A DNA stretch of 64,000 nucleotides from Alloalcanivorax marinus (GTDB lineage: Bacteria; Pseudomonadota; Gammaproteobacteria; Pseudomonadales; Alcanivoracaceae). The stretch covers positions 1-64,000 of the forward strand of contig NZ_JADDOL010000014.1 in assembly GCF_016906305.1 (NCBI RefSeq). Reading direction: 5' to 3'. A model generated the notes under the pieces. The model did no database searches. It saw nothing but the letters and a program-made list of their open reading frames with translations, and was not told the origin of the DNA. This document shows positions 1-64,000 of this stretch, piece by piece. The translations under genes were made by a program, and so were the position numbers. Position 1 is the first letter of the stretch. The number at the start of each line of letters is the position of its first letter.

Positions 1-88
1 CGTTCGAAAGGGAGCCTACAGGGACGTACTCGCGGCGTTCCCGGAAGGGCGTCGCCCAGAGCCGCGCCCCCGCTGGAGAGAACCGAGC

Positions 89-126
89 AAAAAAAGCCCC
101 CCGGGCGGACACCGGGATCGCCGGTG
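89..126 (-). terminator. Possible intrinsic terminator after tctA
   Basis: Read on the minus strand, a GC-rich stem (CACCGG/CCGGTG, 110-126) and an overlapping CCCGG/CCGGG stem are followed by a run of seven T (89-95). It lies just past the tctA stop and would end the nicC-to-tctA transcript. The T run is separated from the second stem by a few G/C bases, so the structure is imperfect. Bases 1-88 hold no gene I can recognise. Confidence 0.4.
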
Positions 127-160
127 GCCACGCGGAGGGCAGCTTTGAGGTAACGGGTAA

Positions 161-1672
161 TTACCGGTAGGTACGACGCAGATCGTTGCGGAGACGTACG
201 AACCAAGGCGCCAGCAACGGCAGAAGAATCGCCGCCGCGGACATCAACAACAGCGTGAGCGCGATCGGGCTGTTGATAAAAATCTCCCAGGAACCCCGTC
301 CCAGGATCAGGCTGCGCCGCAGGTTTTCCTCCAGCAAGGGCCCGAGGATCAACCCGAACGCCAGCGGCGCCGCCGGCAAGCGCAGCAAATTGAGCAGATA
401 ACCGATCACACCGAACGCCAGCATGATGTAGACGTCGTCCATGGTATTGCGGATGGCGAAGGAACCCACCACGCACAGCACCGCGATCACCACCATCAGG
501 ATGTGGGACGGGATGCGCGTGACCCAGGCCACCCAGCGCATCAGCAGCAGACCCACGATCAGCGTCAGGATCAGCGCCAGGAAGAACGACGAGTACACCC
601 CGGACACGAACTCCGGGTTGTTGGCGAACAGGCCCGGGCCCGGCCGCAGGCCGTGGATCAGCAGCGAGCCCATCAGCACGGCGGTGATGGCGTCGCCGGG
701 GATACCCAGGGTCATCATCGGAATCAGGGTGCCGCCAATGCTGGAACTGTTGGCGGATTCCGGCGCCACCACGCCTTCACTGACGCCGGTGCCGAACTTG
801 TCCGGGCGCTTGGAGAAACGCATTTCCTGGGCATAGGCGATGGCCACGGCGATGGCGGAACCGGCGGCGGGAATGGCCCCCACGCCGGCGCCGATCAGGG
901 AGCCGCGCAGCATGGTTTTCCAGTGCGACAGTAGCTCCTTCATCGGCGGCCAGACCTTGCCGATGGCGGGCATCACGCTTTTGCCGGAAGAGCGGCCGGC
1001 GGCGCCCACGTTCTTGAGCACCTCGGCGAAACCGAACAGGCCCACGCACAGCGGCACCAGTTCGATGCCGCCCTGCAGGGCGGTGCTGTCGAAGGTAAAG
1101 CGTGGAATGTCGGTGAGCTTGTCGAAGCCGACCATGCCGCACAGCAGGCCGAGACCGCCCACCATCATGCCGCGGATGGTGGAGCCGGGAGAGGCGTAGG
1201 CCAGCAGCACCAGACCGAACACCGCCACCGCGGTGAATTCCGGACTGCGGAATTCCATGGCGGCGGCGGCCAGCAGCGGCGCCACCAGCACCAGCGCCAC
1301 CAGGCCGATCAGCCCGCCCAGGGTGGACGACACCAGGGCGTAGGTCAGCGCCTGCCCGGCGCGCCCGGAACGGGCCATGGGATAGCCGTCCAGCTGGGTG
1401 ACGATGGAGCCCGGCGTGCCGGGAATATTGATCAGAATGGCGGTGACGGAACCGCCATAGACACTGGCGACGAACACGGTGAGCAGAAACAGGATCGCCA
1501 GGTGCGGGTCCATGCCGAAGCTGATGGGCAGCAGAATCGCCAGCGCCATGGTGGAGCTGACGCCGGGCATGGCGCCGAGAAGAATGCCGAGCAAGGTCCC
1601 GATGACCGCGAGCACCAGCCCCCAGGGAGAGAGCAGGGTGGTGCCGAGCGCGGCAAGAAAATCGGTCAGCAT
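161..1672 (-). CDS. tctA: Tripartite tricarboxylate transporter, large membrane subunit TctA
   Basis: Large integral membrane subunit (503 aa, usual length for the family) of a TctCBA-type secondary uptake system. It is hydrophobic throughout, with the family's two glycine/proline-rich repeats: NIPGTPGS around residue 85 and LIPMMTLGIPGD around residue 320. The ATG at 1672 follows a GAGG ribosome site 11 bases downstream of tctB. It is the last gene of the minus-strand nicC-nicD-nicE-nicF-tctC-tctB-tctA run, so I infer the system imports nicotinate, hydroxynicotinate or another carboxylate of the same pathway. The substrate cannot be read from sequence. Confidence 0.93.
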   Translation of the reverse strand: MLTDFLAALGTTLLSPWGLVLAVIGTLLGILLGAMPGVSSTMALAILLPISFGMDPHLAILFLLTVFVASVYGGSVTAILINIPGTPGSIVTQLDGYPMARSGRAGQALTYALVSSTLGGLIGLVALVLVAPLLAAAAMEFRSPEFTAVAVFGLVLLAYASPGSTIRGMMVGGLGLLCGMVGFDKLTDIPRFTFDSTALQGGIELVPLCVGLFGFAEVLKNVGAAGRSSGKSVMPAIGKVWPPMKELLSHWKTMLRGSLIGAGVGAIPAAGSAIAVAIAYAQEMRFSKRPDKFGTGVSEGVVAPESANSSSIGGTLIPMMTLGIPGDAITAVLMGSLLIHGLRPGPGLFANNPEFVSGVYSSFFLALILTLIVGLLLMRWVAWVTRIPSHILMVVIAVLCVVGSFAIRNTMDDVYIMLAFGVIGYLLNLLRLPAAPLAFGLILGPLLEENLRRSLILGRGSWEIFINSPIALTLLLMSAAAILLPLLAPWFVRLRNDLRRTYR

Positions 1673-1683
1673 GGATTACCTCG

Positions 1684-2208
1684 TCAGGCCAGCGGCACTT
1701 TCAGGATGGAGACGAAAGTGACGTAGAGGAAAAGACACAGCGCCACGCCCAGAACCAGACCGACGAGGGCGGCGCGCAACGGACGACCGGTGCGGCGCCA
1801 GCTCAGCCAGGCGGTCCAGGCGGTGCTGAAGATAAAGGTGGCGGGCAGAAAGCCGATCACGGCCACGCCGCCACCGAGAAGAATCATGCTGACCAACAGA
1901 GCGACGGCGGATCCGTGGTCGCCGCGCTCGATGGAGCGCCCACCGCGCCCCTGGGTGGCCAATCGGTAGAGACCCTTGATCAGGATCAATGCCGTGCCCA
2001 GGGAAAGCAGGCCTAATACCACGACCGGCAGGAAAGCGGCGCCGGGATCCAGGCCGCTGTCGAGACTGGCCATGAGCCGCTTGCCGCTGAGCACCGAGAA
2101 CCAGCCGGCGGCGCAGATGACCCCGAACAGGATCGCGACGCCGAGGTCCACGACCGGGCTCAGAGGCTGGCTTTCCTCTTGACCTTGGGTGTCGGTGGGC
2201 TGAGTCAT
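1684..2208 (-). CDS. tctB: Tripartite tricarboxylate transporter, small membrane subunit TctB
   Basis: 174-aa protein with about four hydrophobic segments after a short polar N-terminus rich in Q, E and S. Size and position between TctC and TctA identify it as the small membrane subunit TctB, a poorly conserved family that partners TctA in the inner membrane. The gene starts 3 bases after the tctC stop and ends 11 bases before tctA, so the three are certainly co-transcribed. No strong Shine-Dalgarno is seen; translational coupling to tctC is likely. Confidence 0.88.
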   Translation of the reverse strand: MTQPTDTQGQEESQPLSPVVDLGVAILFGVICAAGWFSVLSGKRLMASLDSGLDPGAAFLPVVVLGLLSLGTALILIKGLYRLATQGRGGRSIERGDHGSAVALLVSMILLGGGVAVIGFLPATFIFSTAWTAWLSWRRTGRPLRAALVGLVLGVALCLFLYVTFVSILKVPLA

Positions 2209-2211
2209 GAT

Positions 2212-3177
2212 TTATTTTTCGATCAGGTTGGCGTCTTCCAGGATCGCTTTTACTTCCTGGTTGCGCTGTTCAAGGTAGGCACGGGTGCCGGCGGCGTCAC
2301 GGGGCATGATCACCAGGCCCAGTTCGGCGGCTTTCTTCTGGAACTTCTCGTCGCTGAGCAGCTTGTAGAAACCTTCCTCAAGCTTGGCGCGGCGGTCTTC
2401 CGGAACGCCCTTGGGCAGGTACAGCATGTAGAAGTCCTCGGCGATGAAGTCGAAGCCCTGCTCCTTGAAGGTGGGAACGTCCGGCGCGAACGGGTGACGC
2501 TTCTCGGCGGCCACGCCGATGATTTTCACTTTACCGGCCTTGTGCTGTTCGGCCAGCAGCGGAATCGGCAGGGTGGTGGACATGACCTCGCCGGACACCA
2601 GCGCGGAGGCGGTGGGCGCGTAACCCTGGTAGGGCACCTTGGACAGTTTCACGTCGAAGTGGTTTTCGAGCATGGTGGCGGCGATGTAGGAGAAACCGCC
2701 GGGGGAATCGTTGCCGTTGATGATCGAACCGGGCTGCTTCTTGAGCTGCTCGAGATACTGTTTGACGTTTTCGATGCCGGTGTCGTTGGCCACCGCCAGG
2801 GAGGCCGGCTCGGGACCGATGAACACCAGCGGCTCGATGTCCTTCAGCGGCGTGGCGTTCCGGTTCATGTAGCTCTGCGCGATGGCGTGGGTGCCCATCA
2901 TGCCGATGGTGTAGCCGTCCGGATCGGATTGCGCCACGTGACGCACACCGTTGGAACCGGCGGCACCGGTCACGTTGGTGACGATCATGGAAACCGGCAG
3001 ATTTTCCGGCGGGTTTTCGGCCATCAACCGGGCGGACAGATCATAGGCGCCGCCGGCGGGCCAGGGCACCACGATGGTAATGGTATCGTCGGGAAATTCG
3101 GCCAGAGCCTGGCTGGTGAGGGCTCCGCTGAGCAGGACCGCTGCGGCGGCGGTGGCCATTTTTTTAATCATTTTCAT
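2212..3177 (-). CDS. tctC: Tripartite tricarboxylate transporter substrate-binding protein (TctC/Bug family)
   Basis: 321-aa periplasmic binding protein. The start at 3177 (MKMIKK) is chosen over an upstream in-frame Met because it follows a GGGGAAG ribosome site and opens with a signal peptide (KK, then an Ala/Val/Leu core, cleavage near ALAEF). The Bug-family core follows: ITIVVPWPAGGAYD near residue 30, then VTGAAGSNG. Bug proteins capture organic acids for TctAB; Bordetella nic clusters also carry such a gene, which supports a role in pyridine-carboxylate uptake. It lies 14 bases after nicF in the same operon. Confidence 0.92.
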   Translation of the reverse strand: MKMIKKMATAAAAVLLSGALTSQALAEFPDDTITIVVPWPAGGAYDLSARLMAENPPENLPVSMIVTNVTGAAGSNGVRHVAQSDPDGYTIGMMGTHAIAQSYMNRNATPLKDIEPLVFIGPEPASLAVANDTGIENVKQYLEQLKKQPGSIINGNDSPGGFSYIAATMLENHFDVKLSKVPYQGYAPTASALVSGEVMSTTLPIPLLAEQHKAGKVKIIGVAAEKRHPFAPDVPTFKEQGFDFIAEDFYMLYLPKGVPEDRRAKLEEGFYKLLSDEKFQKKAAELGLVIMPRDAAGTRAYLEQRNQEVKAILEDANLIEK

Positions 3178-3191
3178 TGGTTTTCTTCCCC

Positions 3192-3851
3192 TTAGTCTTG
3201 GGTGACTGGTTTCAGGTGAGCGAGGGCTTCGTCGAGGGAAATGACGTCGCCGTACTTGCTGTCGATATCGAACAGATTGGCTTCGTGGGGCGCGGGATGC
3301 CGATCGCCCACGGCTTCGCGCACGACCATCACGCGAAAACCGTGCTGCAGACCGTCCACCGCCGTGGCGCGAATGCAACCACTGGTGGAACAGCCCATCA
3401 CGATCAGGGTATCCACGCCCAACGCCACCAGGGTGGAGGCAAGAGACGTGCCGAAAAACGCGCTGGCGTATTGTTTGGTAATCACCAGCTCGCCGGCCGC
3501 CGGCTCCACCGGTCGACAGAATTCCGCATCGGGGTTGCCGTCCACCATGGCGCTCATCACGGGGGCTTTTTTCACCCAGACGCCGCCGTCCAGCTGGCCT
3601 TCGCCATGGTAACGGATGTTGGTATGTATGATCGGAATACCGCTGTCCCGCGCCGCTTGCAGCAGACGCGGGGCATGGTCCATGGCCTCCACCACGCCGG
3701 GGGCATAGAGCGGCGCGCCGGGACGGGTATAGGCCTGCAGAAAATCCACCGCCAGCAACGCCGGACGCTGGCCGAAGCCAATGCGTGTGCCCCAGACACC
3801 CTGGTAATTGTTCGCCAGGTCGTCCTTCGAATCGTGGTGGTTATCGGCCAT
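3192..3851 (-). CDS. nicF: Maleamate amidohydrolase NicF (isochorismatase-family cysteine hydrolase)
   Basis: 219-aa isochorismatase-fold hydrolase. The triad is visible as Asp36 (LLAVDF), Lys126 (VITKQY) and Cys159 (STSGCIRAT), the last within the typical GCSTSGCIRATAVD stretch. In the nicotinate pathway NicF converts maleamate to maleate and ammonia; neighbours NicC, NicD and NicE make that assignment far better than the related N-carbamoylsarcosine amidase. The start at 3851 has a GGAG site about 8 bases upstream. The enzyme is cytosolic, with no signal peptide. Confidence 0.9.
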   Translation of the reverse strand: MADNHHDSKDDLANNYQGVWGTRIGFGQRPALLAVDFLQAYTRPGAPLYAPGVVEAMDHAPRLLQAARDSGIPIIHTNIRYHGEGQLDGGVWVKKAPVMSAMVDGNPDAEFCRPVEPAAGELVITKQYASAFFGTSLASTLVALGVDTLIVMGCSTSGCIRATAVDGLQHGFRVMVVREAVGDRHPAPHEANLFDIDSKYGDVISLDEALAHLKPVTQD

Positions 3852-3876
3852 GGTGCGGTCTCCTTTAGAACGAACT

Positions 3877-4629
3877 TCAGTAAGCGCCGGACAGCAGGGC
3901 GCCGGCGCCGGGGACGACGGGTTCCAGGTCCAGGGCCTTGAGCATCTGGTAGGTGGTGGCGATGGCGGCGGTGACCACCGGCTTGCCGGTGAGCGCCTCG
4001 ACTTTCGGCACCGCCGCCAGGGACGGCATCTGCACGCAGGCGGACAGTACGATGGCGTCGGCGTCGGAGAAGTCCATGCTGGCGACGATGTCGGGCAGCT
4101 TGGCGGTATCGTGACGGGCCACGTCCAGGTTGTTGGGGATTTCCAGGGCGCGGTATTCCAGCACCTCGGTGCCTTCGCGCTGGATGTAATCCACCACCAT
4201 CTCGGTGAGCGGCTTCATGTACGGCGCCACCACCACGACCTTCTTGGCCCCCAGCACCTTGAGCGCGTCCACCAGGGCGCCGGCGCTGGTCACCACTTCG
4301 GTTTCCTGGCCGTTTTCCTTGGTGCGCTCGCGCAGGCGCTTCTGGGATTCCCGGTGGTAGCCGGGGCCCATGGACATGATCGCCACCAGACAGGCATAGC
4401 CCATCACGTCCACGGCGGCGTCACTGAGTTCCAGGGCGCAGCGGTCGGACTCGCCGTCCATGGCCGCCAGCTCTTCCTTGCTGACGGTCTTCATGCGCAT
4501 GCGGCTGGAGTGGAAGGTAAAGCGCTCCGGGCGGATCAGTTGCCGGGCGGTGAGCATGGCCGGGATCTCGGTCTCCATGGTGATGTTGGAGCTCGGTACG
4601 ATCTGGCCGATTCGATAGGGTCGCGTCAT
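3877..4629 (-). CDS. nicE: Maleate cis-trans isomerase NicE (Asp/Glu racemase superfamily)
   Basis: 250-aa cytosolic enzyme converting maleate to fumarate, the last step before the TCA cycle. The two catalytic cysteines of the family are at Cys80 (GYACLVAIMSMG) and Cys198 (LSACVQMPSL), matching the spacing of the P. putida enzyme. The PSSNITMETEIP motif at residues 12-23 is typical of maleate isomerases. The start is supported by GGAGAG just upstream. It lies 23 bases after nicD and 25 before nicF. Confidence 0.93.
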   Translation of the reverse strand: MTRPYRIGQIVPSSNITMETEIPAMLTARQLIRPERFTFHSSRMRMKTVSKEELAAMDGESDRCALELSDAAVDVMGYACLVAIMSMGPGYHRESQKRLRERTKENGQETEVVTSAGALVDALKVLGAKKVVVVAPYMKPLTEMVVDYIQREGTEVLEYRALEIPNNLDVARHDTAKLPDIVASMDFSDADAIVLSACVQMPSLAAVPKVEALTGKPVVTAAIATTYQMLKALDLEPVVPGAGALLSGAY

Positions 4630-4652
4630 GCTTCTCTCCTTGAGGAGGCGGC

Positions 4653-6695
<2,043 letters not shown>

Positions 6696-6896
6696 CCTCT
6701 TTTTACGATTGCCGCCGTGACCCAGGTCATGTCCGGCGTGGCGGGAGGGTGTAAGGGGATAAGCGACGTTTTTTCGCGCTAAAAAGTAAATTCGTGGGTG
6801 TTTTTCGCGCTTTGCCCGGCCATGGTGCAGACCGGGCCAGCACCGCGCAAAAGCGGTGCATGCACCATATTCAGAGAAAAAACAGGGAAGAGGTAT

Positions 6897-9800
6897 TCAG
6901 CGTTGCCGGCGCCCTTCGGTGAGGGTCAGCACGGTGGCGGTGAGCGCCGGCAGGAAAGTGACGGTGACGATGGCGGTGCCCAGCAGGCCGAACAGCACGA
7001 TGGCGCCCACGCCCCGATACAGTTCGGTGCCTTCGCCGGGCAGCAACACCAGCGGCGCCAGCCCGCACACCGTGGTGATGGTGGTCATGGCGATGGGCCG
7101 CAGGCGCGAGCGCACCGCCTCGCTGACCGACTCCGCCACCGGCCGCCCCTGGCGACGGTTGGTCAGCGCTTCATGGACGATCAGGATCGGGTTGTTGACC
7201 ACCGTGCCCATCAGAATCAGAAAGCCCAGCATGGAGATCATGTCGAACGGCTGGCTGAAGCCGGGCAGACCCAGCCACGGCAGCAGCGCGCCCAGACCAT
7301 TGAGCAGCGCCAGGCCAAGAATGCCGCTGGCGATGCCCACCGGAATGGTGGTCATGATCAGCAGCGGGTAGCCCCAATGGGTGAAGATCGCCACCAGCAG
7401 CAGATAGATCAGCAGCAGCGCCACCACGTAATTGCCGGTGAGGGCGTCGCGGGTGGCGTCCAGCTGGTCGCTGGCGCCGGAAATGTCCACGCTGACCCCG
7501 GCCGGGATCGCGCCTTCCTCGCGGAGCGCGCCGATCACCTGTTCGCGCACCGTGCGCACCCCGGTCTCCAGGGCCACCGAGCGCGGCGGGATAATGTTCA
7601 GGGTCACGGTGCGGCGGCCGTTGACCCGGCGCACGGTGCTGGTGTCCACGGTTTCCACCAGGCTCGCCACGGACGACAGCGGCACCGTGGCGCCTAGCGG
7701 CGTGTGCACCGGCAGCGCCGGCAGTTCCGACAGCGCCGGGTCCACGCCCCGGTGGCTGTAGGCGTAGATGTCCACCTTGTCGTCGCCAAGAAAGAACTCG
7801 TCCAGATAGGCGCCGTCGGTGAGCGCCGCCACGGTGAACCCCAGCTGCTCGGCGCTCAGCCCCAGTTCCTCGGCGCGCTCCCAGTCCGGGCGCACCTCCA
7901 GCAACGGCTGGGCCAGGGACAGGCTGGCCGGCTGGCTCTGGATGCGGGGGCCGTCGAACACCTGGTCGGCGCGCCGGTAGGCGGCCTGGGCCACCTGGAA
8001 CAGGGTGGCCAGATCGTTGCCGGAGATGTCCAGATTGACGCTGCGGGTGCCGCCGTCGTTGCTGGAAATGATCGAGCCCCGGGCGGCGAAGGCGCGCATG
8101 CCCGGGTAGCGCTCGTAGAAGGCGGTGAGGGCGTCCATCAGCGCGTCCATGTGCGCCGGGTCCACCGGTTCGGCGATCACCCGCAGGCCCTGGGTGTCCA
8201 CGTACAGGTTCAGGTAGCGCAGCGGCGGCGCCGGCAGCTCGCCGGCCTCCCAGGCCGCCGGGTCGGCGTCCACCAGGGGCAGAAAGTGCGCCTGCACCTG
8301 CTCGCCGATCTCCGCCATGGCCGCCAGGTTGTAGCCCGGGGGCGCGTTCATGGAAGCGAAGGTCTTGGCTTCCTCGCCCTCCGGCAGATACTCCGCCGGC
8401 GGCGTCAGCAGCACGATCACCAGGGTGCCGCCCAGCAGGGTGGCGCCGATCACCGTGGCCCGCCGGGCGGCGGAGGCGGACAACCAGGCGGACAGGCGGT
8501 GCACCCGGGCCAGCCAGCGGCTGTCCTGGCCCTGATGGTCGAACACGGCGTCGAAATCCAGGCGCGCCGCCAGGGTCGGAATCACCGTCATCGCCACCAG
8601 CATGGACACCAGAATCGAGGCGGACACGGCGATGGCGATGTCGGAATAAAGCTGCCCGGCCTCCTGCTGAATGAACACCACCGGCAGGAACACCAGCACC
8701 GTGGTCAGGGTGGAGGCGAACACCGCCGGCCACACCTTGCGGATGCCCTCCACGGAGGCGCGCAGACGATCCAGGCCCCGGCGCCGTTCGATCTCGATGC
8801 TCTCCAGCACCACGATGGAGTTGTCCAGGGTCATGCCGATGGCGAAGGCCACCCCGGCCAGGGAAATCACATTGATGGTGCGGCCGGCCAGCAACAGTCC
8901 GAGAAAGGCGGCGATGGTGCAGATCGGGATGCCCACCACCCCCAGGGCGGTGACCCGCACCGAGCGCAGGAACAGAAACATCACCAGGGTGGCGAACAGG
9001 GCGCCGATGGCCAGATTGGTCCAGACGTTGGCCACCGAGGCTTCCACATAGCGCACGTCGTCGGAGATCAGCGCCATGCGCAGTCCGGCGGGCTCCAGCA
9101 CCTCCCGGTTGATCAGCGCCACCTGATCGAGCATGGCGTACTTGATGTCGATGACGTTGGAGCCGGTTTCCCGGCGCACCGCCAGGGTGATCACCGGCTC
9201 GCCGTCCACCCGCGACAGGCCGCGCACCGGAAAATGGTCCAGGGCCACCGTGGCCACGTCGCGCAGGCGAATCACGCCGTCACCGCGCCGTGCCAGCACC
9301 AGTTCCTCCAGCTCCGGCACCTGCTCGAAGCGGCCCACGGTGCGCAGCAGGTAGCGGCGCTTGCCGCTGTCCAGCTCGCCGCCGGACACGTCCCGGTTAC
9401 GCTGGCGCAGGGCGTCGCGCACCGTCATCACGGTGAGGCCGCGCTCGGCCAGCCGTTGCGGGTCCAGCAGCACCCGCACCTGGCGTTCGGCGCCGCCGCG
9501 CAACTCCACCTGGGACACCCCGGCCACGCTCTCCATGCGGGTGCGCACCTGGTCGTCGACGAAGTCGCGCATCATGTCCAGGTCCAGATCCTTGGGATTG
9601 CCCGGTTGCGGCGAAACCCGGAAGTACATGAAGGCGTTGGCGGAAAAGGAGGTGGAAAGAATGCGCGGCTGATCCACGTTGTCCGGGTAGTCCGGCACCT
9701 GGCTGAGGGCGTTGTTGACGCGGATCAGGGTCTCGGTGATGTCCACGCCGAACGGGAACTCCAGCTCGATCTCCGCCTCGCCGCTGTAGGCGGTGGCGGT

Positions 9801-10034
9801 GAGCCGGCGCAGGTTGGGCACGTTGCGCAGGTACTCTTCCTGCTCGATCAGGATTTCCTTTTCCACGTCCTGGGGCGTGGCGCCGGGCCAGGTTGTTTGC
9901 ACCGTGATGGTGCGCACTTCCAGGTCGGGAATCATCTGCACGGGAATGCGCAGGGCGGCGAGGATGCCGAGCAGGGTGATGATCAGCACCACCACCGTCA
10001 TCAAGGTGCCATTGCGGACGATCTTCTCGAACAC
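6897..10034 (-). CDS. RND-family efflux permease (AcrB-like)
   Basis: 1045-aa inner-membrane RND pump, the usual length. It opens with a helix and MIPDLEV, followed by a large periplasmic loop with FPFGVDITE. Mid-protein helices carry GVAFAIGMTLDNSIVVLESIE, where the usual Asp-Asp proton relay of AcrB TM4 is Asp-Asn. A second repeat ends with LILMGTVVNNPILIVHEALTNRR. Only 6 bases separate it from the adaptor gene, so they form one operon; no outer-membrane channel gene is nearby, so a shared TolC-type channel is assumed. Its position between two nic blocks suggests export of a pathway compound, but this is inference. Confidence 0.9.
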   Translation of the reverse strand: MFEKIVRNGTLMTVVVLIITLLGILAALRIPVQMIPDLEVRTITVQTTWPGATPQDVEKEILIEQEEYLRNVPNLRRLTATAYSGEAEIELEFPFGVDITETLIRVNNALSQVPDYPDNVDQPRILSTSFSANAFMYFRVSPQPGNPKDLDLDMMRDFVDDQVRTRMESVAGVSQVELRGGAERQVRVLLDPQRLAERGLTVMTVRDALRQRNRDVSGGELDSGKRRYLLRTVGRFEQVPELEELVLARRGDGVIRLRDVATVALDHFPVRGLSRVDGEPVITLAVRRETGSNVIDIKYAMLDQVALINREVLEPAGLRMALISDDVRYVEASVANVWTNLAIGALFATLVMFLFLRSVRVTALGVVGIPICTIAAFLGLLLAGRTINVISLAGVAFAIGMTLDNSIVVLESIEIERRRGLDRLRASVEGIRKVWPAVFASTLTTVLVFLPVVFIQQEAGQLYSDIAIAVSASILVSMLVAMTVIPTLAARLDFDAVFDHQGQDSRWLARVHRLSAWLSASAARRATVIGATLLGGTLVIVLLTPPAEYLPEGEEAKTFASMNAPPGYNLAAMAEIGEQVQAHFLPLVDADPAAWEAGELPAPPLRYLNLYVDTQGLRVIAEPVDPAHMDALMDALTAFYERYPGMRAFAARGSIISSNDGGTRSVNLDISGNDLATLFQVAQAAYRRADQVFDGPRIQSQPASLSLAQPLLEVRPDWERAEELGLSAEQLGFTVAALTDGAYLDEFFLGDDKVDIYAYSHRGVDPALSELPALPVHTPLGATVPLSSVASLVETVDTSTVRRVNGRRTVTLNIIPPRSVALETGVRTVREQVIGALREEGAIPAGVSVDISGASDQLDATRDALTGNYVVALLLIYLLLVAIFTHWGYPLLIMTTIPVGIASGILGLALLNGLGALLPWLGLPGFSQPFDMISMLGFLILMGTVVNNPILIVHEALTNRRQGRPVAESVSEAVRSRLRPIAMTTITTVCGLAPLVLLPGEGTELYRGVGAIVLFGLLGTAIVTVTFLPALTATVLTLTEGRRQR

Positions 10035-10040
10035 CGGCGC

Positions 10041-11126
10041 TTACTCTTGGTCGTCCACGGGGGCCAGCTCGCGGCCGTCGCGCAGGCTTTCATTGCCGCG
10101 CACCACCACCCGGTCCCCGGCGTTCAGGCCTTCCAGCACGGTGACCAGATCGTCCAGGCCGCCGCCCACCCGCACCCGCTGCTCGCGGGCCAGCAGGGCG
10201 CCGTCGCGGGGTTCCGCCAGCCACACCGTGACGCGGCCGTCCGGGTAGCGCACCAGCGCGTCCCGGGGCACCGCCAGGCTGGCCCGCTCGCCGGGCAGCG
10301 TCAGGGTGGCGCGGGCGGACATGCCCGGCGTCATCGGCGGCGGGTCCGGCAGGCGGGCGCGCAGCACGAAGGTGCGGGCGCCCGGGTCGCTCACCGGCAC
10401 CACAGCGGTGATTTCCGCCGCCCGGGCGGGCCCGGCGTCGCCGCCCAGGCTGACCCGCAGGCCGGCGTCCTCGCCGAGGCGGGGGAAGTATTCCTGGGGC
10501 ACCGCGAAATCCAGCCGCAGGCGGTCCAGGTTGACCAGCTCCAGCACCGCTCTGCCCGGCGTCACCCATTCGCCCACCTCGGTGAGCTTCTGGCTGATCA
10601 CGCCGTCGAAGGGGGCGTTCAGGGTGTGGCGGCGGAGCAGGGCGGCCTGTCGTTGCTGCTCGGCGCGGGCGGCGGCCAGGGCGGCCTCGGCCATGCTCAC
10701 CTCGGACTCCAGGCCGCGCACCTCGCTGGCGGCGATACTGCGGCGTGCCACCAGGGTGCTGGCTTCCTGCAGCCGCCGGCGGGCATCGTCGCGGCCGGCG
10801 CGGGCCTCCTCGGCGGCGGCCCGGGCGCTGTCCAGGGCCAGCCGGTTCAGTTCCGGGTCCAGTTCCAGCAGCAGATCGCCGGCGCTGACCCGGTCGCCCA
10901 GGTCCACGGTCAGGCGGGTGACCTGGCCGGCCACGGCGGTGGAGAGCAGGGCGGTCCGGTCGGCGGTGACGGTGCCGGTGAGCGGCAGCCGCTCTTCCAG
11001 GTGACGGGCCTCCACGGTGGCCAGCCGCACCGGCTCCGCCGCCCCGGCCGGCGACCCGGCGAGCAGCGCCAACAGCAGCACTGGCAGCAGGGCCCGGCGG
11101 CCCGCCGGCGTTGATTGCAATGGCAT
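10041..11126 (-). CDS. RND efflux periplasmic adaptor (membrane fusion protein)
   Basis: 361-aa adaptor of the HlyD/AcrA family. An N-terminal signal sequence (ALLPVLLLALLAGSPAGAAE) is followed by the first lipoyl half (LTGTVTADRTALLSTAVAGQV). Then come a helical hairpin with Ala/Arg/Glu-rich heptads (about 85-165), the second lipoyl half (NAPFDGVISQKLTEVGEWV), and beta-barrel and membrane-proximal domains. It bridges the RND permease encoded next to the outer-membrane channel. No lipobox cysteine is seen, so it is probably anchored by protein contacts only. Confidence 0.9.
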   Translation of the reverse strand: MPLQSTPAGRRALLPVLLLALLAGSPAGAAEPVRLATVEARHLEERLPLTGTVTADRTALLSTAVAGQVTRLTVDLGDRVSAGDLLLELDPELNRLALDSARAAAEEARAGRDDARRRLQEASTLVARRSIAASEVRGLESEVSMAEAALAAARAEQQRQAALLRRHTLNAPFDGVISQKLTEVGEWVTPGRAVLELVNLDRLRLDFAVPQEYFPRLGEDAGLRVSLGGDAGPARAAEITAVVPVSDPGARTFVLRARLPDPPPMTPGMSARATLTLPGERASLAVPRDALVRYPDGRVTVWLAEPRDGALLAREQRVRVGGGLDDLVTVLEGLNAGDRVVVRGNESLRDGRELAPVDDQE

Positions 11127-11247
11127 CCAGATCCCCTGACCCCTCCGATGGCGGTCCCGAGGCCGGCCGGTGGAGCGGCAAACAGCAATGATTGCGTTTA
11201 TCGATGGCCGTCGGATTAGGCCAAGCGGGGGCGGTCGAATCCAGCAA

Positions 11248-11267
11248 GCCGGTTGCCGGGAACCGGC
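11248..11267. repeat. Inverted repeat between pump and mocA genes
   Basis: GCCGGTT (11248-11254) and AACCGGC (11261-11267) form a perfect 7-bp stem in the 174-base gap between the two minus-strand operons. No T run follows on the minus strand, so a factor-independent terminator for mocA is doubtful. The rest of the gap (11127-11300) must hold the pump promoter, but no clear -35/-10 pair stands out. Confidence 0.35.
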
Positions 11268-11300
11268 AGCCGGAACGAGAAATCAGATTAAAAAGGAGAG

Positions 11301-11885
11301 TTAAACGGTTGTTTTGTCGGGATTAAGATCGTCGGGTCTGTCCACGTCGCGGAGCACACCGGGGTCGGTGACCGGGATTTCCACCAGGGCCCGGCGGTGC
11401 CGGGCCACCAGGGCGCGGGCGCCGTCCGGCTGCTCGTTGGCCGCCAGTGCCGGCCACAGGTGGCGGCCGAACAGCACCGGAAAGCCGGGGCGGTGGTCCA
11501 GGGTCGGCCGCACGATCCGGTCCCCGGCGGCCTCGGCCAGCAACCGGTCCACGGTCTCGGTGGCCACCCAGGGCATGTCGCCGAGCCACACCGCCACCAC
11601 CTCCGCCGGTTCGTCGTGGGCCAGCAGGGCGGCGAAGGCGTCCGCCAGGCTCAGGCCCAGCCCCTGGTCCGCCCGCGGGCTGACGATCACCGCCGTCTCC
11701 GGCACCGCCAGGTCCGCCGGCCGGTCATCGGCGCGCAGAATCACCCGCACATCGGCGAAGCGCTCGCCGGCCCGGGCCCGGGTGGCGGTCAGCAGGGCGC
11801 GGCCGTCCGCCAGGGGGGCGCGGCGCTTATCGCTGCCGAACCGGCGGGCCCGGCCGGCGGCGGCGATCAGTGCCAGGGTTTTCAC
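11301..11885 (-). CDS. mocA: Molybdenum-cofactor nucleotidyltransferase (MocA/MobA-like)
   Basis: 194-aa NTP-transferase starting at GTG 11885, which overlaps the upstream stop as GTGA, so translation is coupled to the molybdenum subunit. The N-terminal LIAAAGRARRFGSDKR is the MobA/MocA nucleotide-binding motif (usually LAAGxxxRxGxxK). GDMPWV near residue 105 is the metal-binding GDxP motif. MocA-type enzymes attach CMP to molybdopterin for xanthine-dehydrogenase-family enzymes, and pairing with such an enzyme here supports that role over MobA (GMP). Longer upstream in-frame extensions lie inside the neighbouring gene and are not used. Confidence 0.85.
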   Translation of the reverse strand: MKTLALIAAAGRARRFGSDKRRAPLADGRALLTATRARAGERFADVRVILRADDRPADLAVPETAVIVSPRADQGLGLSLADAFAALLAHDEPAEVVAVWLGDMPWVATETVDRLLAEAAGDRIVRPTLDHRPGFPVLFGRHLWPALAANEQPDGARALVARHRRALVEIPVTDPGVLRDVDRPDDLNPDKTTV

Positions 11886-14158
11886 CGGCGGGCTCCGCCG
11901 GCGGCTTCCAGGGTGGCGCGCACCCGTTCCGGGGTGAAGGGCGGGCGCCGGAAACGCACGCCGGTGGCGTCGAACAGGGCGTTGGCGATGGCCGGCGCCG
12001 CCGGCAGGGAGGTGGATTCGCCCACGCCCAGGGGCGGCTGGTCCGCCGCGTCCATCAGCACCAGATCGATCTCCGGCAATTCCGAAAAGCGCAGCAGCGG
12101 ATAGCCGCCCCATTCCCGCGCCGCCGGGCGTCCGTCCTCGAACGGCACGCTTTCCTTCAGGGTACGGCCCAGCATCTGCACGATGTTACCGTGCACCTGA
12201 TGGCGCACCCCGGCCGGATTGACCATCAGGCCGGCGTCCTGGGACACCACCAGCCGCTGCACGCGGATGCGGCCGCTGTCCGGATGCACCTGCAGAAACA
12301 CCACCCAGGCGGCCAGGGAGGCGCCGAAACCGGGGAACTTGCTGTGCACATAACGGGCATAGGCCAGGCCCCGGCCGTTGCGCCAGCCGTCGGCCTGCTC
12401 CGCCCGGCTCAGCATCGGCCAGGGGCGCGGCACCCAGCCGGCCCGTTCGGCGGCGGCGCGCAGCACGGCGCGGGCCCGGTCGTCGTCCAGGTGGCGCAGG
12501 CGGTAGGCCAGCGGGTCCTCGCCGGCCCGCTCCGCCAGCTCGTCGATAAAGCTGTCGTGGGCGAAGGTGTTGGGCAGCGCGGATACGCCGCGCAGCCAGG
12601 CGGCGCGGATCAGGGTGGGCACGTCGTCGCAGGCGATGCGCCGGCGCGGATAGGCATAGGGCGGCACCGCGGTGCGGTCGCCCATTTGGAACGGGTGCTC
12701 GCCTTCGGCCACCTTGCCGGTCAATCGCAGGGCCAGGGTGGGGGCGTTGTCCGAGGGGTAGCGGGTGACGAAGCGGTAGCTGGCCGGGGCGCCGTCGGCG
12801 TCCTGCTCGCCTTCCACGTCCATGATCTGGGCCGCCCCCTTGGGCTCCCACAGATGTTCCTGCTCCCGGGACAGCTGCACCCGCACCGGCCGGCCCACGG
12901 CGCGGGCCAGCAGGGCGGCGTCGGCGCCCACGTCGTCGGCGCAGTTGCGGCCATAGCAGCCGGACGCCTCGTAGCGGCGAATGTCGATGTCGCCCTCGTC
13001 CAGGTCCATCAGGCGCGCCAGGTCGGCGCGCAGGCTGTGCGGGTTCTGGGTGCCGGACCAGAGCGTCAGCTGGCCGTCCTCCAGCGCCGCCACCGAGCAG
13101 GACGGGCCGATGGAGCCGTGCAATTGATAGGGCCAGACATAGGTGCGGCGCAGGGTGTCCGCGTCCGCCGGCGGCTCGGAATCCTCGTCGGTGACCAACT
13201 CGCGGCGCTGGGCGGGCAGGGCGCGCAGGGCCGCTTCCAGGTCCTCGTCCCGGTTCAGGGCGGGCAGGTTGTCCGGCGCCCGCCAGCGCACCTTGAGGCG
13301 GCGGGCCGCCTGCATGGCCTGCTCCTCGCGCTCCGCCACCACGCCGACGAAATCGCCGATCACCACCACGTCCACCAGGCCGGGCAGGTCCGCCACCGAA
13401 TCCCGGTCCACCTCCAGCAGGCTGCGGCCCACGAAGTCGCCGCGATCCAGGCCGTGATAGGGCGGCCGCACCACGCGGCCATGCAGCATCCCCGGCACGC
13501 GGATGTCGTGGACGAAGGTCAGTTCGCCCCGGGCCTTATCGGGAATGTCCACCCGGGGCGTGCCCTGGCCGACGATTCGGTAGTCGGTCCGTGGCTTGAG
13601 CGGCACCTGGTCGGCCTCGGCCAGTTTCAGGTCCTCCCGGCGCCCCCGCAGCAGCTCGCCGTAGCCGACCCGCCGCTCAGGTTCGGCGCGGTGGTGCACC
13701 GCGCCGTCGGCGGCCACCAGTTGCTCCCGTGGCGCGGCGAGGCGCTCCGCCGCCAGGTCCAGCAGCCGCTCGCGGGCCTGGGCGGCGGCCCGGCGCAGCG
13801 GTTCGGCGGTGATCTGAATGCTGGCGCTGGCGATGGTGGGGCCCTGGTTGGGCACGTCGCGGGGGTGGCCGAGCACCATCCGCACGGTGTCGAAACTCAC
13901 GTTCAGTTCCTCGGCCACGATCTGGCCCAGGGCGGTGCGGATGCCGGTGCCCAGGTCCACGTGGCCGTTGAAGCCCAGCACCCGGCCGTCGCCGAGCACC
14001 GCCACGAACAGTTCCGGTTCGGTGGACAGGAAGTCCGAGTCGGTGCCGGGCTGACCCGGTGCCGGCTTGGGCGTGGGAACGGGGTCCCGGTACACCACCA
14101 GGGTGTCCGGATCGTGCAGCAGGGCCTGACGGCCGGGCAGGGTTTCGGTTCGCATCAT
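11882..14158 (-). CDS. Xanthine-dehydrogenase-family molybdopterin-binding subunit, NicB-like, no cytochrome domain
   Basis: About 758-aa catalytic molybdenum subunit; start ATG 14158 or the adjacent 14155. It has NicB/IorB-type order: GHVDLGTGIRTALGQIVAEEL near residue 65; an alpha/beta hammerhead region starting at LHGRVVRPPYHGLDRGDF; molybdopterin segments with GRNCADDVGADAALLARAVGRPV; and near the C-terminus LGVGESTSLPAAPAIANALF, which carries the catalytic glutamate of the family. Unlike P. putida NicB (about 1187 aa) it has no C-terminal cytochrome. Divergent genes supply a 2Fe-2S subunit and a haem subunit. Most likely it is the nicotinate hydroxylase active subunit; related N-heterocycle substrates are possible. 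Confidence 0.85.
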   Translation of the reverse strand: MMRTETLPGRQALLHDPDTLVVYRDPVPTPKPAPGQPGTDSDFLSTEPELFVAVLGDGRVLGFNGHVDLGTGIRTALGQIVAEELNVSFDTVRMVLGHPRDVPNQGPTIASASIQITAEPLRRAAAQARERLLDLAAERLAAPREQLVAADGAVHHRAEPERRVGYGELLRGRREDLKLAEADQVPLKPRTDYRIVGQGTPRVDIPDKARGELTFVHDIRVPGMLHGRVVRPPYHGLDRGDFVGRSLLEVDRDSVADLPGLVDVVVIGDFVGVVAEREEQAMQAARRLKVRWRAPDNLPALNRDEDLEAALRALPAQRRELVTDEDSEPPADADTLRRTYVWPYQLHGSIGPSCSVAALEDGQLTLWSGTQNPHSLRADLARLMDLDEGDIDIRRYEASGCYGRNCADDVGADAALLARAVGRPVRVQLSREQEHLWEPKGAAQIMDVEGEQDADGAPASYRFVTRYPSDNAPTLALRLTGKVAEGEHPFQMGDRTAVPPYAYPRRRIACDDVPTLIRAAWLRGVSALPNTFAHDSFIDELAERAGEDPLAYRLRHLDDDRARAVLRAAAERAGWVPRPWPMLSRAEQADGWRNGRGLAYARYVHSKFPGFGASLAAWVVFLQVHPDSGRIRVQRLVVSQDAGLMVNPAGVRHQVHGNIVQMLGRTLKESVPFEDGRPAAREWGGYPLLRFSELPEIDLVLMDAADQPPLGVGESTSLPAAPAIANALFDATGVRFRRPPFTPERVRATLEAAGGARR

Positions 14159-14576
14159 GGTCCGATCATCACGCCGCGCGGTGGGCGCGGCAAGCAGCGG
14201 CGCCGGGAGCACCCCGGCAGGAATGTCCGAAAAAACGTATACACCATTTATTGGCGGGTCAAGGAAAGGATGACCCGGAAAATCACGGATTAGGTAAAGG
14301 GCCTTGTTGACAGCCATGGGTGTTCTATTTAAAGCTATTTTCCTGGCTTCGAGCGGCGAAGTCCGGAATCCGGACGAATTTGGCACGCTCGCCCAATTAG
14401 GGTGCACACCTTCCATCTTGGTACTGAAAAAGAATGTGTGCCCCATAAAAGTGATAATTACTCCGCTACGCACCCGAACGGTGCGATAACAGAGAGCATA
14501 CGCATGTCCGTCCGTCGAATTGTCCTGAATCCGTCATTCTGGTCGTTGTCCGTTCACGTCCGCTGAGCCCACGACC
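14159..14576. other. Divergent intergenic region between the nicB-like and nicA-like genes
   Basis: 418 bases without a gene. It contains the minus-strand promoter/operator at 14234-14263. For the plus strand the best -35 is TTGACA (14307-14312), with a poor -10 17 bases on (TAAAGC), so the nicA-like promoter is not certain and may need an activator. The stretch from about 14280 to 14480 is visibly AT-richer than its surroundings. No ORF here has coding character. Confidence 0.5.
14234..14263 (-). promoter_or_regulatory. Promoter/operator of the molybdenum-subunit operon, copy of the nicC one
   Basis: On the minus strand: -35 TTGACC (14262-14257), 17-base spacer, -10 TACGTT (14239-14234), start near 14227, gene start at 14158. 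The 29-bp block 14235-14263 matches 6667-6695 at 28 of 29 positions, including the whole spacer and the GTATAC core (14237-14242). This ties the nicC operon and the molybdenum-subunit/mocA operon into one regulon. Confidence 0.7.
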
Positions 14577-15068
14577 ATGAGTGACGCGCTTCATCTCACC
14601 GTCAACGGTGAGCGGCTTGCCGTTTCCGCCGCCCCGTCCACGCCGCTGCTCTATGTGCTGCGCAACGATCTGTGCCTGAACGGCCCCAAATTCGGCTGTG
14701 GTCTGGGCGAATGCGGCGCCTGCATGGTGCTGGTGGACGGCCGCGCCGCCCGCTCCTGCGTGTTGCCGGTGGGCACCCTGACGGAGCATGAGATCACCAC
14801 CCTGGAAGGCCTGGGTGACGGCGACCGGCTGGACCCGGTACAGGACGCCTTTATCGAAGAGCAGGGCGCCCAGTGCGGCTACTGCCTGAACGGCATGATC
14901 ATGACGGTGCGCGGCCTGCTCAATGCCGACCCGGCGCCGACCCGGGAGGCGGTGATCGCCGCCCTGGACCACACCCTCTGCCGCTGCGGCACCCACCAGG
15001 AAATCCTCGCCGCCGCCTGCCGGGCGGCGGGGCTGGCGCCGTCAGCGAGCCAAGGAGAGAAGGAATGA
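14577..15068 (+). CDS. nicA: 2Fe-2S subunit of nicotinate dehydrogenase-type enzyme (NicA-like)
   Basis: 163-aa iron-sulfur subunit of a xanthine-dehydrogenase-family enzyme. The N-terminal plant-type ferredoxin cluster motif is GCGLGECGACMV followed by RSCVLP. The C-terminal helical domain carries the second cluster motif, CGYCLNG and LCRCGTHQ. Length matches P. putida NicA (157 aa). It passes electrons from the molybdenum centre to the haem subunit. The stop overlaps the next gene's start as ATGA (15065-15068). Specificity for nicotinate is inferred from the linked nicCDEF genes. Confidence 0.88.
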   Translation: MSDALHLTVNGERLAVSAAPSTPLLYVLRNDLCLNGPKFGCGLGECGACMVLVDGRAARSCVLPVGTLTEHEITTLEGLGDGDRLDPVQDAFIEEQGAQCGYCLNGMIMTVRGLLNADPAPTREAVIAALDHTLCRCGTHQEILAAACRAAGLAPSASQGEKE

Positions 15069-17785
15069 ACCCGATCTCCGACGCCCAGGCCCCGGACACC
15101 GACAACGACGCCCTGCGCTACGGCGTGGTGATCCGCCCGCCGGTGTATCGCCTCGACGCCCGCGCCTTCGTCTGCTCCCAGCTCCTGCACGTGGACCGCG
15201 AGGCCCTGGCCGGCGAGGGCGTCACCGTGGTCACCGACGGCAACTTCGTGGGCGTGGTGGCGGCCAGCCACGAGGCCGCGCGCCGCGCCGCCGCCCGTCT
15301 GCCCCTGCGCTGGTCCACCCCGGACCGGGACCACAAGGGCGCCCGGCCGGCGGTCACCGACGCCCGCCTGCGCCGGGACTATCAGTGGCCCGGCCGCCTG
15401 GCCTGGGGCGCCGAGCCGGACTGGGTGATCGCCGACTTTATCGACGGCGGCCTGCGCCTGGCCGGCCCGGTGGCCAACACCGAGCGCCTGCGTGGCGAGC
15501 TGGCCTGCCTGTTGGAAAGCGACCCCCAGCGCATTCATATCGACGGCGACGCGGAGGCCGGCCTGGGCCGCCAGGGCAGTGACGACGCCGCCGCCGACGC
15601 CGCCCTGCTGGCCCGGGCCCTGGGCCGGCCGGTGGCGGTGCGCCTGGACCCGGATCCCTATGCCCGCGACGCCGAGGCCCTGGCCCGGGCCCGCCGGCTG
15701 CGGGTCAGCGGCACCGCCGACGGCGACGACTTCCGGGTCGACGACGACCTGGGCTATGTGTCGGTGCCGCCGCTGGCCCTGTGGCTCACCGGCCGCCTCA
15801 CCGACAACCTGCTGCGCGACCCGGACGCCGCCGCCCTGCAGTTCACCTTCGTGCAGGAATCGTTCCTCGACGAGGTGGCCGCCGCCCTGGGCGAGGACCC
15901 GGTGGCGCTGCGGCTGCGGCATATCAAGGACCCGCGCGGTCGCCAGCTGCTGAAATCGGTGGCCGACCAGGCCGCCTGGGACACCCCCGCCGAGGACGAT
16001 GGCCGCGCCGATCTGGTCCGTGGCCGCGGCGTGGCCTACAGTCACCGTCCTTCGGAATCCGGTGACGCCGGTTCCGGCACCCGCAGCGCCTGGATCGCCG
16101 ATGTGGAGGTGAACACCGTCACCGGCGGGGTGCGCCTGTCCCGGCTGGTGGCCGGCCAGGACGCCGGCGCCGACGGCCCGCTGCGCCCGCTGCTGGACGC
16201 CAGCCCGCTGCGCGACACCCTGGAACGCAAACTGCTCGGCCTGCCGTCCACGCCGCCGCCGGCGGACCAGTGGGCGGCGCCGGCGGACCGCAAGCTGCCC
16301 GCCTGGCGGCCGTCCACGCCGCCGGCGCACCGGGACGCCCCGGGCACCCCGGCGCTCAGCGAGGGCGTGGACCTGAGCCCGGCGGTGGCGGTGGTGGCCA
16401 ACGCCCTGTACGACGCCACCGGCGTGCGCTTCCGCTCGCCGCCGTTTTCCCCGGCCCGGGTGCGCGCCGCCCTGGAGGAACGGGCGCGCCCGGGCAAGCG
16501 TCGCTGGTGGTGGGCCGGCGCCCTGGCGGTGACCGGGCTGCTCGCCACCCTGTGGCCGTTCCGGCCGTCCATCGCGCCGGTGGCGCGGCCGGCGGCCAAC
16601 CTCTATTCCGCGGAAACCATCGAGCGGGGCCGTCTGGTGGCGGAAGCCGGCGACTGCGCCGTCTGCCATACCGCCGAAGGCGGCACCGTGAACCTGGGCG
16701 GCCGTCCGTTCGAGACGCCGTTCGGCACTCTTTACAGCACCAATCTGACCCCGGATCCGGACACCGGCATCGGCAACTGGTCCTTTGCCGCCTTCGAGCG
16801 CGCCATGCGCGAGGGCATCGGCCGGGACGGCCGCCATCTTTACCCGGCCTTCCCCTATACCGATTTCGCCAAGATCAGCGACGCCGACATGCAGGCCCTC
16901 TACGCCTACCTGATGGCCCAGCCGGCGGTGGCCGCGCCGGCGCCGCAAAACGATCTGCGTTTTCCGTTCAATATCCGCTCGATGATGGCCGGCTGGAATT
17001 TGCTGTTCCACGACCCGTCGCCGTTCAAGCCGGACCCCACCCGTTCGGCGCAATGGAATCGTGGCGCCTATCTGTTTGAAGGGGCGGGGCACTGCGGTGC
17101 CTGCCACACGCCGCGCAATCTGTTCGGCGCCGAGAAGGGCGGCGATGCCCGTCTGAGCGGCGCCCTGGTGGACGGCTGGGAAGCGCCGGCGCTGACCGCC
17201 GCCTCCCGCTCGCCGGCGGGCTGGACCGAGCAGTCCCTGTTCGAGTATCTGCGCACCGGCCGCTCCGAGGCCCATGGCGTGGCCGGCGGCCCGATGGCGC
17301 CGGTGGTGGCGGGGCTCGCCGAGCTGCCGGAAGACGATGTGCGCGCCATCGCCCATTACGTGGCCACGCAGATGGATGCCCCGCTCAGCGACCCGGCCCA
17401 GAGCGAGCGCGCCGCCGCCGTGGTGGCCGCCAGCCGCGCCGAGCCGGTGGGCCAGGAAGCGGGCCAGCGGGTGTTTGAAGGGGCCTGTGCCGCCTGCCAC
17501 GAAAACGGCACCGCCACCTTCACCTCCGCCAAACAGGCGCTGGCGCTGAACACCAATCTGCACAGCCAGCGCCCGGACAATGTCATTCAATCGATCCTCG
17601 GTGGTGTTCATGCCGAGGGCGTGGCGGGGGCGGGCGAAATGCCGGCCTTCGCACACAGTCTCAGCGACCGCCAGATCGTCGATCTGGTGCAGTACTTGCG
17701 GGCGCGTTTCGCACCGGGAGAGACGCCCTGGAAGGAAGTCGGGAAGACCGTCGCCGACCTGCGCAGGGAGCACGACCAACAATGA
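15065..17785 (+). CDS. Fusion of degenerate NicB-like domain, membrane helix and tri-haem cytochrome c
   Basis: 906 aa starting at ATG 15065 (AAGGAG upstream, ATGA overlap with nicA). Residues 1-470 resemble the C-terminal two-thirds of the NicB-like protein encoded divergently (RYGVVIRPPVYRLDARAF; DAALLARALGRPV; ANALYDATGVRFRSPPFSP). They lack the N-terminal DLGTG domain and long internal blocks, and the GVGE catalytic motif is replaced by ALSEGVD. A hydrophobic helix follows (about 480-500). Three CxxCH haem sites are at about 530 (CAVCH), 676 (CGACH) and 808 (CAACH). I infer a non-catalytic scaffold that anchors the complex and takes electrons to the respiratory chain. Confidence 0.85.
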   Translation: MNPISDAQAPDTDNDALRYGVVIRPPVYRLDARAFVCSQLLHVDREALAGEGVTVVTDGNFVGVVAASHEAARRAAARLPLRWSTPDRDHKGARPAVTDARLRRDYQWPGRLAWGAEPDWVIADFIDGGLRLAGPVANTERLRGELACLLESDPQRIHIDGDAEAGLGRQGSDDAAADAALLARALGRPVAVRLDPDPYARDAEALARARRLRVSGTADGDDFRVDDDLGYVSVPPLALWLTGRLTDNLLRDPDAAALQFTFVQESFLDEVAAALGEDPVALRLRHIKDPRGRQLLKSVADQAAWDTPAEDDGRADLVRGRGVAYSHRPSESGDAGSGTRSAWIADVEVNTVTGGVRLSRLVAGQDAGADGPLRPLLDASPLRDTLERKLLGLPSTPPPADQWAAPADRKLPAWRPSTPPAHRDAPGTPALSEGVDLSPAVAVVANALYDATGVRFRSPPFSPARVRAALEERARPGKRRWWWAGALAVTGLLATLWPFRPSIAPVARPAANLYSAETIERGRLVAEAGDCAVCHTAEGGTVNLGGRPFETPFGTLYSTNLTPDPDTGIGNWSFAAFERAMREGIGRDGRHLYPAFPYTDFAKISDADMQALYAYLMAQPAVAAPAPQNDLRFPFNIRSMMAGWNLLFHDPSPFKPDPTRSAQWNRGAYLFEGAGHCGACHTPRNLFGAEKGGDARLSGALVDGWEAPALTAASRSPAGWTEQSLFEYLRTGRSEAHGVAGGPMAPVVAGLAELPEDDVRAIAHYVATQMDAPLSDPAQSERAAAVVAASRAEPVGQEAGQRVFEGACAACHENGTATFTSAKQALALNTNLHSQRPDNVIQSILGGVHAEGVAGAGEMPAFAHSLSDRQIVDLVQYLRARFAPGETPWKEVGKTVADLRREHDQQ

Positions 17786-17830
17786 GAAAAGGCGTATATC
17801 GCTAATCAACCAATGCCTACGAGGTGGGAT

Positions 17831-18010
17831 ATGCAACGAAGCAAGTGGATCTGGCTGGTGTGGGCCGTGGTGGTGCTTTGCTACCTGGTTCCCTACACCG
17901 TTCTGAGTGACGTGCACGCCTGGTACGGGAGCTTCCTGTTCTGGACCCTGGCCGGTGTCGCCGTGATCGCCATCAATCTCTACATCACCAAAGATTTCGA
18001 GGGGCGCTGA
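17831..18010 (+). CDS. Small two-helix membrane protein, symporter partner (DUF3311-like)
   Basis: 59-aa protein with two membrane helices (about 6-22 and 33-52) and a short charged tail (TKDFEGR). The start at 17831 follows GAGGTGG; an earlier in-frame ATG (17813) has no ribosome site. Small proteins of this kind (DUF3311, and YhdT beside PanF) are regularly encoded directly before sodium:solute symporters, and here the symporter starts 3 bases later. It is probably an accessory subunit; the family assignment is from size, shape and position, not a firm motif. Confidence 0.75.
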   Translation: MQRSKWIWLVWAVVVLCYLVPYTVLSDVHAWYGSFLFWTLAGVAVIAINLYITKDFEGR

Positions 18011-18012
18011 AC

Positions 18013-19467
18013 ATGACCGAATCGATGATCTGGTGGTCGGTGGCGATCTATCTGGTGATCGCCGTCGCCATCGCGATACTGGCCCGGCAGGGCAAAATGG
18101 CCAACATGTCCGGGTACTTCCTGGGCGACCGCAAGATGGGCGGCTTCGTGTCCGCCATGAGCTACAGCGCCACGACCTACAGTGCCTTCATGATGGTCGG
18201 CCTGGCCGGCCTGACCTACAAGGGCGGCGTCGGCGCCCTGGGTTTTGAAATCGTCTACTTCGCCGGGGTCTCCCTGGTGGCCATCTTCGGCCCGAAATTC
18301 TGGGCGGTGGGCAAGAAGTTCGGTTTCGTGACTCCCAGTGAAATGCTTGGCCACCGTTACGGCGACAAGAAAGTGTCCATGGCCGTGGCCATCTCCAGCT
18401 GTATTTTCCTGATCCCCTACGCCGCGGTGCAGCTGGCCGGCGTGGGCTACCTGCTGCAGGGCGCCACCGAAGGCGCCATTCCGTTCACCACCGGCGTGGT
18501 CCTGGCCACCGTGGTGGCGATCTTCTTCTCCTACATCGCCGGCATCCGCTCGGTGATGTGGACCGACTCCCTGCAGGCAATCATGATGATCATCGCCTCC
18601 ACCCTGGTGGCCTGGCTGGTGATCGAGGGCCTGGGCGGCTTCGGCGCCCTGTTCGGCACCCTGGCGGAAACCAAACCGCAATCCCTGGTGGTGCCCGGTC
18701 CCGGTCTGTTCAGCTTCGTCACCTTCCTGGGGCTGACCATTCCCTGGTTCTTCTTCGCGTTGTCCAACCCGCAGGTCAGCCAGCGGCTGTTCATGCCGTC
18801 CTCGCTGAGCGCCATGCGCCGCATGCTGATGGGCTTCCTGGTGTTCGGCCTGATCTACACCCTGGTGTCCGTGCTGTGGGGCTTCTCCGCGCTGGCCGCC
18901 TACCCGGATCTGGCCAAGGCCGACCTGGCCACCGCCACGCTGCTGGGTTCCGAACACGTACCGCCGGTACTGGGCGCCATCGTGCTGATCGGCATCATGG
19001 CCGCGGCCATCTCCACCATCGATTCCATCATGCTGACCCTGTCCTCCATGCTGGCCCGGGACGTGTACGCCAACATGAAAGACGGTCGTGACGATGGCAA
19101 ACAGCTGCTGCTGGGCAAGATCGTGATTCCGATCATCGCCATCCTGGCGTTCGGCTTCGCCGAACTGCAGCTGGACCTGATCGCGGTGTTGTCCGTGGCG
19201 GCGTCCTCCGGCCTGGTGGCCGTGGTGCCGGCCACCATCGGCGCCTTCTACTGGAAGCGCGGTACCGCCGCCGGCGCCCTCACCAGCGTGGTGGGCACCA
19301 CCCTGGTGGTGTTGCTGATGTACGCCACCGGCAACAAGTTCCTGGGCCTGCCCGCCGGCATCTGGGGCATCATCGTCGCCACCGTGCTGTACGTGGGCGT
19401 GAGCCTGGCGACCCGCCCGCAGACCGAGCGCGCCGAGGCATTCCTGGACGCCAGCACCAAGTACTGA
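18013..19467 (+). CDS. Sodium:solute symporter (SSS family)
   Basis: 484-aa inner-membrane protein with about 13 helices. It has the SSS signature features: YFLGDRKMGGFVSAMSYSATTYSAF near residues 36-56, GIRSVMWTDSLQAIMM near 180, and AAAISTIDSIMLTLSSMLARD near 330, where the small polar residues line the sodium site. It is the last gene of the nicA-side operon and is followed by a strong terminator. Context suggests uptake of nicotinate or a related carboxylate; PanF-like and acetate-permease-like members are the alternatives. Confidence 0.9.
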   Translation: MTESMIWWSVAIYLVIAVAIAILARQGKMANMSGYFLGDRKMGGFVSAMSYSATTYSAFMMVGLAGLTYKGGVGALGFEIVYFAGVSLVAIFGPKFWAVGKKFGFVTPSEMLGHRYGDKKVSMAVAISSCIFLIPYAAVQLAGVGYLLQGATEGAIPFTTGVVLATVVAIFFSYIAGIRSVMWTDSLQAIMMIIASTLVAWLVIEGLGGFGALFGTLAETKPQSLVVPGPGLFSFVTFLGLTIPWFFFALSNPQVSQRLFMPSSLSAMRRMLMGFLVFGLIYTLVSVLWGFSALAAYPDLAKADLATATLLGSEHVPPVLGAIVLIGIMAAAISTIDSIMLTLSSMLARDVYANMKDGRDDGKQLLLGKIVIPIIAILAFGFAELQLDLIAVLSVAASSGLVAVVPATIGAFYWKRGTAAGALTSVVGTTLVVLLMYATGNKFLGLPAGIWGIIVATVLYVGVSLATRPQTERAEAFLDASTKY

Positions 19468-19491
19468 TCACCCCCCGAGCAACCCCCTTAT

Positions 19492-19520
19492 GGCGCGCCG
19501 TCTGGCGCGCCTTTTTTTTT
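19492..19520 (+). terminator. Strong intrinsic terminator after the symporter
   Basis: An 8-bp stem, GGCGCGCC (19492-19499), a four-base loop, and GGCGCGCC again (19504-19511), followed at once by nine T. It ends the nicA-side operon. Confidence 0.92.
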
Positions 19521-19586
19521 GCCTGTCGGGAAGTCGCTCCAGCCGGGGCGGGACTCAGGGCGCGACGCCCATTAAGGGTGTCTACA

Positions 19587-19616
19587 TTGAAAGCACCACA
19601 CCAAAAGCCCTATAAA
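19587..19616 (+). promoter_or_regulatory. Possible sigma-70 promoter upstream of the tannase-family gene
   Basis: TTGAAA (19587-19592), an 18-base spacer and TATAAA (19611-19616). It lies just upstream of a better sigma-54-type match and may be an alternative promoter or a chance AT-rich match. Confidence 0.4.
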
Positions 19617-19626
19617 AAAAGCACTT

Positions 19627-19643
19627 ATGGCACCGCTCTTGCT
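19627..19643 (+). promoter_or_regulatory. Sigma-54-type promoter of the tannase-family gene
   Basis: TGGCAC (19628-19633), five bases, then TTGCT (19639-19643). The GG and GC are exactly ten bases apart, and all invariant -24/-12 positions are matched. Predicted start near 19654, with the ribosome site AAGGAG at 19673 and ATG at 19687. A sigma-54 promoter implies a dedicated enhancer-binding activator, which is not in the window. Confidence 0.65.
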
Positions 19644-19686
19644 TATAAAAACAGCGTACACAAACCAACTATAAGGAGTGCGCAGC

Positions 19687-21330
19687 ATGAACCAAAACGG
19701 AGCGATATCTGCTCTCGCGGTCGCCGGCATGCTACTGGCCGGCTGCGGGGGCAGCTCATCGTCGGATTCCACCGCCGATGCCGCCAGCCCCTTCGTGAAG
19801 CAATGTGAGGCGCTGGCCGGGCTGCCGGTGGATGGCGGCAGCGTCACCACCGCCACTTACACCGCTGCCAGCGACGGCGACCCGTCCAGCGCTTTGTGGC
19901 CTGACCACTGCCTGGTCCGCGGGGCGATGAATGAGCGGACCGGCATCGACGGCAAACCTTACGCCTTGCGATTCGAGGTGCGGCTGCCTGCGGAGTGGAA
20001 CGACCGCCTGTATTACCAGGGCGGCAGTGGGGTGGACGGCACCCTGTTCACGGCGGTGGGGCGGTACGCCGGCGGTGGCAACACCCGCAACGCCCTGATC
20101 GACGGCTTCGCCGTGGTCACCACGGATTCCGGCCACCAGACCGAAGCCGGCGTAGCCAACGGCGCTTTCCTGTTCGGAGCCGACCCCCAGGCCCGTGATG
20201 AATACGGCGATATGCAGATTCCCCAGGTCACGGCCGCCGCGCGCACCGTGATCGAGCGCCTGTACGGCAGCCCGGACCAGTATGCCTACTTCGTCGGCTG
20301 CTCCAATGGAGGGCGCCAGGCTATGATCGCCGCCCAGCGGTACCCGGATCTGTTCAACGGCATCATTGCCTCGGCACCGGGGTTCCGGCTGGCCCAGGCG
20401 TCCATCCAGGCCCTCTACCAGGCCCAGCTCACCGCGGAAGTGGCGCCCATGGGGCAGGGCGGGGCGCCGGATTTGTCCCAAGGTCTCACCGACCAGGAAA
20501 AAACCGTGGTCCGGGACCGCATTCTGGACAGCTGCGACGCGATGGACGGTCTTGAGGACGGCATGGTCAATATGGTGTCCGCCTGCCAGCTGGATCCGAC
20601 GGAATGGGCATGCGGCCAGGGCGAGAGTGACAACTGTCTATCCCCGCAAAAAGCCGACTACGTGGCCGCCATGTTCGCCGGCGCTTACACCTCCGATGAC
20701 CAACTCATCTACGCTCCCTGGCCGTTCGATCCTGGTATGGTGGCCCAGTTCGGCAACCCCTTCCTGGGCATCTTCGCCGGCGAGGCTTCGCACATTTACA
20801 CCACGCCGCCCACCATCACCGAGGACCTGACCGGTTACGCCCTGAACGCGGACATCGACCAGGAATACCAGAAACTGCGCGCCACCAACGGCACTTTTCA
20901 GCGATCCGGTATCGACTTTACCAACGGTGAATCGCCGAACCTGGACGCCTTCCGCGCCAACGGCGGCAAGCTGATCATGCTCAACGGCAGCGCTGACCTG
21001 GCGTTCTCACCGCTGGACATGGCCGCCTACTACGACGAGGTGGAGGACCGTTACGGCCCGGCCACCGAGGACTTCCTGCGCGCCTACGTGATACCCGGCA
21101 TGGGCCACTGTTCCGGCGGCCAGGCCACCGACCAATTTGATTCCTTCCAGGCACTGCGGCAATGGGCGGAGCAGGGCAACCGGCCGGAGGCGATCACCGC
21201 CACCGCCGGTGACGGCACCCCCTGGCCCGGCCGCACCCGACCGCTTTGCCCCTATCCCAGCGCGGCCATCTACGACGGCGTGGGCAATCCGGAATCAGCG
21301 CAGAGCTTCCGCTGCGAAGACCCCCTCTAA
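19687..21330 (+). CDS. Tannase/feruloyl-esterase-family lipoprotein
   Basis: 547-aa secreted ester hydrolase. The start at 19687 has AAGGAG 8 bases upstream. It is a lipoprotein: hydrophobic signal and lipobox LLAGC with Cys20, then a Ser-rich linker. The tannase-family CS-D-HC pattern is complete: Ser206 in VGCSNGGRQ, Asp437 in NGSADLAFSP, His474 in GMGHCSGG, with cysteines next to Ser and His. Homologues split aromatic or hydroxy-acid esters (tannin, feruloyl, MHET, 3-hydroxybutyrate oligomers); which one cannot be told here. Monocistronic between a strong terminator upstream and a weaker hairpin downstream. Confidence 0.85.
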   Translation: MNQNGAISALAVAGMLLAGCGGSSSSDSTADAASPFVKQCEALAGLPVDGGSVTTATYTAASDGDPSSALWPDHCLVRGAMNERTGIDGKPYALRFEVRLPAEWNDRLYYQGGSGVDGTLFTAVGRYAGGGNTRNALIDGFAVVTTDSGHQTEAGVANGAFLFGADPQARDEYGDMQIPQVTAAARTVIERLYGSPDQYAYFVGCSNGGRQAMIAAQRYPDLFNGIIASAPGFRLAQASIQALYQAQLTAEVAPMGQGGAPDLSQGLTDQEKTVVRDRILDSCDAMDGLEDGMVNMVSACQLDPTEWACGQGESDNCLSPQKADYVAAMFAGAYTSDDQLIYAPWPFDPGMVAQFGNPFLGIFAGEASHIYTTPPTITEDLTGYALNADIDQEYQKLRATNGTFQRSGIDFTNGESPNLDAFRANGGKLIMLNGSADLAFSPLDMAAYYDEVEDRYGPATEDFLRAYVIPGMGHCSGGQATDQFDSFQALRQWAEQGNRPEAITATAGDGTPWPGRTRPLCPYPSAAIYDGVGNPESAQSFRCEDPL

Positions 21331-21345
21331 AAACCAACCCACCCG

Positions 21346-21370
21346 GGCGCACCTCCCGGTGCGCCTTTCT
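21346..21370 (+). terminator. Terminator after the tannase-family gene
   Basis: GGCGCACC (21346-21353), loop TCCC, GGTGCGCC (21358-21365), then TTTCT. Good stem, short T tract. Confidence 0.65.
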
Positions 21371-21433
21371 GTGTCGCGCCGCTGGCGGCGTCACTCGCAC
21401 AACGCCCGTCCGATCACCTCATGAACCAGAATT

Positions 21434-21457
21434 TTTATGCGTAATTTACGGGCCGCC
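21434..21457 (+). promoter_or_regulatory. Candidate KdpE-binding site upstream of the porin-kdp operon
   Basis: A 24-base block beginning TTTATGCGTAATTTAC and ending CCGCC agrees at 17 of 24 positions with the E. coli kdpFABC operator as I remember it (TTTATAC, T-run, TTTAC, ending CCCCGCC). It lies about 85 bases before the porin start and is much AT-richer than its surroundings. No convincing -35/-10 pair is seen downstream, as is common for activator-dependent promoters. Confidence 0.45.
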
Positions 21458-21539
21458 GGCATTCCCGAATAGAGAATTTACGCCTACCTCCCCGATGCTT
21501 GGCCGATCCAATCATCGCATCCAAGAGGGGAAAACGGGT

Positions 21540-22244
21540 ATGTCACCCAAGACGACTGGATCTCGCACTACCGGGTACATGGCCGGCGGAATACTGGTGC
21601 TGTGCGTATCGTCGGCGTCCGCCGCCGGGCCAGGCGGGACGGCCACGCTGACGTCCGATTATGTATGGCGGGGCTCATCACAAAGTCAGGAAGAGCCGGC
21701 CATGCAGGCCGGCTTCCATTACCAGCATACCTCCGGCGTTTATACCTCGGTGTGGGGTTCCACTGTGGATTTCGGAGCCGGCAGCGAGGCAACCAGTGAG
21801 TTTGATGTGGCCGCGGGCTGGGCGGGACCGATGGGCGATCGGTGGGCCATGGACGTGGCGGTTGTGCGGTATCTGTATCCGGGTACCGGAGAAGAGCTGA
21901 ATTGGAATGAACTCAATCTGGGTTTGACCTTGAACGATCAGTACAGCCTGCTGATCGGCTATTCCGATGATGCTCTGGCCAGTGATGCGGATGGTATCTA
22001 TACCGAGTTATCGGCCACCTTGCCAATCAGCGAGACCGTTTATATGGCCGGACAAGCCGGCTACTACCGGCTCGACGGCGATTATGCGGACAGCTACAAA
22101 CACGGCGTGGTCACTCTGGGATGGGGGTTCAGCGATCCTTTCGAGGTTGCCGTGAAACTGCACGGTACCGATTCCGCCGCCAAGCGTCTGTTTCCCGGGA
22201 TGGCCGGCACGCGGGGTGAAATCGCGTTGACGGCTTCGTTCTGA
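21540..22244 (+). CDS. TorF-family putative porin ahead of kdp
   Basis: 234-aa outer-membrane beta-barrel. The start at 21540 has AGAGGGG nine bases upstream; the longer upstream frame is non-coding. A signal peptide ends at SASAA, followed by GTATLTSDYVWRGSSQSQEEPAMQAGF, the opening of the TorF/TIGR02001 family (seen, family knowledge). Alternating amphipathic strands follow, ending in the terminal Phe (LTASF) typical of BAM substrates. Only 31 bases separate it from kdpA, with no terminator, so it is probably co-transcribed with kdp. A role in potassium entry across the outer membrane is inference. Confidence 0.8.
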   Translation: MSPKTTGSRTTGYMAGGILVLCVSSASAAGPGGTATLTSDYVWRGSSQSQEEPAMQAGFHYQHTSGVYTSVWGSTVDFGAGSEATSEFDVAAGWAGPMGDRWAMDVAVVRYLYPGTGEELNWNELNLGLTLNDQYSLLIGYSDDALASDADGIYTELSATLPISETVYMAGQAGYYRLDGDYADSYKHGVVTLGWGFSDPFEVAVKLHGTDSAAKRLFPGMAGTRGEIALTASF

Positions 22245-22275
22245 ACGTGACGGCGAAGTCTGGAGGGTACGGATC

Positions 22276-23979
22276 ATGATGGAATTTATTCTGGTGTTTA
22301 CGCTGGCCATCCTGCTCGGGTGGCCGTTGAGCAAGTATCTCGCCGCGGTGATGCGTGGCGCGCCGATGGGTGGTGATCGATTGTTCGCCTGGATCGAAAA
22401 CCCGATCTATCGACTGCTGGGCACCGATCCGGGCCGTGGCATGAGCTGGCGTGGTTACGCCGCCGCGTTCTTGGTCAGCAACCTGGTGCTGGGTGCCATC
22501 GTGTGGCTGATCCTGATGACCCAGGCCTGGCTCCCGTTGAACCCCAACGATGCGCCCAACATGAGCTGGGATCTGGCGCTGCACACGGCGGTATCGTTTC
22601 TCACCAATACCAACCAGCAGCATTATTCGGGGCAGGCGCAGCTTTCCTATCTGGCGCATCTGACCGGCATCGTGACGCTGCAGGTGATCACGCCGATGAT
22701 GGGGCTGGCGCTTGTGGTGGCCACCCTGAGAGGGCTGTTCGGCGGTCGTGCCCCGCGCACCGCGGGGGCCGGCGACGACCGCGCCGTGGACGTGGGCAAC
22801 TTCTGGGCCGATGTGATCCGCCCGACGTTGCGCTTTTTTCTGCCCCTGGCGCTGATCTGGACGGTACTGCTGACCAGCCAGGGGGTACCGGCCACCCTGG
22901 CCGGCGGGCCGGTGGTGCGCCCGCTGGATACCCTCGTGTCCATGCAGGAACAGAAAATCCCCCTGGGTCCGGTGGCGCCGATGGTGGCGGTGAAGCAGCT
23001 GGGCACCAATGGGGGAGGGTGGTTCGGCCCCAATTCCGCCGCGCCGCTGGAGAACCCCACTCCGTTTTCCAATCTGCTGGAAACGCTGGCGCTGCTGCTG
23101 ATCCCGGTGACCCTGGTATTGATGGTCGGCCGCTTCACCGGACGGCGCCGCTTCGGCGCCCTGGTGTTCGGCTGCATGCTGGTGATGTCGCTGATGTCCT
23201 CGGGAGCGGCGGTGTGGTCGGAAGGCTTTTCCGCGACGTCCTCGGACATCGCCCTGATGGAAGGCAAGGAAGTGCGCTTCGGCGCCGGGCCATCGGCACT
23301 GTGGGCCTCGCTCACCACGCAGACCTCCAACGGCTCGGTGAACGCCATGCACGACTCGCTGGCCCCGTTGACCGGCCTGGTCACGATCAGCGACATGCTC
23401 ATCAATGCCATCTGGGGCGGGATCGGGTCCGGCCTGCAGCAGTTCCTGGTGTATCTGATGTTGGCGGTGTTTCTCGCCGGTTTGATGACGGGGCGTACCC
23501 CGGAACTGTTTGGTCGCAAGATCGAAGCGCGGGAAGTGAAACTGCTGGCCGTGCTGGTTCTGCTGCAACCGCTGGCGCTGCTGGTGATGAGCGCCATCAC
23601 CCTGGCGGTGCCGGCGCTCACCGGCAATTCCAATCCCGGCTTCCATGGCATCAGCCAGGTGTTCTACGAGTACACCTCGGCCTTCGCCAACAACGGCTCC
23701 GGGTTCGAAGGTCTGGGCGACAACACGCTGTGGTGGAACCTGACCTGCGTACTGCTGTTGATCCTGGGCCGCTATCCCTATCTGGTGCTGCCGCTGATGA
23801 TCGCCGCTTCCCTGGCCGCCAAGCGACGCACGCCGGACAGCGCCGGCAGCCTGCAGGTGGAAACGCCCACCTTCGGCCTGACCCTGATCGCGGTGATCGC
23901 GATCCTGACTCTTCTTCAATTCATGCCCGTTCTGGTGCTCGGCCCGGTGGCCGATCACCTGGCATTGATCGCGCCTTGA
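22276..23979 (+). CDS. kdpA: Potassium-transporting ATPase, potassium-channel subunit KdpA
   Basis: 567-aa membrane subunit related to KcsA/Trk channels, forming the potassium filter of the high-affinity Kdp pump. The four P-loops are visible: [10 protein letters not shown] (about 116), [13 protein letters not shown] (about 242), [11 protein letters not shown] (about 350) and [10 protein letters not shown] (about 473). A GGAGGG site lies 8 bases before the start at 22276. No kdpF-like small gene is found between the porin and kdpA. Confidence 0.97.
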
Positions 23980-23989
23980 GGAGCTGATC

Positions 23990-26026
23990 ATGAATCGTTC
24001 GAACCCAAATGGCGCCGCCCGACGGGATGCCGTCCCGGCGGAGCACGAATATCGGGCCGCGCTGGTCAGTGCTCTGATCAAGCTCGCGCCCCATCGGATC
24101 ATTCGCAACCCGGTGATGGCGGTGGTGTGGCTGGGCACGGTGCTGACCGCTCTGTTGGCGCTGGCCGGCCAGGCCTCCGCCGGTTTTGGCTGGAGCGTCA
24201 CCCTGATTCTGTTGGTGACGGTGCTGTTCAGCAATTTCGCCGAAGCGGTGGCCGAGTCCCGGGGACGGGGCCAGGCCGCGTCGCTGCGCCGCGCACGCCG
24301 GGATCTGATCGCGCACCGGTTATCGGACGACGGCGCGCTCCTTGAAGTGTCCGCCTCGGAACTGCGCGCCGGGGACCGGGTGGCGGTGGAAGCGGGTCAG
24401 CTGATTCCCGCCGACGGCGAGATCGAGGAGGGCCTGGCGTCGGTGAACGAAGCGGCGGTGACCGGCGAATCCGCGCCTGTGCTGCGCGAGGCGGGCACCG
24501 ATCGCTCCGGGGTGATCGGCGGCACCAAGGTGCTGTCCGACCGCATCGTGGTGCGCGTCACGGCGGAGCCGGGCAACAGTTTCCTGGATCGCATGATCGC
24601 GCTGGTGGAAGGCTCCAACCGCCAGAAAACCCCCAACGAAGTGGCGCTGGGCATTCTGCTCACGGTAATGACGCTGACCTTCGCCATCGTGGTGTTCACC
24701 TTGCCCTTTATCGCCGGTTTCGTGGGCGTGCAAATCAACCTGATTCTGCTGATCGCGCTGCTGGTCTGTTTGATCCCCACCACCATCGGCGGTCTGCTGC
24801 CGGCCATCGGCATCGCCGGCATGAACCGCGCCTTGAGGGCAAATGTGCTGGCCAAGTCGGGCAAAGCGGTGGAAGTGGCCGGCGACGTGGATGTGCTGCT
24901 TCTCGACAAGACCGGCACCATCACCCACGGCGACCGCCAGGCCACGGGTTTCCACGCGCTTGAAGGATGTGACAAGGAGCGGCTGGTGGAAGCGGCGCTG
25001 CTGGCGTCCCTGGCCGACCCGACGCCGGAGGGCAAGTCGATTGTGGTGCTGGCCAGACGCGAAGGCGGCGACATGGAGCAACCGGCAGGCGCGGAGTTCT
25101 TGCCGTTTTCCGCGCAAAGCCGCATGTCCGGTGTGAATCTCTCCGAGGGCCGGATGATCCGCAAAGGCGCCATGGACGCCATCGTGGAGCATGTGCGCGG
25201 CCTGGGCGGCCGGCAGCCGGACGGGCTGGACGCGCTGGTTTCCGAGGTGGCGCGCAAAGGCGCCACGCCGCTGGTGGTGAGCGAAGGCGCCAGCGTGCTC
25301 GGCGTGGTGGAGCTGTCCGATGTGATCAAGCATGGCATCAAGGAGCGTTTCGCCAGGCTGCGCGAGATGGGCGTCAGAACCGTCATGATCACCGGCGATA
25401 ACACGCTCACCGCCGCCAGCATCGCCGCCCAGGCCGGGGTCGACGACTATCTCGCCGAGGCGCGCCCGGAGGACAAGCTGGCACGCATTCGTGAAGAGCA
25501 GGCCAAGGGCCATCTGGTGGCGATGGTGGGCGACGGCACCAATGATGCGCCGGCGCTGGCGCAGGCCGATATTGGCCTGGCCATGAACTCGGGCACCCAG
25601 GCCGCCAAGGAAGCCGGCAATATGGTCGACCTGGATTCCGACCCCACCAAGCTGCTGGCCGTGGTGGAAATCGGCAAGCAGCAGTTGATCACGCGCGGCG
25701 CGTTGACCACCTTTTCGCTGGCCAATGACGTGTCCAAGTACTTCGCCATCCTGCCCGCCCTGTTCGCCGCCGCCATTCCGCAAATGGCGGTATTGAATGT
25801 GATGGCCCTGGGCAGTCCCACCAGCGCGGTGCTCTCGGCGCTGATTTTCAACGCCGTCATCATCCCGCTGCTCATCCCTCTGGCCTTGCGCGGCGTGCGC
25901 TTCAAACCCGCCAGCGCCACCGAGCTGCTGCGTAACAACATGCTGATCTACGGCGTCGGCGGTGTGCTGCTGCCGTTCGTGGCGATCAAACTCATCGACG
26001 TCGCGCTGGGCGCGATCTTCTTCTGA
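23990..26026 (+). CDS. kdpB: Potassium-transporting P-type ATPase catalytic subunit KdpB
   Basis: 678-aa P-type ATPase that drives KdpA. Seen: actuator motif VTGESAPV, phosphorylation motif LLDKTGTIT with Asp306 (Asp307 in E. coli), the hinge [16 protein letters not shown], and membrane segment [20 protein letters not shown]. It starts 10 bases after kdpA. Length and motifs are complete, so the enzyme should be functional. Confidence 0.97.
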
Positions 26027-26040
26027 GCGAGGACATCACC

Positions 26041-26673
26041 ATGGTGAACGTTATTTCTTCTCCTTCCACCCCCGACACCGGACCGGTGTCGGACCAGGAT
26101 GTGCTCCGGGCATCGCTGGGCCTGGCGGTGGTGGCGGTGGTGCTGTTCGGCCTGGTTTACCCGCTGATTGGCGTGGGGGTAGGGCAGGTGCTGTTCAACG
26201 ACCAGGCCAACGGCAGTCTGATCGGCGACGGGGAGCGGATACTGGGCTCGACACTGGTGGCGCAGCCGTTCGCCGGCGAGGGCTACTTCCGGCCCCGTCC
26301 GTCCGCCGTGGACCACCAGCCCATGGCCGCCGGTGGCAGCAACGCGGCACGTACCAATCCGGCGTTGCGCGAGCGTATCGAAAGCGCCCGTCAGGCAGTG
26401 GCCGACCGGGAGGGCGTTCCCCTGGACCAGGTACCCGGTGATCTGGTGACGCAATCCGGTGGCGGCTTCGATCCGCACATCAGCCCGGACAGCGCGGCCA
26501 TCCAGGTGGCGCGGGTGGCCCGTGGCCGGGGCCTGACGCCCGCTGTGGTGAGCGAGCTGGTACGGGCGCATACTCAGGGCCGGCAGTTCGGATGGCTCGG
26601 CGCGCCCGGCGTCAATGTACTGACCCTGAACCTGGCGCTGGACGCCCTGGCGCCGCCGCGAACGCCAGAATAA
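26041..26673 (+). CDS. kdpC: Potassium-transporting ATPase subunit KdpC
   Basis: 210-aa subunit with one N-terminal membrane helix (about 20-42) and a periplasmic domain. Family motifs: LVAQPFAGEGYFRPRPSAVD, GGSNAARTNPAL, and the C-terminal LGAPGVNVLTLNLALD. It stabilises the KdpAB complex. The N-terminus is about ten residues longer than in E. coli. It lies 14 bases after kdpB. Confidence 0.96.
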   Translation: MVNVISSPSTPDTGPVSDQDVLRASLGLAVVAVVLFGLVYPLIGVGVGQVLFNDQANGSLIGDGERILGSTLVAQPFAGEGYFRPRPSAVDHQPMAAGGSNAARTNPALRERIESARQAVADREGVPLDQVPGDLVTQSGGGFDPHISPDSAAIQVARVARGRGLTPAVVSELVRAHTQGRQFGWLGAPGVNVLTLNLALDALAPPRTPE

Positions 26674-26703
26674 GGCTGCCGCCACCGGTACGAGGACAAC
26701 ACG

Positions 26704-29430
26704 ATGACGGCGGAACACACCCGACAGGCGGACGCCTTGCTCGGCGAAATCCAGCGGCGGGCCGCCGGCCGGCTGACGGTCTTTCTCGGCGCCGCCCCCG
26801 GCGTCGGCAAGACCTACGCCATGCTGGCGCGGGCCCGGGAACTGCGCGCCCAGGGCGTGGACGTGGTGATCGGGCTGGTCGAAACCCACGGTCGCCCGGA
26901 AACCCGGGCGCTGATGGACGGCCTGCCGTCGGTGCCGCGCCGGAGCGTCGACTACCAGGGCCACCGGCTTGAGGAACTGGATCTGGACGCGCTGCTGGCC
27001 CGCAAGCCGGCGGTGGCGCTGGTGGACGAACTGGCCCACCGCAACGTGCCCGGCAGCCGCCACGAACGCCGCTGGCAGGACGTGGAAGAGCTGCTGGACG
27101 CCGGCATCGACGTTTACACCACCCTCAATATCCAGCACCTGGAAAGCCTCAACGATGTGGTGCATCAGATCACCGGCGTGCGGGTCACGGAAACGGTGCC
27201 GGACTCCCTGTTCGAACGCCTGCGCGATATCCGCCTGGTGGACCTGCCGGCCCGGGAACTGATCGAACGGCTCAACCAGGGCAAGGTGTATCTGCCGGAG
27301 CAGGCCGCGCAGGCGCTGCAGTCGTTTTTCTCGCCGGCCAACCTCACCGCCCTGCGGGAGCTGGCCATGCAGACCGTGTCCGAGCACGTGGACATGGATC
27401 TGCGCGAAGCCCGGGCGGCCCGGGGGCTGGCCGGCACGCCGGTGGCGCGCCATATACTGATCGCCATCGACGGTCAGGGCCAATCGGAATATCTGGTGCG
27501 CGCCGGCGCCCGCATCGCCGAACGGCGCGGCGCGCCCTGGTCGGTGGTCACCGTCGACACCGGCCGTTCCGCCCGCGCCGCCGACCCGCAGGCGGCGGAG
27601 CAGGGCGCCGGGACCCGCCGACTCACCCGGGCGGGTGCCGAGCAGCGGCGGCAGATCGAGCTGGACCGGGCGTTCGCGCTGGCGCGCACCCTGGGCGGCG
27701 CCACCGCCGTTCTGCACGACACCGACGTGGCGCGGGCCCTGCTGGACGCGGCGGCGGCACGGGGCGCCCGCGCCATCGTGGTGGGGCGCACCCGGGAACG
27801 GCCCATCGCCCGCGTCTTCAACCGCACCATCAGCCAGCGACTGCTGCGGCGGGGCGCCCGCTACGAGCTGACCATCGTCAATACGCCGCCGGCGCGGCGT
27901 CGGGAGCGGGCAGGGGGCCTGGCCAGCGGACCCCTGGGCGGCGGCGACGCGCTGCTGGCGCTGGCCGCCTCCGCCGGCGCCGTGGGCGCGGCGATGGTGG
28001 CGGAGCGCATCGTCGGCCTGCAGGACGTGTCCATGGTGTTTCTGGTGGCGGTGCTGATGACCGCTGCCCGCTCCCGCATGACCACGGCGGTGGCCACCGC
28101 CGTGCTGTGCTTTCTGGCCTATAATTTCTTCTTTATCCAGCCGCTCTATACCTTCTATATCAGCGCCTACCGGGGCGTGGCCACGGTGCTGCTGTTCCTG
28201 GTGGCGGCGCTGATCGCCGGACGGCTGGCGTCCACGCTGCGTCAGCAGGTGGTCGCCCTGCGCACCGCCAATGCCCACGCCACCGCCATGCAGAAGCTGG
28301 GCCGGCGGCTGGCCGCCGCCGCCGACCTGGGCCAGGTGATCGAGGCCGGCGCCTCGGTGCTCAAGGACACCCTGGGCGCCGACGCCTGGGTCCGTATCGA
28401 CACCGGCGAGGGCCCCGCCGGGGCCGAGCTTAACGAAAAGGACCGGGCGGCGGCGGATTGGACCCGGCAGCACGGTCAGCCCAGCGGCCGCTACACCGAC
28501 ACCCTGAGCCAGTCCGATTGGTGGTTCCTGCCGATCCGCTCCGACCAGGACACCCTGGGCGTGCAGGGGCTGCGGTTCGCCCCGTCGATCCAGCGCCTGT
28601 CCTTCGAGCAGCGCCGGCTGGCGGAGCGCATGGCCGACGACATCGGCCAGGCGGTGCTGCGGGTGCGGCTGGTCTCCGAGCTGGAGCAGGCCAAGGTGGC
28701 GGGGGAGACCGAGCGCCTGCGCTCGGCGCTGCTGTCGTCGGTCTCCCATGACCTGCGCTCGCCGCTGTCGTCCATGATCGGCGCCGCCGACAGCCTGGAC
28801 CGCTACGGCGACCGCATGGACGAGGACGATCGCCGCAGCCTGCTGCAGACCATCCGCCTGGAGGGCGAACGGCTGGATCGCTATATTCAGAACCTGCTGG
28901 ACATGACCCGCCTGGGCCAGCAGGGCCTGTCCCTGACCCGGGACTGGATCGGCGTGGACGAACTGGTCGGCTCCGCCGCCCGCCGGCTGCAGCGCTACCA
29001 GCCCCGGGTACGCATCGAGACCCGGGTGAGCGCCGACCTGCCGCCGCTGTACGTGCATCCGGCGCTGATCGAGCAGGCGATCTTCAACGTGATGGAAAAC
29101 GCCGCCAAATTCTCGCCGGCGGACCAGCCCATCCGGGTCAGCGCGCGGCGCCTCCATGGCCAGCTGCGCCTGGACGTCACCGACCGGGGCCCGGGCATCC
29201 CCGAGGACCAGCGCCGCCGCATCTTCGACATGTTCTACAGCGTGGAACGCGGCGACCGGGGCCAGCAGGGCACCGGCCTGGGGCTGACCATCGTGCAGGG
29301 CATCGTCGGCGCCCACATGGGCAAGGTGGAAGCGCTGCCCGGCCCCGACGGCCACGGCACCACCGTGCGCATCACCTTACCCTGGGACCAACCCGACGAA
29401 GAGGAGCAGGGCAGTGACCCCGAACACTGA
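26704..29430 (+). CDS. kdpD: Turgor/potassium-sensing histidine kinase KdpD
   Basis: 908-aa sensor kinase. The N-terminal KdpD domain has Walker A GAAPGVGKTYAML (about 29-41) and VDELAHRNVPGSRHERRWQDVEEL. A Usp-like domain follows at about 250-370 (HILIAIDGQ). Four helices (DUF4118; FLAYNFFFIQPLYTFYISAY) precede a GAF region, then the H-box SSVSHDLRSPLSSMIGAADSL (His about 681), N-box NVMENAAKFSP and G-boxes DRGPGIP and GTGLGLTIVQGI. It phosphorylates KdpE when potassium is low. It starts 30 bases after kdpC and overlaps kdpE. Confidence 0.96.
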   Translation: MTAEHTRQADALLGEIQRRAAGRLTVFLGAAPGVGKTYAMLARARELRAQGVDVVIGLVETHGRPETRALMDGLPSVPRRSVDYQGHRLEELDLDALLARKPAVALVDELAHRNVPGSRHERRWQDVEELLDAGIDVYTTLNIQHLESLNDVVHQITGVRVTETVPDSLFERLRDIRLVDLPARELIERLNQGKVYLPEQAAQALQSFFSPANLTALRELAMQTVSEHVDMDLREARAARGLAGTPVARHILIAIDGQGQSEYLVRAGARIAERRGAPWSVVTVDTGRSARAADPQAAEQGAGTRRLTRAGAEQRRQIELDRAFALARTLGGATAVLHDTDVARALLDAAAARGARAIVVGRTRERPIARVFNRTISQRLLRRGARYELTIVNTPPARRRERAGGLASGPLGGGDALLALAASAGAVGAAMVAERIVGLQDVSMVFLVAVLMTAARSRMTTAVATAVLCFLAYNFFFIQPLYTFYISAYRGVATVLLFLVAALIAGRLASTLRQQVVALRTANAHATAMQKLGRRLAAAADLGQVIEAGASVLKDTLGADAWVRIDTGEGPAGAELNEKDRAAADWTRQHGQPSGRYTDTLSQSDWWFLPIRSDQDTLGVQGLRFAPSIQRLSFEQRRLAERMADDIGQAVLRVRLVSELEQAKVAGETERLRSALLSSVSHDLRSPLSSMIGAADSLDRYGDRMDEDDRRSLLQTIRLEGERLDRYIQNLLDMTRLGQQGLSLTRDWIGVDELVGSAARRLQRYQPRVRIETRVSADLPPLYVHPALIEQAIFNVMENAAKFSPADQPIRVSARRLHGQLRLDVTDRGPGIPEDQRRRIFDMFYSVERGDRGQQGTGLGLTIVQGIVGAHMGKVEALPGPDGHGTTVRITLPWDQPDEEEQGSDPEH

Positions 29431-30172
29431 ACCGCGGCGCGCCGAACCGGCACCCCCCGAGTCCGGCCCGGCCCCCCGGGTGCTGGTGATCGACGATGAA
29501 CCGCAAATTCGCAAGTTCGTCGACATCAGCCTGCGCGCCCAGGGCTACCGCACCGAGCTGGCGGACACCGGCGGCCAGGGGCTGGCCGTGCTGGCCAGCA
29601 AGGGCGCCGATCTGGTGATCCTGGATCTGGGCCTGCCGGACATGGACGGCCGCGAGGTGCTGATCGAGCTGCGCCAATGGTCGCCGGTGCCGGTGATCGT
29701 GCTCACGGTGCGCGCCGACGAGGCGGAAAAAGTGGCGCTGCTGGACGCCGGCGCCAACGATTACGTGACCAAGCCGTTCGGCATCGAGGAACTGATGGCG
29801 CGCATCCGGGCGTTTCTGCGCAACGCCCATCGCGGCCAGGATGCGGGCCCGGCGTACGACGATGGCGAACTGCGCATCGATCTGGCGCGCCGGGACGTGC
29901 GGCTGCACGGTGAACCGGTGACGCTGACGCGCAAGGAGTTCGCCTTGCTGGCCACGCTGTCCCGGCAACCGGGCCGGCTGATCACCCAGTCGCAGCTACT
30001 GCGCGAGATCTGGGGGCCGACCCATGTGCAGGACGCTCATTATCTGCGGATCCTGGTGGCGAAGCTGCGCCAGAAGCTCAAGGACGACGCCACCGCGCCG
30101 CGATACATCATTACCGACCCGGGCGTGGGCCTGCGATTCCTGGAGCGGACCCCGCCCGGGGATCCTCGTTGA
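29414..30172 (+). CDS. kdpE: Response regulator KdpE (OmpR family)
   Basis: 252-aa regulator. The receiver domain has DDEP (acidic pocket), phospho-Asp in VILDLGLPDMDG and Lys in VTKPFG. An OmpR-type winged helix follows (LTRKEFALLATLSRQPGRLITQSQLL; HYLRILVAKLRQKL). The start is GTG 29414, overlapping kdpD by 17 bases, with GAGGAGCAGG just upstream. The N-terminus carries about 20 extra residues rich in Pro and Glu before the receiver. Its stop (30170-30172) sits 3 bases from the left end of the dif-inserted element. Confidence 0.95.
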   Translation: MTPNTEPRRAEPAPPESGPAPRVLVIDDEPQIRKFVDISLRAQGYRTELADTGGQGLAVLASKGADLVILDLGLPDMDGREVLIELRQWSPVPVIVLTVRADEAEKVALLDAGANDYVTKPFGIEELMARIRAFLRNAHRGQDAGPAYDDGELRIDLARRDVRLHGEPVTLTRKEFALLATLSRQPGRLITQSQLLREIWGPTHVQDAHYLRILVAKLRQKLKDDATAPRYIITDPGVGLRFLERTPPGDPR

Positions 30173-30175
30173 GTA

Positions 30176-30302
30176 CGTGTAATTCCTGCTTATGTTTATA
30201 GGGCCGGTGATCGGTATAATTTTTGGCCGGTCGCCGGCCCGGCATCCTGCGTCGGGATAATCTCTTTCCCGGCGCAGGATTGAACATAGGCAACATTATG
30301 CG
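30176..30302. repeat. Inverted dif-like pair forming a CTXphi attP-style bulged hairpin
   Basis: Arm 30176-30198 and arm 30281-30302 are complementary in two blocks. CGTGTAAT (30176-30183) pairs with ATTATGCG (30295-30302), eight pairs including two G-T. GCTTATGTTTA (30188-30198) pairs with TGAACATAGGC (30281-30291), eleven pairs including two G-T. Between them is an unpaired bulge of four against three bases. The outer block resembles a XerC arm and the inner a XerD arm, so single-stranded phage DNA would fold into a Xer site with a bulged centre. CTXphi uses this design to integrate ssDNA at dif. Confidence 0.65.
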
Positions 30303-30306
30303 GGCT
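30279..30306 (-). other. Inverted dif-like sequence
   Basis: Read on the minus strand, this 28-base site agrees with the E. coli dif consensus at 20 positions. The XerC side keeps CGCATAA followed by TGT; the XerD side reads CTATGTTCAAT against TTATGTTAAAT. The centre differs (TGTTGC against TGTATA). Its orientation is opposite to the functional-looking dif at 32828-32855. Confidence 0.6.
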
Positions 30307-30333
30307 TGACTGTAGTCAAGCCGGATAGCTATC
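30303..30333. repeat. Two adjacent palindromes
   Basis: GGCTTGACT (30303-30311) and AGTCAAGCC (30314-30322) form a perfect inverted repeat with a two-base centre; GATAGCTATC (30324-30333) is a second perfect palindrome. They abut the inverted dif-like sequence. They could be protein sites or part of the phage origin structure. Confidence 0.5.
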
Positions 30334-30353
30334 TGGAGCTATTCATAGAGACG

Positions 30354-30388
30354 CTGTTAGTTGATGATTTCTAATCATCGGCTGACAG
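30354..30388. repeat. Long hairpin in the element's non-coding region
   Basis: CTGTTAGTTGATGATT (30354-30369), loop TCT, AATCATCGGCTGACAG (30373-30388): a 16-pair stem with three G-T pairs on this strand. Multiple hairpins in the intergenic region are characteristic of filamentous phage, where they serve as complementary-strand origin or packaging signal. Confidence 0.6.
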
Positions 30389-30398
30389 TGTCCAGCAA

Positions 30399-30458
30399 GG
30401 GGAGGGGGAATGGGGATGGATGCGCGCAGCGCGCGCACCACCCCCATCCCCCTTCCCC
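30399..30458. repeat. G-rich/C-rich hairpin with GCGCGC tip
   Basis: A G-rich arm (30399-30419, runs of four, five and four G) is nearly complementary to a C-rich arm (30438-30458). The tip is a perfect stem, TGCGCGC/GCGCGCA (30421-30427, 30431-30437). The G-rich strand could also form a quadruplex. It lies directly downstream of the repressor gene's stop, with no T run. Confidence 0.55.
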
Positions 30459-30461
30459 GCG

Positions 30462-30941
30462 CTAGCCACGTTCGGCTGCTTGGCTGTAATACTGTTCCTC
30501 TTCTTCCTCATGGATCATTAGGGCGATTTCTTGCTGGTCTTGTTCTTCTGTCCCCAGTCCATAGCTAATTCCAAGAGCCACTTCCTCGGGGATCCCACCT
30601 GTAGATCTCACCGTCTCTGTGATTGAAGTAGCTAAGTAGTACTTCTCGATCAGGTTAAGCAGTGCAGCTTTGTCCGCCGCGGGGAGCGTTTCAGCAAGTC
30701 TGAGGCTTCGCTCAAGCATCCTGGATAACCCCCCTTGTGTTGGCATTTCCAGCAAGTCGTTGGCCGAACAGTCCAGCGCCGCTATGAGCTTATAGATGGT
30801 GGATACCTTCGCATCCGCCTCGTTCCTTTCCAGCTTTGAGATGTGGCCGAGCTTAAGGCCCGCCAGGTCAGCAAGCTGGCCCTGGGTTAGCCCTGCGAGC
30901 TTCCTCAGGCGCTTTAAGTTATCCCCGAGAGGCATTTTCAT
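30462..30941 (-). CDS. XRE-family repressor of the filamentous element (RstR position)
   Basis: 159-aa regulator. Residues 8-62 form a classical Cro/cI-type helix-turn-helix (LKRLRKLAGLTQGQLADLAGLKLGHISKLERNEAD). A helical middle follows, then a very acidic tail (IHEEEEEQYYSQAAERG). The start at 30941 has GGAGG nine bases upstream. It is divergent from the replication gene, as rstR is from rstA in RS1/CTXphi, and presumably represses the promoter at 30996-31024. It is longer than RstR (about 112 aa), so it is an analogue by position and not a proven orthologue. Confidence 0.88.
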   Translation of the reverse strand: MKMPLGDNLKRLRKLAGLTQGQLADLAGLKLGHISKLERNEADAKVSTIYKLIAALDCSANDLLEMPTQGGLSRMLERSLRLAETLPAADKAALLNLIEKYYLATSITETVRSTGGIPEEVALGISYGLGTEEQDQQEIALMIHEEEEEQYYSQAAERG

Positions 30942-30995
30942 GAGTTGGATTCCTCCTTTGGAGGTAAATATACCCCTCCTTTTCGTGCTTTAGGA

Positions 30996-31036
30996 TTGAC
31001 TTGGTTCTACAGGGGCAATTAAATTCCCTCTGTAGA
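30996..31036 (+). promoter_or_regulatory. Replication-gene promoter with overlapping inverted-repeat operator
   Basis: -35 TTGACT (30996-31001), 17-base spacer, -10 TTAAAT (31019-31024). An inverted repeat straddles the -10: TCTACAGGGG (31006-31015) against CCCTCTGTAGA (31026-31036). A regulator bound there would block the promoter. On the other strand a TATATT at 30972-30967 may be the repressor gene's -10. Confidence 0.65.
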
Positions 31037-31102
31037 GTGATTGACAGGGGTCAGGGGCATGACGATTGGGGAAGGCGGAAAGTCCAGTAATACCCGCCTT
31101 TT

Positions 31103-31117
31103 GTCTCATTTTGAGAC
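31103..31117. repeat. Palindrome in the replication-gene leader
   Basis: GTCTCA, TTT, TGAGAC: a perfect 6-bp stem between the promoter and the GTG start at 31133. It could be a second operator, an attenuator or part of the origin; nothing in sequence decides. Confidence 0.45.
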
Positions 31118-31132
31118 TCGCGGGGGACGCTG

Positions 31133-32164
31133 GTGATCGATTGGGTGACCTGCGAGCTTCCCTTTGTGCATCAGCCTTTGGAGTCCGGATTGGTCTGCAA
31201 GCTGGCAGCAGATGGGGAAGTCGAGTGGGCCACCCGCTGCCGAGTGCAAGTCCAGGGGTCGCATGAGTCCAGCATTCAGGTGCGAAGCGTCGATGGTGAT
31301 GGGGCAGGGCACGCCACCGGGCTTCTCTTCAGCGGCAACCCGTCCAAGTTTCTTCAGGGTCATAACGTCTTCGGCAGTGATGACCTGGTCACCCTGATGT
31401 ACGACACCTTCCTTGTGCTTTGTCGGGCTCTCGGCCTGTCTCCGAGTCTCCAGGAGGTGAGGGCGGTCAAGCGCGGCGACTATCCACTATCCATGGTGGA
31501 TATCAACCAGTCCTACGAGTTGCCGACCCGTCAGGACGTTCTCGCCTGGATTCGCGCTGCCGAGTTCAAGTCCCGCACTCGCCACGGCCGGCCGCAGATG
31601 AAGGGGGGAACGCTTTACTGGGGTAAGACCTCTCAGCGCTGGGCGCTCAAGGTCTACAGCAAAGGGGAGGAGATCGAGGCATCCAAGCATCAGCTCCCCG
31701 ACGATCTTCTATCCACGCCGATACCCGCTTGGGCAGATAATAAGTTGCGACTCGAGCTTAGGATTAAGAAAAAACAGCTTACAAAACACGACATTACGAT
31801 AGCCAGAGACATGACTGCAGACAGAGCCAGAGAGCTATTTTCCGAATATGTGAGGAAGCTGGAGATGAATGAACAGGTCGCTTTATCATCAGAGGAACAG
31901 TTGGCGCTTCCCCAGAAGCTGCGCTCCACCTATATCTTGTGGCGTTCCGGAGAAGACCTCCGCCACACATTGCCGAAGGCCACGTATTACCGGCATCGCA
32001 ATGAGTTGCTTCCCTACGGCATCGACATCGCGATTTCCCGTGACGTCGTCGATCGCTCTAACGTGGTGCCGCTGATCCGAGTCCTTGAAGCCACTCCCGC
32101 CGGCATCCCTGAGTGGGCTTTCCAGCAGCGTTTAGTCCATCGGTCGGCTGCCCCTATAGCCTGA
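31133..32164 (+). CDS. Filamentous-phage replication initiation protein, gene II/X (CRI) family
   Basis: 343-aa protein. The start is GTG 31133, five bases after GGGGGA. The N-terminal MIDWVTCELPF is the characteristic opening of the phage/plasmid II/X replication proteins, followed by FSGNPSKFLQGHNVFGSDDL and, mid-protein, the YGKxxxWxxKxYxKGxE-like LYWGKTSQRWALKVYSKGEEIEA. Such proteins nick the double-stranded origin to start rolling-circle synthesis. RstA of CTXphi and pII of Xanthomonas phages have similar length. The C-terminal third is less characteristic. Lower GC than the chromosome. Confidence 0.88.
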   Translation: MIDWVTCELPFVHQPLESGLVCKLAADGEVEWATRCRVQVQGSHESSIQVRSVDGDGAGHATGLLFSGNPSKFLQGHNVFGSDDLVTLMYDTFLVLCRALGLSPSLQEVRAVKRGDYPLSMVDINQSYELPTRQDVLAWIRAAEFKSRTRHGRPQMKGGTLYWGKTSQRWALKVYSKGEEIEASKHQLPDDLLSTPIPAWADNKLRLELRIKKKQLTKHDITIARDMTADRARELFSEYVRKLEMNEQVALSSEEQLALPQKLRSTYILWRSGEDLRHTLPKATYYRHRNELLPYGIDIAISRDVVDRSNVVPLIRVLEATPAGIPEWAFQQRLVHRSAAPIA

Positions 32165-32230
32165 TGGATATCCAGCCTTGGCAGGTTCTGATCACTAGTC
32201 TGATCCTGCTTTATCTATACGGGAACTGAC

Positions 32231-32527
32231 ATGCTTACGCTTACTGGAGAAGTTCGGAAGGTACTTTCCAGCGGCTATACCAGTCGCAAGACAGGTGAAC
32301 AGGTTAACCAGGCCATCTTGGTTCTTGAGCCTGATAATCGACGTTACAACTACGAGATACACCTAAGTGCCAATCAGCTCAAGAAAGGTGCCCTAAGCAC
32401 TTGGGAGGCGCTTAAAGGGCAGACGGCCACTATCGAGGCCACGCTCTACGTGAACCATCAATACGGCTTTCACAAGTTCGTTGCCGCCGGCGACGCTCAG
32501 CCCATTAAGGAGAAGCGCAATGGATAA
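32231..32527 (+). CDS. Small probable ssDNA-binding protein of the element (gene V/RstB position)
   Basis: 98-aa protein, predicted mostly beta (TLTGEVRKVLSSG; YNYEIHLSANQL; TATIEATLYVNHQYGFHKFVA), consistent with a small OB fold. In filamentous phages the gene after the replication protein encodes the ssDNA-binding protein, and RstB of RS1 sits here. Xanthomonas phage gene V proteins are of the same length. The function is inferred from position and fold impression, with no diagnostic motif. It overlaps the next gene by eight bases. Confidence 0.6.
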   Translation: MLTLTGEVRKVLSSGYTSRKTGEQVNQAILVLEPDNRRYNYEIHLSANQLKKGALSTWEALKGQTATIEATLYVNHQYGFHKFVAAGDAQPIKEKRNG

Positions 32528-32828
32528 CCCTCTGGATCGTTTGCACATGGTCGCTGATGCTTTCGAGGAGTTCGCTCATATCTACCAGGAAGCTCAGCAC
32601 AGCGGTGTCGATTCTAATCATCTTGAAGTTCCCAACCTGCTTTTTTTCTTCCAGCAGCATCTGATCGATCTTCCTGATGACATGGAGTCCTTTTTGAGTC
32701 AGAAAATGGAGGAAGCTCGTTCTGGTCAGCCTAAACAGATTAGCTTGGCTGATGCCGGAATTACCGGTAAGCCAGTCTCTAGCTGGGAGGAGTTGGAGGC
32801 TTCTTCTACTTCTGAAACTTCCAGATAA
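32520..32828 (+). CDS. Small acidic protein of unknown function (RstC position)
   Basis: 102 aa from ATG 32520, which overlaps the previous stop and has AAGGAG upstream. Acidic and mostly helical (MVADAFEEFAHIYQEAQ; NLLFFFQQHLIDLPDDMESFLSQKMEEA), with a Ser/Thr-rich tail. I do not recognise it. Its slot, last before the right dif, is that of the RS1 antirepressor RstC, but there is no visible sequence reason to call it that. The gene ends exactly where the dif XerC arm begins, so the insertion site lies directly at its stop. Confidence 0.7.
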   Translation: MDNPLDRLHMVADAFEEFAHIYQEAQHSGVDSNHLEVPNLLFFFQQHLIDLPDDMESFLSQKMEEARSGQPKQISLADAGITGKPVSSWEELEASSTSETSR

Positions 32829-32855
32829 TTACGCATAATGTATATTATGTTAAAT
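32828..32855 (+). other. Chromosome-dimer resolution site dif (right junction of the element)
   Basis: 28 bases agreeing with E. coli dif at 25 positions. The centre and XerD arm are perfect (TGTATA, then TTATGTTAAAT, 32839-32855); the XerC arm reads ATTACGCATAA. This is the XerCD site at the replication terminus and the expected target of Xer-using phages. The imperfect outer XerC arm may come from the inserted element. Confidence 0.88.
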
Positions 32856-32920
32856 AGGATAGACGGGGCCCGGATCTGCCCGGGCCGAGGATCACCACCC
32901 CGACTTCAGCGACCCTGTCT

Positions 32921-33817
32921 TCAGGGACTCCCTGGCGGACAGTGCTTTTCCAGAAAGCGGATCTGGTCCGCCACCACCTGTTCGAACGGCTTGCCCAGAT
33001 AAATCTCGAAATGCCCCGCCTGGTAACGCCGGATTTCGTGCCGGGGCGTCCGGCTGGCATGACGCAGGGTTTGCCGGGCCGGTGCCACGGTGTCGTTGTC
33101 GCACACGCAGTACAGCACCGGCGCCTGGATGGCGGCGGCCTTGCGGCCCGGGTAATAGCGGATGATGTCCAGGGCGAAGCGTGCCGGGACCTCGTTACGG
33201 ACCTGGGCGCCGGCCGGCGCCAGATTCAGGTAGCCGTCCCAGGCGTCCGGGGCGGTCATCAGGGCGGTTTCGCCGGGCCGCCCCGCCACCGCCACCATCA
33301 CCGGCTCGGCGCCGATCAAAGCGCCGAGGCGGTCACGCAGGGCCCGGGCCGTGAGCTTAGCCGACACCAGGGGTTCGGTGGCCAGGGTCGAGGCCAGGCC
33401 GTCGGTGAACGGGCATTGAGCGATCACCGCCGCCAGCCCCGGGTCGGCGGCGGCGTTGGCCAGTACGTGGCCGCCGGAGAACGACGTGCCCCACAGGATC
33501 ACCCGCTCCGGGTCGGCCTGCTCCAGGGTTCGGGCGTGGGCCACCGCCGCTTTCCAGTCCTGCAGCTGCTTTTTAATGTCCAGCAGTTGGCGGGGCTCGC
33601 CGTCGCTGTCGCCAAAATGGCGATAGTCGAACAGCAGGCAGGCGTAGCCCTCGGCCTGGAAGCGCTCGGCGAACGCGGGCAGCCGCATGTCGCGGGTACC
33701 GCCCAGGCCGTGGGCCATGACCAGGATCGGTACGGGGCCGGTGGCGTCCGGCAGGTAGAGATCGCCCCTGCAGAACACCCCCGCGGATTGAAATTGGATC
33801 GGTGTCACGGACGCCAT
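32921..33817 (-). CDS. Alpha/beta hydrolase, unknown substrate
   Basis: 298-aa cytosolic alpha/beta hydrolase. Seen: oxyanion region AHGLGGTRD (about 35), nucleophile elbow LWGTSFSGGH (Ser about 112), acid CDNDTVAP (about 245) and His in AGHFEIY (about 275). It resembles the acetyl-xylan-esterase/dienelactone-like hydrolases annotated only as alpha/beta fold. It starts 93 bases downstream of the tetR-family gene on the same strand and could be co-transcribed. First chromosomal gene after dif. Confidence 0.8.
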   Translation of the reverse strand: MASVTPIQFQSAGVFCRGDLYLPDATGPVPILVMAHGLGGTRDMRLPAFAERFQAEGYACLLFDYRHFGDSDGEPRQLLDIKKQLQDWKAAVAHARTLEQADPERVILWGTSFSGGHVLANAAADPGLAAVIAQCPFTDGLASTLATEPLVSAKLTARALRDRLGALIGAEPVMVAVAGRPGETALMTAPDAWDGYLNLAPAGAQVRNEVPARFALDIIRYYPGRKAAAIQAPVLYCVCDNDTVAPARQTLRHASRTPRHEIRRYQAGHFEIYLGKPFEQVVADQIRFLEKHCPPGSP

Positions 33818-33910
33818 CGCGCTGCTCCCGGGAAAGTGTCAACGGCGGCAGCTTGCATCGAATGCCGTGGCCGGCGATAGGCCAGCGCGCCCGGGGTGCC
33901 GGCGGCAGGT

Positions 33911-34564
33911 TCAATCCCGGGTCTGGATGCCCGCGGAGATGTAGGAAATAAAGCCTTTGGCGAAGGTGTCGAAGTCCAGCCGAAAGCGGCTTTCGTTTCC
34001 CTCCAGGTCCGGCAGGCGCCAGAGAAGATCCTGATCGACCATGCCGTTGAGGGTGCTGTTGATGGCCAGAAACAGGTGCATCCGCACCATCGCCGGTGCC
34101 TTGTCCGGCAACAGGGCTCTGATCTCCTTTTCCAGCTCCCAGATAAAAAAGCCGAAGTAGCGGATCAGCAGGTCCTGACCCAGATCGCCCTCTTCCCGGA
34201 TCATTCTCGCCATCAGCCAGACGCTGCCCCGGTCCTGCAGCAGGAACAGGTACAGGGACTTCACCAGCACCGTGGCCACGTCATCCACGGTCACTGGTCG
34301 CTGAGCCTTGTGCTGGTGGTATTGCCCCCAGACGTCGCCGGTCACGGTCTCGAAGCGCTCGGCGATATCGCGTACGCAGGCTTCCAGAAAGGCATCGCGT
34401 TTGCCGAAGTAATAGCGGATGGCCGCCTCGTTCAGGACACCGGCCTTGCGCTGGACCTCACGCAAAGAGGTGCCGGTGCCCTTTTTGCCGAACAGGGCGA
34501 TGCCGGTTTTGACCAGTTTGGCGGCGACTTCGTCACCGCCCTTTTTGGACGTTGAGGGGGCCAT
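33911..34564 (-). CDS. TetR-family transcriptional regulator
   Basis: 217 aa from ATG 34564. An earlier in-frame start (34651) overlaps the upstream gene's stop as ATGA, but would add 29 residues unlike the family. The HTH spans about 15-60 (LVKTGIALFGKKGTGTSLREVQRKAGVLNEAAIRYYFGKRDAFLEA); the rest is a helical ligand domain of the kind found in lipid- or xenobiotic-sensing members. A TATACT (minus strand, about 34604-34599) could be its own -10. It probably controls the hydrolase/lipoprotein neighbours; palindromes at 36979-36999 are candidate targets. Confidence 0.85.
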   Translation of the reverse strand: MAPSTSKKGGDEVAAKLVKTGIALFGKKGTGTSLREVQRKAGVLNEAAIRYYFGKRDAFLEACVRDIAERFETVTGDVWGQYHQHKAQRPVTVDDVATVLVKSLYLFLLQDRGSVWLMARMIREEGDLGQDLLIRYFGFFIWELEKEIRALLPDKAPAMVRMHLFLAINSTLNGMVDQDLLWRLPDLEGNESRFRLDFDTFAKGFISYISAGIQTRD

Positions 34565-34647
34565 GGCGTGATCCGGGCTCGGGGCAAAGTCGGCCAGTAT
34601 AGAGCAAGGCCCCGGGCCTCGACAGATCGCCGCCCTGCCCGGCCCGC

Positions 34648-36900
34648 TCATTGCAGCCGCTGGCAGGCGTCGCTCAAGCGGGCGTGGGCACCCCGGTAGT
34701 CCGCCGCGCGCAGGCGCTCATCGGCGTCGGCCACGGCGAACATCAGCGCCGAGTAGTCCTCGCTGGTCAGGGCCCCTTCCGCCAGGGCCCGGCCCAGCAT
34801 CGCCCGGCCCTGGCCGGACAACGCCGCGTAGGCGGTGGATTCCGGCGCCTGGGACCAGGCATAGTCCACCTTGTCCCGGTTGACCTCCCAGGCCAGCACC
34901 TTGCGGGCGGCGTAGCAGACCGCGTCCCGGGCGGCCAGATCGTGGTGGCCCGCTGGGGCGTACTTGGACACGCCGCCGGTGAGCGGCGGAATCAGGCCGG
35001 CCAGCGCCTTGCCGAGCAGGCCATCGCCAAGGACCTCCGTGGCGCCCACCAGGCCGGCACGTCGCAGCGGCGAGTTGCCGATGGTGACGGCGCCGTCGTC
35101 GTCCACGCCGATCACGGCGATGGATTCTTCCCGGGCCGGCGTGGAATGGAGAATCTCTCCGTTCAGGCGGTCCACGGCGGTGAGCGACATCACCAGCGGC
35201 GCGAACACCTCGCTGCGCTCCGGGTCCATCTGCACGCCCAGGCCGGCCATCAGCACCAGCGCGTTTTCGGAGATCGCGGCGATTTCGATGTTGGAGGCCT
35301 GCAATTGCGCGGGCACCGACAGCCCCAGGCTGTTCAGCGCCCCGGTCACGGTCTCCAGCACCGGCAGCAGCAGCGGCCCGCCCTGAAAGATGTCGTCCAG
35401 CCGGGCGGACCAGCCCAGTTCCCCGGTGGTGCCTCGGTCGATGATCTGGAACACCCCGGAACCGGTGGCCGCGTACACCTGATGGTCGTAGGGGGACACC
35501 GCCAGGGAGCCGAGAATCTGGTCACCCACGTCCACCGACCAGATCAGCTCACAGCGTTGGTTGAAGGCCAGCGCATGACCTTCGTTGTCGGAGGTGTAGA
35601 TGCGCTCCCCTCCGGGCAACAGGGCCGGGGTGGAGGCGGAGCCGCCTTCGAACGGAATCGAGCAGTCGTTGGCGAAGCGGTAATCGTCGCCGGCGCCGGT
35701 GAGCGTCAGGGCATGGAGGGCGCCGAACCGGGCCACGCCATCCTCTTCGCCATCGGCCCGGTCGGGCAGCGTGGCGGCGATCCAGATGCGGTCGGAGTCC
35801 GGGTCGGTGGCGTAATAGTTGCTGACCACCATGTCGCCGCCCAGGGCCACCGAGATGATGGTGTCGAAGACGCGCGCGTCCTCGGGCAGTTGCGCGCCCT
35901 CCGGAATGAACTGCTTGCGCATCGCTGTCTCCGCGCCGGCCAGGATCGGCTCGGGCAGGTTGAGGCCACTGTTGTCCACCGAGGGATCGCCATCGATACG
36001 GGTGCGGGCCCGGAGCGCGCCGGTCTCCCGGGCGAACGCCAGCACCGTGCCGTCGCCGTAAACGGCGATCACGCTGTCGGTGGGCCGGTGATAGTTGATG
36101 CCCCACAGCCTTTTCTTGATGTGCGTGTCGAAGTCCGAGGTCGCTTCCGTGTTGATGCCCAGTCCGGTGTTGGTGCACCAGGCCACCTGGCCGTCCTCGC
36201 CCAGCGCGAACACCGCGCGCAGCCCGCCGGAGAACACCTGCTTGCCGCCGGTGGCCGGGTCGTTGAGCACCAGCGGCGTGCCGCCCTGCCCGATCTGTCC
36301 GGGCCGGACCACCCAGCGCCGCGCGCCGGAGGTCTTATCCAGGGCGATCATCGAGAAATCGATATCGGTGCCGGTGACCGGAAACACGTGGGTCCCGTAA
36401 TACCCCACGTCACCGGCGGTGACCCCTTCCGGTTGATAGAGGTTGGGTTCCACGGTCCATTGCAGCGCCAGGTGGCCGGGGATGGTCAGATCAACCTGGT
36501 CGCTGTTGATCAGATTGCCATGGATGGTGGTGAAGCCCTGGCCCCGGGGGATCACCGGGCTGCTCTGAATGCCCGGCGAGCGGGCCGCCAGGCCCACCTG
36601 GCTGAACAGGGAAAGTCTGGAGTCGCCGTCCTTGACCAGGAACTTGAGGCTGCCGGGCAGGTCGGTGGCGCGGGCGGACGGGGCGCCGGCGAAATCCACC
36701 GTCACGTCGGCGCAGAAGCCGGTGGCCGTGGGCTTACCGCTCCCTCCTCCGGCATCGTCCGCCGGCACGTTGGGGGTGGCGGGCCCGGCGGTCGGCGAGC
36801 CGGCACCGCCGGAGCCACCGCCACACCCGGACAAGGCCATAGATCCGGCCACCATCCCGGCCAGCGCCGTGGTCGCCATCCATCGATGCATCGTTTGCAT
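34648..36900 (-). CDS. Lipoprotein with PQQ-like beta-propeller
   Basis: 750-aa secreted lipoprotein. The start at 36900 opens with a signal sequence and lipobox ALSGC (Cys about 26), followed by a Gly/Pro-rich linker. The body shows propeller-blade repeats of the PQQ/YWTD kind: FSMIALDKTSGARRWVV, VLAFARETGALRART, ALAFNQRCELIWSVDVGDQ, VYAATGSGVFQIIDRGTTGELGW. No catalytic motifs of quinoprotein dehydrogenases are apparent, so binding or scaffolding is likelier. A helical C-terminal segment carries the last cysteine (SDACQRLQ). The first gene of a probable three-gene minus-strand unit with the TetR regulator. Confidence 0.75.
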   Translation of the reverse strand: MQTMHRWMATTALAGMVAGSMALSGCGGGSGGAGSPTAGPATPNVPADDAGGGSGKPTATGFCADVTVDFAGAPSARATDLPGSLKFLVKDGDSRLSLFSQVGLAARSPGIQSSPVIPRGQGFTTIHGNLINSDQVDLTIPGHLALQWTVEPNLYQPEGVTAGDVGYYGTHVFPVTGTDIDFSMIALDKTSGARRWVVRPGQIGQGGTPLVLNDPATGGKQVFSGGLRAVFALGEDGQVAWCTNTGLGINTEATSDFDTHIKKRLWGINYHRPTDSVIAVYGDGTVLAFARETGALRARTRIDGDPSVDNSGLNLPEPILAGAETAMRKQFIPEGAQLPEDARVFDTIISVALGGDMVVSNYYATDPDSDRIWIAATLPDRADGEEDGVARFGALHALTLTGAGDDYRFANDCSIPFEGGSASTPALLPGGERIYTSDNEGHALAFNQRCELIWSVDVGDQILGSLAVSPYDHQVYAATGSGVFQIIDRGTTGELGWSARLDDIFQGGPLLLPVLETVTGALNSLGLSVPAQLQASNIEIAAISENALVLMAGLGVQMDPERSEVFAPLVMSLTAVDRLNGEILHSTPAREESIAVIGVDDDGAVTIGNSPLRRAGLVGATEVLGDGLLGKALAGLIPPLTGGVSKYAPAGHHDLAARDAVCYAARKVLAWEVNRDKVDYAWSQAPESTAYAALSGQGRAMLGRALAEGALTSEDYSALMFAVADADERLRAADYRGAHARLSDACQRLQ

Positions 36901-36978
36901 AGCTGACACCCTTGTTATTGTCTTTTTTTCCCGGACTCGGGCCCTGGGTGAGAAAACCATAAAAGCTTTAACCCAAAT

Positions 36979-36999
36979 GAGTCAACTCAACTGGGTTGA
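36979..36999. repeat. Overlapping palindromes between lipoprotein and chemoreceptor genes
   Basis: GAGTCAACTC (36979-36988) and TCAACTGGGTTGA (36987-36999, perfect TCAAC/GTTGA) overlap, flanked by AACCCA and TGGGTT. They lie about 80 bases upstream of the lipoprotein start and fit a TetR-type operator. Confidence 0.45.
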
Positions 37000-37155
37000 A
37001 TCTTGTCGGAGTATGTAACCCTGATGTATCGGCAGGCTTAAAGTCCCAAATAACGGGACAAAAAGGAGAAACCTCTCGTTACCGGAAGCGCCCACCTCAA
37101 GGGGCGCCCGCGGCGGTCGAAAAACAATCACACCTTGCCCGTTTTTGGAGTTCCC

Positions 37156-38715
37156 ATGTTGAACCGGTTCAGGATCGGCGCCCGCCTGGGTGGCGCTTTC
37201 GCGGTTGTCCTTCTGTTGCTCGCCGCCGTGGCCGCGACCGGCATGTTCGGCGTATTCACGGTGTCCGAGACCACCCATACGGCGCTGCGAACCGACGGCG
37301 CGCTGGCCACCAATGCCGGCCGTGTACGGCTGCTGGCGCTGGAGGGTCGGCGTTACGAAAAGGATGTGCTGATCAATATGGATCAGCCGGAACGCTCCGG
37401 TGAGTATTTCCAGAAATGGGCCTCGTCCATGGATGCCTTGGATACCACGCTGCGGGACGGTCTGTTGCTGGCCCGGGCCCCGGAGATGAAGCGCCTGTAC
37501 CAGGATGCCCTGACCGGGCTGACCGCCTACCGGGAGGATTTCAGCGGCATTCATGCGCGTCTGGTGGCCGGTGAGTTCGACACCACCGGGGCCGCCAACC
37601 GGGCGTTCTCGGAATCCAAGCAGGGCATTTACCAACTGGAGGAATCCGCCGAGGCCATCGCCACCCGGGCCATGGCCGAGCTGGATAAGCTGGGCGACAC
37701 CCTCACCTCGGTGGTGACCAGCACGGTCACCGGCGTGCTGCTGTTCACGGCGGTGGCGTTGATCATCGCCGTGATTCTGGCGGTGGTGATCACCCGGGGC
37801 ATCACCCGCCCCCTGGGCCGCGCCCTGAGCGTGGCGCGCCGGGTCGCCGAGGGGGATCTGCGCCAGGCCATCGTCGCCGAGGGCCGTGACGAGCCGGCCC
37901 AGTTGCTGCGGGCCATGGCCGATATGCAGGACGCGCTCACCGGTCTGGTGTCGTCACTGCGTGGCGCCAGCGAGAATGTTTATATCGGCGCCAATGAGAT
38001 CGCCGCCGGCGCCGAGGATCTGTCCTCGCGCACCGAGCAGCAGGCGACGGCACTCCAGGAAACCGCCGCCAGCATGGAGGAAATCACCGCCACGGCCAGC
38101 AACAACGAGCAGTCCACCCGGCGGGCGGACGAACTGGCCAGCGGCGCCTCCCGGAGCGCCCGGGCCAGTGGCGAGGAGGTGCGCGAGAGCATCCGCTTGA
38201 TGCAGGAGATCGCCAGCCGTTCGGCGCGAATGAACAGCATCATCGAGACCATTGACGGCATATCCTTTCAGACCAACATCCTGGCGCTGAATGCCTCGGT
38301 GGAGGCCGCCCGGGCCGGCGAGAAAGGTCGGGGTTTCGCGGTGGTGGCCAGCGAGGTGCGCAACCTGGCGGCGCGGGCGGCGTCATCGTCCGGAGAAATC
38401 CGCGCCCTGCTGGAGGACACCCGGACCCAGATCGAGTCCTGCGCCGCCCAGGCCACCCGCAGCGGCGTCACCCTGGAAAGCGCGGTCAAGGGCATCGAGG
38501 AACTGGCCGGCCTGATGAAGGAGGTGGCCTCGGCCACCGGCGAGCAGATCGGCGGCATCCAGCAGATCAGCGTGGCGGTGACGGAGATCGACACCACCAC
38601 CCAGCAGAACGCCGCCCTGGTGCAGGAATCCAGCAGCGCCGCCGCCTCCCTGGAGGATCAGGCGGCGCGGCTGAAGAGCCTGGTGGCCTCGTTCCGGATC
38701 GCCGAGGAGGCCTGA
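37156..38715 (+). CDS. Methyl-accepting chemotaxis protein
   Basis: 519-aa chemoreceptor. The start at 37156 follows TTTGGAG. TM1 (about 10-30); periplasmic four-helix-bundle ligand domain (about 35-185) with [21 protein letters not shown]2 (about 190-215); HAMP ([22 protein letters not shown]); cytoplasmic signalling domain with the conserved hairpin [40 protein letters not shown]. Single gene with no chemotaxis operon nearby. No C-terminal receptor-tethering pentapeptide. The ligand is unknown; four-helix-bundle sensors often bind small organic acids. Confidence 0.94.
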
Positions 38716-38929
38716 GAGGCCGGCCGCCGGCGCCCTGTCGGCGGCAAAGAACACACTCCAGGCACCCTTTTACGGAGATTTACCTTTGCCGTTTGCCGCT
38801 GTAGCCCCCTGCCCCGCCCGCTTTCGGGGCCGGCCGCCCTGCTCGCCGGGGTTTCGCGGAACGGGTCGGTTTTCCGGCGTGAAGAAACTGTGAGATAGTC
38901 CACGCACTTTTTCCGGCCCTGGATGGCCT

Positions 38930-40042
38930 ATGGAACACCCCCTCCAACCCCCGCTGGATTATCAGGATCTGTTTGATAATGCGCCGTTGGGTTACCTGCT
39001 TCTCGATGCGTCGGGGAGCATTGAACGCATCAATCAAACCGGCGCCGCGCTCTTTGCGCAGGATGCCGAAGGCATGACCGGCCGGCCATTCGCCGATTGG
39101 GTGGTCGACGCCGACCAGCAGTATTTCGATCGCTACCTTCGACGGTTGCGCGAGAGCGACCGGATGGAAAAGCTGTACGTGCGCGTGCACAGCCGACACG
39201 GCGAGGACCTGACCGTATGGCTCAGGGGGGTCGCCAGTGGCGACCACCCTGCCCGGCTCAGCCTGATCGACGTTTCCGAGGAACACAGTTCCGCCCGTCA
39301 GCAGCGTTACCTGCAGTCTCAGCTCACCCACTTGGCGCGCCGCAACATGGCCGGTGAATTCGCCGCCAGCCTGGCCCACGAACTGAACCAGCCGCTGGGC
39401 ACGGTGGTGCTGAGCTGCGACGCAGCGTTGCGCTTTCTCAGCGAAGGCCGTGCCGACCGGGATGAATGTTCCGAAGCCCTGTCCCAGGCCCGGGAAGCGG
39501 CGTTGTACGCCAGCGGCGTGATCGGGCAGCTGCGTGAGTTCCTCAAGGACGGCGAGCGGGACGCCCAGGCGGCCCGTCGCACCGTGCCGCTGGAGCAAGT
39601 GGTGGACACGGTACTGGCCCTGATCGACGCCAACGCCCGGGACAACGACGTGGCGCTGACCCTGGACATCGCCGACACGCTGCCGCCGGTACACGTGAAC
39701 GTGATTCAGATCGGCCAGGTGCTGGTCAATCTGACCCACAACAGCATCGAGGCCATGGCCGGCCTGGACGAGGCGCGTCTGAGCATCCGGGCTCGCACCG
39801 ATCGGCAAGGCCACATCCTGGTCAGTGTGGAAGATACCGGTCCGGGCGTCAGCACGGACATTCTTGATCGTCTGTTCAACCCGTTCCAGACCAATAAAGC
39901 CGGTGGCATGGGCATGGGCCTGGCGATCAGTCAAAACATCATCGAGGCCCACGGTGGTGAGCTGTGGGCAGAGCGACCGCCGTCCGGCGCGCGTTTCTGT
40001 TTCACACTCCCCGCCTCGGCGCGGGGGGACCATGAACACTGA
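38930..40042 (+). CDS. PAS-domain sensor histidine kinase (FixL-like)
   Basis: 370-aa soluble kinase with no membrane helices. PAS domain at about 10-120 (LFDNAPLGYLLLDASGSIERINQTGAALF). H-box FAASLAHELNQPLGTVVLSC with His150, of the HisKA subtype typical of FixL/DctB/NtrY relatives. N-box LTHNSIEAM and G-boxes VEDTGPGV and GGMGMGLAISQNIIEAHGG. No haem-binding histidine pattern is evident in the PAS. It overlaps the response-regulator gene by 11 bases, so the two form a pair. The stimulus is unknown. Confidence 0.9.
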   Translation: MEHPLQPPLDYQDLFDNAPLGYLLLDASGSIERINQTGAALFAQDAEGMTGRPFADWVVDADQQYFDRYLRRLRESDRMEKLYVRVHSRHGEDLTVWLRGVASGDHPARLSLIDVSEEHSSARQQRYLQSQLTHLARRNMAGEFAASLAHELNQPLGTVVLSCDAALRFLSEGRADRDECSEALSQAREAALYASGVIGQLREFLKDGERDAQAARRTVPLEQVVDTVLALIDANARDNDVALTLDIADTLPPVHVNVIQIGQVLVNLTHNSIEAMAGLDEARLSIRARTDRQGHILVSVEDTGPGVSTDILDRLFNPFQTNKAGGMGMGLAISQNIIEAHGGELWAERPPSGARFCFTLPASARGDHEH

Positions 40043-40691
40043 AGCGGAACAGATCATACATGTGGTGGACGATGATCCGCCGTTTCTGGCCGCCATCGGC
40101 CGCGCCCTGGAAGTGCTGGGGTTGCCGGTGCGGCAGTACCCCCGCGCGCGGCAGTGCATGGAGGCGCTGGACCCGGACCAGGGCGGCTGCCTGATCACCG
40201 ATCTGCGCATGCCGGACCTGGACGGGCTGGGCTTTCAGCAATGGCTCAACGAACGGCACTGCTCCTTGCCGGTAATTTTCATCACCGGCCACGGCGACAC
40301 CGACACGGCGGTGAAGGCCCTGAAGCGCGGGGCGCTGGATTTCCTGCGCAAGCCGTTCCGGGAAGAGGATTTACTGGCCTGCGTGCGCAAGGCCCTGCGC
40401 CTGGAGCGGGAAAACCGCCAGCGTGCCCGGGACGAACGGGAGGCCCGGCGCCGCTTCGCCGAACTGACGCCGCGCGAACAGGAAGTGCTGCAGCTGGTGG
40501 TGGCCGGTTGCGCCAACAAGGTGATCGCCCGTCACCTGATGATCAGCCCGCGCACCGTGGAGCATCACCGCAAACACGTGATGCTGAAGATGCAGGCCCG
40601 GTCCACCAGCGACCTGCTCACCCTGGCGGTGCTTTGCGGCGTTTACCGCCTGTCCCTGGACGACGATAGGGGAGAATACCTAGGAGACTGA
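40032..40691 (+). CDS. LuxR-type response regulator (FixJ-like)
   Basis: 219 aa from ATG 40032, inside the kinase gene's end. Receiver with VVDDDPPF, phospho-Asp in LITDLRMPDLDG (about 56) and KPFREEDLL. The linker is helical (LRLERENRQRARDEREARRRFAEL). The LuxR HTH is LTPREQEVLQLVVAGCANKVIARHLMISPRTVEHHRKHVMLKM. FixJ/TodT-like layout, so it binds DNA as a phosphorylated dimer. Its targets are unknown; the DUF5947 gene 94 bases downstream is an obvious candidate. Confidence 0.9.
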   Translation: MNTEAEQIIHVVDDDPPFLAAIGRALEVLGLPVRQYPRARQCMEALDPDQGGCLITDLRMPDLDGLGFQQWLNERHCSLPVIFITGHGDTDTAVKALKRGALDFLRKPFREEDLLACVRKALRLERENRQRARDEREARRRFAELTPREQEVLQLVVAGCANKVIARHLMISPRTVEHHRKHVMLKMQARSTSDLLTLAVLCGVYRLSLDDDRGEYLGD

Positions 40692-40785
40692 CCGGCTGGT
40701 GCCGCCGGAGCCGCTTCCTTACGCTTGAACGTTCTCGCCGCGACGACAAGAACGGACTCAGCGCGAAAAAAAGGAGGCACGACCC

Positions 40786-41529
40786 ATGTCGCACCCACAG
40801 CACTCCGACGCTTCAGAAACGTTCTTCCTTGACGATGCCCGGGCGGCGGTCTCCTCCGCCGCCCCCGATCAGAGCGCGGTCTGCCTCGCCCGCATCGGCT
40901 GCGCCCTGCCCGGCTATAGGCTGCCGGTGACCCGGCCCCTGTCCCTGGATCCGGACCTCAGCCACTGTTGCGATCTGTGCGGCAGTGAACTGGACGCCGC
41001 GCACGGACATCTGCTGGAGCGCCGCAGCCAGCGGCTTCTGTGCAGTTGCCAGGTGTGCGCGGCGCTGCTGGAACAGGGGGCCGGGCGCCGCTATCTGCGG
41101 GTACCCCGGCGGGTCGTCGCCCTGCCCGCCCTGCGCGCCGGGGCGCTGGACGACGACCACCGCGTGGAACCGGGGCCCAACTGGCCGGTGTCCTTTCTCT
41201 CCCCCCGCACGGGGGCGTCCTGTCTCTCGGTGTCCCGGGCCGGCCCGCGGGGCGTGCGGCAAGATACGCTGCCGCTCAATCCCTGGTACCGGCTCCGCGA
41301 CGCCAACCCGGCCCTGCGCCCTCTGCGCCCGGACGTGGAAACCTTGCTGATCCGGCGGACCGAACGGGGCCTGGCCGGCTGGCGGGTGCCGGTGGATCGC
41401 CGTTGCCGGCTGCTCGGCCTGCTGCGGCTGCACGGCGACAGCCGTGAGCACGTGGAGGCGTTGCTGGACGATTTCGTCACGCGCCTGGACCTGGAAGCCC
41501 GGGCGCAGGCGCCGGATCCGGCGGACTGA
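40786..41529 (+). CDS. DUF5947-like protein with zinc-type cysteine pairs
   Basis: 247 aa; AAGGAGG nine bases before the start. The central signature is CDLCGSELDAAHGHLLERRSQRLLCSCQVCAALL (about 62-95): two CxxC pairs and a histidine that look like a metal-binding knuckle, then RYLRVPRR. The C-terminal part ends in a helical block (CRLLGLLRLHGDSREHVEALLDDFVTRL). I recognise the pattern as DUF5947, usually found beside NiFe-hydrogenase genes, but no hydrogenase is present. It follows the FixJ-like regulator on the same strand. Function unknown. Confidence 0.7.
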   Translation: MSHPQHSDASETFFLDDARAAVSSAAPDQSAVCLARIGCALPGYRLPVTRPLSLDPDLSHCCDLCGSELDAAHGHLLERRSQRLLCSCQVCAALLEQGAGRRYLRVPRRVVALPALRAGALDDDHRVEPGPNWPVSFLSPRTGASCLSVSRAGPRGVRQDTLPLNPWYRLRDANPALRPLRPDVETLLIRRTERGLAGWRVPVDRRCRLLGLLRLHGDSREHVEALLDDFVTRLDLEARAQAPDPAD

Positions 41530-41550
41530 TATCCCCTTCTCTTTCGCCGC

Positions 41551-42840
41551 TCAGCCGGTGGCCACCGCCGCCATGGCGTCCACCAGCCGGCTGAGCTGCT
41601 CCGGCTCGATGCCGTAGGGCGGCATGATATAGACCAGCTTGCCGAAGGGGCGGATCCAGACGCCCCGCTCCACCAGCATTTTCTGGGTGGCGGCCACGTC
41701 GCGGGGCTGTTCCAGTTCCAGCACGCCGATGGCGCCCAGGGCGCGCACGTCGGCGACGCCGGGCAGGCAGCGGCAGGGTTCCAGTTCGCGGCGCAGTTGC
41801 GATTGGATGCCGGCCACCCGGCCGCGCCAGTCGCTCTCCAGCAGCAGATCAATGCTGGCGTTGGCCACCGCGCAGGCCAGCGGGTTGCCCATGAAGGTGG
41901 GCCCGTGCATCAGCACGCCGGCTTCGCCGTCGCAGATGCCGGCGGCCACCCGGTCGCTGCACAGGGTGGCCGCCAGGGTCATATAGCCGCCGGTGAGGGC
42001 CTTGCCCAGGCAAAGAATGTCCGGGCAGATGCCGGCGTGCTCCAGGGCGAACAGCTCGCCGGAGCGGCCGAAGCCGGTGGCGATTTCGTCGAAGATCAGC
42101 AGCACGCCGTGCTCGTCGCACAGGCGCCGGGCGCCGCGCAGGTACTCCGGGTGGTAAAGCCGCATGCCGCCGGCGCCCTGAACGATGGGCTCCAGGATCA
42201 CCGCCGCCACCTCGTGGGCGTGCCCTTCCAGCAGGGTGCGCAGGGAATCGAGATCGCGCTCGTCCCATTCATCGTGGTAGCCCACGGTCGGCGCGTCGGC
42301 GAACAGGTGGTGGGGCAGCACCTTGCTGAACAGGTGGTGCATGCCGTTGACCGGGTCGCAGGTGGCCATGGCCCCGAAGGTGTCGCCGTGATAGCCGTTG
42401 CGCAGGGCGATCAGCCGGTGCTTCTCGCCTTGGCCCTGGCTCAGCCAGTACTGCAGCGCCATCTTGATCGCCACCTCCACGGACACCGAGCCGCTGTCCG
42501 CCAGGAACACCTTGTTCAACGGGTCCGGGGTCAGCGCCACCAGCTTCTTGCCCAGTTCCACCGCTGGTTCGTGCGTCAAGCCACCGAACATGACGTGGGC
42601 CATGCGGTCGATCTGGTCCTTGGCGGCCTGGTTCAGACGCGGATGATTGTAGCCGTGGATCGCCGCCCACCAGGAAGACATGCCGTCGATCAGCCGGCGG
42701 CCGTCTTCCAGTTCCAGATAGACCCCCTCGGCCCGGGCCACCGGGTACACCGGCAGCGGCTGGGAGGTGGAGGTATAGGGGTGCCAGAGATGGTCGCGGT
42801 CGAAGTCCAGATCAATGGCGTGATGTCGGGAGCTGGCCAT
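41551..42840 (-). CDS. bioA: Adenosylmethionine-8-amino-7-oxononanoate aminotransferase BioA
   Basis: PLP aminotransferase making 7,8-diaminopelargonate in biotin synthesis. Start ATG 42840 gives 429 aa, the length of E. coli BioA; earlier in-frame Mets at 42876 and 42900 add residues unlike the family. Seen: HLWHPYTS (substrate site), [47 protein letters not shown], and the PLP lysine in [18 protein letters not shown]. It stands alone here; the other bio genes are not in the window. Confidence 0.96.
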
Positions 42841-42915
42841 GGCGGGGTCCGTGCGGGCAAGTGGGGCATGAACCATGCCTTTTCGGGGGCGCCGACTCAA
42901 GTCCCGGCGCCTGGA

Positions 42916-43824
42916 TCAGAGCTGGGTGACCAGCAGCCGCGCCAGCACGCCGTAGGTATCGTCGGGATTGCGAATGCCGGAGATGTCGAAGTTCAGATGC
43001 TCGAACAGGGAGAAACCCAGCCCCACGGTGGCCGAGGTGTCCAGGTGATCGATCAGATCATGGCGGTAGCCGACCCGCAGGGAGGCCGGCCCGAAGGTGT
43101 CGAACGACAGGTTGGCGCCGGCGAAGCGGGCGTCGTCGTCCTCGTTGAAGGCGTCCCGGGCATCGATGTTGATGTTGAGGCGGGCGCCGGGCCACCACCA
43201 GGCCGGGTCCAGATAGGTGGCCAGGGTGGCCAGGGCCGAGGTGCGATAGGGGCTGGAGACCAGCCGGCCGTCGTCCCGGTGCGGGAACAGGCGCTCCACC
43301 CGCATGGCCATGTCCAGGTCCCCGAACGTCTTCTTCAGGCCGGCGTTGATGTTGAAGCCCTCGCTCTCGGTGAGCGTGCCCGGTGCCTCGAAAAAGGGAT
43401 TGAACGCCGCTTCGGCGGGCTGGGTGTACTGGTAGAGCATTTCCCGGCGGGCCTTGAACACGGCGTCGAAGCGATAGTCACGCCGGGGCCCGAACAACCG
43501 GTCCAGGGTCAGCCCGGCCTCGGTGAGTGAACTGCCCTGCCCGCGCATCATGCGGTCCCGCTGTGCCACTGTATCGGCGGGAAACAGGGCCGACAGCCGG
43601 GTCTGGCTGCGGGCCATCAGCCGTGGGGAGAAATAGCGCACCGGCAACTGGAACTCGGTGCCGGCGTCGGCGTTGACGCTGAGCCGGTCCCGGTTCATCT
43701 CCTCGATCAGGCCACGGTTACCGCCCACCACCGGCTCGCCGATCACATCGAAGTCGCCGAAGAAACGCTCGCCGTGGGCGGCGCCGATCAGACAAACACT
43801 CAGCAATAAGGCAAACAGACGCAT
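42916..43824 (-). CDS. Outer-membrane beta-barrel protein, TraF_2-like
   Basis: 302 aa. A clear signal peptide (LFALLLSVCLIGAAHGE) is followed by an N-terminal region with many Arg, then about ten amphipathic strands ending ...YGVLARLLVTQL. Strand patterns such as ASLRVGYRHDLID and ATVGLGFSLFEHLNFDIS resemble the TraF_2/conjugal-transfer-TraF-like outer-membrane family common in marine gammaproteobacteria, despite the name unlinked to conjugation. Function unknown. Confidence 0.6.
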   Translation of the reverse strand: MRLFALLLSVCLIGAAHGERFFGDFDVIGEPVVGGNRGLIEEMNRDRLSVNADAGTEFQLPVRYFSPRLMARSQTRLSALFPADTVAQRDRMMRGQGSSLTEAGLTLDRLFGPRRDYRFDAVFKARREMLYQYTQPAEAAFNPFFEAPGTLTESEGFNINAGLKKTFGDLDMAMRVERLFPHRDDGRLVSSPYRTSALATLATYLDPAWWWPGARLNINIDARDAFNEDDDARFAGANLSFDTFGPASLRVGYRHDLIDHLDTSATVGLGFSLFEHLNFDISGIRNPDDTYGVLARLLVTQL

Positions 43825-43886
43825 GGCCGTCCGCTCCGGGAAAAGGCGAAAATCGGGCTGACGAGGGGCCGCCCGGGCAATGGTCG

Positions 43887-43916
43887 ATACTATGCAATAC
43901 CGCGGCCAATTGTTAA
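43887..43916 (-). promoter_or_regulatory. Probable promoter of the beta-barrel gene
   Basis: On the minus strand: TTAACA (43916-43911), an 18-base spacer and TAGTAT (43892-43887), with the gene start at 43824. The rest of the 43825-44090 gap is AT-rich with no ORF. Confidence 0.45.
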
Positions 43917-44090
43917 AAGGCGCCGAGGTGAATTTTACGTTTGTCCTTTTCAGTCATGATTTTTATCGTTTTTCTATTTCCCCATTCCCGCCAGGAATCC
44001 AGGGCAGTCCCGCTTTTCATTGGATTTCCCCGCCCCACAGGCGGACCATGGGCCGCTTCGTCCTGACCTTTCTCTCTTGCGAGCCTTCCG

Positions 44091-45026
44091 ATGACGCAGC
44101 GTGCCTTCTGGCAGTCGGGCCTGATGCTGGTGGCCCTGGCCACCTTCGCCATGGCCTTCAAGGGCATTTTTGCCCGTTTGGTATACCAATACGGCGTGTC
44201 CGTGGACGTGCTGCTGATCTGGCGCTTCGTGCTGGCGGTGCCACTGTTCTGGCTGGGCGCCCTGTGGCTTAACCGGCACCGGCCCAAGGCCCGGCTCAGC
44301 GGCCGGCAGTGGCTGTGGTGCGGGGTCAGCGGCCTGCTGTTCTTCTTCAGTACCTGGTGCGATTTCAACGCCATCCACGAACTCGGCGCCAGCCTGTCAC
44401 GGATGCTGCTGTACCTGTTCCCGGCGCTGGTGATGCTGCTGGACGCGGCCCGGGCCCGGCGCCTGCCATCGCCCCTGCATGCCCTGGTGTTCGCCGGCGC
44501 CTGGACCGGCATCGCCCTGCTGTTGCTGCCCGGCTGGCAGGCCGGCCGGGTGACGGCCCACGGCGTGCTCTACGGGCTCGGCGCGGCGGCCTGCTACGCC
44601 AGCTTCCTGACCCTCGGTCAGGGGCTGATGAAACCGCTGGGCTCGGTGCGCTTCAATCAGGTGTCGAACAGCTTCACCCTGGTGTTCATGGCGGTGGGGC
44701 TGCTGCCGGGCATTCCCGCCGCCGACCTGGTGCTGAGCGCGCCGGCGCTGGGCTGGATGGTGGTGCTGGTGGTGCTGTCCACGGTGCTGCCCTTCTTCCT
44801 GCTGTTCGAGGGCTTTCACCGGGCCAATGCCTCCGAGGCGGCGGTGGTGGCCATGTTCGGCCCGGTGGTCACGGTCACCGCCGCGCTGGCGCTGTTCCCG
44901 GACGAACACCTGGGGCCGGTTCAGTGGCTGGGCATGGCGGTGGTGCTGCTGAGCATTGGCGCCCTCAAGCTGGTGAAAGCGCCGGCGGCGCCCGCTCAGA
45001 ACTCCGCTTCCAGGGACCAGCGATAG
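44091..45026 (+). CDS. EamA/DMT-family transporter
   Basis: 311-aa inner-membrane protein with ten predicted helices in two EamA repeats (about 10-140 and 150-290). Typical features include AMAFKGIFARLVYQYGVSVDVLLIWRF at the start and FEGFHRANASEAAVVAMFGPVVTVTAALALFPDEHLGPVQWLGMAVVLLSI at the end. Such proteins export metabolites; the substrate is not predictable. Its last 31 bases overlap the convergent beta-barrel gene. Confidence 0.88.
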   Translation: MTQRAFWQSGLMLVALATFAMAFKGIFARLVYQYGVSVDVLLIWRFVLAVPLFWLGALWLNRHRPKARLSGRQWLWCGVSGLLFFFSTWCDFNAIHELGASLSRMLLYLFPALVMLLDAARARRLPSPLHALVFAGAWTGIALLLLPGWQAGRVTAHGVLYGLGAAACYASFLTLGQGLMKPLGSVRFNQVSNSFTLVFMAVGLLPGIPAADLVLSAPALGWMVVLVVLSTVLPFFLLFEGFHRANASEAAVVAMFGPVVTVTAALALFPDEHLGPVQWLGMAVVLLSIGALKLVKAPAAPAQNSASRDQR

Positions 45027-45697
45027 ACCACGTCGTCGGCGCCGTCGGAAAGACCGAAGATGGCGCCGGCTTCCCATTCCAGCTCATGGCCGCCCAGCTC
45101 GAACTCGCCGAGCAGCACCGGCCCGGCGCCGTGGTTGCCGCTTTCGCCGTAATATTCCAGGGCCGGCGCCAGCTCGTCGTCGGCCAGCCAGGCCAGCTGG
45201 GCGGCGCCGGAGTATTCGATCTCGTCTTCCTCGGCGTCGGCGCCGTCCTGCTTCTCGGCGAAGGCGTTCAGCCGCAGCCGCCAGTCCGCCGGCAGTCGCT
45301 GCTCGTAAAGCGGGCCGATCTTGTATTCCCAGACATCGTCCTCGCGCTCCTTTTCCACCTCGCCGAGCAGGGCCAGCGCGTGGTCCCGGTTCTGGAACAG
45401 GTTGAAGCGCCCTTCCAGTTCATAGGCTTCCAGTTCGAAGTCCTCGCCGGGCAGCTTCTCGGTGTTCAGATAGGCTTCCAGGGCGAAGCGGTCGCTGAAG
45501 GCGTAGCCCAGGGAGAATTTCTGCAGCCAGCGGCCGTCCTCCGGCTGGTCGTCGTCCAGGTAGGTGCCGCGGGTCTCCAGTTCCAGGTCGCCGGCCTGGA
45601 TACGGGGCGAATAGACCTTGTCCACGTCGGCAAGGGTGAGCGCGGGCAGGCCGGCGCAGAGGGCGAGCGCCAGCAGGCGCGGCAGGCGTTGGTTCAT
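44996..45697 (-). CDS. Hypothetical outer-membrane beta-barrel protein
   Basis: 233 aa. The signal peptide (LLALALCAGLPALTLA) precedes a strongly acidic, strand-rich protein (LELETRGTYLDDDQ; FALEAYLNTEKLPGEDFELEAYELEGRFNLF) ending in Phe (YRWSLEAEF), the BAM recognition residue. I do not recognise a named family. It overlaps the convergent DMT transporter gene by 31 bases at the 3' ends. Confidence 0.65.
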   Translation of the reverse strand: MNQRLPRLLALALCAGLPALTLADVDKVYSPRIQAGDLELETRGTYLDDDQPEDGRWLQKFSLGYAFSDRFALEAYLNTEKLPGEDFELEAYELEGRFNLFQNRDHALALLGEVEKEREDDVWEYKIGPLYEQRLPADWRLRLNAFAEKQDGADAEEDEIEYSGAAQLAWLADDELAPALEYYGESGNHGAGPVLLGEFELGGHELEWEAGAIFGLSDGADDVVYRWSLEAEF

Positions 45698-45820
45698 TCC
45701 GGGTCCTTGTTCGAGTCCGAGAAACGGACAGATTAGCGCAGAGACCCGGCCAGTGGCTTAAGGAAAGCTTAAGGGGTTCGCGGCTGACGAGCGTACCGCT
45801 TCAGCCGCGATAGCCGCGAT

Positions 45821-46999
45821 TCATTTGCTCAGGTACCGCATGGCCCGCTCGATGCCCTCCAGGGTGAGCGGAAACATGCGCTGGTCGGCGAGCTGCTTGA
45901 TCCACTGGGTGGAGGTGGTCATCTGCCAGGCCCGTTCCGGTTCCGGGTTCAGCCAGATCACCTTTTCGTAGGTGTCCATGATGCGCTGGAACCAGACCGC
46001 GCCGGGCTCGTCGTTCCAGTGCTCCACGGAGCCGCCCACCGAGTTCACCTCGTAGGGGCTCATGGCGGCGTCGCCGATGAAGATCACCTTGTAGTCGCTG
46101 CCGTACTTGTGCAGCACGTCCCAGGTGGAGACCTTCTCGTCCCAGCGGCGGCGGTTGTCCTTCCACACGTATTCGTAGATGAAGTTGTGGAAGTAGAAAT
46201 ACTCCATGTGCTTGAACTCCAGCCGGGCGGCGGAGAACAGCTCCTCGCACATCTTGATGTAGGGGTCCATGGAGCCGCCGATGTCGAAGAACAGCAGCAC
46301 CTTGACCCGATTTTCCTTCTCCGGGCGCATCTTGATGTCGAGCAGGCCGGCGTTGCGGGCGGTGGAGCGGATGGTGTCGTCCATGTCCAGCTCGTCGTCG
46401 CGGCCGGTGCGGGCGAACTTGCGCAGCCGGCGCAGGGCCAGCTTGATGTTGCGGATGCCCAGCTCCACGGAGTCGTCCAGGTTGCGGAACTCCCGCTTTT
46501 CCCAGACCTTCACCGCGCTCTTGTTGCGCGACGGGCCGACCATGCGGATGCCTTCCGGGTTTTCCCCGTAACCACCGAACGGGCTGGTGCCGCCGGTGCC
46601 GACCCACTTGTTGCCGCCCTGGTGGCGCTTTTCCTGCTCTTCCAGGCGCTTGCGCAGTTCGTCGAGGATCTTCTCCAGGCTGCCCAGACCCTGCAGTTTC
46701 TCCCGCTCCTCGGCGGACAGGGTCTTCTCCAGCTGGGCGCGCAGCCATTCCTCGGGGATGGTGCGGCTCAGCCAGTCCGGCTCGATGCTTTCCAGGCCCT
46801 CGAAGTAATGGGCGAAGGCGCGGTCGAAGCGGTCATAGTACTTCTCGTCCTTGACCATCACCGCCCGGGACAGCATGTAGAAGTCCTCGATGGAGCCGAA
46901 CGCCACGTGGTGCTTGAGCGCGTCGAACAGGTCCAGCAGTTCGCGCAGGCTCACCGGCACGCGGTGGGCGCGCAGGTCCTCGAAAAAACCGATCAGCAT
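45821..46999 (-). CDS. CoxE-like VWA-domain protein
   Basis: 392 aa. The N-terminal helical region opens MLIGFFEDLRAHRVPVSLRELLDL; a charged middle (about 105-150) contains GGNKWVGTGGTSPFGGYG. The C-terminal von Willebrand A domain starts at VLLFFDIGGSMDPYI, a MIDAS-like motif with Gly where the second Ser of DxSxS usually stands. Such proteins act with MoxR ATPases in metal insertion or complex remodelling. It lies 16 bases downstream of the moxR-type gene on the same strand, so they form a unit. Confidence 0.88.
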   Translation of the reverse strand: MLIGFFEDLRAHRVPVSLRELLDLFDALKHHVAFGSIEDFYMLSRAVMVKDEKYYDRFDRAFAHYFEGLESIEPDWLSRTIPEEWLRAQLEKTLSAEEREKLQGLGSLEKILDELRKRLEEQEKRHQGGNKWVGTGGTSPFGGYGENPEGIRMVGPSRNKSAVKVWEKREFRNLDDSVELGIRNIKLALRRLRKFARTGRDDELDMDDTIRSTARNAGLLDIKMRPEKENRVKVLLFFDIGGSMDPYIKMCEELFSAARLEFKHMEYFYFHNFIYEYVWKDNRRRWDEKVSTWDVLHKYGSDYKVIFIGDAAMSPYEVNSVGGSVEHWNDEPGAVWFQRIMDTYEKVIWLNPEPERAWQMTTSTQWIKQLADQRMFPLTLEGIERAMRYLSK

Positions 47000-47015
47000 A
47001 AACGCTTCTCCGGGA

Positions 47016-47858
47016 TCAGCGTTCGCGGCGGCTCATGAAGGCCAGCCGTTCCAGCAGCTGCACGTCGGCCTCGTTCTTCACCAGGGCGCCGTACAGCGGC
47101 GGTACCGCGCTCTTGGTGTCGCGGTTGCGCAGGATGTCCTGGGGAATGTCGTCGGCCATCAGCAGCTTGAGCCAGTCGATCAGCTCACTGGTGGAGGGCT
47201 TCTTCTTCATGCCCGGCACCTTGCGCAGATCGAAGAAGATCTCCAGTGCTTCGCTGACCAGTTCCTTCTTGATCTCCGGGAAGTGCACATCGACGATCGC
47301 CTGCATGGTTTTGGCGTCGGGGAAATTGATGTAGTGGAAGAAGCAGCGGCGCAGGAAGGCGTCGGGCAGCTCCTTCTCGTTGTTGGAGGTGATGATCACG
47401 ATCGGGCGTTTCTCGGCGCGCACGGTTTCCCCGGTCTCGTAGACGAAGAACTCCATGCGATCCAGTTCCTGCAGCAGATCGTTGGGGAACTCGATGTCGG
47501 CCTTGTCGATCTCGTCGATCAGCAGCACCACCTGGTCGTCGGCGGCGAACGCCTCCCACAGCTTGCCCTTCTTGATGTAGTTGGCCACGTCCTCGACGCC
47601 CTCGGCGCCGAGCTGGGAGTCGCGCAGGCGGGACACCGCGTCGTACTCATACAGGCCCTGCTGGGCCTTGGTGGTGGACTTGATGTGCCAGGACAGCAGC
47701 GGCATGCCGAGGGACTCGGCCACCTGCTCGGCGAGCAGGGTTTTGCCGGTGCCCGGCTCGCCCTTGATCAGCAGCGGGCGCTGCAGAGCGATGGCGGCGT
47801 TGACGGCCATCTTCAGATCTTCGGTGGCGACGTACTGGTCGGTGCCCTGAAACTGCAT
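47016..47858 (-). CDS. MoxR-family AAA+ ATPase
   Basis: 280-aa AAA+ protein. Walker A GEPGTGKTLLAEQVAESLG (about 34-52), Walker B VVLLIDEIDKADIEFPNDLLQEL, sensor 1 PIVIITSNNEKELPDAFLRRCFFHYINFP with the arginine finger pair. It is a chaperone-like ATPase that works with the VWA protein encoded next. No client enzyme is linked here, unlike CO-dehydrogenase or methanol-dehydrogenase loci. Confidence 0.92.
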   Translation of the reverse strand: MQFQGTDQYVATEDLKMAVNAAIALQRPLLIKGEPGTGKTLLAEQVAESLGMPLLSWHIKSTTKAQQGLYEYDAVSRLRDSQLGAEGVEDVANYIKKGKLWEAFAADDQVVLLIDEIDKADIEFPNDLLQELDRMEFFVYETGETVRAEKRPIVIITSNNEKELPDAFLRRCFFHYINFPDAKTMQAIVDVHFPEIKKELVSEALEIFFDLRKVPGMKKKPSTSELIDWLKLLMADDIPQDILRNRDTKSAVPPLYGALVKNEADVQLLERLAFMSRRER

Positions 47859-47983
47859 GCGTGTCTCTCCACGTCATCGAGAATAACGAGGCGCACTCTA
47901 GCAACCCCCGGCGCCGGCGCAAAGGGCCGGAATCGCCACGTTGCGGGAGGATTGCGTCAGTCCCTGTGCCATAATCCCGCCCC

Positions 47984-48700
47984 ATGAATCTGCTGCTGCT
48001 GCACCCCGATCAACGGCTGGACGACCATCTCTGGCGCCTGGACCCGCGCCAGGCCGGCCACGTACGCACCGTGCTGGGGCTGACCGAAGGCGCGCCCTGC
48101 CGCGCCGGCCTGTTGAACGGCCCCTTGGGGGAAGGCCGGATAGAATCCATTAAAAACAATGAGATAGTAATTTCTTTTAAAGCTGTTTCTCAGCCTCCGG
48201 CGCCGCTGGGACTGAACCTGCTGCTGGCCCTGCCGAGGCCGAAAATGCTGAAACGGCTGCTGATCGACGCCGCCAGCCTGGGCATCAAACGCCTGGTGCT
48301 GGTGAACGCCTGGAAGGTGGACAAAAGCTACTGGCGGACGCCTAACCTGAAGGCCGACCTGCTCCGGGAAAAACTGCTGCTGGGCCTGGAACAGGCCGGT
48401 GACACGGTGCTGCCGGAACTGGTGCTGGCGCCCCGCTTCCGGCCGTTCGTGGAGGACGATCTGGACGCCTGGGCCGGCGCCGGCCCGCGCCTGCTGGCCC
48501 ACCCCGGGGACCACCCCGCCCTGCCCCACGAGCTGGACGGGCCGGCCACCCTGGCGATCGGGCCGGAGGGCGGCTGGACGCCGTTCGAGGTGGAACTGCT
48601 CCAGGCCCACGGCTTCCTGCCGCGCCGTTTCGGGACCCGCATTCTGCGGGTGGAAACGGCGCTACCGGCGTTGGTGGGGGCGTTGATGCGGTTGCCTTAG
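47984..48700 (+). CDS. rsmE: 16S rRNA (uracil-1498-N3)-methyltransferase RsmE
   Basis: 238-aa SPOUT-class methyltransferase. The N-terminal PUA-like domain (HVRTVLGLTEG) is followed by the knotted SAM domain with ALPRPKMLKRLLIDAASLGIKRLVLVN, then ATLAIGPEGGWTPFEVELL and RFGTRILRVETALPALVGAL, the RsmE signature. A stretch near 48145-48195 is AT-rich relative to the rest, including a run of AAG/AAC codons, but the frame is intact. Confidence 0.94.
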   Translation: MNLLLLHPDQRLDDHLWRLDPRQAGHVRTVLGLTEGAPCRAGLLNGPLGEGRIESIKNNEIVISFKAVSQPPAPLGLNLLLALPRPKMLKRLLIDAASLGIKRLVLVNAWKVDKSYWRTPNLKADLLREKLLLGLEQAGDTVLPELVLAPRFRPFVEDDLDAWAGAGPRLLAHPGDHPALPHELDGPATLAIGPEGGWTPFEVELLQAHGFLPRRFGTRILRVETALPALVGALMRLP

Positions 48701-48704
48701 AAAA

Positions 48705-48764
48705 ATCGCGACTGAAGTCGCTCCTACGGGGAGCCCCCGATGCAGGAGCGACTTCGGTCGCGAT
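48705..48764. repeat. REP-like inverted repeat
   Basis: Arms 48705-48725 and 48744-48764 are inverted copies (one mismatch in 21), with the GCGACTGAAGTCGC / GCGACTTCGGTCGC core and TCCTAC edge typical of REP elements in pseudomonads and relatives. It sits between the convergent rsmE and rluB genes and may act as a bidirectional terminator. Confidence 0.75.
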
Positions 48765-48768
48765 CCGG

Positions 48769-49608
48769 TCAACGCCGGTAGGGATTGCGGCGGGGTTTGC
48801 GCGGCGGCTTGTCGCCACGCTGGTGACGCAGGCGCGCGCGGCCGTACAGGCCGGTGTACTTCTTGCCTTTCAGATCCACCCGGTCGGTGAGCGGCTTGAT
48901 CTCGTCGGCGGTGAGTTCCTTCCAGCGGCCCATGCGCAGATCCGACGGCAACGTCAGATCGCCGAAACGGATGCGGATCAGCCGCGCCACTTCCAGGTCC
49001 TGGGACTGGAACAGGCGCCGCACTTCCCGGTACTTGCCGCCGGTCAGGCTGACCTTGTGCCAGTGGTTGGCGGCCTCTTCGCCGCCACCGGCGTCCTCGA
49101 TGCTGTCGAAGCGGGATACCCCGTCCTCCAGCAGCACGCCGTCGAGCATCGCCCGCCGTTTCTCGTCGGTGAGCTCGCCGCGCACGCGCACGGCGTACTC
49201 GCGCACGAAACCGTTGGACGGGTGCATCAGGCGGTGCGCCAGTTCGCCGTCGGTGGTGAACAGCATCAGGCCGGTGGTGTTGATGTCCAGCCGGCCCACC
49301 TGCACCCAGCGCAGGCCCTGCAACCGGGGCAGATTGTCGAACACCGTGGGGCGCCCCTGCGGGTCGTTCCGCGAGCACACCTCACCGGCGGGCTTGTGAT
49401 AAACGATCACGCGCCGAATTACGTCTTCTTCCGCCTTCACTGGAATGATCCTGCCGTCCACTCTGATCGTGTCTTCCGGCTCCACCCGGTCGCCCAGGGT
49501 CGCCACCTTGCCGTTCACGGAGATGCGCCCGTTGGCGATCCAGGTCTCCAGTTCACGGCGTGATCCCAGCCCGGTGCGGGCCAGGACTTTCTGCAACTTT
49601 TCACTCAT
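48769..49608 (-). CDS. rluB: 23S rRNA pseudouridine synthase RluB
   Basis: 279 aa. S4 RNA-binding domain at 3-60 (KLQKVLARTGLGSRRELETWIANGRISVNG). The catalytic pseudouridine synthase domain has GRLDINTTGLMLFTTDGEL with catalytic Asp108. A basic C-terminal tail (RARLRHQRGDKPPRKPRRNPYRR) is typical of RluB. The start overlaps scpB by eight bases, the conserved scpA-scpB-rluB order. Confidence 0.94.
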   Translation of the reverse strand: MSEKLQKVLARTGLGSRRELETWIANGRISVNGKVATLGDRVEPEDTIRVDGRIIPVKAEEDVIRRVIVYHKPAGEVCSRNDPQGRPTVFDNLPRLQGLRWVQVGRLDINTTGLMLFTTDGELAHRLMHPSNGFVREYAVRVRGELTDEKRRAMLDGVLLEDGVSRFDSIEDAGGGEEAANHWHKVSLTGGKYREVRRLFQSQDLEVARLIRIRFGDLTLPSDLRMGRWKELTADEIKPLTDRVDLKGKKYTGLYGRARLRHQRGDKPPRKPRRNPYRR

Positions 49609-50515
49609 GACGCGATGTTTCGTCCTCGTTGGCGGCCTCGCCGCCGTCGTCGTCGTTCCCTTGCCGGCCTTCCGCGTCTTCCGTCACCGGCGTTTCCGCG
49701 GCCTCCGGCTGTTCGGCGGCCGCCGGTACTTCCGTGGCAACAGGTTTCGTCGGCGCGGCATCGTTTTCCGCCTCCGGCGAGGCCTTGCGGCGGAATTCGG
49801 TCTCGAAGCCGGCGTTCACCGCGTCCACCTTGTCCATGCTCATCAGGGTGGAATCGTCGATTTCCGGCTCCTCGTCGTAGCCGCCGAACAGCCGCTCGGC
49901 GGGCTCGCCACCGGCGGTGCCGGTGCCCGCTTCCCGGTCGTCGTCCTCGTCCGGCGCATCGCTCAGCGCCAGTTCCTCGTTGAGCTTGTCCAGATCCTTG
50001 ATCTCGGACAGCGGCGGCAGGTCCTCCAGGCTCTTCAGGTCGAAGTAGTCCAGGAACTGCCGGGTGGTGGCGAACATGGCCGGGCGCCCGGGCACGTCCC
50101 TGTGCCCCACCACTCTGACCCAATTGCGTTCCAGCAGGCTCTTGATGATGTGCGAGCTCACGGACACGCCACGGATCTCCTCGATTTCGCCCCGGGTGAT
50201 CGGTTGCCGGTAGGCCACCAGGGCCAGCGTTTCCAGAATCGCCCGGCTGTAGCGCGGCGGTTTCTCCTGCCACAGGCGGCTGACCCAGGGGCCCAGGTCC
50301 TTGCGCACCTGAAAACGGAACCCGGACGCCACTTCGCGCAGCTCAACGCCGCGCCCGGCGTAGTCCTCGGCCACTTCCTCCAGCAGCTTCGACAGGGTCG
50401 CCTTGTCCGGCCGCTCGCCCTCGTCGAACAGCATCAGCAGCGCGTCCCGGTCCAGCGGGCCGTCGGCGGCGAAGATCGCCGCTTCCAGAATGTTCTTGAT
50501 GTGCTGCGGCTCCAC
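49601..50515 (-). CDS. scpB: Segregation and condensation protein ScpB
   Basis: 304 aa from GTG 50515, one base after the scpA stop and with GAGGA eight bases upstream; an ATG at 50557 would overlap scpA by 41 bases and has a weaker context. Two winged helices (about 1-165): NILEAAIFAADGPLDRDALLMLF and ILETLALVAYRQPITRGEIEEIRGVSVS. The long acidic, Ala/Glu/Asp-rich C-terminus (about 180-304) is low complexity and longer than in model ScpB. A partner of ScpA in the SMC-type condensin. Confidence 0.9.
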   Translation of the reverse strand: MEPQHIKNILEAAIFAADGPLDRDALLMLFDEGERPDKATLSKLLEEVAEDYAGRGVELREVASGFRFQVRKDLGPWVSRLWQEKPPRYSRAILETLALVAYRQPITRGEIEEIRGVSVSSHIIKSLLERNWVRVVGHRDVPGRPAMFATTRQFLDYFDLKSLEDLPPLSEIKDLDKLNEELALSDAPDEDDDREAGTGTAGGEPAERLFGGYDEEPEIDDSTLMSMDKVDAVNAGFETEFRRKASPEAENDAAPTKPVATEVPAAAEQPEAAETPVTEDAEGRQGNDDDGGEAANEDETSRHE

Positions 50516-50516
50516 G

Positions 50517-51446
50517 TCAATCGTCCTCGGGCGTGTCGTCGGCGGATTCGTCGTCATCGATTTCCAGCGCCGCCAGGGCCTCGGACTCTTCCAGCACCAG
50601 CGTGCGGGCCTTCACGTGGATGGGGCTGAACGGCTCGGTCTGAATCAGCTCGATCAGCGACCCCTTGACCAGTTCCAGCACCGCCAGAAAACTCACCACC
50701 ACGCCGAGCCGGCCTTCCTCGGCCTCGAACAGCTCCACGAAGGGCACGAACTCGCGGCCCTTGAGCCGGTCCAGCACGTTGGCCATGCGCTCGCGGGTGG
50801 ACAGTTTCTCCCGCGACACCTGATGGCTCTCGAACATGTCGGCGCGGTGCAGCACCTCCTTGAAGGCCAGCAGCAGCTCGCGCAGGTCCACGTCCGGCTG
50901 CGCCCGCTCGCGCACGAAGTCCGGGCGGCGCGCGGCGGCCAGCTGGAAATCCCGTTCCTGGCGCGGCAGACCGTCGATGTCCTCGGCGGCCTGTTTGAAG
51001 CGCTCGTATTCCTGCAGGCGGCGGATCAGCTCCGCGCGCGGGTCCTCCGCGTCCTCGTCCTCATCGTGGCTGGGCCGGGGCAGCAGGCTGCGCGACTTGA
51101 TCTCGCCCAGCATGGCGGCCATCACCAGATACTCGGCGGCCAACTCCAGGTTGAGCGCCTTCATCAGTTCCACGTATTCCATGTACTGACTGGTGATCTG
51201 CGCCACCGGGATGTCCAGAATGTCCAGATTCTGGCGCTTGATCAGATACAGCAGCAGGTCCAGCGGCCCCTCGAACGCCTCCAGGAACACTTCCAGGGCG
51301 TCCGGCGGGATGTACAGATCGTCCGGCAGCTTGGTGATCGCCTGCCCGTACATCAGACCAAACGGCATTTCCGCCTGTTGCGGACCGGCCGGCGCCAGGG
51401 GATTGCGGGCGCCGGGCGCGGCCGGCTGGTCGATGACGTCGTTCAT
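50517..51446 (-). CDS. scpA: Segregation and condensation protein ScpA
   Basis: 309-aa kleisin. ATG 51446 with GGGAG nine bases upstream is preferred to GTG 51461. Seen: FEGPLDLLLYLIKRQNLDILDIPVAQITSQYMEYVELM, then MAAMLGEIKSRSLLP, and the C-terminal winged helix. It has about 40 extra N-terminal residues, and the C-terminus ends in an acidic run. It bridges SMC heads in chromosome condensation. Confidence 0.93.
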   Translation of the reverse strand: MNDVIDQPAAPGARNPLAPAGPQQAEMPFGLMYGQAITKLPDDLYIPPDALEVFLEAFEGPLDLLLYLIKRQNLDILDIPVAQITSQYMEYVELMKALNLELAAEYLVMAAMLGEIKSRSLLPRPSHDEDEDAEDPRAELIRRLQEYERFKQAAEDIDGLPRQERDFQLAAARRPDFVRERAQPDVDLRELLLAFKEVLHRADMFESHQVSREKLSTRERMANVLDRLKGREFVPFVELFEAEEGRLGVVVSFLAVLELVKGSLIELIQTEPFSPIHVKARTLVLEESEALAALEIDDDESADDTPEDD

Positions 51447-51486
51447 ACTTGCCGCTCCCACTGGCCACTCACCGCCCGCTTGCTGC

Positions 51487-52701
51487 TCACCGGTAGTGCA
51501 GCCCCATGGCGGCGCGCACTTCCTCGAGGGTGGCGCGGGCCGCCTCGCGGGCCTCCTCGCAGCCTTCCGCCACGATGGTGCGCACCAGATCCGGATTACG
51601 CAAATGCTCCTCGGCGCGCTTGCGAATCGGCGCCAGCTCTTCCTGCACCGCCTCGATCACCGGCTTCTTGCATTCCAGGCAGCCGATGCCGGCGGAGGTG
51701 CAGCCCTCGCGCACCCAGGCGCGGGTGGCGTCGTCGGTGTACACCTGGTGGAATTCCCACACCGGGCACTTGTCCGGGTTGCCCGGGTCGCTGCGCCGCA
51801 CCCGCGCCGGGTCGGTGGGCATGCGCCGGATCTTGGCGTCCACCTGGTCCGGCTCCTCGCGCAGACTGATGAAGTTGCCGTAGGACTTGGACATTTTCTG
51901 ACCGTCCAGCCCGGGCATCTTGGACGCCGGCGTCAGCAGGGCCTGGGGCTCCGGCAGAATCACCTTGCCGCCGCCTTCCAGGTCGCCGCTCAGGCGTTCC
52001 TTGTCGCCCAGGGTGATGTTCTGCTGGCCCTGCACCAGGGCCCGAGCGGTCTCCAGGGCCGACTCGTCGCCCTGCTCCTGATACTTGCGGCGGTTCTCGG
52101 TGTAGATGCGCGACTGCTTCTTGCCCATCTTCTTGATGGCCGCCGCCACCGCTTCCTCGAAGCCCGGCTCGCGGCCGTACAGATGGTTGAACCGGCGCGC
52201 CACCTCCCGGGTCAGCTCCACATGGGCCACCTGGTCGGCGCCCACTGGCACCTGGCCGGCCCGGTAGATCAGGATGTCGGCGGCCTGCAGCAGCGGGTAG
52301 CCCAGGAAGCCGTAGGTGCTCAGGTCCTTCTCGCGCAGTTTTTCCTGCTGGTCCTTGTAGGTCGGCACCCGTTCCAGCCAGGACAGCGGCGTCATCATCG
52401 ACAGCAGCAGATGCAGTTCCGCGTGCTCCGGCACCTGGCTCTGGATGAACAGGGTGGCGGAGCCGGGATTGACACCGGCGGCCAGCCAATCGATGACCAG
52501 ATCCCAGACATGGTCCTGAATGGCGTGCGGGTTCTCATACTCGGTGGTGAGCCCGTGCCAGTCAGCGACAAAAAAGAAACACTCGTACTCGTGCTGCAAA
52601 CGTGCCCAATTCTTGAGCACGCCATGGTAATGCCCCAGATGCAGGCGCCCGGTGGCGCGCATACCCGATACCACTCTTTGGGAGGGAACCACGGAACTCA
52701 A
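51487..52701 (-). CDS. trpS: Tryptophanyl-tRNA synthetase
   Basis: 404-aa class I synthetase. The start appears to be TTG 52701 with AGGAG seven bases upstream; GTG at 52692 is the alternative. HIGH-type motif GRLHLGHYHGVL (about 19-30) and KMSKS motif GQKMSKSYGN (about 234). The insert between them is longer than in the 334-aa E. coli enzyme, as in the TrpS type of many pseudomonads and Alcanivorax. It begins the trpS-scpA-scpB-rluB run. Confidence 0.95.
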   Translation of the reverse strand: MSSVVPSQRVVSGMRATGRLHLGHYHGVLKNWARLQHEYECFFFVADWHGLTTEYENPHAIQDHVWDLVIDWLAAGVNPGSATLFIQSQVPEHAELHLLLSMMTPLSWLERVPTYKDQQEKLREKDLSTYGFLGYPLLQAADILIYRAGQVPVGADQVAHVELTREVARRFNHLYGREPGFEEAVAAAIKKMGKKQSRIYTENRRKYQEQGDESALETARALVQGQQNITLGDKERLSGDLEGGGKVILPEPQALLTPASKMPGLDGQKMSKSYGNFISLREEPDQVDAKIRRMPTDPARVRRSDPGNPDKCPVWEFHQVYTDDATRAWVREGCTSAGIGCLECKKPVIEAVQEELAPIRKRAEEHLRNPDLVRTIVAEGCEEAREAARATLEEVRAAMGLHYR

Positions 52702-52850
52702 AAGCCGACTCCTGTCGCAACGGCAAGAAAGCGGCGATTATAAAGGGAACCGCCGGGGTAAAGACAGGGCTGGCACGCCGCCAGCCCGGGGAACATCCGG
52801 ATTAATGCCTTGCAGGGACGGTGCCAGTCCGTCCCGGGGCTTACGGGTGT

Positions 52851-53474
52851 TCAGAAAATGGCGTCGAGGGGCCCGGCGCCCTCGCGCACCACCTCCGGCC
52901 CGGTGCCGTCCGCCAGGGAGATCACCGTGGTCTCGGTGACGCCGCAAAAGCCGCCGTCGATGACCAGATCCACCTGCCCCTGGAGGAAATCCCGCACGTC
53001 CTGGGGATCGGTGAGCGGAAATTCGTCGTCCGGCAGATGGGCGGTGGAGGTCATGATCGGCCCGCCTTGCTCCGCCAGCAGCGCCTGGCAGATCGGGTGA
53101 TCCGGCACGCGGATGCCGATGGTGCGCTTTTTCGGATGCATCAGCCGCCGGGGCACCTCGTGGGTGGCCTTGAGAATAAAGGTGTAGGGGCCCGGGGTGT
53201 GCGCCTTGAGCAGGCGATAGTCCGGGTTGTCCACCTTGGCGAACACCGCCAGCACCGACAGGTCCGGGCACAGCAGCGTGAACTGGTGCTTGTCGTCCAG
53301 CCGGCGCAGGCGGATCAGCCGTTCCAGGGCGTCTTTTTCCCCGATGCCGCAGCCCAGGGCGTAGGTGGTGTCGGTGGGATAGGCGATCAGCCCGCCCTGG
53401 CGGATCACGTCCACGGCCTGCCGGATCAGGCGCGGCTGGGGCGTTTCCGGGTGAATATGGAGTACTTCGGTCAT
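52851..53474 (-). CDS. yciO: YciO-type L-threonylcarbamoyladenylate synthase-family protein
   Basis: 207 aa, the length of E. coli YciO. YrdC/Sua5 domain with GGLIAYPTDTTYALGCGIGEKDALERLIRLRRLDDKHQFTLLC, and the KRTIGIRVPDHPICQALL and STAHLPDDEFPLTDPQ segments. YciO members share the TsaC fold, but their role in tRNA t6A is debated. Its ATG overlaps the upstream PHP gene's stop as ATGA, the conserved order seen in E. coli. Confidence 0.92.
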   Translation of the reverse strand: MTEVLHIHPETPQPRLIRQAVDVIRQGGLIAYPTDTTYALGCGIGEKDALERLIRLRRLDDKHQFTLLCPDLSVLAVFAKVDNPDYRLLKAHTPGPYTFILKATHEVPRRLMHPKKRTIGIRVPDHPICQALLAEQGGPIMTSTAHLPDDEFPLTDPQDVRDFLQGQVDLVIDGGFCGVTETTVISLADGTGPEVVREGAGPLDAIF

Positions 53475-54382
53475 GATACGGACACCTCCAGATCAGGGTC
53501 GGCCGAACCGGCGTCGGCGGTGGCGTAACCGGCCTCGGGCAACTGCCACACGGCGCGGCCGTCCGGCGGAAACGGCGGCAGGCCGCCCAGGGACAGCCAC
53601 TTCTGCTGCGGCGAGTGGAAATCGCTGCCGCCGGACACCGCCAGGCCGAAATGCCGCCAGCACTCCTCCAGCAGGCCGGCCTGCTGGGAGCTGAGCCCGG
53701 GCATCACCGCCTCCATGCCCAGACCGCCGGCGTTGCGGAAATCCCGCACCAGCTCGCGCAGGCGTTTGCGGGTCAGACTGTAGGCCTGGGGATGGGCCAG
53801 CACCGGCACGCCGCCGGCGGCCAGCAGATCCCGGACACCCTGCTCCAGGGTCACCCAGGGGGTGGACACGAACGCCGACTGGCCTTTCTTGAGAAAGCGG
53901 TTGAAAGCATGACGCTGGTCGCGCACCACGCCCTCCTCCACCAGTACCCGGGCGAACCAGGGCCGGCCGGGGGTATCCGAGGCGGCCTTCTCGCAGGCCT
54001 TGGCGTAGCTGTCCTCGATGCGGGCGGCCTTGTCCAGGCGGGCGCCGATGCGCCGGGCCCGTTCCCGCCGGGCGTCCAGTTGGGCGGTCACCCGGGCGCC
54101 CAGCACCGGGCACGCCGGGTCCACCCACAGGCCCAGCACGTGGATCTCACGGCTCCCCCACAGCACCGACAGTTCGATGCCGTCGATCAGGGTAATACCG
54201 TGCTCCGCCGCCGCGGCGCGCGCCTCCGGCAGACCGGCCAGGGTGTCGTGGTCGGTGAGCGCCAGGGCGTCGACGCCGTACTCGGCGGCGCGGGCGACCA
54301 GCTCCGCCGGCGCCAGAACGCCGTCGGAGGCGAGGCTGTGGCAGTGCAGGTCGGGGCGTTGGAACGGGGCGATGTGGGTCAT
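53471..54382 (-). CDS. PHP-domain phosphoesterase, RNase AM/TrpH-like
   Basis: 303 aa from ATG 54382; GTG 54391 is an alternative, as neither has a strong ribosome site. PHP motifs: PDLHCHSLASDG (about 10-21), ALTDHDTLAGLPEA and GIELSV, then VLAHPQAYSLT and the C-terminal SGGSDFHSP, together the metal ligands of the fold. The family (YciV/TrpH) hydrolyses 5'-to-3' nucleotides and pAp. It overlaps yciO and is divergent from yciB. Confidence 0.9.
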   Translation of the reverse strand: MTHIAPFQRPDLHCHSLASDGVLAPAELVARAAEYGVDALALTDHDTLAGLPEARAAAAEHGITLIDGIELSVLWGSREIHVLGLWVDPACPVLGARVTAQLDARRERARRIGARLDKAARIEDSYAKACEKAASDTPGRPWFARVLVEEGVVRDQRHAFNRFLKKGQSAFVSTPWVTLEQGVRDLLAAGGVPVLAHPQAYSLTRKRLRELVRDFRNAGGLGMEAVMPGLSSQQAGLLEECWRHFGLAVSGGSDFHSPQQKWLSLGGLPPFPPDGRAVWQLPEAGYATADAGSADPDLEVSVS

Positions 54383-54495
54383 GGCGCGCACGTTACCACA
54401 CTCGCGCCCCCGGCCTATACAGGCGGGGCGCCGGGCGGGATGATTTAGGCGGCGGTTCCCGCTACCATCGGCGGTCCGACCGAGGAAACGACTTC

Positions 54496-55146
54496 ATGAA
54501 GCAATTGTTCGACTACCTCCCGGTGGTGGTGTTTTTCGGCCTGTACTTCCTCAGCGGCCGCGACATCATGCTGGCCACCTGGGGCATCATCGCCGCCACC
54601 TCCTTCCAGGTGATCGCCGGACGGCTGATCTGGAAGCGCTGGCATCGCCTGCATCTGATGGTGCTGGCCGTCACCCTGGTGTTCGGCGGTCTGACCCTGC
54701 TGCTGCGCGACGATGTCTTTATCAAATGGCGCCCCTCGATCATCAGCTTCGTGCTGGCGGCGGTGCTGCTGGCGGGCCACTTCCTGCGCCAGCGCAACCT
54801 GCTGCAGCGTCTGTGCGAGAAGTTGATGGTCAGCGGCTTCGGCTATGTGGTGGCCCTGCCCCGCCGTGACTGGAGCCGCCTCAACCTGGCCTTTATTCTC
54901 TATTTCGTCGGCCTGGGCGCGCTCAACCTGTACATCGCCTACAACTTCAGCACCGATTTCTGGGTCAACTTCAAGCTGTTCGGGTTCACCGCCCTGCAGA
55001 TGGTGTTCTATGTGGGGGCGTTCCTTTATTTCTATAAGCGCATGCCGGACGCCGACCGCCAACGTCTTTTTCACCAGGACAAGCAGCCGCCGGAAGCCCC
55101 GGCCAAGAAAGACGAGGACGACGATGCTGTACGCGATCATCAGTGA
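54496..55146 (+). CDS. yciB: Inner-membrane septation/intracellular-growth protein YciB
   Basis: 216-aa protein with five to six helices: [38 protein letters not shown] opens the family. [54 protein letters not shown] is the characteristic C-terminal half, followed by a charged tail. It links cell-envelope synthesis and division in E. coli. It starts 113 bases from the divergent PHP gene and overlaps yciI by 23 bases. Confidence 0.94.
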
Positions 55147-55423
55147 AGACGTGGCCGACTCCCTGGACAAGCGCGCCGGCGCCCGGGGCGACCACCTGGC
55201 CCGCCTGGAGCGGCTCCGCGACGAAGGCCGGCTGACCCTGGCCGGCCCGCACCCGGCGGTGGACAGCCCGGACCCGGGCCAGGCCGGTTTCACCGGCTCC
55301 CTGGTGGTGGCCGAGTTCGATTCCCTGGAAGCGGCCCGGGCCTGGGCCGACGCCGACCCCTACATCGCCGCCGGCGTCTACGCCCGGGTCACGGTGAAGC
55401 CGTTCAAGGCGGTACTTCCCTGA
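55124..55423 (+). CDS. yciI: YciI-family protein
   Basis: 99 aa from ATG 55124, inside the end of yciB. A ferredoxin-like alpha/beta fold with the YciI pattern: [42 protein letters not shown], including the His-Asp pair near the active site, then [24 protein letters not shown] small cytosolic protein usually linked to yciB; its reaction is unproven. Confidence 0.92.
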
Positions 55424-55449
55424 GTTTCTTCCCTGAAATGTGACTATTT

Positions 55450-55469
55450 CGGCGCCCTCGGCGGCGCCG
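55450..55469. terminator. GC-rich hairpin after yciI
   Basis: CGGCGCC (55450-55456) and GGCGCCG (55463-55469) form a 7-bp stem between yciI and the SH3 gene. Only a short T stretch follows, so termination is uncertain. Confidence 0.4.
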
Positions 55470-55512
55470 GTTCCCTAAACTTCGCGCCTTCACCGTCAAG
55501 GAGTACCCATCG

Positions 55513-56172
55513 ATGCTGGTCCGCTGGTTGTGTTTGTTGTTGCTCGCCGTGCTGTCGGTGCCCGCCACCGCCGCCACCGCCTGGGTGGACGATGAGATTT
55601 ACGTGCCGGTGCGCTCCGGCGCCGGTTCCGGTTACCGCATCGTGCACCGGGGCCTGAAGAGCGGCACCCAGGTGGAACTGCTCGGCGAGGAAGGCGACTG
55701 GGCGCACATCCGCTATGGCGACGTGGACGGCTACATCGGCAAGCAGTACATCAGCCGCAGCCCGGTGGCGGCGATCCGCCTGCGCGACGCCACCCAGAAA
55801 GCCGAGAAGCTGGAACAGCAGGTGGCCGCCCTCCAGGAGCAGCTCAACCAGGCGCAAAGCGAGCGCGACCGTCTCAGCGGCGAGAACCAGGAACTGCAGG
55901 GCTCCCTGACCAGCCGGGGCCAGGAACTGGACAAGCTGCGCGACGTGGCCGCCGATCCGCTGCGGCTGGATCAGGCCAACCGTCGCCTCAACGAGGAATT
56001 GAGCATGCTGCGCTCCGATCTGGACCAGTTGAAGGCCGAGAACACCATGCTGCGCAACGACAATACCTCGCGGAAATGGATCACCGGCGTGGGCATTCTG
56101 ATTCTCGGCGCCGTGGCCGGCCTGCTGCTGAAATCCAAATCCGGCCGCCGCCGGGGCGGCTGGGCCAACTGA
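55513..56172 (+). CDS. SH3-domain membrane protein, TIGR04211/YgiM-like
   Basis: 219 aa. Signal peptide (LLLLAVLSVPATAATA), bacterial SH3 domain (about 25-85: WVDDEIYVPVRSGAGSGYRIVHRGLKSGTQVELLGEEGDWAHIRYGDVDGYIGKQYI), a coiled coil (about 95-180), and a C-terminal helix (GVGILILGAVAGLLL) with a basic cytosolic tail. The layout matches YgiM/TIGR04211 proteins. Role unknown, probably envelope-related. Confidence 0.88.
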   Translation: MLVRWLCLLLLAVLSVPATAATAWVDDEIYVPVRSGAGSGYRIVHRGLKSGTQVELLGEEGDWAHIRYGDVDGYIGKQYISRSPVAAIRLRDATQKAEKLEQQVAALQEQLNQAQSERDRLSGENQELQGSLTSRGQELDKLRDVAADPLRLDQANRRLNEELSMLRSDLDQLKAENTMLRNDNTSRKWITGVGILILGAVAGLLLKSKSGRRRGGWAN

Positions 56173-56181
56173 GGCCGGCGC

Positions 56182-57129
56182 TTATACGTCCACCTTGCCG
56201 AACAGGGTTTCCAGGCGCAGCACCACCCCGTGCACGCCCTGGTAATCCTGTTCCCGGGGCCACAGCACGAACGGCTCCATCTCCACGAACAACCAGGGCC
56301 GCCACAGATTACGGCGATAGCGGGCGTACAGCCGGTAGTTGTCCACCACCCCCGGCTTGCTGCGCCCGCCCACGCCCAGCCCCAGATTGAGCGCCGACTG
56401 GTGCCCCAGCTGCTTGAACAGGTTGACGCCCTGGAACAGGCCCAGGCCGGTGCCTTCCTGATTGAATTCCTCGGTATAGCGGACTTCGGTGGAGAAGCGC
56501 AGGATGGTGTCCGGCGCCAGGGGCCGGTCCAGCTCCACCAGTGAGCGGCTGCCCCAGCCGTCCGGATCTTCCCAGTAAAGGCGCTGGGTGTAGCGCAGCC
56601 AGGCGCTTTGATTGGCGAGCGGATAGAGACGCCGGTAGCGGGCGCGTACGAAGGTGGTCAGGTCGGACCGGGCGCCCACGTCCACGTCCAGGTCCATGGC
56701 GTCGGTGCGGTCCACCACCCAGCGCAGGGCGCCGCGAAAGCCCCCTTCGTCCTCGGTGCCGGGCAGATCCCGGGCCACGGGCTGATCGTCCCGGTCCTCA
56801 TCGCGGCTGCGGAACAGCAGGGACAGGCGCCGCTCGGCGCTGGGCAGCCACACCCGGGCGTCCACGTCCACGTCGTTGGCGTCCTCGTTGTCGTCCCGCC
56901 AGACCTGTTCGCCGGTCACCCGCACCAGGCTGGCGGCGGGCTCGTTGTTCTCGCGCAGGGGGTCCTGGAAAAAGCCGTCCACCCAGCGGCTCGGCCAGCA
57001 CAGGGAGCGCGACAACCAGCCGTGGGTGCGGTCCACCAGGGTGTCCGCGCCCTGCCAGAGGCAATCGTCCGGGGCCGCTCTCAGCAGCCCGCTCCACAAC
57101 AACAATCCCACCAGTAACGTTCGCCTCAT
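56182..57129 (-). CDS. Hypothetical outer-membrane protein
   Basis: 315 aa from ATG 57129; the long upstream open frame is a shadow of the neighbouring CoA-transferase gene. A signal peptide (LLVGLLLWSGLLRAA) is followed by a short Cys/Trp-rich segment (DDCLWQGADTLVDRTHGWLSRSLCWPSRWVDGFF), whose two cysteines may be disulfide-bonded. Then come amphipathic strands with many Arg/Asp (TTFVRARYRRLYPLANQSAWLRYTQRLYWED), ending VLRLETLFGKVDV. No named family recognised. Confidence 0.65.
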   Translation of the reverse strand: MRRTLLVGLLLWSGLLRAAPDDCLWQGADTLVDRTHGWLSRSLCWPSRWVDGFFQDPLRENNEPAASLVRVTGEQVWRDDNEDANDVDVDARVWLPSAERRLSLLFRSRDEDRDDQPVARDLPGTEDEGGFRGALRWVVDRTDAMDLDVDVGARSDLTTFVRARYRRLYPLANQSAWLRYTQRLYWEDPDGWGSRSLVELDRPLAPDTILRFSTEVRYTEEFNQEGTGLGLFQGVNLFKQLGHQSALNLGLGVGGRSKPGVVDNYRLYARYRRNLWRPWLFVEMEPFVLWPREQDYQGVHGVVLRLETLFGKVDV

Positions 57130-57173
57130 GGCGCCAGCATAGCGTCCGCCGGCGGCGCCGGGAATCGCGATCG

Positions 57174-58364
57174 TCAGGCATCGCCTCCCAGGGCGCCGGC
57201 ATCGCGCAGGCGCTGGATGGCGTCGTCGTCCAGGCCCCGTTCGCGCAGCACCTCCCGATTGTGCTGGCCGATGCGCGCGCCGCTGAACCGATAGCCCACC
57301 GGCGTGGCGGAAAATTTGAACGGCGACGCCACCTGCCGTTGGTGGCCGCCGTCGTGGCGGGGCACGTCCACCACCATGTTGCGGGCCCGCAGCTGCGGGT
57401 GGGCGGCGGCCTCGCTGAAGCTCAGCACCGGCTCCACGCAGCAGTCCAGGTCGGCGAACAGGGCGCACCAGTGATCGTAGTCCTGGCCGGCCAGGGCCTC
57501 GGCGATGCCCGCCTTGACCTCGGCCACCGTTTCCGCGTCCCGGCTCAGGCCCTTGGTGGTCAGGTCCGGACGGCCGATGGCCTGGCAGAACTGGCTGAAG
57601 AACTGCGGCTCCAGGCCGGCCACGGACAGATAGCGGCCGTCCCGGGTGCGGTAGCAATCGTAGAAGCCGCCGCCGTTGAGGGTGGTGCCCTCCAGCGCCG
57701 GGTCCTCACCCGCCACCAGCGCCGGCGGCGCGGCCAGCCCGTGCAGGGCGAAGGCGGCGTCGGTCATGGCGATGTCCAGATGCTGGCCCTCGCCGGTTTG
57801 CTGGCGATGCACCACCGCCGCCAGAATCCCCATCACCGCGTGGCAGGAACCGCCGGCGATGTCGGCCACCTGAAAGGCCATCGGCGCCGGGCCGCTGTCG
57901 CGCCGGCCGTTGTAGCTGGTCATGCCGGCCAGGGCCAGATAATTGAGGTCGTGGCCGGCCCGGTCCCGGTACGGGCCGTCCTGACCGTAGCCGGTGATCG
58001 AGCAGTAAATCAGCCCCGGGTTGATCGCCTTCAGGGTTTCGTAGCCCACCCCCAGCTTGTCCATCACGCCGGGCCGGAACTGCTCCACCACGATGTCGTA
58101 GTCCTTGACCAGCTCATGGACCACCTGACGGGCTTCCGCCTTCTTCAGGTCCAGGGCCAGGCAGCGCTTGGAGCGGTTCAGGTAACCGTGCACCGCCGAC
58201 ACACCGTCCTCGGAGGGCGGCAGCAGCCGCACCATGTCCGGCCGCGTGGGCGACTCCACCCGCAGCACCTCGGCGCCCATGTCCGCCAGCATCAGGGTGG
58301 CGAAGGGGCCGGGCAGCAAGGTGGAAAAATCGAGGACTTTCAGGGAGGCCAGGGGACCGCTCAT
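57174..58364 (-). CDS. CaiB/BaiF-family CoA transferase, alpha-methylacyl-CoA racemase-like
   Basis: 396 aa from ATG 58364, with AAGGAG eight bases upstream, preferred to GTG 58373. CaiB fold with LKVLDFSTLLPGPFATLMLADMGAEVLRVE at the start. RAGHDLNYLALAGM near residue 120 carries the His-Asp characteristic of alpha-methylacyl-CoA racemases, and GGGFYDCYRTRDGRYLSVAGLEPQFF follows. It inverts 2-methylacyl-CoA stereochemistry during branched-chain or isoprenoid oxidation, or moves CoA between acids. Confidence 0.88.
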   Translation of the reverse strand: MSGPLASLKVLDFSTLLPGPFATLMLADMGAEVLRVESPTRPDMVRLLPPSEDGVSAVHGYLNRSKRCLALDLKKAEARQVVHELVKDYDIVVEQFRPGVMDKLGVGYETLKAINPGLIYCSITGYGQDGPYRDRAGHDLNYLALAGMTSYNGRRDSGPAPMAFQVADIAGGSCHAVMGILAAVVHRQQTGEGQHLDIAMTDAAFALHGLAAPPALVAGEDPALEGTTLNGGGFYDCYRTRDGRYLSVAGLEPQFFSQFCQAIGRPDLTTKGLSRDAETVAEVKAGIAEALAGQDYDHWCALFADLDCCVEPVLSFSEAAAHPQLRARNMVVDVPRHDGGHQRQVASPFKFSATPVGYRFSGARIGQHNREVLRERGLDDDAIQRLRDAGALGGDA

Positions 58365-58532
58365 GGACTTCACTCCTTACCCGGGGACATCAGCCAAAGA
58401 ACGTCGACCCTACCCGCTGACGGGAACGCCGCCAATGGCCGGGTGCGTCACGGACTGACCGAATCGGACATGGGGCGGCGCCGCCAAACACGGTAGCATG
58501 CGCCGCTGTTTCGAGGACTTTACCGGTAGATC

Positions 58533-59423
58533 ATGACTCCGATAATAAAACTGCGCGGCATCCTGGCCCTGGTGGGCATTACCCTCAACACCCTGCTGAT
58601 GATCGGGCCCTTGTATCTGTTCGCCCTGTTGCGGCTGGTCCTGCCCTTCCACCCGGTACAGGTGGCCCTGGCCCGGGTTCTGGTGGTGATCGCGGAAAGC
58701 TGGATGGCGGTGAACAACGCCATCATCGGCCTCACCAGCGGCGTGCGCTGGCGGGTGGAGGGCATGGAAGGCCTGGCCCGCCGGGAATGGTACCTGGTCA
58801 CTTCCAACCATCAGTCCTGGGCGGACATCCTGGTGCTGCAGAAGGTCACCAACCGGCGGGTGCCGTCGCTCAAGTTCTTTCTCAAGCAGGAGCTGATCTG
58901 GGTGCCGCTGCTGGGGCTGGCCTGGTGGGCGCTGGATTTCCCGTTCATGAAGCGCTACACCCGGGCCCAGCTGGAGAAGCACCCGGAACTCAAGGGCAAG
59001 GACATGGAGACCACCCGCCGCGCCTGCGCCAAGTACGCGCACTTCCCGGTGTCGGTGATGAACTTCTTCGAGGGCACCCGTTTCACCCGCGCCAAGCACG
59101 ACGAGCAGGGCTCGCCCTATCTGCACCTGCTCAAGCCCAAGGCCGGCGGCGCCGCCTTTACCCTCAAGGCCATGGGCGGCCAGCTGCACAAACTGCTGGA
59201 TTTCACCATCGTCTACCCGCCGAACACCACCCGCTCCCTGCTCGGCTTCCTGGGCGGCGCCATGGACGAGGTCCAGGTGATCGTGCATCAGCGCCCGATC
59301 CCGGACTGGGCCGCCGAGGGCGACTACGAGAACGACCCGGAATTCCGCGCCCGCATCCAGGCCTGGATCAGCGAAATCTGGGTGGAAAAGGACGCCCTGA
59401 TCCAGTCACGCCTTTCCGCCTGA
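58533..59423 (+). CDS. Lysophospholipid acyltransferase (PlsC-like, YihG type)
   Basis: 296 aa. An N-terminal membrane segment precedes the acyltransferase motifs: NHQSWAD (HX4D catalytic motif, about 92-98), FFLKQELIWVPLLGLAWWALDFPFMKRY, and FFEGTRFTRAK (motif III, about 178-188). The arrangement matches the YihG/AGPAT subfamily that acylates lysophosphatidate. Monocistronic, followed by a REP-like element. Confidence 0.9.
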   Translation: MTPIIKLRGILALVGITLNTLLMIGPLYLFALLRLVLPFHPVQVALARVLVVIAESWMAVNNAIIGLTSGVRWRVEGMEGLARREWYLVTSNHQSWADILVLQKVTNRRVPSLKFFLKQELIWVPLLGLAWWALDFPFMKRYTRAQLEKHPELKGKDMETTRRACAKYAHFPVSVMNFFEGTRFTRAKHDEQGSPYLHLLKPKAGGAAFTLKAMGGQLHKLLDFTIVYPPNTTRSLLGFLGGAMDEVQVIVHQRPIPDWAAEGDYENDPEFRARIQAWISEIWVEKDALIQSRLSA

Positions 59424-59440
59424 GGGCGAAATTGCCTATA

Positions 59441-59521
59441 GTAGGAGCGGTCGTCCGACCGCGAATCTTTTCGTCCTTCGACGCGAATAACGCGGGATCG
59501 CGGTCGAGCGAACGTTCCTAC
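59441..59521. repeat. REP-like pair
   Basis: The left arm starts GTAGGAGCGGTCGTCCGACC; the right arm, ending at 59521, reads as its imperfect inverse (GATCGCGGTCGAGCGAACG then TTCCTAC). The GTAGGA edges are shared with the element at 48705-48764, so both belong to one REP-like family. Confidence 0.65.
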
Positions 59522-59570
59522 GCAAAGCGCATCACGACGAGACCCATCAAAAAGCCATAACAGGGGTGAC

Positions 59571-62168
59571 ATGGCACTACGCAACCTTTTCAAGCCGCGG
59601 TGGCGCCACCGCGACGCCGCCGTGCGCGCGGACGCCGCCGCCGCTCTCGATCCGAGCCGTGACGGCGACACCCTGACCGCCCTGGCCGAGCACGATGAAA
59701 GCCCCCGGGTGCGGACGGTGGCCGCCGGCGCGCTGCTCGACCTGACGGTGCTTGACCGGCTGATCCGCGACGACGGCGACGCCGAGGTGCGCGAAGCCGC
59801 CTCGCTGAGGATCATGGCGCTGCTCGCCGGCCAGGTGGACGGAGGCCCGGACGCGGCCACCCGTGAGCGCCTGATCGCCCACACCGACAACCCCCGGGTG
59901 CTCCAGCACGTGGCGCGCCACAGTCCGGACCCGGACAGCCGCCGGGCGGCCCTGGCCGCAATCCGTGATGCCCAAAGCCTTTATGAGCTGGCCGTGCACG
60001 GCCAGGACGCGGCCCTGCGGCTGGCCGCCGCCGAACGCCTGGACGACGACGCCCTGCTGCGTCAGCTGGGCCGCGACGGCCGCGACAAGAAGGTGGTGCG
60101 GCTGGCCCGCGAGCGTCTCAAGGACCATCAGAAAGCCGCCGCCGACCGCGAGCAGCGCGAGCAGGAGCGGGACCAGGCATTGAGCGCCCTGGAACAACTG
60201 GCCGGACGCAGCGCGGACCCGCTGTTCGATGCCCGTCTGGGGCAGCTGGAACAGCGCTGGCGGGCCCTGGCCGACGAGGCCTCCGCCGACCAGCGGGGCC
60301 GCGCCGAACGGGCCCTGGCCCAATGTCACGAGCGCATCGAGGCACGCCACCGGGAAGAGCGGGCGGCGGCACTCCACGAGGCCGCCGTGGCCGAGCGCCA
60401 GGCCGCCCTGGACACCCTGCGCACGTTGCTGCGCGACCTGACCGGCGACACCTGGGACCATCAGCTCGGCGAGCTGCGCTCCGCGGTGGCCACCCAGGAG
60501 CGCCGCTGGCAGGCGGCGGCGGAAGAGGCCCCCGGCGACGACGACCAGGAGCTGGCGTTCCGCTCCCAACTGGACGAATGGCGCCGCCTGATCGCCCTGG
60601 CCGAGGCGGCCCGCGAGCAGGAAGCGCCGGAAACCCGCCGGGAACTGGCCGACCAGTGGCCGGCACGGGTGCCGCCGCCCTCCTCCCTGGTCGGCCTGGC
60701 CGCCGGGGACAAGGCCGAGCCGGCCGCCCCGCAACCGGCGCCGCGTCGCGCGGAAAAAAACCCCACCAGCCGCCACCGGGGGCTGGTGGTGGCGCTGCGC
60801 CGGGAACTGGAGCGCGGCAATCTGAAACACGCCAACCGCCTGTGGCTGAAAGCCGAGGCGGTGCTCGCCGACGAAGACGACCCCTGGCTGGCCCGCCAGC
60901 TGGAGCGGCACACCGAACGGCGCGAGGAACTGCGCGACTGGCACGCCTTCGCCGCCCAGCCCAAGAAGGAAAGCCTTTGCCAGCGCATGGAAGCGCTGGT
61001 GGACGTGGACATGGATGCGGAGGAACGGGCCAGCGCGATCCAGGCGCTGCACGACGAATGGCGCGCACTGATGAGCTCCGACCAGGGCCAGGACCAGGCG
61101 CTCTGGGACCGCTTCAAGGCGGCCTCGGACCGGGCCTATGAACCCTGCCGTGCCCACTTCCGGGAGCTCGACGCCCAGCGCGCCGAAAACCTGGAGAAGC
61201 GCCGTGCCCTGTGCGCCCAGCTGGCGGACTTCGTGGCCGGTGAGAACTGGGACAAGGCGGACTGGCAGGCGGTCTGGGAGATCCGCCGGCGCGCGCCCCG
61301 GGAATGGAAAAGCCTGGCCCCGGTGCGCTTCACCGACGCCCGCGATGTGCAGAAGCGTTTTTCCGCCCTGCTCGCCGAGATCGACGAACGGCTGGATCAG
61401 GCCTGGCAGCACGCCGAGCAGCAACGCCAGGGCATGATCGATGAAGCCCGCGCGCTCACCGAGCAGGACGACGTGCACGGCGCCGCCCGCCAGGCCCGGG
61501 ATCTGCAGACCCGCTGGCGCGCCGCCGCCTGGCTGCCGCCGGCCCGGCATCGCCATTTTCAGAAGACCTTCCGTGGCCTGATGGACGCCCTGTTCGGCGC
61601 CCGCCAGGCCGCCAGCCAGGCCCGCGACGAGGAACGCCGCGCCGAGCAGGAACGGGCCAGCGCGATACTGGCCGAGTGCGAGCAACGGCTGGAACGGCCG
61701 CTGGCGGAACAGGACGACGGCGACCTGGCGGAACGCGCCGGCGCCCTGGAGACCCTGGTGCCGGCCGCGCTGGAGCGCGGCCAGCAGCGCCGCCATCAAC
61801 AGTTGCGCGACCGGCTGCGGCAATTGCGTGCCGATCTGCCCCGCTGGCAGCGCTGGCGGGACGCCCGCCGGCGCCTGGTGGACGCCCCGCAGGCGGACGC
61901 CGCCGAGGACGCCGGTGAAGACAGTGGCCGGGCGGTGGCCCTGGAAGCGCTGGCCGGGGTGGAGACACCGGAACACGCCCGCCAGGAACGGCTGGCCTGG
62001 CAGCTCGAGCAGCTGCCCCGGGCGATGAAATCCGCCGGCTACGCGCCCCTGGAGGAAGCCCTCAAGCTGGTGGAGGAACGGCCCGCCGAGGCGCCGCTGG
62101 AAGCGGCCCTGCGCCAGCGCCTGCTGGCCGCCCTGGATGCGCTGGAGCCGGGCGAAGGGCGCGCCTGA
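59571..62168 (+). CDS. DUF349-domain protein
   Basis: 865 aa. The N-terminal third contains HEAT-like helical repeats (DAAVRADAAAALDPSRDGDTLTALAEHD). The rest is a chain of long, highly charged helices with repeated DUF349 units, each with a WR-A/aromatic signature such as RWRALADEAS, EWRALMSSDQGQDQALWDRFKAASDRAYEPCRAHF and RWRAAAWLPPARHRHFQKTFRGLMDALF. Some family members are RNA-chaperone-like growth-rate factors. Cytosolic, no signal peptide, with very high Ala/Arg/Glu content. Confidence 0.85.
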   Translation: MALRNLFKPRWRHRDAAVRADAAAALDPSRDGDTLTALAEHDESPRVRTVAAGALLDLTVLDRLIRDDGDAEVREAASLRIMALLAGQVDGGPDAATRERLIAHTDNPRVLQHVARHSPDPDSRRAALAAIRDAQSLYELAVHGQDAALRLAAAERLDDDALLRQLGRDGRDKKVVRLARERLKDHQKAAADREQREQERDQALSALEQLAGRSADPLFDARLGQLEQRWRALADEASADQRGRAERALAQCHERIEARHREERAAALHEAAVAERQAALDTLRTLLRDLTGDTWDHQLGELRSAVATQERRWQAAAEEAPGDDDQELAFRSQLDEWRRLIALAEAAREQEAPETRRELADQWPARVPPPSSLVGLAAGDKAEPAAPQPAPRRAEKNPTSRHRGLVVALRRELERGNLKHANRLWLKAEAVLADEDDPWLARQLERHTERREELRDWHAFAAQPKKESLCQRMEALVDVDMDAEERASAIQALHDEWRALMSSDQGQDQALWDRFKAASDRAYEPCRAHFRELDAQRAENLEKRRALCAQLADFVAGENWDKADWQAVWEIRRRAPREWKSLAPVRFTDARDVQKRFSALLAEIDERLDQAWQHAEQQRQGMIDEARALTEQDDVHGAARQARDLQTRWRAAAWLPPARHRHFQKTFRGLMDALFGARQAASQARDEERRAEQERASAILAECEQRLERPLAEQDDGDLAERAGALETLVPAALERGQQRRHQQLRDRLRQLRADLPRWQRWRDARRRLVDAPQADAAEDAGEDSGRAVALEALAGVETPEHARQERLAWQLEQLPRAMKSAGYAPLEEALKLVEERPAEAPLEAALRQRLLAALDALEPGEGRA

Positions 62169-62195
62169 CGGATCGCCGCTGGAGCGGAGCGCCGA

Positions 62196-62813
62196 CTATT
62201 GTCCGTAGCGCTTCGCGGTTTCCAGAAACGCCCGTTCCTCGGCGGTGCTTTCCCGCCCCAGGGCCTGATTGCGGTGGGGGAAGCGGCCGAAGCGCCGGAT
62301 CACGTCCCGGTGCTCCTCGGCGAAACGCACATTCTCCTCGATGCGCGGGCGCAGCGCCGCCGGCACCCGCTGGCTCAGGTCCTGATAGCAGCGCACCGCC
62401 CGGTTCTGCAGGTCCTCGTCCTCGGCGTGCATCAGCGGCATGCAGAAGAACACCTGGCCGGGCCAGTCCAGGCGCCGGTCCTGGCCGGTGGACAGCCCTT
62501 CAAGACACAGGGTGGCGGCGCGATGGTCGCCGGCGAAGGCGCGCGCCTCGCCGCGAAAGATGTTGCGGGTGAACTGATCGAGCAGCAGGATCAGGGCCAG
62601 CCGGGGACCCGCCTCCCGCTCCCAGTCCACCAGTTCCCGGGCCAGCGCCGCCTCCACCCGGTCGCCGAAGCGTGCCTCCATGTCGGCGTCCCGGGCCGGG
62701 CTGCTCTTGAACCAGCCCCGGGTAATGCCCGCCGGCGGCCAGCCGTGCTCGTCCCTCTCCTCACCGAACCAGAACGTCAGAATGTCCTCATGGGGCGCGT
62801 GCAGGTCGATCAT
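62196..62813 (-). CDS. DUF924-family protein
   Basis: 205 aa. The opening ILTFWFGE then WFKSSPARDADMEARFGDRVEAALA, LALILLLDQFTRNIFRGEARAFAGD and FFCMPLMHAEDEDLQNRAVR are the hallmarks of DUF924 (tetratricopeptide-like helical family). Function unproven. It lies 17 bases upstream of tesA's 3' end on the same strand. Confidence 0.92.
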   Translation of the reverse strand: MIDLHAPHEDILTFWFGEERDEHGWPPAGITRGWFKSSPARDADMEARFGDRVEAALARELVDWEREAGPRLALILLLDQFTRNIFRGEARAFAGDHRAATLCLEGLSTGQDRRLDWPGQVFFCMPLMHAEDEDLQNRAVRCYQDLSQRVPAALRPRIEENVRFAEEHRDVIRRFGRFPHRNQALGRESTAEERAFLETAKRYGQ

Positions 62814-62830
62814 GGTGAGTCTCCGTGGGG

Positions 62831-63442
62831 TCAGTGGCAGCGCGCCGGCAGCGCCGATTCGATCACCGGCCAGGCATTGTCGAGCAGGGTCGGCTGGGCG
62901 GCCGCCGTGGGATGGATGCCGTCGTTCTGCAACTGGCCGGCTTCCACCACGCCGTCCAGCAAAAACGGCAACAGCGGCACGTCGCCCCGGTCGGCGGCGT
63001 CGCGGAACGCCTGCTCGAAGCGCTCGGTGTAGGCGCGGCCGTAATTGGGCGGAATGCGCATGCCCAGCAACACCGGATCGGCGCCGGCTTCACGGCTGAG
63101 CCGTATCATGGTGCCGAGGTTGTCCGCCAGCCGCTGCGGCGGCAGACCGCGCAGGCCGTCGTTGCCGCCCAGCTCGATCACCACGGTGTCCGGTTGGTGG
63201 CGCTCCAGCAGCGCGGGCAGCCGCACCCGGCCGCCGTCGCTGGTGTCGCCGCTCACCGAGGCGTTGACCACCGGCAGGCCGGAACATTGCGTCTCCAGCC
63301 GCTGTCGGAGAAGCTGTACCCACCCCTCCGACTCGTCGATGCCATAGGCCGCGCTGATGCTGTCACCCAGCACCAGCACGCCCTCGGCGCGCACGGCGGC
63401 GGGCACCATCAAACAGATCACGATCAACAGGCGTCCCCACAT
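62831..63442 (-). CDS. tesA: Multifunctional acyl-CoA thioesterase/lysophospholipase TesA
   Basis: 203 aa from ATG 63442, with GGAG nine to ten bases upstream. Signal peptide (LLIVICLMVPAAVRAE), then SGNH-hydrolase blocks: LGDSISAAYG with Ser28, VSGDTSDGG, ELGGNDGLRG with Asn94, and DGIHP with the Asp-His pair near 176. A periplasmic arylesterase/thioesterase. Its start codon abuts that of the divergent ABC gene (CATATG). Confidence 0.93.
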   Translation of the reverse strand: MWGRLLIVICLMVPAAVRAEGVLVLGDSISAAYGIDESEGWVQLLRQRLETQCSGLPVVNASVSGDTSDGGRVRLPALLERHQPDTVVIELGGNDGLRGLPPQRLADNLGTMIRLSREAGADPVLLGMRIPPNYGRAYTERFEQAFRDAADRGDVPLLPFLLDGVVEAGQLQNDGIHPTAAAQPTLLDNAWPVIESALPARCH

Positions 63443-64000
63443 ATGGCTTCCACTCCGGTTCTCGACGCGCGTCAACTTAGCAAAACGGTTCCCGCCCCGG
63501 AAGGGACGCTGACCCTCCTCGATGATATCCACCTGACGCTGAACCCCGGTGACAGTTTGGCCATCACCGGGCCGTCCGGTTCCGGAAAATCCACATTATT
63601 GGGTCTGCTCGCCGGCCTGGACGTACCCAGCGCCGGCGAGGTGCGCCTGCGCGGCGAACCGTTCAGCGCCCTGGACGAGGATGGCCGCGCCGCCCTGCGC
63701 GGGCGCTACTGCAGCTTCGTGTTCCAGGCGTTCCATCTGGTTGCCGACCTGAACGCCCTGGAAAACGTGCAGCTGCCGCTGGAGATCGCCGGCGCCGCGC
63801 GCGCCCGGGAGCGGGCCCGCCACTGGCTGGAGCGGGTCGGCCTGGGCCACCGGGAACGGCACTTCCCGGCGCAGCTGTCCGGCGGCGAACAGCAACGGGT
63901 GGCCCTGGCCCGGGCCTTCGCGGTGGAGCCGGACCTGCTGTTCGCCGATGAGCCCACCGGCAGCCTGGACCGGGCCAACGGCGACCAGGTGGCCCAACTG
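63443..64000 (+). CDS. ybbA: ABC transporter ATP-binding protein, YbbA/LolD type (3'-truncated by window end)
   Basis: 186 codons are open from ATG 63443 to the window edge, with no stop. Walker [10 protein letters not shown] (about 46-54), Q-loop FVFQAFHLV, signature [14 protein letters not shown], Walker [13 protein letters not shown]. This subgroup (MacB/LolD-like) works with a FtsX-type permease, expected just beyond the window. The tesA-ybbA divergent pair is conserved in gammaproteobacteria. The ribosome site is weak (CAGG within tesA). Confidence 0.92.

Follow-up and report, generated by a model that had tools for sequence, protein, structure and literature searches.

Introduction

RS1, a satellite of CTXphi in Vibrio cholerae, is an element of ~2.7 kb that encodes a divergent RstR repressor, an initiator, an SSB gene and a small gene and is without morphogenesis genes; RstA belongs to the Rep_trans family. 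An autonomous plasmid is reportedly also an inovirus satellite, to go by the title of Schmid et al. 2024 (doi 10.1128/aem.00246-24). The filamentous-phage satellites at dif in the literature surveyed come from Vibrio cholerae. For CTXphi, a forked hairpin formed from two inverted sites ~90 bp apart has been described (PMC4246890, PMC3089051).

Here we describe an element inserted in the window, by which we mean the whole 64,000-nt stretch of Alloalcanivorax marinus DNA that was analyzed. The element is similar to RS1 in size and gene order and, like RS1, is without morphogenesis genes, is inserted at dif and has an inverted attP pair (the pair being taken from CTXphi data). It differs from RS1 in that its initiator is of the II/X family, its third and fourth open reading frames have no detectable relatives in the databases searched with them, no helper was found in its genome with the models used, and its relatives are spread over several other families of Gammaproteobacteria. 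These relatives are ten further elements of similar design, with initiators 51-63% identical, so the minimal, little-described element of the initial annotation is not unique.

Results

The element is inserted at dif between hybrid Xer-type junctions

The initial annotation had placed four open reading frames in a low-GC stretch at 30173..32855 with a dif at its right end. All of these are present, with a GC content of 53.9% for the element against 66.9% for the whole window; the low-GC insertion stood but its exact limits did not, since the hybrid XerC junctions bound the inserted DNA at 30183-32838 (2656 bp).

30183..32838, + strand: inserted element, bounded by hybrid XerC junctions, flanks matching the empty site of congener G002
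30172..30182, + strand: host XerC arm of the split dif at the left junction, AGTACGTGTAA
30183..30200, + strand: element-derived half of attP1 (7-bp centre, TTCCTGC; XerD-like arm, TTATGTTTATA)
32828..32855, + strand: regenerated dif, element XerC arm ATTACGCATAA with host centre TGTATA and host XerD arm TTATGTTAAAT

The "dif-like" sequence on the left is a hybrid in which the host XerC arm (30172-30182) is followed by a centre and an XerD-like arm contributed by the element (30183-30200), while the right junction sets the element's own XerC arm on the host centre and XerD arm. The dif, CGCATAATGTATATTATGTTAAAT, is present as a single copy in the 4.05-Mb assembly when up to 3 mismatches are allowed, and its chance occurrence was ruled out, as none appeared when the window was shuffled 100 times. 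Among ten congeneric dif sites examined, the XerC arm AGTACGTGTAA is identical in two, and ACGTGTAA forms the end of the XerC arm in five.

An empty dif, which the initial annotation had proposed looking for in related genomes, was found in congener G002. This site, AGTACGTGTAATGTATATTATGTTAAAT, lies behind the same gene as the element's site and both of its flanks match the element locus, the left over 591 bp (91.5%) reaching dif and the right over 988 bp (88.1%) starting ~95 bp past dif; congener G004 (locus L012) has the right flank alone in common (915 bp, 82.3%). Taken with the hybrid arms, this empty site establishes the insertion at dif that had been claimed, and the insertion is of the IMEX kind, namely XerC-type at a dif that is regenerated, with no integrase of the element's own. 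None of the four open reading frames matched an integrase in Pfam and PHROG searches. Because the junctions are hybrid, we infer that XerC itself acted in the insertion.

The initiator belongs to the gene II/X family

The gene order is RS1-like, as first annotated, with a divergent repressor followed by the initiator, a possible SSB and a small open reading frame.

30462..30941, - strand: XRE-family repressor, RstR-like, 159 aa (HTH_3, 7.7e-13)
31006..31036, no strand: inverted repeat with 15-nt arms, 87% complementary, probable repressor operator
31072..31117, + strand: putative double-strand (nicking) origin hairpin of gene II/X type (motif with GTAATA loop; covarying stem)
31133..32164, + strand: gene II/X rolling-circle initiator, 343 aa (Phage_CRI, 2.4e-71; G2P_X_C, 3.7e-21)
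32231..32527, + strand: ORF3, 98 aa, possible OB-fold single-stranded-DNA-binding protein (weak PDB structure matches)
32520..32828, + strand: ORF4, 102 aa, orphan, start overlapping the end of ORF3

Profile scores identified the initiator as a II/X protein rather than an RstA-type one (TIGR01629, 234 bits, cut-off 29; PF05144), and its score against PF02486 was 22.2, under the cut-off of 29.6. A tblastn search of phage records gave six matches, to Lineavirus I2-2 (two records), three Dulem viruses and one gut inovirus, with none to a Vibrio phage; identity to the I2-2 gene II/X protein was 47.3%. Direct kinship with RS1, as the initial annotation had it, was rejected because the initiator falls within the II/X family and no Vibrio phage was among these matches. 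The element would work like RS1 but is not RS1, given the family of its initiator. The non-Vibrio host was correctly called, since this genome and one from Reinekea belong to a single order.

The repressor gene is divergent from the initiator gene, and its best NCBIfam match, phage_RstR (NF041951), reached 43.2 bits where the cut-off is 80. The inverted repeat at 31006..31036, judged from its sequence, is probably the repressor operator. It overlaps a promoter-like site at 30996-31025, one of five in the element region against 1.8 expected, and by eye a resembling sequence lies upstream of rep in relatives L016, L079 and L080.

The origin motif occurs once in the window. It was found in L079 and in 20 of the 43 initiator loci scanned, including all nine other minimal loci in that set, I2-2 and pTA144 Up, and had no match in 200 shuffled 7-kb controls; the E. 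coli inovirus record L102 and Methylovulum locus L030 share it too. Its stem reaches at least 5 bp in every one of the 16 copies aligned (with halves re-dealt, a mean of 3.1 and a maximum of 9); the 16 stem strings all differ, some by length alone, with about nine different cores by eye. A gene II/X initiator with an origin hairpin is common to the element, Lineavirus I2-2 and Ff-type inoviruses, although the I2-2 origin lies ~410 bp ahead of gene II and the element's 46 bp ahead of its initiator. I2-2 also carries genes I, III, IV, V, VII, VIII and IX, none of which is recognizable in the element, and it is reported not to integrate (PMC7307601), whereas the element lies in dif.

Structural genes are not recognizable and ORF3 may be an SSB

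No coat, adsorption or Zot/gene I protein was recognizable among the element's open reading frames in Pfam (above cut-off), PHROG and NCBIfam searches, in agreement with the initial annotation's statement that coat and Zot genes are missing. That annotation had also proposed searching the rest of the genome for an inovirus helper; in the element's own assembly, Zot models (E up to 10) and DUF2523 models matched nothing. Across the genus, two genomes gave a Zot match out of 13 searched, this one included. Helper packaging is proposed only because of the inoviral kinship, the Zot search having been empty in the own genome and in nine of the ten relatives' genomes searched, and the element may accordingly be described as a candidate dependent of a helper inovirus.

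ORF3 had no Pfam match above cut-off and none in PHROGs or NCBIfam. Its single-sequence structure model is of low confidence (pLDDT 49.8), and 49 of the best 50 of its 593 PDB matches at E ≤10 are titled SSB or PriB, the best at E 0.012 and none at E 0.001; from this model, ORF3 is possibly an SSB. Sequence searches with ORF3 gave one match in phages (E 0.5) and none in plasmids or to an L019 open reading frame, and eight stretches in IMG/VR met its pattern, none of which was confirmed. ORF4 had no match in the family libraries (Pfam, PHROG, PADLOC, NCBIfam) and its single-sequence model is helical, also at low confidence (pLDDT 54.6).

attP1 and attP2 form a predicted forked hairpin

When joined with the right-end XerC arm, attP1 has a 7-bp spacing and 3 mismatches in 18 scored bases. 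A second, inverted site lies within the left end of the element, with two hairpins between the sites.

30201..30240, + strand: hairpin, first fork prong between attP1 and attP2 (fold; repeat I6)
30244..30280, + strand: hairpin, second fork prong (fold; repeat I4)
30279..30306, - strand: attP2, inverted dif-like site, AGCCCGCATAA TGTTGC CTATGTTCAAT
30303..30458, no strand: non-coding, holding three further hairpins at 30303-30322, 30350-30392 and 30399-30458 (fold, repeats)

attP2 has 2 mismatches in 18 scored bases. When the first 200 nt were shuffled 2000 times, no shuffle had fewer than 3, and 2434 other 200-nt stretches, which overlapped and covered both orientations of the window, gave 6 at best. 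The joined ends were predicted to form a forked hairpin of -49.6 kcal/mol (0 of 200 shuffles as good), with a z of -9.33 that is inflated because two strong hairpins are included. By this prediction, the inverted attP1 and attP2 fold into an Xer site as those of CTXphi do, although their centres are 7 and 6 bp long against 12 and 5-7 in CTXphi. Beside the XerC cut, attP1 has one base (T) in common with dif, against three shared by attP1 of El Tor CTXphi and dif1 (PMC3089051).

The 7-bp centre of attP1 is also that of the 29-bp dsDNA attP site of VGJphi, and the same element could have integrated as dsDNA through a single such site (11+7+11), with attP2 irrelevant and the insertion consequently reversible by XerC. 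The 11+7+11-bp layout resembles the attP of VGJphi and VEJphi, the XerD-like arm TTATGTTTATA retains 8 of the 11 bases of TTATGTTAAAT, and the junctions of L018, L020 and L022 are single XerC-arm ones where no inverted pair was noted. We nevertheless regard this route as rather unlikely, given that the position of CTXphi attP2 is occupied here by another, inverted site with 2 mismatches, that the pair folds, and that the attP1 centres of L016 and L019 (10 and 9 bp by eye) are longer and closer to CTXphi.

The attP pair is not general among relatives. It was recovered in L019 (z -5.66, 0 of 200 shuffles as good) and in L016 (z -3.23, 0 of 200), where the sites are paired in the centroid and unpaired in the minimum-energy fold; the L080 fold was equaled by 49 of 200 shuffles (z -0.62), and the folds of L018 and L020 held no inverted pair. 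The exact attP had no match in IMG/VR. The stretch at 30303..30458 could possibly serve as a packaging signal or complementary-strand origin; Rfam returned seven sub-threshold microRNA models only, every one on the 30399-30458 hairpin.

We consider the element to be probably an integrated inovirus-type satellite that is likely capable of its own replication, a reading drawn from its sequence. Its repressor would silence rep until relieved, whereupon the initiator would nick the origin and rolling-circle replication would yield (+) single strands, which ORF3 may shield. An incoming strand would fold so that attP1 and attP2 pair into an Xer site, and host XerC would join the strand to dif, where a dif would remain. 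To spread from cell to cell, the element would rely on an inovirus for coat and export proteins; no such inovirus was found in this genome with the models used. The observation itself is real, and inovirus satellites are an already known kind, here with a II/X initiator design.

Relatives of the same design cluster with the element

Units measured in six of the ten relatives are 2.4-3.5 kb long. L020 and L079 contain tandem copies, L016 is a circle, and L018, L020, L022 and L080 are inserted at dif; no dif-type bounds were found in L015, L021 and L079. The element and its ten relatives cluster in the initiator tree, none of 500 label shuffles giving so low a value. For the first tree, 68 loci and the window were supplied and 63 rows kept, with four loci excluded by a 270-residue filter (broken initiators included) along with duplicates L072 and L076; group support was 94/94. 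The second tree, from 43 selected loci and the window with long branches and near-copies excluded, needs two changes when free, while 35% of bootstrap trees need one, and forcing the 11 together was not rejected (p-AU 0.57, log-likelihood 2.18 above the free search). The group of minimal elements is therefore firm as a cluster but not proven to be a single clade.

These relatives bear on whether the element began as a full-length inovirus prophage and shed its structural genes once inserted. The inovirus replication half is indeed present and the structural genes absent, but both junctions, the origin and all four open reading frames appear intact, its size and design recur in relatives from other families of Gammaproteobacteria as tandem copies, a circle and dif insertions, and all ten cluster with the element; we rejected such decay as highly improbable.

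The II/X miniplasmids, of which six were fetched, offer another comparison. Like the element, plasmids such as pTA144 Up have a II/X initiator and, in three of six cases (L099, which is pTA144 Up, L100 and L103, but not L098, L101 or L104), the origin hairpin. The element could on these grounds be an integrated miniplasmid, that is, a II/X rolling-circle plasmid with an acquired Xer site and no virion stage, for which dif would provide stable inheritance. The existence of such plasmids at 1.8-2.8 kb is consistent with this, as is the lack of Zot or DUF2523 matches in the own genome and of Zot in nine of ten relatives' genomes. However, the six miniplasmid tables, incomplete per PLSDB, list no gene opposite rep, unlike the element, and all six miniplasmids in the first tree, or five in the second, fall outside the minimal group. 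The repressor-initiator block, moreover, is arranged as in inoviruses, for example a 6964-bp P. aeruginosa record whose repressor is of the RstR family, and an attP1/attP2 pair is typical of filamentous phages. We therefore judge a miniplasmid origin unlikely. A nucleotide search of plasmids with the element gave no match.

The titles and abstract openings surveyed contained no description of such a coat-less II/X group. Compared with the V. cholerae satellites, this group has a different initiator, a CTX-like attachment hairpin in some members, and a range of several families, mostly with no helper in the same genome. It makes directly testable whether such satellites are packaged by passing inoviruses and whether they are kept by dif insertion alone. 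Tentatively, and at somewhat less than even odds, the group may be a long-lived, deeply diverged coat-less II/X lineage that is distinct from complete inoviruses, occupies dif sites across Gammaproteobacteria, rides visiting filamentous phages and swaps a small cargo slot able to hold anti-phage defence genes; outside Vibrio, satellite-borne defences would then have a docking site in dif. Two relatives, from Glaciecola and Alteromonas, carry defence-like cargo genes, which likely serve phage defence, and if this cargo defends the cell, these elements would be carriers of mobile immunity in <3.5 kb, alongside tailed-phage satellites.

Insertion of the element at dif

The initial annotation described four ORFs, a fall in GC content and a dif site, and all of these are present. 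The insertion is an Xer-exploiting element on an Ff-type replication module; its insertion, gene content and kin are read directly from sequence. Its features are as follows.

30183-32838: inserted element, 2656 bp, GC 53.9% vs 66.9%
Left junction: host XerC arm AGTACGTGTAA, then foreign DNA
Right junction: foreign XerC arm ATTACGCATAA, then host centre and XerD arm
Joined element ends: attP1, ATTACGCATAA TTCCTGC TTATGTTTATA
30279-30306: attP2, inverted dif-like site inside the element, AGCCCGCATAA TGTTGC CTATGTTCAAT, 2 mismatches in 18 scored bases
31072-31117: putative II/X nicking origin between repressor and initiator; hairpin, loop AGTAATA, then TTTTGTCTCATTTTGAGAC
32231-32527 (+): ORF3, 98 aa
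32520-32828 (+): ORF4, 102 aa

With up to 3 mismatches allowed, the dif core CGCATAATGTATATTATGTTAAAT is single-copy, both in the window and in the whole 4.05-Mb assembly. Of 13 genus genomes, own included, 11 have one such site each; none was found in the other two (G008, G010). The ten other congeneric sites have an identical centre and XerD arm and a variable XerC arm, which ends in ACGTGTAA in five of them, and this pattern explains the two hybrid junctions of the window. The bounds of the element follow from the switch between host and foreign XerC arms at both junctions. An empty dif site, sought in related genomes, was found in the congener G002, whose left flank match (591 bp, 91.5%) reaches dif and whose right flank match (988 bp, 88.1%) begins ~95 bp past it. 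The insertion breaks no listed gene and starts 10 bp past the stop codon of a gene for a response regulator, which we, like the initial annotation, take to be kdpE.

Gene content

Prior art for such satellites includes RS1 and, judging by the title of a 2024 paper, a plasmid that is an inovirus satellite. The element had been called an RS1-type satellite: it would work like one, but membership of RS1 fails on the initiator, a gene II/X family protein (Phage_CRI 2.4e-71; G2P_X_C 3.7e-21; TIGR01629 above cut-off). The repressor is XRE-type as proposed, and RstR is its best NCBIfam model, although the score of 43.2 bits is below the model's cut-off of 80.

ORF3 and ORF4 matched no PHROG, NCBIfam or PADLOC model, and no Pfam model above cut-off. 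Although the single-sequence structure model of ORF3 is poor (pLDDT 49.8), 49 of its 50 listed PDB matches have SSB or PriB titles, with a best E of 0.012 and none reaching 0.001. We therefore treat an SSB-like ORF3 as a structure-model lead; the element's ssDNA may be shielded.

A putative II/X nicking origin

The most likely role of the hairpin at 31072-31117 is that of the II/X nicking origin, from which the element would replicate. A scan found its motif at one place in the window, in 20 of 43 initiator loci and in 0 of 200 shuffled 7-kb controls, which preserve base composition only. The 20 include all nine other scanned minimal loci, i.e. those of the element's coat-less design (L015-L022, L080), inovirus-type loci (L023, L024, L030, L034, L040, L065, I2-2 and L102) and plasmids (pTA144 Up, L100 and L103). 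The minimal locus L079, outside the 43-locus list, also has it. At the scan settings it was not found in the other 23, which include most Methylobacter-type inoviruses as well as L096, L097, L098, L101 and L104.

The motif lies 45-64 bp upstream of the initiator in minimal loci (46 bp in the window) and 273-661 bp upstream in complete-type loci, except L030 (47 bp). A stem of at least 5 bp forms in 16 of 16 aligned copies, which by eye have about nine different cores; when stem halves were re-dealt among sequences, a mean of 3.1 of 16 formed a stem (maximum 9). The Reinekea locus L015 has a second copy ~689 bp upstream of its initiator, possibly the trace of an adjacent unit or of a remnant.

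Predicted attachment structure

As controls for attP2, 2000 shuffles gave 3 mismatches at best, and 2434 other 200-nt stretches gave 6. The attP strand is predicted to fold (-49.6 kcal/mol, z -9.33, 0 of 200 shuffles as good) so that the XerC arms pair with each other and the XerD arms likewise, with an unpaired centre between them and two further hairpins past the XerD arms, and this folded strand may be what integrates. CTXphi has two inverted sites ~90 bp apart, which give its (+) ssDNA a forked hairpin (PMC4246890, PMC3089051). Two features count against a purely CTXphi-like reading: at 7 bp, the centre of attP1 has the length seen in VGJphi, which integrates reversibly as dsDNA, and a single base beside the cut matches dif. 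The stretch from attP2 to the repressor gene holds a 60-nt hairpin (30399-30458), a candidate for packaging, origin or terminator roles.

Relatives of the element

One scan of genome contigs gave 24 loci, and gene content was read for 12. By eye, eight (L015-L022) have an initiator and XRE gene with no recognised structural gene adjoining, and L023 and L034 resemble complete inoviruses with a Zot-like ORF; L024 and L026 were put in neither class. In the order sample (390 genomes, E ≤1e-20), four genomes besides our own had a match: G240 and G315 joined the set, G367 proved to be the source of the Reinekea contig L015, and G173 was left out. The class sample (369 genomes) gave four matches besides our own, three at 39-43% identity and one a 105-residue stretch at 54% that contains a stop. 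The initiators of the minimal relatives are 51-63% identical to the window's.

Units of the minimal loci (the first six well bounded)
L018: 2696-bp unit, at dif
L020: two tandem copies, 3174 bp each; array end at dif
L022: array of 295-, 3202-, 2761- and 215-bp units, ends at dif; initiator in 3202-bp unit
L080 (G315): 2974-bp unit; contig terminates in dif
L079 (G240): two copies, period 2442; no recognisable dif
L016: 3566-bp contig with 99-bp terminal overlap, therefore probably a circle of 3467 bp
L017, L019: contigs of 3.2 and 3.0 kb
L015, L021: no ends established

The tandem copies at L079:5514-7976, in a single-contig genome, are flanked by a short repeat instead of dif; the left-edge repeat is, by eye, a perfect palindrome with 13-bp arms. 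In the Alteromonas flava dif array (L022:6327-12505), one unit carries the II/X initiator, while its neighbour has the same left-end region followed by another type of rolling-circle initiator (PF23343). A single attachment module thus seems to serve replication modules that are unrelated to each other. On the reverse strand, ORFs of 72-78 aa at L020:4159-4377 (phrog_17464, 2.1e-6), L022:6345-6563 and L017:23-259 resemble the II/X initiator C-terminus, in the manner of a gene-X-like protein encoded separately, close to the attachment site.

Phylogeny of the initiators

In a tree of 63 initiators, the 11 minimal ones, window included, form one group (94/94), separate from a 41-row group containing I2-2 and IMG/VR phages. 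They also cluster in a second, 44-row tree (none of 500 label shuffles scored as low), where G240 leaves the group in a free search and a single clade is neither rejected (p-AU 0.57) nor demonstrated. Since the group was partly picked by BLAST rank, the trees support a lineage but fall short of proof. In the 63-initiator tree, the initiator of the 1960-bp plasmid L098 (NZ_CP025210.1) groups with that of Moraxella pTA144 Up (100/99). The recorded source of L098 is Corynebacterium diphtheriae, where a plasmid of this type is unexpected.

Candidate helper phages

Packaging would fall to a visiting inovirus. The Zot (PF05707) and DUF2523 models gave no match to the helper proposed in the initial annotation in the element's own genome. 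Zot was likewise not found in nine of ten relatives' genomes, although this absence is weaker evidence, as the search could overlook a diverged Zot and several of these genomes are draft assemblies or MAGs; the same nine had no DUF2523 match. The exception, G407 (the genome of L019), has 14 Zot matches on 13 contigs, and its assembly resembles a bin rich in inovirus contigs. DUF2523 was found in the three genomes with Zot: G407, G006 and G008. With Zot in 2 of 13 genus genomes, possible helpers circulate in the genus. The Zot- and DUF2523-bearing inoviruses of these congeners (L077 in G006, L078 in G008) have an adjoining 327-328-aa ORF, integrase-like by eye, and no dif-like site in the retrieved stretch at up to 6 mismatches.

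Cargo of related elements

L020 encodes a 287-aa protein (4380-5243) matching a PADLOC TIR effector model (2e-10), but no Pfam TIR model, as well as functionally uncharacterised PHROG families (5e-36), and L022 a 234-aa protein (6593-7297) matching PD-T7-4 (1.1e-6) and DUF4145 (2.7e-10). Complete filamentous prophages of Vibrio are reported to have a variable locus that houses defence genes (PMC11630473); the defence-model cargo of L020 and L022 sits inside dif-borne mini-elements.
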